From a virus, in the IMG/VR virus record IMGVR_UViG_3300049255_000577, positions 1 through 26,177 of that record: a stretch of 26,177 nucleotides of DNA; one strand, 5' to 3'. A model generated the notes under the pieces. The model worked only from the letters and a program-made list of their open reading frames with translations, made no database searches and had not been told where the DNA came from. Shown piece by piece: positions 1-26,177 of this stretch. A program made the translations under genes and the position numbers. Every line of letters starts with the position of its first letter. The stretch's first letter is position 1.

Positions 1-348
1 CTAAAAGGCCTTGATGTCCCACCCGTGATGGCGGCAGACGCGGGCGGCGTCCTTGCGGAAATCCTCGCCATGCTCGATGTCCGGCCGCCCGCCGCTGCGG
101 AAACGGTGGAGGTGGATCATCTCGTGCGCGAGCGTGACGAGCAGCGTCTGCGTGTGTCCGACGATCCTGTCCGAGATGAAGATCCCCGGCGGGTCGCCGC
201 TCTCGAACGCGCCATAGCAGTCCGCGCTGCGCGTGACGTGGAAGGCGACCGCGTCGGCATGCGGCAGACGCCACGCCCTGAAGGGCGGCGTCGTGCGCAG
301 GAATTCGTAGGCCGCCTCGAGGATCTCCGGCGTCAGCGACAGGCTCAT
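1..348 (-). CDS. SprT-like zinc metalloprotein
   Basis: This 115-residue protein contains the zinc-metalloprotease signature HEMIH (HExxH), followed by a downstream histidine in the IEHGEDF segment that would be the third metal ligand. That layout is typical of the SprT-like domain. The ATG at 348 (MSLSLTPEIL) is preceded by GAGG; the longer reading frame upstream would run back into the neighbouring gene without a better start. It is the last gene of the lysis cassette seen here and reads to a TAG at the very edge of the window. SprT-like proteins are common in tailed phages of alphaproteobacteria, but their role there is not established. A peptidase acting on host or virion proteins is an inference; a part in lysis is only suggested by position. 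Confidence 0.8.
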   Translation of the reverse strand: MSLSLTPEILEAAYEFLRTTPPFRAWRLPHADAVAFHVTRSADCYGAFESGDPPGIFISDRIVGHTQTLLVTLAHEMIHLHRFRSGGRPDIEHGEDFRKDAARVCRHHGWDIKAF

Positions 349-355
349 CGCCGCC

Positions 356-538
356 TCAATGCACGAGCGAGCGCAGCGACGCGGCGAGCGCAATCAGCGC
401 GGTGACGATGCTGCCCAGCACGAACAGCATGCGCACCGCGCCGCGCCCGGCTGCGAAGGCTTCCGTCAGCGCGTCCACTTTCGTCTCCAGCCGCGCGATG
501 CGCGCCAGGATCTCCTCCTGGATCATGGGCTCAGCCAT
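356..538 (-). CDS. Small coiled-coil/membrane protein of lysis cassette (XhlA-like layout)
   Basis: The 60-residue product has an N-terminal amphipathic heptad-like helix (about residues 6-30, with LETKVDALTEAF) and one C-terminal transmembrane segment (about 36-55). This resembles the XhlA/haemolysin class of phage lysis accessory proteins. The ATG at 538 (MAEPMIQEEI) has GAGG upstream; a second ATG lies four codons later. Its start overlaps the end of the Rz1 gene, and 7 bases separate it from the SprT-like gene. Function is inferred from topology and position only: it may assist the holin or anchor a complex at the inner membrane. Confidence 0.7.
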   Translation of the reverse strand: MAEPMIQEEILARIARLETKVDALTEAFAAGRGAVRMLFVLGSIVTALIALAASLRSLVH

Positions 539-818
539 GGCGGGCCTCGCATTGCGCGGCGAGCCACGCAGCCAGGTCGTGCCGGCGTTTGGCTTCGTCG
601 GCGCCCCAGCCGAGCAGCGCATCCGACCACGCGGCCCAGCCCTCGCCGGCGGCGAAGACGGGCGGCGCGAGATCGTCGGTCAGCGGTGCGGGCGGTTCAG
701 GGCAGGCGAGCTGCGCCTGCAGCCGGTCCAAACCCGGTGAGCTTGGCAAGGGCGCTGTTGCGCAGCTCGCGATCGGCAGCAGAGGGAGCACAATGGCCAT
801 CCTGCGAAGCAACGACAT
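531..818 (-). CDS. Rz1-like outer-membrane spanin lipoprotein
   Basis: The 95-residue protein has a lipoprotein signal peptide ending in a lipobox (IASC, Cys19) and then a proline-rich stretch (PEPPAPL, APP), as in Rz1 o-spanins. The mature lipoprotein would sit in the outer membrane and pair with the inner-membrane spanin to fuse the two membranes at the end of lysis. The gene begins inside the Rz gene in another frame (122-base overlap). Its start is fixed by a strong AAGGAGGAAG ribosome site 5' of the ATG at 818. At 95 residues it is longer than the E. coli lambda Rz1 but within the range of o-spanins. Confidence 0.85.
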   Translation of the reverse strand: MSLLRRMAIVLPLLPIASCATAPLPSSPGLDRLQAQLACPEPPAPLTDDLAPPVFAAGEGWAAWSDALLGWGADEAKRRHDLAAWLAAQCEARHG

Positions 819-1098
819 GGGGTTCTTCCTCCTTCAATGAATTGACGACACCGTCCCTGCTCGCCTGCCACGCCGAGAGCGCGCGGTCGGCATCGGCGCG
901 CGCCGCGTTGGCCGCGGCGAGCGTGGCCGACAGCGCCGCCGCCCTTCTGTCGTCGCTGGTGATGCGCTGTTCGAGGCCCGGCACTTCCGCCGCTTCCGCG
1001 GCCAGCGCGCGGACGTGGAGATAGAACGCGCCCGCGGCCGCGAGGACCGCGAGCGCGCCGCCGAGCTTGAGCCAGGTCGTGAGATCGGTGGGCCACAT
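697..1098 (-). CDS. Rz-like inner-membrane spanin
   Basis: The 133-residue product has a short cytoplasmic N terminus, one transmembrane helix (about residues 11-28, KLGGALAVLAAAGAFYL) and a long alanine-rich helix/coiled coil (about 30-85), the usual i-spanin plan. The ATG at 1098 overlaps the holin stop at its final bases. The 3' part of the gene also carries the start and ribosome site of the out-of-frame Rz1 gene, a classic Rz/Rz1 arrangement, and this supports both calls. It acts in the periplasm, bridging to Rz1 after the peptidoglycan is degraded. Sequence alone is weak evidence, as expected for this fast-evolving family; gene arrangement is the main support. Confidence 0.85.
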   Translation of the reverse strand: MWPTDLTTWLKLGGALAVLAAAGAFYLHVRALAAEAAEVPGLEQRITSDDRRAAALSATLAAANAARADADRALSAWQASRDGVVNSLKEEEPHVVASQDGHCAPSAADRELRNSALAKLTGFGPAAGAARLP

Positions 1099-1304
1099 CA
1101 GCGTTGCCCTTTCTGCTTGACGAGACGCCCCGCGACGCCCAGCACAAGCAGCGCGATCGCGACGCCGTCCGGCAGCCAGCGCGGCAGCGCGTGCCGCAGT
1201 TCGTCCGGCACGCTGTCCCAGGCGCCGAGCACGACGGCGGACGCCGCCATGCTCTGCACCGAGAACCAGCGCCAGGCCGTTTTCCATTCCGCGACGAGCG
1301 TCAT
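1098..1304 (-). CDS. Holin-like two-helix membrane protein (DUF7940-like)
   Basis: The 68-residue protein carries two predicted membrane helices (about 14-29 and 44-63) joined by a loop, SVPDELRHALPRWLPDG, and ends in a basic tail. The WRWFSVQ start and the final GRLVKQKG match a small phage holin family seen in many proteobacterial phages; I recognise it by pattern only. It would form the inner-membrane lesion that starts lysis. Its ATG at 1304 overlaps the stop of the preceding gene (ATGA), and its own stop abuts the Rz start, so translation of the cassette is coupled. The much longer frame upstream is a shadow of the DUF5675 gene. Confidence 0.8.
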   Translation of the reverse strand: MTLVAEWKTAWRWFSVQSMAASAVVLGAWDSVPDELRHALPRWLPDGVAIALLVLGVAGRLVKQKGQR

Positions 1305-1480
1305 TGCGCGAGCGCCTTGACGAGGATGCCCGCGACGAACGCCGCGAGCGCGACATAGCCCCAGTACTTCTCGCCCCAGCCGAGCTCGGTCGCGAGCGCG
1401 GCGGCGAGCTTGGCGCGCACTTCGGCGAGCTCCGTCCGCACAGAGGCGTCCAGGGCAATGATGCGGTCTTCGATGGTCAT
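1301..1480 (-). CDS. 59-residue membrane protein of lysis cassette
   Basis: This short gene (ATG at 1480, TGA at 1301-1303) overlaps both neighbours by 4 bases (ATGA at each end). The product has an amphipathic, heptad-like N-terminal helix (about residues 3-30, IIALDASVRTELAEVRAKL) and one membrane helix near the C terminus (about 38-56). Its layout echoes the 60-residue protein at 356-538, so the cassette has two proteins of the same plan flanking the holin and spanins. A role as antiholin or second holin is possible; nothing in the sequence decides it. Confidence 0.75.
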   Translation of the reverse strand: MTIEDRIIALDASVRTELAEVRAKLAAALATELGWGEKYWGYVALAAFVAGILVKALAQ

Positions 1481-1935
1481 GAGTCGTGATCCTCCACTTG
1501 CAACTGGGCACCACCGTCAGTGATGGCGCCGACGAGAACGGGATAGACGCGGCGGTACGCCGCTTCGGATGCGCTTGCCTGCCAGTGGCCGTCGGACGCG
1601 GCACCGGGCGCGATCATCGCGCTCGCCGGTGCAATGCAGCCGAGGAGCTCTTCGATCGTGTTGGCGACGTGGAATTCGATGAAGTCGCGGCCAGGCACAT
1701 CGGCGATCTGGACGATGCCCCGGTGAAAGGCGCCGAAGCGGACGCGGTAGCGCGCATCGAGCGCGCCCTCATGGCGCAGCACAAGCGGATAGGTGCCCGG
1801 CGGAATCCGCGGATGCGTCGCGTTGCGCGGCCCACGCTCCAGGCACGGACACAGCAAGGTGCCGTCCGTGTCCAGCCACTCACCGGACGTGGAACAGCAA
1901 TCGCTCGCGCGCCGCGCGAGCGTGAAGGTCGGCAT
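1477..1935 (-). CDS. DUF5675 family protein
   Basis: The 152-residue protein matches the DUF5675 pattern: an N-terminal TFTLARRASDCCSTSGEW segment, a CLERGPRN stretch, an IPPGTYPL turn, a VPGRDFIEFHVANT block and a closing GCIAP. The family is frequent in prophages beside lysis genes, but I know of no assigned activity. The conserved His followed by Gly-Cys is reminiscent of L,D-transpeptidase-type active sites, a loose resemblance only. The ATG at 1935 has GGAG upstream. It is the first gene of the lysis cassette, where an endolysin would be expected, and is coupled to the next gene by ATGA. Confidence 0.85.
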   Translation of the reverse strand: MPTFTLARRASDCCSTSGEWLDTDGTLLCPCLERGPRNATHPRIPPGTYPLVLRHEGALDARYRVRFGAFHRGIVQIADVPGRDFIEFHVANTIEELLGCIAPASAMIAPGAASDGHWQASASEAAYRRVYPVLVGAITDGGAQLQVEDHDS

Positions 1936-1975
1936 GGAATGCTCCGTTGGAATTCTGGGCGATACGCGCCGCGGC

Positions 1976-2001
1976 AAAGCAATCGATCAAACGATCGCTT
2001 T
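1976..2001 (-). terminator. Stem-loop in the gap before the lysis cassette
   Basis: Two 10-base arms (AAAGCAATCG and CGATCGCTTT) pair with one mismatch around a 6-base loop, in the 88-base gap between the secreted-protein gene and the DUF5675 gene. No long T run follows on the minus strand, so it may be a weak terminator or an mRNA processing or stability site. The call is tentative. Confidence 0.35.
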
Positions 2002-2023
2002 GGACGCCGGCCTAGCGGTCGCT

Positions 2024-2899
2024 CTATTTTGTGAGAAGAACGTGCCGGCCGTAGAGCGAGACGACCTCGGGCAATCCTTTGCGCACAATCCCTATCGTGT
2101 CGCCGCCGTCCCGGTCGCAGGTTTGGTGGCAGGGGAAATCGATCTCGTCGTCATAGACGTTGAACGGAAGCATCCGAACGGGACCGTAGAAGCCCAAATA
2201 TTGCCCTTTGCAGGTGAACAGGAGCACGCGGCGATCGCTACCCGGCTTGCCGTAGCCGTTCGGGGCGCGCTCATAATTGATGACCCTGAAGCATTCTCCG
2301 GCCGGCCTGGCGTCGCCGGCCCACCACAGCAGGGTCTTGCCATCGAGGCGCCCGGTGAATCCGCCTTGTCCGAGAAACCGCGCGACGTCGCCGTAGCTCC
2401 ACGCATCGCCGGGCGGATGAAATCCCGCCGGATCGAGTTGCGGCTGGTCACCGCCGATATAACTGCCCGGGCTGCGTCCGCTGGCATCGAGCGCAATCGG
2501 GCTGTCCGGCCCGTGCGGGAACACGACGGTCGTGCCTTCGAGGTGCGGCACGCCGGAATCGCCGGCGACACCGTAGTCTCCGAGGTAGCCGCCCGCGCAC
2601 GAAAAGAGAAGAACGCGATAGGCGGCATGCAGCGCGTCGCCATGAGACTCTTCGCTGGTTTCCTCCCAGACGAAATAGACCACGCGATAACATGACCGTC
2701 CCACTTTGGCTGTGCCGAGCGGAGTGAGCGTGATGTCGGGGGCGAACCCGGGACCAAAACCGGCAACGGACATGGCATGAAGCATGTCGATGTCGGTCGC
2801 ACGGCCCGTGGCGGACGCCGGACCCGGCGCAAGCCACGCGATTGCCGCAAGCACCAACGCGATTGCGCCGCGGCCGGGACGCTTTGAAAATCCGATCAC
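2024..2899 (-). CDS. Secreted protein with an internal duplication, unknown function
   Basis: I do not recognise this 291-residue protein. It starts with a basic N terminus, a hydrophobic core and an AxA-type cleavage site (signal peptide about 1-30), so it should be exported. Two copies of one motif follow: CYRVVYF...RVLLFSCAGGYLGDYG (about 70-110) and CFRVINY...RVLLFTCKGQYLGFYG (about 203-239). Each copy has a Cys pair that could form a disulfide, and a FHPPGDAW/WWAGDARP linker lies between. It starts with GTG, overlapping the stop of the upstream virion gene (GTGA), so it is translationally coupled to the late operon. It could be a virion or periplasmic late protein, or a surface-modifying moron. 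A copy of a chromosomal gene inserted by chance is unlikely given the coupling. Confidence 0.75.
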   Translation of the reverse strand: MIGFSKRPGRGAIALVLAAIAWLAPGPASATGRATDIDMLHAMSVAGFGPGFAPDITLTPLGTAKVGRSCYRVVYFVWEETSEESHGDALHAAYRVLLFSCAGGYLGDYGVAGDSGVPHLEGTTVVFPHGPDSPIALDASGRSPGSYIGGDQPQLDPAGFHPPGDAWSYGDVARFLGQGGFTGRLDGKTLLWWAGDARPAGECFRVINYERAPNGYGKPGSDRRVLLFTCKGQYLGFYGPVRMLPFNVYDDEIDFPCHQTCDRDGGDTIGIVRKGLPEVVSLYGRHVLLTK

Positions 2900-3744
2900 G
2901 GACCGTTCCCCATCATCCGATGATAATTGTTCAGGATATTGTTCGCATAATCCTGGGAGAACATATTGCCGTCCGGCTGGGCGTCGGTCCGCGCGTTGTA
3001 TTCGCGCAGCGCCTCATAGTCGCCTGGATAGAAGACGTGACCCTTCAGCAGGAGGGTGTGCTGCAGCCATTTCAGAGCCGCGTCCGCACTCGCCTGCGGC
3101 GTCATCTTCTGTCCCTTGACCAGACCTGCCGCGGTCGCCTTGGCGTTGTTCCAATCGCCAGGATTGTTCGCCGTGAAGGGGTCCGTGCGAAACGCCTTCG
3201 GCGCGCCGCCGGGCTCCTGCATGGCCCACGCCTTCATCAATTCGGGTGACACATAGCCCGGATCGTTCGGCGCGCGGCTGTTCTGGACATCGTAGTTGTA
3301 GGCGGCATCCTGAAAGGCAACGTCATTTGCGCCGCGCCAAGCGGAACGCCCGCTCTCGGGATACCCGGGAACTGCCCCGATCGACGGACGAATCGCCGGC
3401 GGCACCACGACGGGAGTCGGCGTGAAGTCCGGTGTCGTGCCGGGCTTCGGAAGCGGTATCGGCGGAAAGACGCGCCCCGCGTTACTCTCCCAGCCCGGAA
3501 TGCGCCAAGGCTCGCCGCCGCCCGGTGCACTTGCTGCCGACATGTTGGATCCACCTGTCATGCCCGGATTCATAGAAGACGACATCGGCGTTTGTTTGTT
3601 CGGATTGTCCTGATTTGTCGCGCGCGACGCCTGATAGCGCGCCAGCGTGTTCGCGACGACCTCCGGCTTCGTCCCGGCCGGAAAGACATGCAGCGAGCCG
3701 TCGTTCGCCTGCGCCGTGATGTTCGGATCGGTCCCCGCGCTCAT
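2896..3744 (-). CDS. Virion/ejection protein with possible lysozyme-like C-terminal domain
   Basis: In this 282-residue protein the N terminus (about 13-38, DGSLHVFPAGTKPEVVANTL) matches a short segment often found in podovirus internal and tail proteins (xxFPDGTxPxVI). A low-complexity, proline-rich linker follows (about 45-130). The C-terminal domain (about 163-282) has SPELMKAWAMQEPGG, then NNPGDW and AALKWL. The Glu177 context resembles the catalytic-Glu helix of lysozyme/transglycosylase-type domains; this is an inference, not a firm family match. The ATG at 3744 overlaps the upstream stop (ATGA). The likely job is to enter the periplasm with the DNA and open or span the cell wall, as ejection proteins do. 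The longer frame extending upstream of 3744 is a shadow of neighbouring genes. Confidence 0.7.
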   Translation of the reverse strand: MSAGTDPNITAQANDGSLHVFPAGTKPEVVANTLARYQASRATNQDNPNKQTPMSSSMNPGMTGGSNMSAASAPGGGEPWRIPGWESNAGRVFPPIPLPKPGTTPDFTPTPVVVPPAIRPSIGAVPGYPESGRSAWRGANDVAFQDAAYNYDVQNSRAPNDPGYVSPELMKAWAMQEPGGAPKAFRTDPFTANNPGDWNNAKATAAGLVKGQKMTPQASADAALKWLQHTLLLKGHVFYPGDYEALREYNARTDAQPDGNMFSQDYANNILNNYHRMMGNGP

Positions 3745-4340
3745 GGCTGCAGGTTTCCCTGGCTGTCGTAACTGTAGATTTGGGACGCATCGTCCTGCTG
3801 CTGCGGGACATTGGCGGGAACGACGCCGCGCCGCGCCTGCGCCTGGCGGGCGCGCAGCGCCGGATCGGCAGGCCCGCCGGGAATCGGCCGGACGCCCTGC
3901 CCGTCCGGCGTTCGCATGAACCCGCGCGGGACGGGCGGGCCGGCCTGGTAGGCTGGCGTCACGGCCTGCGAGACCGGATTGATCGCGACCATCGTGCCGT
4001 TGCCGACATTGGCGAACCGCGTATCGAGCGCGCTCGTATCCGCGCCGGACGCGAGCGCCGCGGCGCGCGCTTTCTGGATCGCGGCCGGATCGCCCGACTG
4101 CATGGCCTGGGCAAGCGCCGCGCGCGCCTGGGCCTGGTTCGCCATGAGGCCGCGATTGAGGAATTGGGACAGCGCCGCGCCGCCGCTCGGCCGCCCGCTC
4201 ACAGTCGCGCCCGCATCCTGCAACGCGGCGCCGATGAGCCCGAGTCCGTTGTAGCCGTAGTTCGGCGCCGGAGCGCCCGCTCCGGACCGGGTGCCGCCCT
4301 GCTGCGGCGCCGCGGAAAGCCAGTCGAAGAATCCGTTCAT
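3741..4340 (-). CDS. Probable internal virion (ejection) protein
   Basis: The 199-residue product begins MNGFFDWLSAAP and is rich in Ala, Gly, Gln and Pro. A helical stretch covers about 58-105 (ALSQFLNRGLMANQAQARAAL, then IQKARAAALASG). I cannot assign it to a named family. Its place between two Ala/Gln-rich virion proteins and next to the lysozyme-like one is where podoviruses keep the set of three DNA-ejection proteins (P22 gp7/gp16/gp20 or T7 gp14/15/16 type), so that role is inferred. GAGGTG precedes the ATG at 4340. Confidence 0.65.
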   Translation of the reverse strand: MNGFFDWLSAAPQQGGTRSGAGAPAPNYGYNGLGLIGAALQDAGATVSGRPSGGAALSQFLNRGLMANQAQARAALAQAMQSGDPAAIQKARAAALASGADTSALDTRFANVGNGTMVAINPVSQAVTPAYQAGPPVPRGFMRTPDGQGVRPIPGGPADPALRARQAQARRGVVPANVPQQQDDASQIYSYDSQGNLQP

Positions 4341-4349
4341 GATTGCACC

Positions 4350-5408
4350 TCAGAGAAAGTAGGAGCCGGTTTGCGCCGCCGTGCCGAGCAGGCCGAGAAT
4401 TCCGCCGAGCGGGCTCTGGCTCGTTTTCTGCGTCGTCGTCTGCTCGAGCGGGATCAGCCCCAGCGCCGCGTTGCGGATCTGCTGTTGCTGCAGCGGATAA
4501 TTCCACTGGTTCAGATATTGCTGGTAGTTGGCCTGATCGAGCGCCTGCTGCTGTTGCTGCTGGGTCTGGCCTGCGCCCGCGAGCGCGTTCGCGCCCGCCA
4601 GCGCCTGGTTGAGCTGCGAGTTCGACAGCCCGCCGAGCACGTTCGCCGCGTTGAGGTCGAGGCCTTGCGCGTTCAACCCCGCGTTCAGATTGGCGAGCTG
4701 CGCCGACAGCGCGTTGCTCGCATTCGCCTGCGAGGCGCTGAGCCCGTAACCGGCATTGGCCTGCGACGCCGCGAGCCCGGCGCTCTGGTTCGCCTGCGCC
4801 GCCTGGAGCTGGCGGGCGATGTCCGCTGTCGCCGCGGTCTGCGCCTGCGAGAAGTTCTGCGCATTCAGGTTGGCGAGCGTGTTCGCCGTGTCCTGGTCGT
4901 AATACTGGTTGGTCAGCGCGTTGGCGACGCCCGATCGCGCGCCGCCGAAGGCGTTCTCCGCCGTCGCCTGCTGGTTCGTCGAATTCTGCGCCATGCCGCG
5001 CGCCTGGGCGAGCTGCGCCAGCGTCGCGTTGGTCACGTCGCTCGTGTACGGATTCATGTAAGGCGAGAGATCGGTGCTCGAAAGCTGGCCCGCGCTCACC
5101 TGGGGCGCGCTCACCTGCGAGGTCGAGACGGGCGTCGCCTGCGCGCTTTGCGGCGTGTAGCCGAGCACGCCCTGCGCGCCCGCGATCGCACCATTCAGAG
5201 CGGCGCCGCCGACATTGCCCGTCGCGATGTTGCCGAGAAGGCCTTGCGCCTGCGTCTGCGCTTGCGTGAACGGCGCGACCAGCTCGCCCGTATAGGCCTG
5301 GTAGGGCCGGTTCGCGACGCCCTGCGCCGTGTTGTAGTTCTGCTGGTAGAGCGCCATTTCCTGCGGATTGATCGTATTCGTCGAAGTGGTCTTGCTGCCG
5401 CCGCTCAT
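4350..5408 (-). CDS. Ala/Gln/Asn-rich internal virion protein
   Basis: The 352-residue protein opens with SGGSKTTSTNTINPQEMALYQQNYNTAQ and a PYQAYTGELVAPFTQAQTQAQ block that I associate with podovirus internal or tail-associated proteins. The rest is dominated by Ala, Gln, Asn, Leu and Ser in helical repeats (for example ANAGYGLSASQANASNALS at about 240-258), with a polyglutamine run near residue 302. Such composition is usual for proteins ejected with the DNA that build a trans-periplasmic channel. The ATG at 5408 overlaps the stop of the GNAT-like gene (ATGA). The precise ejection role is inferred. Confidence 0.72.
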   Translation of the reverse strand: MSGGSKTTSTNTINPQEMALYQQNYNTAQGVANRPYQAYTGELVAPFTQAQTQAQGLLGNIATGNVGGAALNGAIAGAQGVLGYTPQSAQATPVSTSQVSAPQVSAGQLSSTDLSPYMNPYTSDVTNATLAQLAQARGMAQNSTNQQATAENAFGGARSGVANALTNQYYDQDTANTLANLNAQNFSQAQTAATADIARQLQAAQANQSAGLAASQANAGYGLSASQANASNALSAQLANLNAGLNAQGLDLNAANVLGGLSNSQLNQALAGANALAGAGQTQQQQQQALDQANYQQYLNQWNYPLQQQQIRNAALGLIPLEQTTTQKTSQSPLGGILGLLGTAAQTGSYFL

Positions 5409-5791
5409 TGCTCGAGATCCTTCACCATCACGAGCCAGCCGAAGCGATAGCCTCGGCGCTCGCACACGCGCTCCCATCCCTTGCGCCCCGTTCCCATGAT
5501 CAGGTCGCAGCCATGGGCGCGCGCGAAAGCGCACATGGCGGGCTCCATGTCGTCGATCAGCTCCGCGAGATCGCCGCCGCCATGCACGACGGTCAGCACC
5601 TTCTTCTGCGCGTACTGCCCGATCTCCGTGATCGCCGCCGCGCGCCCGCCGGGCCAGAACTGGTATTTGCCTTCGGCGACGAGGCGCTCGACGTCTTCGA
5701 TCGTCTCGAAGCCCGGCGAGCGCGCGAGCGCCGCCTCAATGAAGGGCCTGCACCGCGCCCATTCCCGCGCGGCGGGTGTTTCGTTGGTCAT
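5405..5791 (-). CDS. GNAT-like phage protein (T7 gp13-like position)
   Basis: The 128-residue product has the outline of a degenerate acetyltransferase: a helical N terminus (AAREWARCRPFIEAAL), then FWPGGRAAAITEIGQY (a beta-hairpin 'signal' segment), KVLTVVHGGG, a helix DDMEPAMCAFARAHGCD and the final GRKGWERVCERRGYRFGWLVMVKDL. The GxKGWxRxxxxxGY ending is typical of small phage GNAT-like proteins placed just before the ejection genes, such as T7 gp13. The acetyl-CoA loop is not obvious, so enzymatic activity is doubtful. The ATG at 5791 follows GAGGA. It probably acts in virion assembly. Confidence 0.72.
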   Translation of the reverse strand: MTNETPAAREWARCRPFIEAALARSPGFETIEDVERLVAEGKYQFWPGGRAAAITEIGQYAQKKVLTVVHGGGDLAELIDDMEPAMCAFARAHGCDLIMGTGRKGWERVCERRGYRFGWLVMVKDLEQ

Positions 5792-5826
5792 GAGGTCCTC
5801 GATGGAAAGGGAGTGATGCACCAGCG

Positions 5827-5959
5827 CTTCCCCCTTCCGTCACTCGCACCGCTCGTGACACCTCCCCCGCAAGTGCGGGGGAGGACGCGCGCCTCCATCG
5901 TCCTCCCCCGCTTGCGGGGGAGGTGGCGCGGAGCGTAGCGACGCGACGGAAGGGGGAAG
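5827..5959. repeat. Long palindromic intergenic repeat A
   Basis: A 15-base exact terminal inverted repeat (arms at 5827-5841 and 5945-5959, CTTCCCCCTTCCGTC) encloses two perfect hairpins (5861-5884 and 5902-5923), both built on CCTCCCCCGC/GCGGGGGAGG. It nearly fills the gap between the 71-residue and GNAT-like genes. It looks like a chromosomal intergenic (REP/MITE-like) element rather than phage DNA; that origin is inferred from form. Confidence 0.8.
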
Positions 5960-5970
5960 TGCTACCTCGC

Positions 5971-6186
5971 TTAAATCGCCACCGCCGACAGCGTGCCGCT
6001 GTTGCTCACCGTCACGCTCCACCGCGTTCCGTTGGGCGCCGTCAGCACCAGCCGCCGCTTCATCCCGATGTCCACGTCCTGCGTCTTCTTCATGTTCGCA
6101 ATGTCTTCGCGCTCGAGCGCGGCGCGGGCCTGGGCTTCGTTGCCGGCGTCGTAGCTCTTGGCGGGCGCGGGAAGGACGAGGCTCAT
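5971..6186 (-). CDS. Small conserved phage protein, unknown function
   Basis: This 71-residue protein has a helical charged middle (NEAQARAALEREDIANMKKTQDVDIG) and a short beta-like end (RLVLTAPNGTRWSVTVSNSGTLSAVAI). The ATG at 6186 overlaps the stop of the gp10-like gene (ATGA), so it is translated with the tail module. I do not recognise a family function. A tail- or virion-associated role follows only from its position. It is followed by repeat A. Confidence 0.7.
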   Translation of the reverse strand: MSLVLPAPAKSYDAGNEAQARAALEREDIANMKKTQDVDIGMKRRLVLTAPNGTRWSVTVSNSGTLSAVAI

Positions 6187-7652
6187 CGCTCGCCGCCCGC
6201 GATCACGTCGAGCCGCGGCACGCCGATCCGCCAGTCGGCGAGCGCGGCGCCGTCGAAGCGCAGATTCACCTGCCGGCCCTCGAAGCGCACGTCGGTGCGC
6301 TCCGACAGCGTATAGGGCCCGAACGCCGTATCCGTGTCGTCGGGCTCGAAGCGCACGATGAAGGTCGCCGTCACATCGCCGACCGTCTTGTCGTCCGGGA
6401 TCAGCCATTGCGCGCTCACCACGTCGTCGCCATTGCCGAGCTCGAACGGGCCGCCCTCGAGGAACGGCATCGCGCCGCCATAGTCGAAGCCGACCTCGTG
6501 GTCGTAGACGTTCCCTAACGCGTCGCAGAGCAGCGGATAGGCGAAGGACCCGCGATCGACGCCGCAAAGCCGCGACAGCGAGCCGATGTTCCAGTGGTTC
6601 TCGCGGTAGTTCCACAGGACGTAGGAATCGTTCTCCGTCGCCTGCGCGCTCGGATAGTACCAGACGACCTCGCCGAAGGCGGAGTTCACCACGCACGTCA
6701 CCTTGGAGATCTGCTGCGCGTTCAGGTTCGTGAATACCGCGTCGGACACGTCGCAGGGCAGCGCATCGACATAGCCGTCATGGATCCAGAAGCCGCTCCG
6801 CCCCATCCACACCGTGCGCGCGTCGATGACGGCCGCGCAGTTCTGCGAGATCGCGCCGCAGCTGTCGGCGAGCTTGGTGAAGCCGTAGACGAACTGGTCG
6901 GCCGTGTAGGTCGCCAGATGCACGTCGAGATCGGTCCAGAGCAGCGTGCCGCCGCGGATGCGCCGCCCCAGCATCAGCCGTCCGTTCGTCTGCAGATTGA
7001 AGTCGCCGGCCTGGTTGGTCGCCGACGCCGTCCAGTCCGTGTTGTCCTCCTGGTCGCTCCACGCCACCGCCCGCGGATTGCCGTTCGCGCCGAGCGCCAT
7101 GAGGATGCGCTGCTCCGTCACCACCACCGCGCGCGCGGTCGGCGCATTGGCGACCGGTACCGCGACGACCGAGGTGTTGAGCGACCATTGATAGATCTTC
7201 CCGTCATCGGCCATGCAGCCGATGAGATACTGGCCCCAGGTGTCGAGCGACCACACGCTCGCATCCTGGATCAGCGAGGTGTCCGGCCGCGGCGTGCCGT
7301 AGCTGTCGGAGCCGAAATCGTCCGCGCCGTAGCCGCCGCCCGCGACCGCATCGGCGCGGCCCGCGGCAAAGGCAGTCGGCGTGACGTCGAAGAGCGTGCC
7401 GGTGCGCGACATCATGAAGAGATGCGAATGCGTGCCGATGCCGGCCCAGGTCAGCGCGCTGTTGTCTGTCCAGGAGATGATGGCGCGCGCGGCGCCCGTC
7501 AGCGTCGACGTCGAATGCGTGCGCCAGCCGCCGAACGGCCGGATCGAGCCCTCGTAGAAGCGCACCAGGTTGGCGGCGTAGTAGCGCCCCTTCGACTGAT
7601 ACGCCGTGCCGTTGCGATAAAGGCCGGGCGGAAGCTGGATCGGAATGCGCAT
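6183..7652 (-). CDS. Tail hub / packaged-DNA stabilization protein (P22 gp10-like)
   Basis: The 489-residue protein begins MRIPIQLPPGLYRNGTAYQSKGRYYAANLVRFYEGSIRPFGGW (read in parts), the conserved opening of podovirus proteins that cap the neck. It then shows many beta-propeller-like repeats: WAGIGTHSHLF, TWGQYLIG, RAVAWSDQEDNTDW, VWMGRSGFWIHDG and ENHWNIGSLSR. By comparison with P22 gp10, it should sit below the gp4-like adaptor, hold DNA in the capsid and support the tail fibres. Its length is near that of gp10 (about 470). The ATG at 7652 lies three bases after the preceding stop. Confidence 0.78.
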   Translation of the reverse strand: MRIPIQLPPGLYRNGTAYQSKGRYYAANLVRFYEGSIRPFGGWRTHSTSTLTGAARAIISWTDNSALTWAGIGTHSHLFMMSRTGTLFDVTPTAFAAGRADAVAGGGYGADDFGSDSYGTPRPDTSLIQDASVWSLDTWGQYLIGCMADDGKIYQWSLNTSVVAVPVANAPTARAVVVTEQRILMALGANGNPRAVAWSDQEDNTDWTASATNQAGDFNLQTNGRLMLGRRIRGGTLLWTDLDVHLATYTADQFVYGFTKLADSCGAISQNCAAVIDARTVWMGRSGFWIHDGYVDALPCDVSDAVFTNLNAQQISKVTCVVNSAFGEVVWYYPSAQATENDSYVLWNYRENHWNIGSLSRLCGVDRGSFAYPLLCDALGNVYDHEVGFDYGGAMPFLEGGPFELGNGDDVVSAQWLIPDDKTVGDVTATFIVRFEPDDTDTAFGPYTLSERTDVRFEGRQVNLRFDGAALADWRIGVPRLDVIAGGER

Positions 7653-7655
7653 GCC

Positions 7656-8366
7656 TCAGCCCCACACGAACTGGATTTCGCCGTTGGCGCCCGTGCCGAA
7701 CGTGGTCTTGCCGCCGCCGCCACCGCCGCCGACCGGATTGCCGTTCGAGGCGGGCGTCGATCCGTTGTCGCCTGAGCCGCCGCTGCCGCCGAGCGAAGAC
7801 GTCGCCGCGTTGCCGCCATTGCCGCCGGCGCCGGAACTGCCGCTGCCGGCCGTGCTCCCGTTGCCGTTCTGGAAATTGCCGCCCGATGCGAGTCCGCCCG
7901 CGCCGCCCGCGCTGCTGTTCGTGGCCGCGCTTTGTCCCGAGCCGGCGGAGACCGAGAATGCCGTTCCGTGGAGCGTGCCAGACGCGGTCGTGGCGCCGCC
8001 ATTGCCCGGCGGATCGACGGAATAGCTCAGCACGGCGCCCCAATCGGCCGGGGTGATGGTGAACGCCGATTCCACATAAGCGCCGCCGCCTCCACCGCCG
8101 CCGCGGTTGCCGCTCCCCTTCGCGACGCCGTTGCCGCCCGAGCCATAGGCGAAGATGACGAGCGAGCTCGCGCCCGCCGGGACCGTCTCCGTGCCGCTGC
8201 CGCTCGTGAAGGTGTCGGTGTGTCCCGCGAATGCGGAATAGAACTGTTTCCACACGCCGCCGGCATTCACCCAGCCCTGCTGGACCTGCTTCCAGGTACC
8301 GGAGACGTTCGCCCATATCTGCCGCACGGGAGTCCACGTCCCGCCGGCATTGACCGCCGCTTCCAT
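7656..8366 (-). CDS. Glycine-rich tail fibre/tip protein
   Basis: The 236-residue product has two parts. Residues 1-45 hold three imperfect repeats of the form GxWKxVxxxWVNxGG (TWTPVRQIWANVSGTWKQV...GGVWKQF). From about 52 a beta-sandwich-like stretch leads into a glycine/serine-rich body with polyglycine runs (GGGGGGG near 90 and again near 216) and ends EIQFVWG. This matches glycine-rich tail proteins that form polyglycine-II bundles at fibre tips, as in phage S16 gp38; the fold is inferred. It lies between the fibre and gp10-like genes and probably contributes to receptor binding. Confidence 0.72.
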   Translation of the reverse strand: MEAAVNAGGTWTPVRQIWANVSGTWKQVQQGWVNAGGVWKQFYSAFAGHTDTFTSGSGTETVPAGASSLVIFAYGSGGNGVAKGSGNRGGGGGGGAYVESAFTITPADWGAVLSYSVDPPGNGGATTASGTLHGTAFSVSAGSGQSAATNSSAGGAGGLASGGNFQNGNGSTAGSGSSGAGGNGGNAATSSLGGSGGSGDNGSTPASNGNPVGGGGGGGKTTFGTGANGEIQFVWG

Positions 8367-8376
8367 CTTGCGTGCC

Positions 8377-9084
8377 TCAATAGATCAGGAAGATGTCGCC
8401 GCTGGCGCCGCCCGAAGGCGCGCCGCCGCTCTGGATGGTGACGTTGCGCGTCGCCATGCTGCCGATGCCGGAAATGTCCGAGGACGAAAGCGACACCGCG
8501 CCGGTGCGCCCGGCCACGCTCGTGACATTGGCGCTGAGGCTGCCGCCGCCGCCGCTGAGCCCCGAGCCGACGTTGAGAAAGGCGCAAGCCCCCGCCGCCG
8601 ACACCGTGACGAAGCTCGACGGGCCGTAGCCGGAATTCTGGATCGTGCCGCTGCCGCTCACGAAGGAGGCGAAATTCCCGGCCGCCGCCGACGACACGCC
8701 GGCCACCACCGCAGCACTGTCGCTTGCGATCGAGAGCGCGGCGCTTCCGAGACCGGAAATGTCGGAATGCGACAGCGTCACCGCGCCCGTGCGGCCGGCG
8801 ACGCTCGCCACATTGGCCGAGAGAACGCCGCCGCCCGAGAACGAGAGTCCGGCGCCGAACGCGCCGTTCGCGAGCGCCGCACCGGTGCCCGTGTAGTACG
8901 GAAACGTGTTGATCGTCGCCGACAGCGCGCTGAGGCTTGTCAGGACGCCCGCCTTCGGCTGCATGCCGAACACCGTCGTGTCGATCGCATCGAGATCGGC
9001 GTTGAGCTTCGTCCCCCAGCTGTCGGCGGAGGCGCCGACCTGCGGCTTGGTCCAGTTGTAGTTGGTGGTGAAGGTGTCGGCCAT
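8377..9084 (-). CDS. Tail fibre protein with SVAGRTGAV repeats
   Basis: This 235-residue protein has a widely conserved tail-fibre N terminus (ADTFTTNYNWTKP..GASADSWGTKLNADLDAID, about 2-35). It carries two copies of the fibre repeat ANVxSVAGRTGAVxLSxSDISGxGS (about 90-114 and 186-210), joined by a Ser/Ala-rich beta segment, and ends in IFLIY. Such repeats form trimeric beta-rich shafts. The N terminus should attach to the tail hub encoded downstream. At 235 residues it is short, so receptor specificity may be shared with the glycine-rich protein. AAGGA precedes the ATG at 9084. Confidence 0.82.
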   Translation of the reverse strand: MADTFTTNYNWTKPQVGASADSWGTKLNADLDAIDTTVFGMQPKAGVLTSLSALSATINTFPYYTGTGAALANGAFGAGLSFSGGGVLSANVASVAGRTGAVTLSHSDISGLGSAALSIASDSAAVVAGVSSAAAGNFASFVSGSGTIQNSGYGPSSFVTVSAAGACAFLNVGSGLSGGGGSLSANVTSVAGRTGAVSLSSSDISGIGSMATRNVTIQSGGAPSGGASGDIFLIY

Positions 9085-9108
9085 GCGTGCGTCCTTGCTG
9101 TGCGTGTG

Positions 9109-9738
9109 TCAGACAACCATGCCGGTCTGCGGCGCGAGATTGGCGGCCAGCGTCTCCACCACGTCCGCCGTCTGGATGTCGGTCAGGACCTGGTCGAAGG
9201 CCTGCGCCCACATCGCCACGCGTTCGTCATGCTTGAGCCAGGGCGCCGACTGGAGCAGCGCGCCGTAGAGATAGGCGTCGGGGTGATGGGCCAGCACCCA
9301 GTTGGACGGATTGCCGTCCGAAAGCGCCGGGATGCGCTGCCTATATATAAGTGTCGCCGTGTAGGGCTGGTCGGGAACCCGGAACAGCTGGAACTGGCTG
9401 CCAGTGACGGTGTACGCGAAGGGCCGCCCGGTCGTGGCGCCCGGCGCGCGCCGGTCCCAGAGCTGGGCGATCCCGTCCGGCGTCTTGAACACGAGCTCGC
9501 GCGCCGGATCCGTCTGCAGCCTGAGCGAGATCGCGCCCGCGAAATCCGCCGGCACGTCCACGAGCTCCGCGTCGAGCATGAACGCCGCATTGACCGCGGT
9601 CTTGAGCCGCGCCGTCAGCCGCCGGTTCATCTGTGCTTCCGTGAGCTGGATGAAGGTCGGAATCCGCGCGACGACATCGCTGCGATTCCACAACCAGCTC
9701 TGCAGCTCCGTCTGAAGCGAGGGGTAGTCGGTGATCAT
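9109..9738 (-). CDS. Neck adaptor protein (P22 gp4 / SU10 adaptor-like)
   Basis: The 209-residue product begins MITDYPSLQTELQSWLWNRSDVVARIPTFIQLTEAQMNRRL (read in parts), the conserved start of a podovirus adaptor family that binds under the portal. The middle (LQTDPARELVFKTPDG, RPFAYTVTGSQFQLFRVPDQPYTATLIYRQR) alternates strands typical of the family. The C terminus (WVLAHHPDAYLYGALLQSAPWLKHDERVAMWAQAFDQVL) is helical. It would connect the portal dodecamer to the gp10-like tail hub. The ATG at 9738 is chosen because the conserved family start coincides with it; the longer frame to 9927 runs through repeat B. Confidence 0.8.
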   Translation of the reverse strand: MITDYPSLQTELQSWLWNRSDVVARIPTFIQLTEAQMNRRLTARLKTAVNAAFMLDAELVDVPADFAGAISLRLQTDPARELVFKTPDGIAQLWDRRAPGATTGRPFAYTVTGSQFQLFRVPDQPYTATLIYRQRIPALSDGNPSNWVLAHHPDAYLYGALLQSAPWLKHDERVAMWAQAFDQVLTDIQTADVVETLAANLAPQTGMVV

Positions 9739-9768
9739 GGGTGGGTCTCGATGTTTGAGTTTGCGTCG

Positions 9769-9915
9769 GCCCTCTCCGCCTCGCTGAGCTCGGCACCTCT
9801 CCCATCGCGCTACGCGCGACGGGCGAGGGAAGGACTGTGCGTTTCCCTCGCCCGTCCGCGAAGCGGATGGGAGAGGTGTCATCGCGCGTACTTCACGCGC
9901 GATGACGGAGAGGGC
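9769..9915. repeat. Long palindromic intergenic repeat B
   Basis: Nested inverted repeats fill most of the 205-base gap: an outer pair at 9769-9778/9906-9915 (GCCCTCTCCG), a 13-base pair at 9794-9806/9866-9878 and another 13-base pair at 9818-9830/9844-9856, with a further small hairpin (ATCGCGCG...CGCGCGAT) near 9881-9904. No T run follows, so it is not an obvious terminator. It differs in sequence from repeats A and C. Confidence 0.8.
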
Positions 9916-9943
9916 AGGACGCCGCACCGCCTATGAGAACTCT

Positions 9944-10258
9944 CTACAGCCGCCCCGGCGCCGTCCTCAGCCACGCATAGTCCGACGAGTTCAGCTTCTG
10001 CTTCAGCTTGTCGGCACAGGCGGGATCGAACGCGTACCAGCCCTCCTCGTTGAGCCATTTGAGCACGAGGATCAACGGGATCGAGGCCGCGCGCCGCATC
10101 TCGCGCGACGGCGTGTAGCCGTCGTTCTGCGTCGCCGCCTGCTTGTTGCGCTCCAGGATCGCGTCCGCATCCTGCAGCGACACGACCTCGTAGTCGTCGC
10201 CGCCGATCGGACGCCAGTAGTGCCGGACCCCGGCCGACGAGGTGAACAGCGGCCGCAT
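9944..10258 (-). CDS. Conserved podovirus structural-module protein
   Basis: The 104-residue product reads HYWRPIGGDDYEVVSLQDADAILERNKQAA, then GYTPSREMRRAASIPLILVLKWLNEEG, and ends KLNSSDYAWLRTAPGRL. The ERNK, SRExRRxASIP, KWLxEEG and final LRTxPGR features recur in a family of short proteins encoded beside the capsid gene in many short-tailed phages. I know of no established function; a neck-completion or capsid-associated role is inferred. Its start overlaps the previous stop by one base (TGATG), so it is coupled to the 69-residue gene. Confidence 0.75.
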   Translation of the reverse strand: MRPLFTSSAGVRHYWRPIGGDDYEVVSLQDADAILERNKQAATQNDGYTPSREMRRAASIPLILVLKWLNEEGWYAFDPACADKLKQKLNSSDYAWLRTAPGRL

Positions 10259-10467
10259 CAGAGCACCTCGGCGAAGCCTCGAAGCTCGAGCGCGCGCGCG
10301 ATCGCCGCGGGCAGCGCGATCACCGCGCCTTTCGCATGCCGGGTGAATTGCTGCGTGAGCGGATCGAACTCGCCGGTGAACACCTTGCCGTCGCCGAGCG
10401 GCAGGATGCGCGCGGAGACATGGCCGGCGGGGAGATCGGAATCGTGATGGTCGTTGGTGCGGGGCAT
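10258..10467 (-). CDS. 69-residue protein downstream of capsid, unknown function
   Basis: The product begins MPRTNDHHDSDLPAGHVSARILPLGDGKVFTGEF (read in parts), followed by DPLTQQFTRHAKGAVIALPAAIARALELRGFAEVL. No family function is recognised. The start at 10467 is supported by an AAAGGAG ribosome site; longer frames upstream run into the terminator-like repeat. It is separated from the capsid gene by that terminator and overlaps the next gene by one base. It may be a minor capsid or neck protein. Confidence 0.68.
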   Translation of the reverse strand: MPRTNDHHDSDLPAGHVSARILPLGDGKVFTGEFDPLTQQFTRHAKGAVIALPAAIARALELRGFAEVL

Positions 10468-10481
10468 TCGTGCACTCCTTT

Positions 10482-10621
10482 CAAAAAAAAGGTTGTCATC
10501 CCCGGCCGAGCGAACGAAGTGAGCGAGGGGAAGGGGACCCAGGTGAAGCACCGCGGTGCCCGACGACCTGGGTCCCCTTCCCTCACGCACGCTGTCGCGT
10601 GCGCTCGCCGGGGATGACAAC
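10482..10621 (-). terminator. Palindromic repeat C ending in a T8 run, after the capsid gene
   Basis: A 15-base exact stem (10492-10506 with 10607-10621, GTTGTCATCCCCGGC) and a nested 17-base stem (10528-10544 with 10566-10582) fill the gap after the capsid stop. Read on the minus strand, the outer stem runs directly into eight T's (10483-10490), the layout of a rho-independent terminator. The ribosome site of the next gene lies immediately beyond. It probably lowers transcription past the capsid gene. The long hairpin resembles repeats scattered in alphaproteobacterial chromosomes. Confidence 0.72.
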
Positions 10622-10626
10622 GAGGT

Positions 10627-11583
10627 TTAAGCCAGGTCCCTCACCGCGCCGTGGGCCTTCTGGTTCTTCATCACCAGGCACTTCTCGCCGGTGAGGATGA
10701 ACCGTTCGGAGTCGCCGGTTTTCGCCAACGGCTCGGTTGCCCAGCCGCGCAGCGTGCCGACGGCGACCATCTCCGGATCGACGAGGCAGCAATCGCGTCC
10801 GAGCCCATAGGCATGCGGGATCAGCGCGAGATTGCCGAAGTCCGACACATAGACGTCGGCCGCCCCGATGATCGTCGCCATCGCATCGCCCGGCGCATCC
10901 TTGCGGATCGAGGCGATGCCGGTGAAGGCCGAGAACGCCTGCTTGTGCGCCGGCCCGACATAGGCCTGCTTCGGCTTGCCGCCATTCGCGAAGCAGGCGG
11001 ACAGCACCTGCTTCACCAGCGCCTCGGTGAAAGTGCGCTGCGTGCCGTTGGTCGCCGCGGTGACGATGCCGCTGGCGAAGCCGCCGTCGGAACCGCCCGC
11101 GCCGTCGGAGGTGTTGAGGCTCAGCCAGGCGAGGAAGCCGCCCGTGCCGCGCGGCGTCGCGCCGGACTCCGCGTTGGACGCGTAATTGCCGATGACGCGC
11201 TTTTCGAAATCGCGCTTGGCCTCGATGCCCTTCAGCACCTTCTGCCGGTTCATCTCGGACTTGCGCCCGGCCTTGTCGACGATCTCTTCCGTGCCCGACA
11301 CGCCGCCCGTCTTGCGCACGATCTGGCAGTAATTGCCGACGCGGCTCGTCAGGTTGGGAGAATCGAGCGAGGCGATGTCGTCGCCTTCGAGCTGGGCGTT
11401 GGCGGCGTTCGGCGTGGCGAGCGTTTCCGTCTGCCACTCGTGATACACGGCCTTCGCCGTGACCTTGCCGATGTTGGAGGTGAAGGGCGTGTCTTCCGGC
11501 GCGACGCGGTAGATCACGTCCTCCAGGTCCTCGCGGTTGCCGACGCTGACGAGCGTCGTCGTGGTGTTGGTGGGTGCGGTCAT
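10627..11583 (-). CDS. Major capsid protein (SU10/DUF5309-like)
   Basis: The 318-residue protein shows the pattern of the SU10-type HK97-fold capsid family: REDLEDVIYRVAPEDTPFTSNIGK near the N terminus (about 17-40), HEWQTETLATP, the spine-like stretch KSEMNRQKVLKGIEAKRDFEKRVI (about 108-131), GGFLAWL, the TFTEALVKQVLSACFANGGKPKQAYVGPAHKQAFSAF block, and a C-terminal beta region with DVYVSDFGNLALIPH and PEMVAVGTLRGW. It would assemble on the scaffold encoded just upstream, three bases away. GAGGA precedes the ATG at 11583. A terminator-like repeat follows, which fits the usual need for far more capsid than tail protein. Confidence 0.9.
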   Translation of the reverse strand: MTAPTNTTTTLVSVGNREDLEDVIYRVAPEDTPFTSNIGKVTAKAVYHEWQTETLATPNAANAQLEGDDIASLDSPNLTSRVGNYCQIVRKTGGVSGTEEIVDKAGRKSEMNRQKVLKGIEAKRDFEKRVIGNYASNAESGATPRGTGGFLAWLSLNTSDGAGGSDGGFASGIVTAATNGTQRTFTEALVKQVLSACFANGGKPKQAYVGPAHKQAFSAFTGIASIRKDAPGDAMATIIGAADVYVSDFGNLALIPHAYGLGRDCCLVDPEMVAVGTLRGWATEPLAKTGDSERFILTGEKCLVMKNQKAHGAVRDLA

Positions 11584-11586
11584 GCC

Positions 11587-12579
11587 TTATCCTCTTGCGT
11601 TGAGCAGCGCGACCGCGTCGTCGACGCGGCCCGTCGAGCGGAGCCGTTTCATCGCGTCGTCGGCGGAGCGCTGCGAGTTGGAGCGCTGCGGCGCCGCCGT
11701 GGGTCTCACGACAGGACGCGCCTGCTGCGCCGGTTGCTTTCGTGCGAGCTCGGACGCTTTCGCCTGCGCCTGGCGCCACCGCATGGCGTCGTACGCAATC
11801 GCGGCCTCGTCGGCGCTCATCTGCTGGATGCGGTCGGCCGGAAAGCCCATGCCCAGGAGGAACGTCCCCAGCTGGCGCTTCCGCTCCGGACCGTGCGTCT
11901 CGTCCGCGAGCTCCGGCGCCGCGGTCTTGAGCTTCTCGCTCTCCGCGGCGACGAATTTGCGGAACTGGTCCTCGCGCGCCGCCTGCTGCAGCGCGTGAAG
12001 CTGGACCATCGTGTCGCGCTCTTTCTCGAACTGCGCCTTCAGCTTGAACGCCTCGTCCGCGCCCACCTGGTCCGGCAACGTGGACCAGTCGATATTGGCC
12101 CAGCGGTTCTGGAACAGGTTCGCGATGTCGGGTGCGAGCTGGTCGAGATAGGCGAGCCTTCGGCCCACCTCCGCGACGCCGGCCTCGGCATGCTTGCGCG
12201 CCGCCGCCGCTTCCTGCTTGGCCCGCGACGTCACGCGCTCGCGCATATCCTCCTGCTGAAACACGACGGCTTGCAGCTCGGGAGGAAGGCTCGCGAACCG
12301 CGCCTTCGCCTCTTTGGACCACCAGCGCGGCGGTTCCGGCGCCGCAATCTCCTGCGCACCCTCCTCCGCACTGTCGTCATCGGCATCGCCGGGCCCGTCG
12401 CTCTCGCGCTCGGCCTCGCTGCCGGACTCTTCTTCAGCTGCGGATGCAGCCGGAGTCTCGATCGACGCGCCCGTCTCCGGCGCCTCATCCTCCTTCTCGC
12501 GCGGCTCCGCGCCGAGAAGATGTGCGGCGGCGTCCACGGACAAAGCCGTATCGCCCGCCACTTTCGTGTCGGTGGTCAT
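11587..12579 (-). CDS. Capsid scaffolding protein
   Basis: The 330-residue product is rich in charged residues and Ala. It has an acidic disordered N terminus (about 20-80, with EEESGSEAERESD and DADDDSAEEG), a conserved PRWWSKEAKARFASLPPELQ block (about 83-102), long helical coiled-coil segments (about 105-245) and a basic C-terminal tail (KRLRSTGRVDDAVALL) of the kind that binds capsid subunits. Position directly before the capsid gene and after portal is diagnostic for podovirus scaffolds. It directs procapsid assembly and then leaves. AGGAG precedes the ATG at 12579. Confidence 0.85.
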   Translation of the reverse strand: MTTDTKVAGDTALSVDAAAHLLGAEPREKEDEAPETGASIETPAASAAEEESGSEAERESDGPGDADDDSAEEGAQEIAAPEPPRWWSKEAKARFASLPPELQAVVFQQEDMRERVTSRAKQEAAAARKHAEAGVAEVGRRLAYLDQLAPDIANLFQNRWANIDWSTLPDQVGADEAFKLKAQFEKERDTMVQLHALQQAAREDQFRKFVAAESEKLKTAAPELADETHGPERKRQLGTFLLGMGFPADRIQQMSADEAAIAYDAMRWRQAQAKASELARKQPAQQARPVVRPTAAPQRSNSQRSADDAMKRLRSTGRVDDAVALLNARG

Positions 12580-12607
12580 GTGTGTCGTCTCCTGATTTTA
12601 AGAGTCA

Positions 12608-12646
12608 CCCCGCCCCCTGCGGGCGGGGGGCCGGGGGGTGGGGGAG
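12608..12646. repeat. GC-rich palindrome D on the left side of hipBA
   Basis: The perfect 22-base match to the palindrome at 14315-14336 begins here (12608-12629; core CCGCCCCCTGCGGGCGGGG), followed by a G-rich stretch that is also similar between the two copies. It lies between the hipA stop and the scaffold start. A clear T run is absent. Confidence 0.75.
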
Positions 12647-12666
12647 CGGGTCGCGCCGCTAGGTCG

Positions 12667-13947
12667 CTATCGCGCGTCGAGTATCTTGCGGCACTTGTCG
12701 GCGCGCGCGACGAGAGCGACGACCAACCGGTCGATTGTTGAACTGCTCAAGCCGTCGTTTTTTGCCTTCGCTGCGGCGGCTCTTGCTTCGTCAGGCAGAC
12801 GCGTGGCCATTGCTCGCAGGCGGGAGATCATCTCGTCCGGATCGACGCGGATTTCGCGCGCAAGCTTGTGCCATTGTCGAATGCCTATCGCGTCAAGTTC
12901 GTATTCTCCACCGACCTTCATGGCGAGTTTGGCTTTGCGCAAGTCGAACGCTTTGTACGGCAAAAGGCTGGCGATGTCGTAGAGGGGTGCCAGCCTTACC
13001 CGCGGACCGCTGAGCAGGAGCGAATAGTTTTTGGCGTGCGCATCGGTACCGGCCACCAGCCAATTGAAGCCGATTGCGTCGATGAAGGTCTGGATATCGT
13101 CTACGGAGTTGCTGGAAAAGTTTCTCAGCAGATCCACGATTTGGGCAACGCCGGGCCCTCCCTCATTTTGATATTTCCGCGTCGGCATGACGCCTAACGA
13201 TTGGCAGACGTCTTCCTGGTGAACTCTTATGAGCTGGTTGCCGGAGCGAAAGCGATCGTAACGTTCGACGACAATGGCGACCTCGTTCTCGAAGCGCATC
13301 ACGTTGGAGGAGGCGGTAGGCATGCCGAGAGCCCGGGCCAAAGCGAGGCAGACATGCTCATTTTCCGCATGCCCGTCGAACTGTCCGGTTGGCGGCTTCA
13401 GAATGTGAGTCGTCGGCAATCGACCGGATGGGATGCCCCATCTGTCGTTCTCGCGCATAAGCGCGGTTTTGGGTTGCGCCCCGGCGAGACTGAACTGACC
13501 GGTATCGTCGGGCAGCCGCCAGGCTGCATGATCTTCGCGTAACGCTCTCAGTCGCTTTGCTATGGCGGCTTCGTCGAGCCATTCGACTTTATCTTCGGCG
13601 CCGCTCAGGACAGACGTCAGCGCATCCGGACCGACAAATTGAATCGCGCCCGCGCAATCCTCGCCGACATTGGCCAGGAGCGAGAATACATTCCGGGCTG
13701 AGACGTGAAATTTTCGCGCCCACCTGTCGAGGACCTGCTCATTGTCCGGCAGGAGGCCCCACATAAACGCCTCGATCACGTCCGGGCTGTGCTCTGGAGC
13801 GTCCAGTGGCATGGACAGCGAAATGGGATAAGCGTCGTCGGCCTGCCGCCAGGCTGCTTCATATTCGAATGTCAGCTCTCCGCGTTTTTGCTGGCGGACG
13901 CGACCTGCGACTTGCCCGGCGAGGAGAACGATAAGTTCGTCTGTCAT
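12667..13947 (-). CDS. hipA: HipA-type serine/threonine kinase toxin
   Basis: The 426-residue protein has the full HipA plan. The N-terminal domain carries a SLSMPL segment and the FMWGLLPDN motif (about 43-70). The phosphate-binding activation loop FSLAGAQPKTAL lies at about 152-163 with its serine at 153. ILKP is at about 182-185, catalytic GTDAHAKNYSLL at about 300-311 (Asp302), and the metal-binding PLYDIASLLPY at about 321-331 (Asp324). Known HipA kinases phosphorylate aminoacyl-tRNA synthetases, which stops translation and causes growth arrest; the target here is unknown. It is coupled to hipB by a 4-base overlap (ATGA). Catalytic residues look intact. It sits inside a phage late operon, on the same strand, which is unusual. 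Confidence 0.93.
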   Translation of the reverse strand: MTDELIVLLAGQVAGRVRQQKRGELTFEYEAAWRQADDAYPISLSMPLDAPEHSPDVIEAFMWGLLPDNEQVLDRWARKFHVSARNVFSLLANVGEDCAGAIQFVGPDALTSVLSGAEDKVEWLDEAAIAKRLRALREDHAAWRLPDDTGQFSLAGAQPKTALMRENDRWGIPSGRLPTTHILKPPTGQFDGHAENEHVCLALARALGMPTASSNVMRFENEVAIVVERYDRFRSGNQLIRVHQEDVCQSLGVMPTRKYQNEGGPGVAQIVDLLRNFSSNSVDDIQTFIDAIGFNWLVAGTDAHAKNYSLLLSGPRVRLAPLYDIASLLPYKAFDLRKAKLAMKVGGEYELDAIGIRQWHKLAREIRVDPDEMISRLRAMATRLPDEARAAAAKAKNDGLSSSTIDRLVVALVARADKCRKILDAR

Positions 13948-14228
13948 CGCGCAGGCGTCTTTTTCGCGGCCGAGACAATTGCATCGATGTCGGGAGCAGA
14001 AGGCGACTTCGGCCTAGGATTGGGGAGGAAAATTTCGAGGCTCAGGCCGAGCGCATTGATTGCGCGGAGAACGAGTCCAAGTTCTGCACGCGCACGCCCC
14101 TTTTCGACGGCGATGATCCATTGCCGGCTGGTGCCGATGCGTTTGGCCAGGTCGGCTTGCCCGAGACCGAGCGCTTTCCGCTGGTTTCGGATGGCTGCTC
14201 CAACTTGGCCGGGGGTGCGGATAGTCAT
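13944..14228 (-). CDS. hipB: HipB-like antitoxin, Xre-family repressor
   Basis: The 94-residue protein has a Cro/CI-type helix-turn-helix over about residues 8-62 (VGAAIRNQRKALGLGQADLAKRIG, then TSRQWIIAVEKG) with the RTPGQVG start common in HipB. A flexible tail (PNPRPKSPSAPDIDAIVSAAKK) probably contacts HipA. It should neutralise HipA and repress its own operon through the three palindromes upstream. AAGGA precedes the ATG at 14228. The recognition helix faces TGTCA/TGACA half-sites in place of the TATCC of E. coli HipB; half-site size and spacing are the same. Confidence 0.92.
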   Translation of the reverse strand: MTIRTPGQVGAAIRNQRKALGLGQADLAKRIGTSRQWIIAVEKGRARAELGLVLRAINALGLSLEIFLPNPRPKSPSAPDIDAIVSAAKKTPAR

Positions 14229-14238
14229 GGGATCCTTA

Positions 14239-14310
14239 TGTCAGCGAGCATTGACATCATAGCTATGTCAGCGATCATTGACAATCCAAATATGTAATCG
14301 ATCACTGACA
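14239..14310 (-). promoter_or_regulatory. Three hipBA operators, evenly spaced
   Basis: Three 18-base palindromes with consensus TGTCA-N8-TGACA lie at 14239-14256 (TGTCAGCGAGCATTGACA), 14266-14283 (TGTCAGCGATCATTGACA) and 14293-14310 (TGTAATCGATCACTGACA). Start-to-start spacing is exactly 27 bases in both intervals. The 5+8+5 layout equals that of the E. coli HipB operators. The outermost copy has one imperfect half-site. They cover the promoter described next, so HipB autoregulation is the natural reading. Confidence 0.88.
14256..14284 (-). promoter_or_regulatory. hipBA promoter
   Basis: On the minus strand a -35 element TTGTCA (14279-14284) and a -10 element TATGAT (14256-14261) are separated by 17 bases. 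The -35 lies in the middle operator and the -10 touches the edge of the proximal one, so bound HipB would block RNA polymerase. This promoter allows expression in the lysogen independent of late phage transcription. Confidence 0.8.
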
Positions 14311-14312
14311 TT

Positions 14313-14421
14313 CCCCCCGCCCCCTGCGGGCGGGGGCAGGGGGTGGGGGTGCTGATCGAAATCTCCAACGCCGGAATCCGCGTCGCGACCCCCACCCCTG
14401 CCCCGCCCGCGGGGGGCGGGG
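14313..14421. repeat. GC-rich palindrome E on the right side of hipBA
   Basis: Two arms (about 14313-14350 and 14390-14421) made of CCCCGCCC/GGGCGGGG and GGGGTGGGGGT blocks pair almost perfectly around a 40-base centre. The first arm shares 22 identical bases (14315-14336) with palindrome D at 12608-12629. It fills the gap between the hipB operators and the 85-residue gene. Confidence 0.78.
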
Positions 14422-14429
14422 AAATCTCG

Positions 14430-14687
14430 CTAGTTCTTCGCCACCGCCTCCGCCGCATCCCGCGCCGCCGCCTCGATCTTCCCGGCGTCCACCACCTGCC
14501 GCAGCGCCGCGCGCACCGCGTCCAGCGATTGCACCGCGTGATAGAGCCGCTCGCGTTCGTCGCCGGCGTTGAGCGGCGACTCCAGCAGGCGTTTCACCAT
14601 CGCCGCGCGCACCGCCGCGAACGCGGCCTCCGTCTCTGCGAGCTCGCGCCCCGCCCGCTCGCCCCGCGCCATCGCCTCCGTGCTCAT
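14430..14687 (-). CDS. Small helical protein downstream of portal
   Basis: The 85-residue product is almost all helix and rich in Ala, Glu and Arg (MSTEAMARGERAGRELAETEAAFAAVR..., LYHAVQSLDAVRAALRQVVDAGKIEAAARD). Proteins of this size and pattern, with AFxxxxxxxxxxLxxxP and a closing VxxGKIEA, often lie between the portal and scaffold genes of podoviruses; I know of no defined function. It overlaps the portal stop by 4 bases (ATGA). The hipBA cassette now separates it from the scaffold gene. Confidence 0.75.
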   Translation of the reverse strand: MSTEAMARGERAGRELAETEAAFAAVRAAMVKRLLESPLNAGDERERLYHAVQSLDAVRAALRQVVDAGKIEAAARDAAEAVAKN

Positions 14688-16792
14688 ACCGTCCCTCCGT
14701 TCAGCGACACCGCCGGCAGCGGCACCGTCGGCTTTCCGTCCGCGAGCGCATGGGCGAGATCGACCTTGGTCCGGCTGTCGATGTCGTAGCGCTTGAGCGC
14801 GAGCTCGCCTTCCATTTGCGCCCGCTTCAGCGCGGCCTCGCTGTCGATCTGCTTCGATGTGTTCGCCGCATCCATCGCGTATTTCTGCGTCTCGCGCTGA
14901 TGCTCAAGCTGCGCCTTCACCAGCTCGGGCGGCTGTTGCGGCGCCGGCGGTCGCGGCGCATTCGGGCTCGTCGGATCGGTCAGGAACCGCTCCGGCGCCT
15001 TGATGCCTAGCTTGCCGAACATGTAGGCCGCCATGGCATAGACGTTCGCCTCGGTCACAATGGGTCCCTGCGCGCCGCCCTGCCCGGCCACGATCTGCTG
15101 CAGGATCTGCGAGGCCTGCGCCGCCATGGCGAGATCGTGCGACTGGCCCGAGGCGCCGAGGCCGATCTCGATCGTCATCTCGTTGCGCTCGCCCCAGCTC
15201 GTCGGATCGACCGGGATCCACTGCCCGCGCAGCCGCGCATAGCGCGTGCTCGCGCAGTTCTCGCGGATCAGCGCATGCACGCCGAGGAACAGGTCCTTGA
15301 TCCCCGACTCCGCGAAGACGCGCGCGATCAGCCGCACGCGCTTCTGCGCCGCCGTCATCAGCGCCATCGCGCCGGTGGCGGAGTCGTGCAGCGTGTCCGG
15401 GTTGAGCCCCTGGGCGTTGCGCACGATCCCCGTGCGCTGCTCCGCGACGGTCGCGAAATATTCGAGCGCGCCGAAGGCGTCGAACGACAGGGCGCCGCTC
15501 GCCACCGGCCGCACCGCATTGCCGGTGCGCGAGCGGATCGGCACGCCCGGCTCGTTGCGCAGCAGGTCGGAGATCGTGTACTCGCCCGCCTGGTCGGTCG
15601 AGACCTCGACGCGCTGGTTGAGCGCGAAATAGCCCGAGTCGAGCACCATGCGCGTCAGCGCCGTCTTGATCCGCTGCACTTCGAGCAGAAGATCCGCGAG
15701 CGAGCGGCCATAAATTCGGTGCGTCACCGGATAGGGCGTGATGGCGGCGAACATCACGCGGTTCAGCTTCTCCTTCTCGATCAGCTTGGTCTCGTCCGCC
15801 GACGTCACCACGCGCCAGTATTCCATCTTGCCCGTGTCGGGCGAGCGCAGCTTGATGCAATGGGTGACGACCTCGACCTGGCGCAGGTCGTGCGGCTCGC
15901 CCGCATTGGCGTCGCGCGCCGTGTGCTCGCCGGCGGTGTCGCGCGCCATCTCGACGCTCGCATCCTCGCGATTGCCGTAGGGCGGCAGCGCATCCACGAT
16001 CTCCTGCGCGATGCCGCGGTCGAGGAGATCCTGCGCCCTTGGCCTTGCGCGCATCGCGCAATAGGTCGCGTCGCGCAGCGCCACCGTGTCCGCCGCGACG
16101 GTGAAATCGTCCGGCGAGACCGCCATGATCTTCACGTCGGACTTGTCCACCGTCTGGCGGAAGGTGAAGGAATAGGTCGGCAGCGCGCCGTCCGCGACCG
16201 GATCGGGCTCGAGGTCGAGGATCTCGCCGTCCTGCGCCGCCAGCGCGATCTCTACCGCGCTCTTGCCCGAGAAGCGCTCGTCGCGGATGTCGATATCCTC
16301 TTCCCACCAGAACATGAACACGCCGAGCTTCTCGAGCAGCGCGTCCTTGATGGCGGTGTAGAAAGTCATGAACCCGTCATTCTTGTGGAAGACGACATGG
16401 TTCGTGTAGTCGGTCTCCTGCTGCGCCTGGGCTTCGTCGGCCTCGGAGAGCGGCGTGAAGGCGGCCACGTCGTTGCCGCCGGTGAAGATCTCGATCAGGT
16501 CGGGCAGCACCGTCTCGATCGCATCGGCGACGTCGGTGGACACCGCGCGCGAGCGGTTCGGCAGCGAAGGCACGTCGGGCATCACGCCCTTGAAGTAGTT
16601 CAGCGCCAGCTCGCGCTCGGCGATCAGCTCGCGGTCGCCCTCGAAGCCGATCGAGGCCTCGCGCTCGCGCGCGACCAGGCGCAGGAGCTCGTCGTCGGAA
16701 TAGCCGGGATCGGCATTTGCGGGTGCATCCTTGGCGGGTTCCGCGGAAGGACCCGGCGTTGCCGAAAGATGCGGCAAATTGGGATTTGTCAC
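14684..16792 (-). CDS. Portal protein (P22/SU10-type)
   Basis: The 702-residue protein matches large podovirus portals. It has an N-terminal YSDDELLRLVAREREAS helix (about 30-46) and RELALNYFKGVMPDVPSLPNRSRAVSTDVADAIETVLPDLIEIF (about 65-105). Later come a KLGVFMFWWEED segment, an FTVAADTVALRDA block, the TPYPVTHRIYGRSLADLLLEVQRIKTALTRMVLDSGYFA stem helix, and a C-terminal barrel helix rich in Gln/Glu/Ala (KAQLEHQRETQKYAMDAANTSKQ). It forms the DNA channel at one capsid vertex and binds terminase and the adaptor. The start is a GTG (16790-16792) with GAGGA upstream; no ATG is available before the conserved region. The rightward cassette lies directly upstream, so its mRNA source is unclear. 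Confidence 0.9.
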   Translation of the reverse strand: MTNPNLPHLSATPGPSAEPAKDAPANADPGYSDDELLRLVAREREASIGFEGDRELIAERELALNYFKGVMPDVPSLPNRSRAVSTDVADAIETVLPDLIEIFTGGNDVAAFTPLSEADEAQAQQETDYTNHVVFHKNDGFMTFYTAIKDALLEKLGVFMFWWEEDIDIRDERFSGKSAVEIALAAQDGEILDLEPDPVADGALPTYSFTFRQTVDKSDVKIMAVSPDDFTVAADTVALRDATYCAMRARPRAQDLLDRGIAQEIVDALPPYGNREDASVEMARDTAGEHTARDANAGEPHDLRQVEVVTHCIKLRSPDTGKMEYWRVVTSADETKLIEKEKLNRVMFAAITPYPVTHRIYGRSLADLLLEVQRIKTALTRMVLDSGYFALNQRVEVSTDQAGEYTISDLLRNEPGVPIRSRTGNAVRPVASGALSFDAFGALEYFATVAEQRTGIVRNAQGLNPDTLHDSATGAMALMTAAQKRVRLIARVFAESGIKDLFLGVHALIRENCASTRYARLRGQWIPVDPTSWGERNEMTIEIGLGASGQSHDLAMAAQASQILQQIVAGQGGAQGPIVTEANVYAMAAYMFGKLGIKAPERFLTDPTSPNAPRPPAPQQPPELVKAQLEHQRETQKYAMDAANTSKQIDSEAALKRAQMEGELALKRYDIDSRTKVDLAHALADGKPTVPLPAVSLNGGTV

Positions 16793-16881
16793 GGCGTTAA
16801 TCCTCGAAATTTAGCTTTATCGCGCGTCGGCCTTTTCCCTGCCGGACCGGCCCGTTAGGGTGAAGGCAGGCTGGGATTGCG

Positions 16882-17094
16882 ATGACGACGGAACTGGTTC
16901 CCGAAAACGCGCAGAAGACTCCTGAACCGCCGCGACAGCGGCGGCGGCGCCGTCGCTCACGGCGGCGGGGCTCGTCGCGCTACTCGCGGCGGTGGAAGGT
17001 CGTGTTGTATGTCGCGATGATCATCGCCGTAATCCTCGGCGGCTACATAGTCCTCATGTTCATCATCAGCCCGTCCACGACCGTATCCGGCTAG
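16882..17094 (+). CDS. Small Arg-rich single-span membrane protein
   Basis: The 70-residue product has an N-terminal proline/charged segment, a dense arginine tract (about 18-37, 14 of 20 residues are Arg) and one transmembrane helix (about 40-62), so the basic tail should lie in the cytoplasm. I do not recognise it. It is the first gene of the rightward cassette; the acyltransferase start codon follows its TAG with no gap, so the two are probably co-translated. It may anchor or regulate the acyltransferase. A possible -35-like TTGTCA lies at 16786-16791 but no good -10 accompanies it. Confidence 0.62.
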   Translation: MTTELVPENAQKTPEPPRQRRRRRRSRRRGSSRYSRRWKVVLYVAMIIAVILGGYIVLMFIISPSTTVSG

Positions 17095-18354
17095 ATGAGC
17101 ACGACCGCAACCACGCCCGGGATCGAGCACCACCGCGTCGGCGGAGCCATCGCGCCGCGCGACCGCTTCGATGCGCTCGACTCCCTCCGGGGCATCTGCG
17201 CCCTTCTCGTCGCCCTGCATCACTTCGTGATCTTCTCGAACGCCAATCTCGCGAAGGTCGGCTTCGTCCAGAACGCGTTCCTGTTCGTCGATTTCTTCTT
17301 CGTCCTGAGCGGATTCGTGATTTGCCACGCCTACGGCTCCCGCATCGCCGGCACGGCGGACCTCGCGAACTTCATGATCCGGCGTTTCGGCCGGCTGTGG
17401 CCGCTGCATGCCGCGGTGCTGGCCGCTTTCCTCCTGATGATCCTGCTCTGCCAGCTGCTTCCTCACCCCGCGTTTCTCGATCTCACCCTCTTCAAGGGGT
17501 CGAGATTTTCTCTGGCCAAGCTGCTTCTTGCGACCATCTTCCTCGGCTCCTTTCATATCGCCGAGCTGGGCTGGAACATGCCGAGCTGGAGCATCAGCGC
17601 CGAATTCGCCATGTACTTCGTGTTCGGCCTCGTCTGCATCGCCGGCCGCCGCCGCCTGCCGCTGATTTCAGCGCTGGTCGTCCTCGGCGCGCTTCTGTTT
17701 CTTTCGCGGCTCCGGGGCGTCTACATCACCACGACCTCCGATTTCGGCCTCGTGCGTTGCGCGCTCGGCTTCTTTCTCGGTGTGCTCGTCTACTTTAGCT
17801 ACAGGTCATTTGTAGTTTTCCGAGCGCTTTCGAGGACATTTGCCACAGCGATCGAGACGGTTACCATCGTCATCGCCATTGCTTATGTTTCGCTGGTCGC
17901 CGGTGCGGAACCCAGCCCGAGTTCCGCTACGCTCGCCGCGCCATTCGTCTTTGCCCTTGTAGTATTCAGCATCGCAATTGGACGAGGTGCGCTGTCTAGC
18001 GCCCTGGTTGCCAAGCCAGCTATCAGATTGGGCGAACTGTCATACTCGATCTACATGGTCCATTGGATGGTCTTTATGGCCGCTGACTGGGCGATATTTA
18101 TGATTTCCGCCGCTATCAAGGTCCCCTCGCCTGTTGGACCTTGGCCTACCGGAAATGACCTTATCCTGACCTTCACGCATCCAATCTATGCCGACATATT
18201 GGCAATCCCGCTTTGCCTAATGACAATTGGCATATCGATGATCAGCTACCGCTACATAGAAGTGCCATGGCGAACGTACTTCAACAACATCGCTAGACAG
18301 CGCGAGATGAACTCAGTCTCCACACTCCAAGTTCAATCGGGAGCAATCTCTTGA
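17095..18354 (+). CDS. Acyltransferase 3 family membrane protein (OafA-like) 1
   Basis: The 419-residue protein has about ten membrane helices and the acyltransferase-3 signatures: FDALDSLRGICALLVALHHF (about 25-44, with Arg32 and the His42-His43 pair), FFVLSGFVICHAY (about 68-80), IRRFGRLWPLH (about 95-105) and SWSISAEFAMYFV. These enzymes move acyl groups, commonly acetyl, from the cytoplasm to sugars of O-antigen or other surface glycans; phage copies change serotype and block re-infection. The exact acceptor cannot be read from sequence. Base composition drops visibly in GC from about 17.79 kb to the end of the gene, unlike its first half. ATG at 17095 directly follows the previous stop. 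Confidence 0.88.
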   Translation: MSTTATTPGIEHHRVGGAIAPRDRFDALDSLRGICALLVALHHFVIFSNANLAKVGFVQNAFLFVDFFFVLSGFVICHAYGSRIAGTADLANFMIRRFGRLWPLHAAVLAAFLLMILLCQLLPHPAFLDLTLFKGSRFSLAKLLLATIFLGSFHIAELGWNMPSWSISAEFAMYFVFGLVCIAGRRRLPLISALVVLGALLFLSRLRGVYITTTSDFGLVRCALGFFLGVLVYFSYRSFVVFRALSRTFATAIETVTIVIAIAYVSLVAGAEPSPSSATLAAPFVFALVVFSIAIGRGALSSALVAKPAIRLGELSYSIYMVHWMVFMAADWAIFMISAAIKVPSPVGPWPTGNDLILTFTHPIYADILAIPLCLMTIGISMISYRYIEVPWRTYFNNIARQREMNSVSTLQVQSGAIS

Positions 18355-19526
18355 ACGTGTTCGAAAAGCTCGCGTCAGGTCAGACGATCGCGGAACGTAT
18401 CGCAGAGAAGAAGATCACAACAGGCTTCGATTATCTGCGAATTACGTTAGCGGCCGCCGTTGTTCTTTGGCACACCGTCGCGACTTCCTATGGCCTTGCC
18501 GCTCAACAGCCGTTCGTTCATTCGCCGATGCGGCCGCTTATGTTTGCCATCCTGCCGATGTTCTTCGCCCTGAGCGGTTATCTCGTTACTGGTAGTTTGC
18601 TCCGAGCGAAAACAATTTTCGAATTCGTCATGTTGCGTGTTCTTCGGATTGTGCCAGCACTATTTGTTGAGATCTTCCTCTCGGCCTTCCTGCTAGGTGG
18701 TTTGTTTCTCACGACGGTTCCGAAATCGACTTACTTCACGTCGCCGGAGTTTTACGCCTACTTCCTCAATGTAGTCGGAGATATCCACTACTACCTTCCC
18801 GGCGTCTTCGAGACGAACCCGCTGCCCGGCGTCGTAAATGGTCAGCTATGGACGATCCCGTGGGAACTCCAGTGCTATTTTGCGATCACCTGCGCCGCGA
18901 TTGGCTGGTGGCTTTGGCGCCTCGTGTCACGCGATCAATCTGCGACAATATCCAACCAGCGCACCACGTTTCTGGCTTTAGCGATCATCGCGAACATCGC
19001 CGGTTGGGCATATTTTGTTACCCACAAACATCATCAACTCGTAGATATCCAGGCAAATGGCGTCTTGCTTGTAATCGAATTTTTGGCCGGCGTTACGCTC
19101 TATCTATTCCGCGACAAAATTCGGCTCAACGTGTGGCTTTTTGTGATGGCGATCGCCTTCACGTATGTCGTGACGTTGGATTTGCGAACCGAATATGCAG
19201 CCGCGTTCCCGCTCGCTTACGTGATGGTTTATCTTGGAATGACTTCACCGGACAAAAGATGGCTGTTTGGCGGCGCAGACTTCTCGTACGGCCTCTATCT
19301 CTTTGGTTTTCCAATTCAACAAACCTATTCGTACCTGTTTCCCGGCTATCGAATCTGGTGGCTAAACTTCATCTTCGCCATGGCTTTCGGGCTCGCTTAC
19401 GCTGCTTTCTCTTGGTTTTGTGTCGAGAAGCCGATTAACGATAGAAAGAAAATCATAATCGCAGCGGTCAGCAACCTTCTACGAGTTAGGCCAGCCAGCG
19501 CTTTAACGACAGCAAAGTCGGATTGA
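18351..19526 (+). CDS. Acyltransferase 3 family membrane protein 2
   Basis: This 391-residue multi-span protein shows the same family marks, with FDYLRITLAAAVVLWHTV (about 26-43, His41), LPMFFALSGYLVTGSL (about 68-83), FVMLRVLRIVPAL (about 92-104) and LWTIPWELQCYF. It is clearly diverged from its neighbour, so not a recent duplicate; the two may modify different positions or sugars. Translation probably starts at TTG (18351), overlapping the previous stop (TTGA), with GGGAG upstream; an in-frame GTG two codons later is the alternative and no early ATG exists. Its DNA is lower in GC than the phage genes. The stop is two bases from the end of the convergent esterase gene, with no terminator between. 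Confidence 0.87.
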   Translation: MNVFEKLASGQTIAERIAEKKITTGFDYLRITLAAAVVLWHTVATSYGLAAQQPFVHSPMRPLMFAILPMFFALSGYLVTGSLLRAKTIFEFVMLRVLRIVPALFVEIFLSAFLLGGLFLTTVPKSTYFTSPEFYAYFLNVVGDIHYYLPGVFETNPLPGVVNGQLWTIPWELQCYFAITCAAIGWWLWRLVSRDQSATISNQRTTFLALAIIANIAGWAYFVTHKHHQLVDIQANGVLLVIEFLAGVTLYLFRDKIRLNVWLFVMAIAFTYVVTLDLRTEYAAAFPLAYVMVYLGMTSPDKRWLFGGADFSYGLYLFGFPIQQTYSYLFPGYRIWWLNFIFAMAFGLAYAAFSWFCVEKPINDRKKIIIAAVSNLLRVRPASALTTAKSD

Positions 19527-19528
19527 AC

Positions 19529-20686
19529 CTAAGTGGCTAGTAGTAGTGGCGCGACGAACGCGGCCTTGTCGTCGTAGCCGACCGGGTTCTCGTGGATGTT
19601 GTCGTGCATAAAGCCCAGCCCATTGGCATTCGACCAGGAACCGAACCGCGTCCACATGTCTGCGATGACAATGTCCGGGCAGGACTGGACGAGGCTGTTG
19701 ACCATGGCCCGGTATGCGGGCTGCTGCGGCGCAATCACGGAGTCGTTGCTCGGACATTCGTTTATGACGATCACATCGCCGGAGATGCGGGCAGCGTTGA
19801 TCATCGCAATGTAGTTCGACCTCGTTGTGGACAATGGTATCGTCGGGCCGGTCACCTCCGTGTCGGCAAGGCCCGCTTCGAAGATCGTCAGGTCGGGTGC
19901 TAGCAACTCCAGCATCGCAAGAGGATCCCAGGGATTAACGTTTGCAGACATCTCGACGGTCGTACCGCTATCCCAGCCGCAGCGCCACACTGTGATGTCG
20001 TTCTGTGCCGCGATGTAGGTATCTGCAGCGATCACGTAGGTGTCGCCGTTGACGCGCGTGGCATTGGCGGCCTGGACGGCTGCCGCAACACCGCTCGAGA
20101 TTGTCTGCTTGAACACAGTATTGCTGGTGCCGTAGCAGTTGACCGTCGCCGTGCCCCGGCCGCCAACGTCAAGCGTCATTTGACTAGGACTTGGGATAGA
20201 GCTCGCGGTGAGCGTGTAGAAGTCACAGGTGTCGAACGGTCGCAAGGGCGTGAAGGACAATACGCCGGTACCAGTTTTGTTGAACCACATCGGACCACCG
20301 AGCGTCGGCGGAGCGCCAAGGCCTAAGGCGCTCCAACCGCTGCCGATCGCAATGCGTGGATCGGATGCATAGGCGGGATCGGTGACCGCGATATTGTTGG
20401 ATGACGCCATGACATCCGTGCGCCAGTTGATCGTCGAGTCCGCGGCGGCGAGTATCGTGCGCAGACGTTCGGCCATCGAATTCGAGTAGTTCGACAAGCT
20501 GCCGTTGCCGGTGTAGCCGCGCTGCTTGGAATGGCCGACGCAGAGGATGCGCTTGCGCGCGGTGCCCGCTGCAGCCGACCGCACGGTCGATTTCGCGCGG
20601 CGCCAGCGCATGAGGCAATTGAGCTTGTCCCAGTTGGCGACGCCCTGAATGCCATTCACCGGATTGAACGGAATCCCCTTCCCCAT
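19529..20686 (-). CDS. SGNH-hydrolase-like esterase, probable tail-associated or receptor-modifying protein
   Basis: The 385-residue protein carries SGNH blocks. A nucleophile-type motif RILCVGHSKQRGY (about 46-58, Ser53) replaces the usual GDSxxxG. A block-III-like stretch PDLTIFEAGLADT has GxAD where GxND is typical. The closing catalytic pair MHDNIHENPVGY is at Asp362/His365. Between them lies a beta-rich insertion (about 130-270) that could be carbohydrate-binding. Such enzymes remove acetyl groups from glycans and occur in phage tailspikes. The ATG at 20686 lies one base after the stop of the 103-residue gene. The longer frame upstream has no conserved sequence. Attachment to the virion is inferred from co-transcription with structural genes. 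Confidence 0.75.
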   Translation of the reverse strand: MGKGIPFNPVNGIQGVANWDKLNCLMRWRRAKSTVRSAAAGTARKRILCVGHSKQRGYTGNGSLSNYSNSMAERLRTILAAADSTINWRTDVMASSNNIAVTDPAYASDPRIAIGSGWSALGLGAPPTLGGPMWFNKTGTGVLSFTPLRPFDTCDFYTLTASSIPSPSQMTLDVGGRGTATVNCYGTSNTVFKQTISSGVAAAVQAANATRVNGDTYVIAADTYIAAQNDITVWRCGWDSGTTVEMSANVNPWDPLAMLELLAPDLTIFEAGLADTEVTGPTIPLSTTRSNYIAMINAARISGDVIVINECPSNDSVIAPQQPAYRAMVNSLVQSCPDIVIADMWTRFGSWSNANGLGFMHDNIHENPVGYDDKAAFVAPLLLAT

Positions 20687-20687
20687 C

Positions 20688-20999
20688 TTATGTCCCCACC
20701 CGGACGATCGCGGTTTGTCCGGTCGGGCTGCGCAGATAGACGTCGCCGAGCGGCACGCCGCTGTCGAAGTCCTCGCCGCCCAGCACCGCTTCGCCGTTCG
20801 CGTCGGCCGGCGCGGCGGCGCCGGCGGGGACGGACGCCCATTCGATGTCGAAGATGGTGGCGGTGCCGATATTGCCGACGCGCAGCGCCTTGGTGGTCGC
20901 ATCGGTGGTGGCGACCTTCGTCCAGGCGGACGACAGCGTGAAAGGCGAGCCCGGTGCGTTCGCGTAGCTCACCAGGCCGTAAGTGACGGGTCCTGACAT
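20688..20999 (-). CDS. Small structural protein next to terminase
   Basis: The 103-residue product (SGPVTYGLVSYANAPGSPFTLSSAW..., ATIFDIEWASVPAGAAAPADANGEAVLGGEDF, GDVYLRSPTGQTAIVRVGT) looks all-beta. It could be a capsid decoration or fibre-base protein; no family function is recognised. The ATG at 20999 lies directly before the terminase stop region (TTCAGACG junction), without overlap of coding frames, and the gene ends one base before the esterase start. The close packing suggests these two are expressed together. Confidence 0.68.
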   Translation of the reverse strand: MSGPVTYGLVSYANAPGSPFTLSSAWTKVATTDATTKALRVGNIGTATIFDIEWASVPAGAAAPADANGEAVLGGEDFDSGVPLGDVYLRSPTGQTAIVRVGT

Positions 21000-22280
21000 T
21001 CAGACGACTCCAAAGGAAGGGATTTCGAGCTTCTTTGCCGATTTCACCGGCGTCCGCGCGGTGGCGAGCGTGCGCAGCGCGTCGGCCGCGTGGCTCGTCC
21101 AGTCGTGCAGCGGGCGCTCGCGCCAGACCTGGCGCTTGCCGTCCCATTCGCGGCGGTACTGCTTGAGCGCCTCGATGCCGCGCGCGCAGCGCTCGGCATC
21201 GAACCAGCAGCGCGCCAGCATCAGCCGCACCGCATTGATGCCGTCGGCCACCTCCTGGCGCGGCACCACCTCGACGTTGCGCAGGCCGAGCTCGCCCAGC
21301 GTCTCGATGCGGCTCTTGCCGGTGCCGAGCTCGCGCACCTGCACGTCATGCGGCAGGACGTGGCGGCCGTAGCGATACGCCTTCGCCTCGAGCTGCCGGA
21401 CGATCTGGGGCAGGCCCTCGCCGCTCACCTCGAGATAGTCGATCAGGCGGCGCTCCTGCCCCACATCCTGCACGAACCAGATCGCGGTGGCGTCGTCGAT
21501 GCCGAGATCCCAGGCGGTGTCCACCCTGACGACGGGATCGGCCGGCACCCGGCAGAGGCGCTTCGCCTCCGCCGCCTCGCGCAGCGCCCGCGCGTAATAG
21601 GCGCCTTCGACCGAGGCGTCGAAGCTGCACTCGTATTCGCGCGCATAGGCGTCCTCGTCCATGCCGGCGCGGGCGCTGGCGAGCTCGGCTTCCGAAAGGA
21701 GACCCGTCTCGCTGGCGCGGAATTCCCACAAGGCCCAGTCCTTCTCGCCCGCCCGCGCGCGCTCGCGATGGGCGAAGAACGTGTTCTTGCCGCGCGGCGT
21801 GCCGCCGAACGCGGCCCAGCCGTTGCGGTCGGACAGCGCGGGGCGGAGAACCTCCGTCCACACCCGCGGGTCCATGTCGCCGAACTCGTCGAGCACGACG
21901 CCGTCGAAATAGAGCCCGCGCAGCGCATCCGGATTGTCGGCGCCGAACAGCCGCACGCGGGCACCCTGCGGAAAGTCCACGCGCAGCTCGCCCTCGTGGA
22001 AGCGCGTGCCCGGTATGGGCGCCGCGAGCCACTTCACGTAATCCCAGGCGATCGCCTTCGCTTGGCTGAGATAGGGCGCGACATAGCCGAAACGCGGCGA
22101 CGGCCGTTTGCAGGCCAGCGCCGCGGTCTGGAGCTCTTTCATGAAGGCGACGGTCTTGCCGGCGCGGCGATGGGCAACGGCGACGCGAAAGCGCGTGCTG
22201 CTCGCGTGAAACGATTGCCAGATGTCGCGGGCAATATAGGGAATGCTTACCTTGCACTCGGATCGGGCATCGCCTCGCAT
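21000..22280 (-). CDS. Terminase large subunit
   Basis: The 426-residue protein carries the packaging ATPase motifs: Walker A in VAVAHRRAGKTV (Lys42-Thr43), Walker B in GVVLDEFGDM (Asp131-Glu132) and the coupling motif AFGGTPRGKN (about 157-166). The C-terminal RNase H-like nuclease domain has RVDTAWDLGIDDATA (Asp254) and DWTSHAADALR (Asp393/Asp400). It docks on the portal, pumps DNA into the procapsid and cuts the concatemer. The chosen ATG at 22280 (MRGDARSE) overlaps the small-subunit gene by 34 bases, with GGAGG about 13 bases upstream; the longer frame is the shadow of that gene. Length fits the shorter P22/T7-independent class. Confidence 0.92.
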   Translation of the reverse strand: MRGDARSECKVSIPYIARDIWQSFHASSTRFRVAVAHRRAGKTVAFMKELQTAALACKRPSPRFGYVAPYLSQAKAIAWDYVKWLAAPIPGTRFHEGELRVDFPQGARVRLFGADNPDALRGLYFDGVVLDEFGDMDPRVWTEVLRPALSDRNGWAAFGGTPRGKNTFFAHRERARAGEKDWALWEFRASETGLLSEAELASARAGMDEDAYAREYECSFDASVEGAYYARALREAAEAKRLCRVPADPVVRVDTAWDLGIDDATAIWFVQDVGQERRLIDYLEVSGEGLPQIVRQLEAKAYRYGRHVLPHDVQVRELGTGKSRIETLGELGLRNVEVVPRQEVADGINAVRLMLARCWFDAERCARGIEALKQYRREWDGKRQVWRERPLHDWTSHAADALRTLATARTPVKSAKKLEIPSFGVV

Positions 22281-22522
22281 GGATTTTTCGTATCCTCCAC
22301 GATGATGATCGTCGGCTCCGGGCGCTGTTCGGGCGGCTCTGCGTGTCTTGCCCGCCCGTAGCCGCGCTCGAGGATCTCCTTGATCGCGCCGAGCTTCACG
22401 CTCTCGGATTTCGCTTTCTGTGCAAGCATGACCAGTTCGGTGAACATGCCGCCGCCGAACGTGCGCGCCATGCAGCCGAGGCCCTCGGCCGACAGCTCGA
22501 CCGCCGTTCCATCGTCTTTCAT
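22247..22522 (-). CDS. Probable terminase small subunit
   Basis: The 91-residue product (MKDDGTAVELSAEGLG, then FTELVMLAQKAKSESVKLGAIKEILERGYGRA) has a helical core with the VKLxAIKEILERGYG pattern common in small phage proteins placed directly before the large terminase. They are thought to recognise packaging DNA, as the small subunit does. The tail is proline- and acid-rich. It ends inside the large-subunit gene, a frequent arrangement. The ATG at 22522 overlaps the stop of the Phd-like gene (ATGA). Confidence 0.72.
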   Translation of the reverse strand: MKDDGTAVELSAEGLGCMARTFGGGMFTELVMLAQKAKSESVKLGAIKEILERGYGRARHAEPPEQRPEPTIIIVEDTKNPCEAMPDPSAR

Positions 22523-22692
22523 GGTTTGCGCACGATCGGAACCAGACGCGCAAAAGGGCGGCGGTACCGCGTAAGAATGACGTCCTCCCCGGCATGCACG
22601 CGCCATGTCAGTTCGGACAGGCGCCCGTCGGCGTCCGACAGCGAGACTTTGACGGATTTCCCGTCCTCGGAATTCTTTGCGTCGTTGCTCAT
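22519..22692 (-). CDS. Phd/YefM-like antitoxin, solitary
   Basis: This 57-residue protein (ATG at 22692, TGA at 22519-22521) contains VKVSLSDADGRLSELTWRV followed by HAGEDVILTRYRRPFARLVPI. That matches the Phd/YefM core, which reads roughly (S/A)xxxAxxxLSELxxRVxxGExVxITRxGxPxARLVP. Such antitoxins bind DNA as dimers and neutralise Doc or YoeB/RelE toxins with a C-terminal tail. Here the tail is only a few residues (VRKP) and no toxin gene is adjacent. It overlaps both neighbours by 4 bases in the packaging operon, so it is fixed as a phage gene. It may be a DNA-binding late regulator or protect against a host toxin. Confidence 0.75.
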   Translation of the reverse strand: MSNDAKNSEDGKSVKVSLSDADGRLSELTWRVHAGEDVILTRYRRPFARLVPIVRKP

Positions 22693-22916
22693 GTGTATTT
22701 CACGTGCCCTTTCTTGCCCTGGTGCAGGACCGTGTTCGCCTTGTCGTCGATGCGGTCCTTCTGGGCGCTTGTGATCGTCCCCGCCTTCACGGCCCGCGGC
22801 GCCGCGGCGAGCGCTTCGCGTGCATGGGTCTTGTCCTCGACCGGAAAGCTGCGCTTCGGGCCCGCGAAGTCCGCTTTCGGAAGCTTCGCGCGCGTCGTCT
22901 TCGATAGCTTTGCCAT
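22689..22916 (-). CDS. Small conserved phage protein (DUF6582-like)
   Basis: The 75-residue basic protein contains RAKLPKADFAGPKRSFPVEDKTHAREALAAAPRAVKAGTI (read in parts). The LPxxxFAGPxRSFPIxDxxHAxxA pattern is shared by short phage proteins and by the N termini of some phage proteases and structural proteins. No activity is known to me. It could be a DNA- or capsid-binding accessory factor. It overlaps the preceding gene by one base and the next by four. Confidence 0.75.
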   Translation of the reverse strand: MAKLSKTTRAKLPKADFAGPKRSFPVEDKTHAREALAAAPRAVKAGTITSAQKDRIDDKANTVLHQGKKGHVKYT

Positions 22917-23320
22917 CAGCGCACCGGTGGGAAATATTCGACGAGGACGTTGCACGTGCCGGCGGGGCTCGTGCCGCCGTTCGCGGCGAGCTGGAAGTAG
23001 AGCGTCGTGTCGTTGTTGTTGATCCGGTCGTAGGCCGCCGGGATCGTGCCCATCACCTCGCCCTGCGCCTTGATGTCGGTGTCGGCCATGAGCTGCTGAC
23101 CCGCCGCGGCGTTGCCGACGCGCAGGTTGATGTTGGTGGGCGCGCCCGAGAATGCCGCCGGCGTCTCGGCGCGGATCGTGGTGATCCACGAGCCCTGCGG
23201 CAGCGCCATCTGTGCGCTCACCGTGGCGCCCGCCGCCATGACGAGCGGCACCGTCTGGCCGTAGCGCGGACGCGCGCCCACGCCGTGACTGGTTGCGATG
23301 AACGACTCTTCGGTCGCCAT
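22916..23320 (-). CDS. Small beta-rich structural protein, first gene of late operon
   Basis: The 134-residue product is probably all-beta (QTVPLVMAAGATVSAQMALPQGSWITTIRAET, TNINLRVGN, TTLYFQLAANGGTSPAGTCNVLVEYFPP). It resembles short phage decoration or fibre-base proteins in character, and also the 103-residue protein at 20688-20999 in style, without clear identity. AAGGAG lies 8 bases before the ATG at 23320. It is the first gene after the late promoter and the terminator-like hairpin. Confidence 0.72.
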   Translation of the reverse strand: MATEESFIATSHGVGARPRYGQTVPLVMAAGATVSAQMALPQGSWITTIRAETPAAFSGAPTNINLRVGNAAAGQQLMADTDIKAQGEVMGTIPAAYDRINNNDTTLYFQLAANGGTSPAGTCNVLVEYFPPVR

Positions 23321-23388
23321 GTTGGTCTCCTTGTTGATGTGCGGTGGCCGCGCGTGCGGCGAAGGCCGGTAACGCGCCCGGCCCGTGG

Positions 23389-23427
23389 AAACAAAAACGC
23401 CCCGCGCGGGGATTTCCCGGCGAGGCG
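23389..23427 (-). terminator. Terminator-like hairpin in the late leader
   Basis: On the minus strand a 7-base stem (23421-23427 with 23398-23404, one G-U pair), or alternatively the CCCCGCGCGGGG palindrome at 23400-23411, is followed by TTTTTGTTT (23389-23397). It lies only about 15-50 bases after the probable start point of the late promoter. It could stop early-region transcripts or act as a control point for antitermination. Confidence 0.6.
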
Positions 23428-23448
23428 CAATTTCTCACTATGACTATT

Positions 23449-23477
23449 CCTATACCTACACTAACTAAACAAGTCAA
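23449..23477 (-). promoter_or_regulatory. Late operon promoter
   Basis: On the minus strand TTGACT (23472-23477) and TATAGG (23449-23454) are 17 bases apart, in an AT-rich island within GC-rich DNA. It points into the structural operon starting at 23320. The plus-strand sequence CCTATACCTA (23449-23458), which overlaps the -10, closely matches CCTATTCCTA in the repressor control region at 25447-25456, so the repressor may bind here too. Confidence 0.7.
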
Positions 23478-23521
23478 GTCAAAAGTTTAGCCCCGGCGCA
23501 TTTTTGCGTTTTTGAACGCCC

Positions 23522-23845
23522 TCAGGCCTTGCAGGGATGGAGCGCGATCCAGGCATCGGTGATCGCCGCGTCGGTGTCGCGCCCGTTTTCCTCGGCATGT
23601 TCGCCGAGCCAGGCCTGCACTTTCGGGATTCCGCCCGCCACGTCGTAATCCGCCGGCGCGCAGTAGCGCTTGTCGGCGTCGGCGACGAGCGAGGTCTCGA
23701 CCGTCGCGATGCGATCCTCGCAGGCGCCCGCGTGATCCTTGCACCAGGCGAGGAAGTCGCCCGTCTTCGCTGGGCCGTCCGTGCCGCCAAGCGGCGGAAA
23801 CAGCACTGGCACCGCGAGAACGACGCCGTATTTCCATTTGCGCAT
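23522..23845 (-). CDS. Secreted four-cysteine protein (Rap1a/Tai-like)
   Basis: The 107-residue product has a basic start and hydrophobic core (signal-like, about 1-20) and then four cysteines at 35, 42, 62 and 105. The spacing (GDFLAWCKDHAGACEDRI, RYCAPADYDVAGGI, VQAWLGEHAEE, AWIALHPC) recalls the Rap1a/Tai family, known as immunity proteins of type VI secretion effectors and also widespread as small periplasmic proteins. The match is by pattern only. It lies outside the late operon, just upstream of its promoter, and may be an accessory (moron) gene or part of the early transcript. GGAG precedes the ATG. Confidence 0.62.
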   Translation of the reverse strand: MRKWKYGVVLAVPVLFPPLGGTDGPAKTGDFLAWCKDHAGACEDRIATVETSLVADADKRYCAPADYDVAGGIPKVQAWLGEHAEENGRDTDAAITDAWIALHPCKA

Positions 23846-24052
23846 GTGCGAGAACTCCGTGGCCGGTGGACACTAAAGACCCTGGCCCGAAATGCCAGAG
23901 CCCAAGCGGAAGCCGGGACTTAGAAGGTAAAGACGCACGCAGAGTGCAGTGCAGCGCGCCGTGTAACACGACGTTCACAACAGGCGCGGCGCGGGGCGTG
24001 CTATAAGGCGGCCCATAAATCGGGGCTTTATTTCAGGGTTGGGGAGACGACC

Positions 24053-24400
24053 ATGCATATGATGATTGCCGGCGCTGTGCTTCACGCGACAGTGCTCGGC
24101 GTACTCGCGTTCTTCATTCTTTTCGCGGCGAGCAAGGCGGACGGCTTCGTCAAGCTGCTCGGCAATATCCTGGGCATCTGGGTGCTGCTCATCGCGGTCT
24201 GCGCCGTGGTCTTCGGCGTGTGGCATGCGATTCACGGCGGTCCGGATCGCGACGTGGACCGCATGCATCACAGCTGGTTCATGATGTGGCACGATCACGG
24301 CCCCATGGGTCCGCCGCCGGGCGTGCCGCAAGCCAATGCGCCGGCCGCTGCGCCCGCCGCACCGGCACCGGCAGCGCCCGCACCGGCGACAAAGCACTGA
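24053..24400 (+). CDS. Two-helix membrane protein with His-rich, Ala/Pro-rich tail
   Basis: The 115-residue protein has two membrane helices (about 4-26 and 38-60). A histidine-rich loop follows (MHHSWFMMWHDHG, about 71-83), then a low-complexity Ala/Pro tail ending in KH. I do not recognise a family with a known role. GGGGAG sits 6 bases before the ATG. It reads against the surrounding operons and converges on the 184-residue gene, sharing a hairpin with it. Own transcription in the lysogen would fit an accessory role such as superinfection exclusion or metal handling; neither is shown. Confidence 0.68.
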   Translation: MHMMIAGAVLHATVLGVLAFFILFAASKADGFVKLLGNILGIWVLLIAVCAVVFGVWHAIHGGPDRDVDRMHHSWFMMWHDHGPMGPPPGVPQANAPAAAPAAPAPAAPAPATKH

Positions 24401-24406
24401 ATGCGT

Positions 24407-24434
24407 TCTCACCCGCCCTCAAGGGCGGGTGAGA
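24407..24434. terminator. Shared hairpin between convergent genes
   Basis: A perfect 13-base stem (24407-24419 with 24422-24434, TCTCACCCGCCCT) with a very tight loop lies 6 bases after the stop of the membrane-protein gene; plus-strand DNA beyond it is T-rich (CTTCTTCCTT). It overlaps the last codons of the 184-residue gene, so it mainly serves rightward transcription. Confidence 0.72.
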
Positions 24435-24963
24435 TCTTCTTCCTTCGCGCCGCCGCGATCGCATCGATCAGGGCGTCGAGCGCCTCGACGAAGCGCGGGA
24501 TCGCGACGTTGACGTAGTAGCGATGCCCGCACGCCTCGTGCACGGCGTCGGCGGGCCACCAGCCTTCGCCGCACACATGCCGCACGATGCGGCGGTCCTG
24601 CAGCTTGAGGCGCGCGTCGATTGCGGCGAGCTTGCGCATCGCCTCGGCTTTCTCCTGCGTGATCGGGTCGCCGGAATAGCCGCCACCGATCGTGTCGAGG
24701 TCGGTGGAGTCGCGCCCGGACGAGACCAGGAACTCGCACAGGCCGCGATAGAGCGTGCCGGCATCGTAGCGCTCCTGCGGCGTGTAGCGGTTGCCGCCGC
24801 GCGCGAGCTGGCCGCGCTCGTAGACGAAGGTCAGCGGATGCTCGGCGATGTTGCGCCAGGCCTTCCTGCGTCCCTCGGTCTCGCGCGCTACATGGAAGGC
24901 GTGGCGCTTCGCCGGACCCAGGATCTCCTCCGCTTGCGGCTTTTCTTTTGCGCGTCTGCTCAT
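24409..24963 (-). CDS. Early-operon protein, unknown; possible regulator
   Basis: The 184-residue product has a basic N terminus (SRRAKEKPQAEEILGPAKRH), a mixed middle (WRNIAEHPLTFVYERGQL...RYTPQERYDAGTLYRGLCEFLVSSG) and a helical end (EKAEAMRKLAAIDARLKLQDRRIVRHVCGEGWWPADAVHEACG, then VEALDALIDAIAAARRKK). The order 'age/dose helix, RERV-type helix, IVxxVCG, C-terminal aLDxL' recalls DUF6456-type proteins of alphaproteobacteria, but the match is weak. Position between RusA and the late promoter is where lambdoid phages encode Q or other late activators, so a regulatory role is a reasonable guess. It overlaps the RusA gene by 4 bases (ATGA). Confidence 0.65.
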   Translation of the reverse strand: MSRRAKEKPQAEEILGPAKRHAFHVARETEGRRKAWRNIAEHPLTFVYERGQLARGGNRYTPQERYDAGTLYRGLCEFLVSSGRDSTDLDTIGGGYSGDPITQEKAEAMRKLAAIDARLKLQDRRIVRHVCGEGWWPADAVHEACGHRYYVNVAIPRFVEALDALIDAIAAARRKKISPALEGG

Positions 24964-25388
24964 GGCGCCGGCGTCTCCCGGGCCAGCGGATCGACGGTGA
25001 CGCTGCAGCCCTCGTCCTTGCCCCAGCCGAGAACCAGCTCGCGCACGACCTGCCGCGAGTCGCTTTCGATCACGTTCTTCAGCACGAGGAAATCGACGAT
25101 CACCTTCGCCCGCGTCTCGAGATCGAAGCGGCCCTTGTCCTCGAAGGTGATGGCGATGCGCACCGGACCGCCCAGGAAGCGCCGCGGCGCCTCGGCAAGC
25201 GCGAGCGAGGCCGCGCGTTTCCACCGCGCGTTGACGTGCGACGGCGCGCGGCCGAGGCCCGGCACCTCGATGAACATCGCATGCACCGGCGGCGGCAAGG
25301 GCAGCCGGAGCCGGATCCCTTCGCGCAAGGTGAGGGCGCGGTGCTCGATGCGGGGACGATCGAGGGAAAAGGCGGAATGCGGGGTCAT
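24960..25388 (-). CDS. RusA-like Holliday junction endonuclease
   Basis: The 142-residue protein has the RusA outline: an N-terminal strand IRLRLPLPPPVHAMF, VNARWKRAASLAL, then VRIAITFEDKGRFDLETRAKVIVDFLVLKNVIESDSRQV, with candidate metal-binding acids at Asp89, Asp99 and Asp110. RusA cuts four-way DNA junctions formed in phage replication and recombination. Length and C-terminal VRELVLGWGKDEGCSVTV fit the family. The ATG at 25388 has GGAGGAG upstream; frames extending further upstream cross the control region. It is the first gene of the early operon and so is under direct repressor control. Confidence 0.82.
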   Translation of the reverse strand: MTPHSAFSLDRPRIEHRALTLREGIRLRLPLPPPVHAMFIEVPGLGRAPSHVNARWKRAASLALAEAPRRFLGGPVRIAITFEDKGRFDLETRAKVIVDFLVLKNVIESDSRQVVRELVLGWGKDEGCSVTVDPLARETPAP

Positions 25389-25438
25389 GGGCGGCTCCTC
25401 CGGCGCGAATGAGAACAAAAGAAGAACATTAGGAACGA

Positions 25439-25466
25439 GATATAGGCCTATTCCTAATTGTGTCAA
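25439..25466 (-). promoter_or_regulatory. Early leftward promoter with operator O1
   Basis: A perfect -35 TTGACA (25461-25466) and a -10 TATATC (25439-25444) are 16 bases apart on the minus strand. The element TAGG-CCTATT-CCTA (25443-25456) overlaps the -10 and fills most of the spacer. A wider inverted repeat (ATTAGGAA 25428-25435 with TTCCTAAT 25451-25458) covers the same region. Repressor bound here would silence the RusA operon. Confidence 0.72.
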
Positions 25467-25480
25467 GCGAAAAATTCCTG

Positions 25481-25509
25481 CTGACGGATAGGAGGAGGCC
25501 TATTAGAAT
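25481..25509 (+). promoter_or_regulatory. Repressor promoter with operator O2, probably leaderless
   Basis: CTGACG (25481-25486) and TAGAAT (25504-25509) are 17 bases apart, and the palindrome ATAGG-AGGAGG-CCTAT (25488-25503) fills the spacer. The expected start point is within a few bases of the repressor ATG at 25518, so the mRNA would be leaderless, as for lambda cI from PRM. The AGGAGG inside the palindrome is too far from the ATG to serve it. Confidence 0.58.
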
Positions 25510-25517
25510 GCGCGGCC

Positions 25518-26177
25518 ATGACGATGACCGCCCGCGACCTGATTCGCGCCAAGCTCGACGCCCTCGGCCTCTCCATGAAGGAGGCGTCCGAGGCGATCGG
25601 AAAGAACCACGCCTATCTGCAGCAATACCTGGAGCGCGGCGTGCCCGGACAACTGCCCGAGGAGCCGCGGGAAAGACTCGCGACGCTGCTCGGCGTGCAG
25701 CCGCGCGCGCTGAAGGATTCCGCGCCGCTCAGCGAGGCCCGCATCAAGGGGCCGATGCGCAGGCTCGCCGCCGCCAACATCCTCGACCGCATTCCCGTGC
25801 TCGGCATCGCCGAGGGCGGCGAGGACGGCTGGTCGCTGTGGAACGGCGAGACCGTGGACACCGTGCCGACGCCGCCATCGCTTGCCGGCGCGCCAAACGG
25901 CTACGCGACCTATGTCGTCGGCACCAGCATGGAGCCGCGCTACTACCCGGGCGAAGTGATTTACGTGCATCCCGGCAAGCCGGTGACGCCCGGCGCCTAC
26001 GTCGTGGTGCAGGTGAAGCCCAAATCCGACGGCGAGCCGCCGCGCGCCCTCATCAAGCGCCTGGTCAAGCGCACCGCGCTCAAGATCACGCTGGGCCAGT
26101 TCAATCCGGAGAAGACCTTCGACATAGCGCTCAAGGACGTCGTGTCGATGCACCGGATCGTGGGCAGCGGGGAGTAG
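25518..26177 (+). CDS. S24/LexA-like prophage repressor
   Basis: The 219-residue protein has a Cro/CI-like helix-turn-helix (about 5-62, with KEASEAIGKNHAYLQQYLERG) and a C-terminal LexA/S24 domain. The catalytic serine is in GTSMEPRYYPGE (Ser137) and the lysine in ALIKRL (Lys180). It should bind the TAGG-N6-CCTA sites nearby, hold the lysogenic state and be inactivated through RecA-stimulated self-cleavage. The linker holds IAEGG at about 97-101, with no ordinary Ala-Gly bond, so the cleavage site is uncertain. It ends with TAG at the last base of the window. The nearby divergent early promoter supports a CI-type role. Confidence 0.88.
   Translation: MTMTARDLIRAKLDALGLSMKEASEAIGKNHAYLQQYLERGVPGQLPEEPRERLATLLGVQPRALKDSAPLSEARIKGPMRRLAAANILDRIPVLGIAEGGEDGWSLWNGETVDTVPTPPSLAGAPNGYATYVVGTSMEPRYYPGEVIYVHPGKPVTPGAYVVVQVKPKSDGEPPRALIKRLVKRTALKITLGQFNPEKTFDIALKDVVSMHRIVGSGE

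Follow-up and report, generated by a model that had tools for sequence, protein, structure and literature searches.

A 26,177-base IMG/VR virus record, analyzed here over its whole length and referred to as the window, carries an intact hipBA toxin-antitoxin pair among the head genes of an SU10-type phage, and we consider it likely that this pair is a self-regulated moron that serves the lysogen of a probably temperate phage. The portal gene, an 85-aa gene, hipBA, the scaffold gene and the capsid gene all lie on the minus strand (Table 1), as expected from the earlier note on this DNA, which had located hipBA inside the head-assembly operon.

Table 1. Position and supporting evidence for the hipBA locus, its control elements and the phage genes referred to in the text
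Feature	Position	Strand	Evidence
Major capsid protein (SU10 type)	10627-11583	-	Pfam SU10_MCP 1.9e-87
Head scaffolding protein	11587-12579	-	phrog_3927 2e-11
Single GC-rich palindromic repeat downstream of hipA	12605-12644	.	direct copy (90%) of 14312-14349
hipA, HipA-family Ser/Thr kinase toxin, 426 aa	12667-13947	-	Pfam, phmmer and AlphaFold/Foldseek
hipB, Xre/Cro-type HTH antitoxin, 94 aa	13944-14228	-	HTH_31 1.9e-10
Operator O1, TGTCAGCGAGCATTGACA	14239-14256	+	0 mismatches to TGTCA-N8-TGACA; array kept in relatives
Predicted hipBA promoter, TTGTCA-17-TATGAT	14256-14284	-	10/12 consensus; matching geometry upstream of hipB in L113, L007 and L115
Operator O2, TGTCAGCGATCATTGACA, overlapping the -35 element	14266-14283	+	0 mismatches; array kept in relatives
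Operator O3, TGTAATCGATCACTGACA	14293-14310	+	1 mismatch (TGTAA for TGTCA); array kept in relatives
REPIN-like palindrome separating hipB from the 85-aa gene; a pair of GC-rich repeats in inverted orientation	14312-14425	.	RNA fold -94.4 kcal/mol, z -7.2
85-aa gene flanking the insertion on its upstream side, between portal and scaffold	14430-14687	-	same-place homologues in L023, L025, L026 and the G718 prophage
Portal (SU10 type)	14684-16792	-	Pfam SU10_portal 1.3e-152
CI/S24-type repressor	25518-26177	+	Peptidase_S24 1.1e-08; phrog_4 repressor 1.1e-20

HipA matched the Pfam families Couple_hipA in its N-terminal part (1.8e-26) and HipA_C in its C-terminal kinase domain (3.6e-52), both over cut-off, and was homologous to E. 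coli HipA over its full length (phmmer 1.8e-57), which also provided the best PDB matches (Foldseek, TM 0.70-0.76) to the AlphaFold model of the phage protein (pLDDT 78, pTM 0.81). Residues S153, D302 and D324 align with E. coli S150 (the P-loop serine), D309 and D332 (the catalytic and metal-binding aspartates), and the P-loop serine as well as both catalytic aspartates were invariant across 13 HipAs. HipB, with Pfam matches to HTH_31/HTH_3, could be aligned end to end with the HipB of chromosomal relatives. The end of hipB and the start of hipA have four nucleotides (ATGA) in common, and the locus combines the hallmarks of a hipBA system, namely an HTH antitoxin gene directly upstream of and translationally coupled to the toxin gene, a two-domain HipA, the kinase residues and multiple operators at the promoter. 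Open reading frames, Pfam domains and retained catalytic residues agree with the earlier assessment that both genes are intact. Compared with the closest relatives, pN/pS was about 0.3 with pS near saturation, a value that points to purifying selection across the history of the family rather than along the phage branch alone. The C-terminal tryptophan of E. coli-type HipB (PMC3376134) is absent from the phage HipB, which ends in ...AAKKTPAR, and likewise from the aligned chromosomal HipB relatives; based on the alignment, the phage HipB is not placed in the E. coli-type subtype with this tryptophan and a Lon-tag tail (PMC3376134). PADLOC gave weak, partial matches (PDC-M03A, 2.4e-09), which we did not accept as membership in a system.

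The three 18-bp palindromes upstream of hipB start exactly 27 and 27 bp apart and were grouped by a repeat finder into a single 27-nt family. The spacing thus matches the description in the earlier note of three TGTCA-N8-TGACA palindromes 27 bases apart, although just two of them are perfect and the third carries one mismatch. In 300 dinucleotide shuffles the window averaged 0.22 such sites and the 27-27 triple never appeared, which ruled out a chance origin. The 17-base-spaced promoter was likewise found, with TTGTCA (14284-14279) and TATGAT (14261-14256) on the minus strand, in a region containing two promoter-like sites versus 0.5 expected. The -35 element falls on the middle operator and the -10 element touches the first, a predicted geometry that is good for repression.

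Comparison with related loci revealed that the array belongs to the family. Each of the 12 chromosomal hipBA loci with a HipA at least 64% identical to that of the phage (64-67%; Bradyrhizobium, Xanthobacteraceae, Rhodoblastus, a Caulobacter MAG and other alphaproteobacteria) has three to four sites at 26-27 bp, and the same number of sites at 26-28 bp was present at all nine hipBA loci on other viral contigs. The 27-bp spacing, regarded as noteworthy before these comparisons, is therefore not a distinguishing feature of this phage. One chromosomal locus, L113, matches the phage both in the 27-27 spacing and in the TTGTCA-17-TATGAT promoter. At three loci (L007, L008 and L114) the half-sites read GGTNACA where the HipB recognition helix has K or R instead of Q, and this covariation between half-site and helix is the best evidence here for the predicted binding of HipB to the array. 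Because the array is present in relatives and its half-sites shift with the HipB recognition helix, we read it as the hipBA family's own HipB operator. That the palindromes are instead sites for a regulator of the phage, for example the CI-like protein that the window does encode (Table 1), is extremely improbable, since the array sits upstream of hipB in bacterial chromosomes that lack this phage, and sites with at most one mismatch to TGTCA-N8-TGACA are confined within the window to hipBA; a regulator other than HipB was rejected on account of the recurrence of the array at chromosomal hipBA loci.

Binding of E. coli HipB to its four operators is cooperative, and O1 and O2 are 28 bp apart as counted on the printed oligonucleotide (PMC3376134), and the repeats at Caulobacter hipBA1/2 lie at intervals that fit the E. 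coli higher-order complex (PMC7029023). The E. coli K-12 locus shares with the phage locus the HipA homology, fold and kinase residues as well as several palindromic operators at similar spacing, but HipA identity is only about 30% and the half-site is TATCC there versus TGTCA here. With a conserved array located on the promoter, near-E. coli spacing and the covariation, predicted autoregulation by HipB is well supported; in the cooperative autoregulation in the lysogen that the earlier note had proposed, the lysogen setting is plausible. HipB dimers, alone or together with HipA, would occupy the three operators over the promoter and thereby repress it.

In related phages the gene order is portal, a gene of about 85 aa, scaffold and capsid, and the small gene is separated from the scaffold gene by 1 nt in L023, 20 nt in L025, 27 nt in L022 and 151 nt in phiM5, versus 1,850 nt here. 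A tblastn search detected neither hipA nor hipB in 80 IMG/VR relatives and eight annotated phages (in the sequence covered, many of these being fragments). Genome G718 harbors the closest prophage detected (capsid 70%, portal 54-56%), in which the equivalent gap spans 0.2 kb and contains no hipBA but a palindromic repeat belonging to the 5815-5970 family. Judged by this gene order, hipBA was inserted into the head operon, and its GC3 (0.68 for hipA and 0.63 for hipB versus 0.85-0.93 in the scaffold, capsid, portal and 85-aa genes) is consistent with recent entry. Such a cassette would have entered between the 85-aa gene and the scaffold gene, bringing its own promoter and operators. Absence from the same locus in related phages, a predicted promoter of its own and foreign base composition are the features of a phage moron. 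Since hipBA is absent from the related phages and the prophage, it is accessory, and this phage type does not seem to require it, given its absence from the capsid regions of 88 relatives in the sequence covered. The earlier note would have counted an inactive HipA, together with absence of hipBA from closely related functional prophages and no phenotype on its loss, against its proposal; of these, the absence was found, in the surveyed related phages and in a related prophage.

Other genes were also observed between the head genes of related phages. These include an HNH endonuclease gene (L027, 4793-5641) and unidentified genes (L024, 600-2540), both inserted between scaffold and capsid, and, in two Manatee Spring phages, long genes of no known family (about 510-540 aa; L013, 3170-4792, and L016, 3246-4772) in the portal-scaffold interval, where hipBA sits in the present phage. 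On these gene maps, the head region of this phage group is an area of repeated insertion.

Of the phage's own genes, only the repressor listed in Table 1 pointed to lysogeny, and no integrase was seen in this fragment of 26,177 nt. Based on this one repressor gene and on host-type repeats, the phage is probably temperate. Four large REPIN-like palindromes were observed in intergenic gaps (5823-5963, 9794-9878, 10492-10621 and 14315-14421). In one alphaproteobacterial family, 48 of 96 genomes contained the palindrome at 10485-10625, compared with just two of the 289 genomes of a class sample, both members of that family. As this palindrome is concentrated in one family, the host probably belongs to it; UBA1301, from which L007 comes, is a member of this family. 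Between a GDSL-like gene and the portal gene lie two neighboring acyltransferase genes (Acyl_transf_3; 17095-19526, plus strand) of low GC (0.51-0.58), likely a second moron, perhaps for modification of the host surface.

The GC-rich palindromes that bracket hipBA, of which a further, inverted copy lies at 14389-14421, are of a different class from the one at 10485-10625 and nearly absent from the host-like family. There, BLAST returned no match to them (possibly due to low-complexity filtering), a long pattern found none and a short pattern was present in just two of the 96 genomes, while the one exact viral match was the same phage. These palindromes may be traces of the donor or of the way in which hipBA entered. 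The palindrome downstream of hipA has neither a T-run nor excess stability, and the large hairpin upstream of hipB, likewise without a T-run, is not a standard terminator. Since the junctions fall in GC-rich repeats and a second assembly, L162, which represents this phage too (99.96% over window positions 13806-1), breaks inside hipA, so that the hipB-side junction is seen in this window only, an assembly chimera with host hipBA DNA misjoined to phage DNA at these repeats has to be considered. It is very improbable, as the second assembly joins hipA to scaffold and capsid, confirming the hipA-scaffold junction, and the window is continuous across both sides of hipBA. Both assemblies end at the same base, window position 1, perhaps a true terminus or perhaps a shared point of trimming.

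By comparison with other hipBA loci, the pair and its switch are an ordinary, well-conserved traveling cassette, and it is the position and direction that are unusual. Chromosomal loci (Bradyrhizobium, Xanthobacteraceae, Rhodoblastus and Caulobacter, L003-L011; the host-like family, L113-L117) resemble the phage locus in HipA sequence, in overlapping or adjacent hipB and hipA, in the operator array and in promoter geometry, but have bacterial neighbors where checked rather than a phage head operon. The loci on viral contigs (L123-L132; HipA 53-66%) share the operator array and phage neighbors, among them terminase, helicase, DNA methyltransferase and head-tail adaptor genes. In contrast to the co-directional arrangement here, hipBA was opposite to its neighbors in all seven of these contigs with identifiable phage neighbors (L124-L129 and L132). 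On the 39.6-kb viral contig L132 (6686-8168), hipA lacks about 33 codons including the P-loop and carries a frameshift, while hipB and three operators are retained, which shows that loss of the toxin is possible. An impression from the ORF list that hipB and hipA are fused in L123 was rejected, as hipB lies in another frame. Single-protein scans of IMG/VR with HipA or portal returned the same phage or nothing, and alignments were used instead. The tree did not place the phage HipA beside any one chromosomal copy, showing an open fork there and pointing to no particular donor.

Upon a fall in HipB, HipA would be freed to phosphorylate a host target, which in studied relatives is an aminoacyl-tRNA synthetase, and translation would arrest. 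The likeliest benefit would arise in the lysogen, through prophage retention by post-segregational arrest and/or abortion of infection by other phages; both are reasonable by analogy and not mutually exclusive. HipBA stabilizes a plasmid (PMC11487325), the stabilization of a genomic island by HipBA is cited in the same paper, and HipAD, a kinase system of the HipA family, acts in phage defense (PMC13092281). That hipBA is instead a passenger, a selfish or chance cargo that persists through addiction alone with no benefit to the phage, is unlikely though by no means negligible: the distribution is patchy, with a HipA of at least 64% identity in one genome out of 397 from one order, namely the seed genome, and in five out of 96 from another, related phages do without the pair and hipA is broken in L132, whereas the pair and its array are intact in this phage and the recurrence of the cassette in several unrelated phage contexts suggests repeated usefulness.

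Because hipBA is co-directional with the portal, scaffold and capsid genes, late read-through into the toxin gene is possible, and HipB and HipA might then be made during virion assembly, with HipA stopping host translation or blocking a competing phage. Such a late-lytic role, which we regard as improbable, gains from the contrast with the seven viral contigs described above and from Gratiaviridae gut phages, for which late expression of a HipA-family kinase located between portal and capsid was argued by the authors (PMC8008677). It is at odds with the predicted repressed promoter of hipBA itself, with the fact that read-through would yield HipB too, and with the -94 kcal/mol hairpin preceding hipB, even if that is not a standard terminator; no late promoter for read-through was identified. 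It is decidedly improbable that hipBA is wired into the head operon, either with a late transcript that runs through it in lytic growth and makes HipA a late effector or with the HipB-bound array as a roadblock by which portal transcript levels are set relative to those of scaffold and capsid. Service to the lysogen remains our preferred explanation.

A HipA-family kinase between portal and capsid genes thus has a precedent in the Gratiaviridae as described in PMC8008677, where a gene for a surface-modifying enzyme also lies nearby (a glycosyltransferase there, acyltransferases here). The Gratiaviridae kinase is, however, just distantly similar to HipA and has an ATPase and a glycosyltransferase gene upstream, and the passages of that paper on the kinase report neither hipB nor an operator array. 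The present phage would add a case with an antitoxin to the few phages that have a HipA-family kinase among their head genes, and it would make action in the lysogen versus action late in infection testable for such kinases. More generally, hipBA and its operator array appear to move together, as one unit, among bacterial chromosomes and unrelated phages, which provides a natural set of HipB-operator pairs from which the DNA specificity of HipB may be read.

Follow-up and report, generated by a model that had tools for sequence, protein, structure and literature searches.

O-acetylation by Oac, the acyltransferase-3 (AT3) enzyme of Shigella phage Sf6, prevents re-infection (PMC9558356). The SGNH receptor-binding proteins of Klebsiella prophages are active esterases, and gp63.1 of phage G7C deacetylates LPS (PMC13123978); for Klebsiella, acetylation and deacetylation were proposed in 2026 as opposing phage strategies (PMC13123978). 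In Pseudomonas phage YA3 a tail fibre gene (17634-19985) and an AT3 gene (19986-21914) are convergent and lie 0 bp apart (PMC7326022). The literature search returned these separate elements and the interplay of acetylation and deacetylation; the exchange of a receptor-binding tip and a convergent modifier gene as a unit was not stated in it, which, given the incomplete coverage, is weak evidence of novelty.

The window (the whole stretch of DNA that was analysed, an IMG/VR virus record 26,177 bases long) has its late genes in leftward orientation. A repressor with an S24 peptidase domain, located at its right end, suggests a temperate phage, of podovirus type. The genes considered here are the following:

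P70: 16882-17094, plus strand, small Arg-rich single-TM protein that opens the rightward operon
AT3a: 17095-18354, plus strand, acyltransferase-3 integral membrane protein with R-X10-H and RXXR motifs
AT3b: 18351-19526, plus strand, second, divergent acyltransferase-3 protein, its TTG start overlapping the AT3a stop
SGNH: 19529-20686, minus strand, SGNH-fold virion-type protein with a CBM-like insertion and a predicted Ape1-like fold, convergent with AT3b
P103: 20688-20999, minus strand, small orphan protein of 103 aa immediately upstream of SGNH, probably a virion protein
Terminase large subunit: 21000-22280, minus strand, flanking gene (ORF open to 22595)
Portal protein: 14684-16792, minus strand, SU10-type, flanking gene (E 1e-152)
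HipBA pair: between portal and scaffold
Scaffold: 11587-12579, leftward late gene
Major head protein: 10627-11583, leftward late gene, with further virion-type proteins also present

The AT3a start is the first base past the P70 stop, the SGNH stop codon begins at 19529, leaving a convergent gap of 2 bp after the end of AT3b at 19526, and the SGNH ATG (20684-20686) is one base from the P103 stop. Terminase and portal share the strand of the SGNH gene and bracket the P70-AT3a-AT3b/SGNH/P103 group. Because the open frames are long, the family matches strong and the starts coupled, this arrangement is more than chance. The coordinates, together with the PF01757 scores given below, confirm the description in an earlier note of two distinct AT3 genes and a small basic membrane protein that read rightward and end 2 bp from a leftward SGNH gene.

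The locus shares features with each of the described systems. As in Sf6, where a phage AT3 acylates a surface glycan and blocks re-infection (PMC9558356), the window AT3 proteins may mask a receptor; this function is proven in Sf6 and presumed here, and Sf6 differs in having a single AT3 and an endorhamnosidase as virion enzyme. YA3/Ab31 (ORF19, tail fibre; ORF20, O-polysaccharide acetyltransferase) is likewise a temperate podovirus with a convergent abutting AT3 (PMC7326022), but its fibre is annotated with a tailspike domain and not SGNH, it has one AT3, and the pair is near the integrase instead of between terminase and portal. In the Arthrobacter phages Hum25 and Kukla one or more AT3 genes converge on a virion-side SGNH/GDSL gene at a gap of 3 bp (2 bp in the window); unlike the window, they have actinobacterial hosts, their AT3 is fused to or accompanied by SGNH, and the genes end the late operon. 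This esterase-AT3 arrangement is annotated in their records and was not discussed in the papers found. With G7C gp63.1 and the Klebsiella prophage SGNH fibres (PMC13123978) the window protein shares the SGNH fold and, by its presumed virion location, the character of a receptor-binding protein, whereas their esterase activity is demonstrated and the window SGNH is without the block III Asn. The P70-AT3a-AT3b genes, antisense to the late genes and beside a receptor-binding-type gene, fit the layout of a converting or exclusion moron. In support of the earlier note's interpretation, an antisense AT3 group abutting a virion-type gene matches known converting phages; the genomic position is unusual.

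The PF01757 profile gave 71.7 bits for AT3a and 60.5 bits for AT3b, both above the cut-off of 31, and in PHROG both were assigned as O-acetyltransferase (3.6e-42 and 4.5e-22, respectively). The R-X10-H motif was found at R32-H43 in AT3a and R30-H41 in AT3b, and the RXXR motif as RFGR at 97 and RVLR at 96. The two proteins showed 27% identity across their best stretch of 122 aa. Crude hydropathy, read against a family with about ten TM helices, gave 11 peaks for AT3a and 6 above threshold for AT3b. By profile and motif both are judged genuine PF01757 members, and the pair likely adds acyl groups to host surface sugars. AT3b shares 42% identity with the AT3 protein found in Burkholderia phage Magia. 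P70 has a net charge of +12 and one TM segment; no relative of it was found, and a sigma-70 scan upstream of it gave no promoter-like site. With an Arg-rich stretch followed by one TM segment, P70 is similar to the anchors at the N-termini of exported SGNH proteins such as Mbo4 gp25 and Kukla gp30, but has no enzyme domain.

The match of the SGNH protein to PF13472 (23.5 bits, E 9e-5) was below the Pfam cut-off of 32.9, but the assignment is confirmed by a match to PHROG 15881 'tail protein' (5e-9) and by the predicted structure (pLDDT 77, pTM 0.84). Among viral structures, this model matched those of minor tail proteins, tail fibres and hydrolases from phages of Arthrobacter, Gordonia, Rhodococcus and Klebsiella. 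The protein has neither a signal peptide nor a TM segment, which, together with the late strand, PHROG 15881 and the tail-fibre structural matches, would suit a place in the virion. S53 (the block I nucleophile) and D362 and H365 (the block V Asp-x-x-His) were invariant across 11 aligned sequences, and the block II Gly stretch was strongly divergent. The oxyanion-hole Asn of block III is replaced by Ala in the window (G-L-A-D); a clear Asn is present in eight of the nine homologues, the INDG of locus L203 being offset by one column. Esterase activity is therefore uncertain, though Ser and Asp-x-x-His are retained. Three homologues from the Bradyrhizobium family (L195, L196 and L197) have twin-arginine-like starts (MRRREF, MRRRHF) and are found outside an obvious phage context.

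The best PDB match of the model was the Campylobacter peptidoglycan O-acetylesterase Ape1 (E 7e-16, TM 0.67-0.73, over most of the length), CE2 esterases being matched more poorly. Both this match and the block III Ala would suit a virion protein that is catalytically dead or Ape1-like and binds glycan or peptidoglycan, so that the acyl group added by the AT3 proteins is irrelevant to it. We consider this reading unlikely, though by no means negligible; the retained catalytic Ser and Asp-x-x-His argue against it, as do the named viral structural matches, most of them to tail fibres, minor tail proteins or hydrolases. Far less probable is that the SGNH protein is a non-virion, extracytoplasmic transfer partner of the AT3 proteins, comparable to the AT3-SGNH fusions or to WecH with PatB. 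Such fusions are present in Hum25 and in the related prophages L156 and L203, exported SGNH genes lie next to AT3 in Magia and Kukla, and a soluble SGNH domain can receive acetyl groups from an AT3-only protein (PMC9558356); against this, the window SGNH has no export signal or membrane anchor of its own, follows P103 and terminase directly on the late strand, and matches a tail PHROG.

In other phages AT3 and other glycan-modifying genes often abut receptor-binding genes, and often convergently:

Hum25: esterase facing an AT3-SGNH fusion, convergent, gap 3 bp
Kukla: tail-type SGNH facing an exported SGNH and AT3, convergent, gap 3 bp
Doggs: tailspike facing AT3, convergent, overlap 50 bp
L203: SGNH tail protein facing AT3-SGNH, convergent
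Pantoea AH07: AT3 facing a tail fibre assembly gene, convergent
L184: AT3 abutting a non-esterase fibre, convergent
Pitbull and EvePickles: hexapeptide acetyltransferases opposite the receptor gene, convergent
Magia, Halomonas 4908, L004 and L185: AT3 beside a receptor-binding gene, same strand (the L185 fibre is non-esterase)

L203 was found via SGNH and is a biased case, whereas the AT3-first searches are unbiased. Counter-examples, in which AT3 has no tail neighbour, were Caulobacter C1, prophiGD02-2 and L003. Full-length SGNH proteins on the convergent side had an N-terminal signal or anchor, and the virion-side SGNH proteins facing them had none; among the latter, Kukla gp29 matches PHROG 15881, as does the window SGNH. 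Three candidates were discarded: Magia as an instance of this pair (the SGNH there is a lipoprotein and unrelated), the acetyltransferase of phage JC1 (a RimL-type N-acetyltransferase), and a match in Acinetobacter MD-2021a, whose neighbourhood looks chromosomal.

Ten Arthrobacter phages were compared, giving 12 sibling pairs homologous on both flanks: Hum25-Pitbull, Hum25-Sarge, Pitbull-Sarge, Shoya-BrayBeast, Shoya-Sarge and BrayBeast-Sarge, together with every one of the six pairs among Kukla, TripleJ, Faja and EvePickles. In Shoya and BrayBeast, which belong to one genus, the DNA was 96% identical as far as about residue 173 of the receptor protein; past it no DNA homology was detectable over the tip, the gene convergent with it and a further two genes, after which high identity returned. 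In Hum25-Pitbull, homology was back 46 and 20 bp past the convergent genes. The same pattern was found in all 12 pairs, which are not independent and whose exchanged block falls in the most mosaic part of phage genomes: homology broke off within the receptor gene or shortly ahead of it and was regained only beyond the convergent gene(s), where present. The convergent gene was an AT3 in Hum25, Kukla and Faja, a hexapeptide acetyltransferase in Pitbull and EvePickles, and an SGNH in Shoya, TripleJ and Zaheer, as also in Rhodococcus phage Mbo4; Sarge had none. The receptor proteins facing modifiers included SGNH proteins in Hum25, Kukla, TripleJ, Zaheer and BrayBeast and a polysaccharide deacetylase in EvePickles, and similar modifiers were found beside dissimilar receptor proteins.

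Receptor tip and convergent modifier are thus replaced jointly in sibling Arthrobacter phages. This need not mean functional matching, because the block ends the late operon, a place at which accessory genes of any kind would arrive. In EvePickles (L218:1573-4506) the virion-side polysaccharide deacetylase (PF01522) faces an annotated glycosyltransferase and the hexapeptide acetyltransferase, a pairing of opposite chemistries. In BrayBeast (L211:4907-5672) a truncated SGNH of 130 aa and an ORF of 85 aa, probably a decaying exported SGNH gene, face the receptor gene.

Relatives of the window phage were collected with an alignment of the capsid protein, that of the portal being too divergent for scanning, and 160 loci were fetched. 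In the 83 of these with both terminase and portal the interval between the two was mostly near zero, and in none did it hold an AT3 or an SGNH gene; the placement between terminase and portal is indeed unusual, as the earlier note had it. In some loci the interval holds small virion-like genes (81 aa in L017; 163 and 204 aa in L018; 85 and 246 aa in L144), analogous to P103; in the window this slot is filled by P103 and SGNH. SGNH relatives were found elsewhere in the late operon of L088 and L180, with small proteins upstream, likewise analogous to P103, and no AT3 within their records. In L016, the closest capsid relative with an AT3, this gene faces a lectin-like, non-esterase fibre at a gap of 9 bp. 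Since L016 has an AT3 with a non-esterase fibre, and L088 and L180 have SGNH without AT3, the two are not tied together in this phage group, and independent carriage of the parts by relatives, which the same note had named as counting against its reading, is what these loci show. No close relatives were obtained when viral contigs were scanned with the single proteins SGNH, AT3b and portal, or genome contigs with the portal. In genomes sampled from the class of G046 (a Caulobacterales MAG), no relative of SGNH turned up among 385, nor one of AT3b at 1e-40 among 289; distant SGNH relatives are present in the Bradyrhizobium family. In Bradyrhizobium phage ppBeUSDA76-2 (L006:14908-17000) the portal frame is interrupted some 184 aa in and carries the annotation of a short hypothetical protein.

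These loci bear on a reading in which AT3 morons gather antisense to late genes in the vicinity of receptor genes, the most recombined region, by positional hitch-hiking, so that the contact with an esterase-fold gene is functionally meaningless and the AT3 and SGNH proteins act on different glycans. An AT3 also abuts non-esterase fibres in L016, L184 and L185, in L156 an AT3-SGNH fusion has portal and capsid genes on its two sides and no adjacent receptor gene, and an antisense position is typical of morons (PMC7067206). The contact in the window is, however, away from the end of the late operon, in a site that holds neither gene in the 83 related loci, and many receptor proteins that face modifiers are de-acylating enzymes by family. 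We hold such hitch-hiking to be rather improbable.

GC3 is near 0.60 in AT3b (0.61) and in the 3' part of AT3a, 0.77 in SGNH and 0.82-0.94 in most head and tail genes. Because AT3b and SGNH differ in GC, with a step at their junction, a single recent joint arrival is unsupported, and one-step joint acquisition cannot be taken as proven by GC; a stepwise history is as likely. The earlier suggestion that both sides can be exchanged together is borne out directly by the sibling Arthrobacter phages; for this locus the composition does not show it as a one-step arrival. Within the single open frame of AT3a, GC3 falls from 0.86 to 0.59 near 17790, so that either two AT3 genes have recombined or the assembly has a join here. 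With the convergent genes 2 bp apart, late transcripts heading for the portal must run antisense through the AT3 genes, unless there is a second late promoter, and this could shut them off in lytic growth.

The explanation we favour, with somewhat better than even confidence, is a lysogenic-conversion and self-exclusion cassette coupled to a receptor-binding protein, tip and modifier forming one exchange unit. P70-AT3a-AT3b would be a lysogenic-conversion operon with a promoter of its own, encoded opposite to the late genes and expressed in the lysogen. AT3a and AT3b would O-acylate a glycan on the lysogen's surface, be it O-antigen, capsule or some other polysaccharide, and the acylation would hide the receptor from the same phage and related ones. 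The SGNH protein, with its Ape1/CE2 esterase fold, would be the virion receptor-binding protein for such a glycan, de-acylation being perhaps kept, perhaps lost. Placed tail to tail, the tip and the receptor-modifying gene would move as a unit, a new tip bringing its matching self-exclusion gene, and the window would hold a functionally matched pair. Counted for this cassette were the PF01757 motifs, the SGNH tail matches, the modifier-receptor contacts, the block exchange in 12 of 12 pairs and the restriction of signals to convergent-side SGNH proteins; counted against it were the split parts in relatives, the block III Ala, the GC difference between AT3b and SGNH and the missing sigma-70 site.

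A wider form of this proposal, to which we give slightly less than an even chance, is that across temperate phages of unrelated hosts the tip and a convergent receptor-altering gene form one exchange unit, often as the two opposed sides of a single chemistry, with a de-acylase in the virion and an acylase in the lysogen, so that a new specificity would bring matching self-exclusion; the window would then be such a unit moved to the terminase-portal interval. Viruses may in this way trade the key (the tip) and the matching change of the lock (the modifier) together. If the two travel together, host range and self-exclusion would be inherited as one trait, which would help to explain why serotype conversion matches receptor choice in temperate phages. 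As a genomic rule, the gene facing a receptor-binding gene could be used to find unknown surface-modifying enzymes and to guess the glycan of the tail enzyme. Physical coupling would also make the acetylation/deacetylation proposal testable in isolated phages such as Hum25 and Pitbull.

Two further segments of the window were noted. At 23522-23845 a protein of 107 aa weakly matched the Rap1a-type immunity family (PF18602, E 2.6e-5, below the cut-off). The portal-scaffold interval (12667-14458) holds the HipBA toxin-antitoxin pair (PF07804, 3.6e-52) and a single-TM gene of 77 aa; its GC is below that of the backbone, and it constitutes a second insertion next to the portal.
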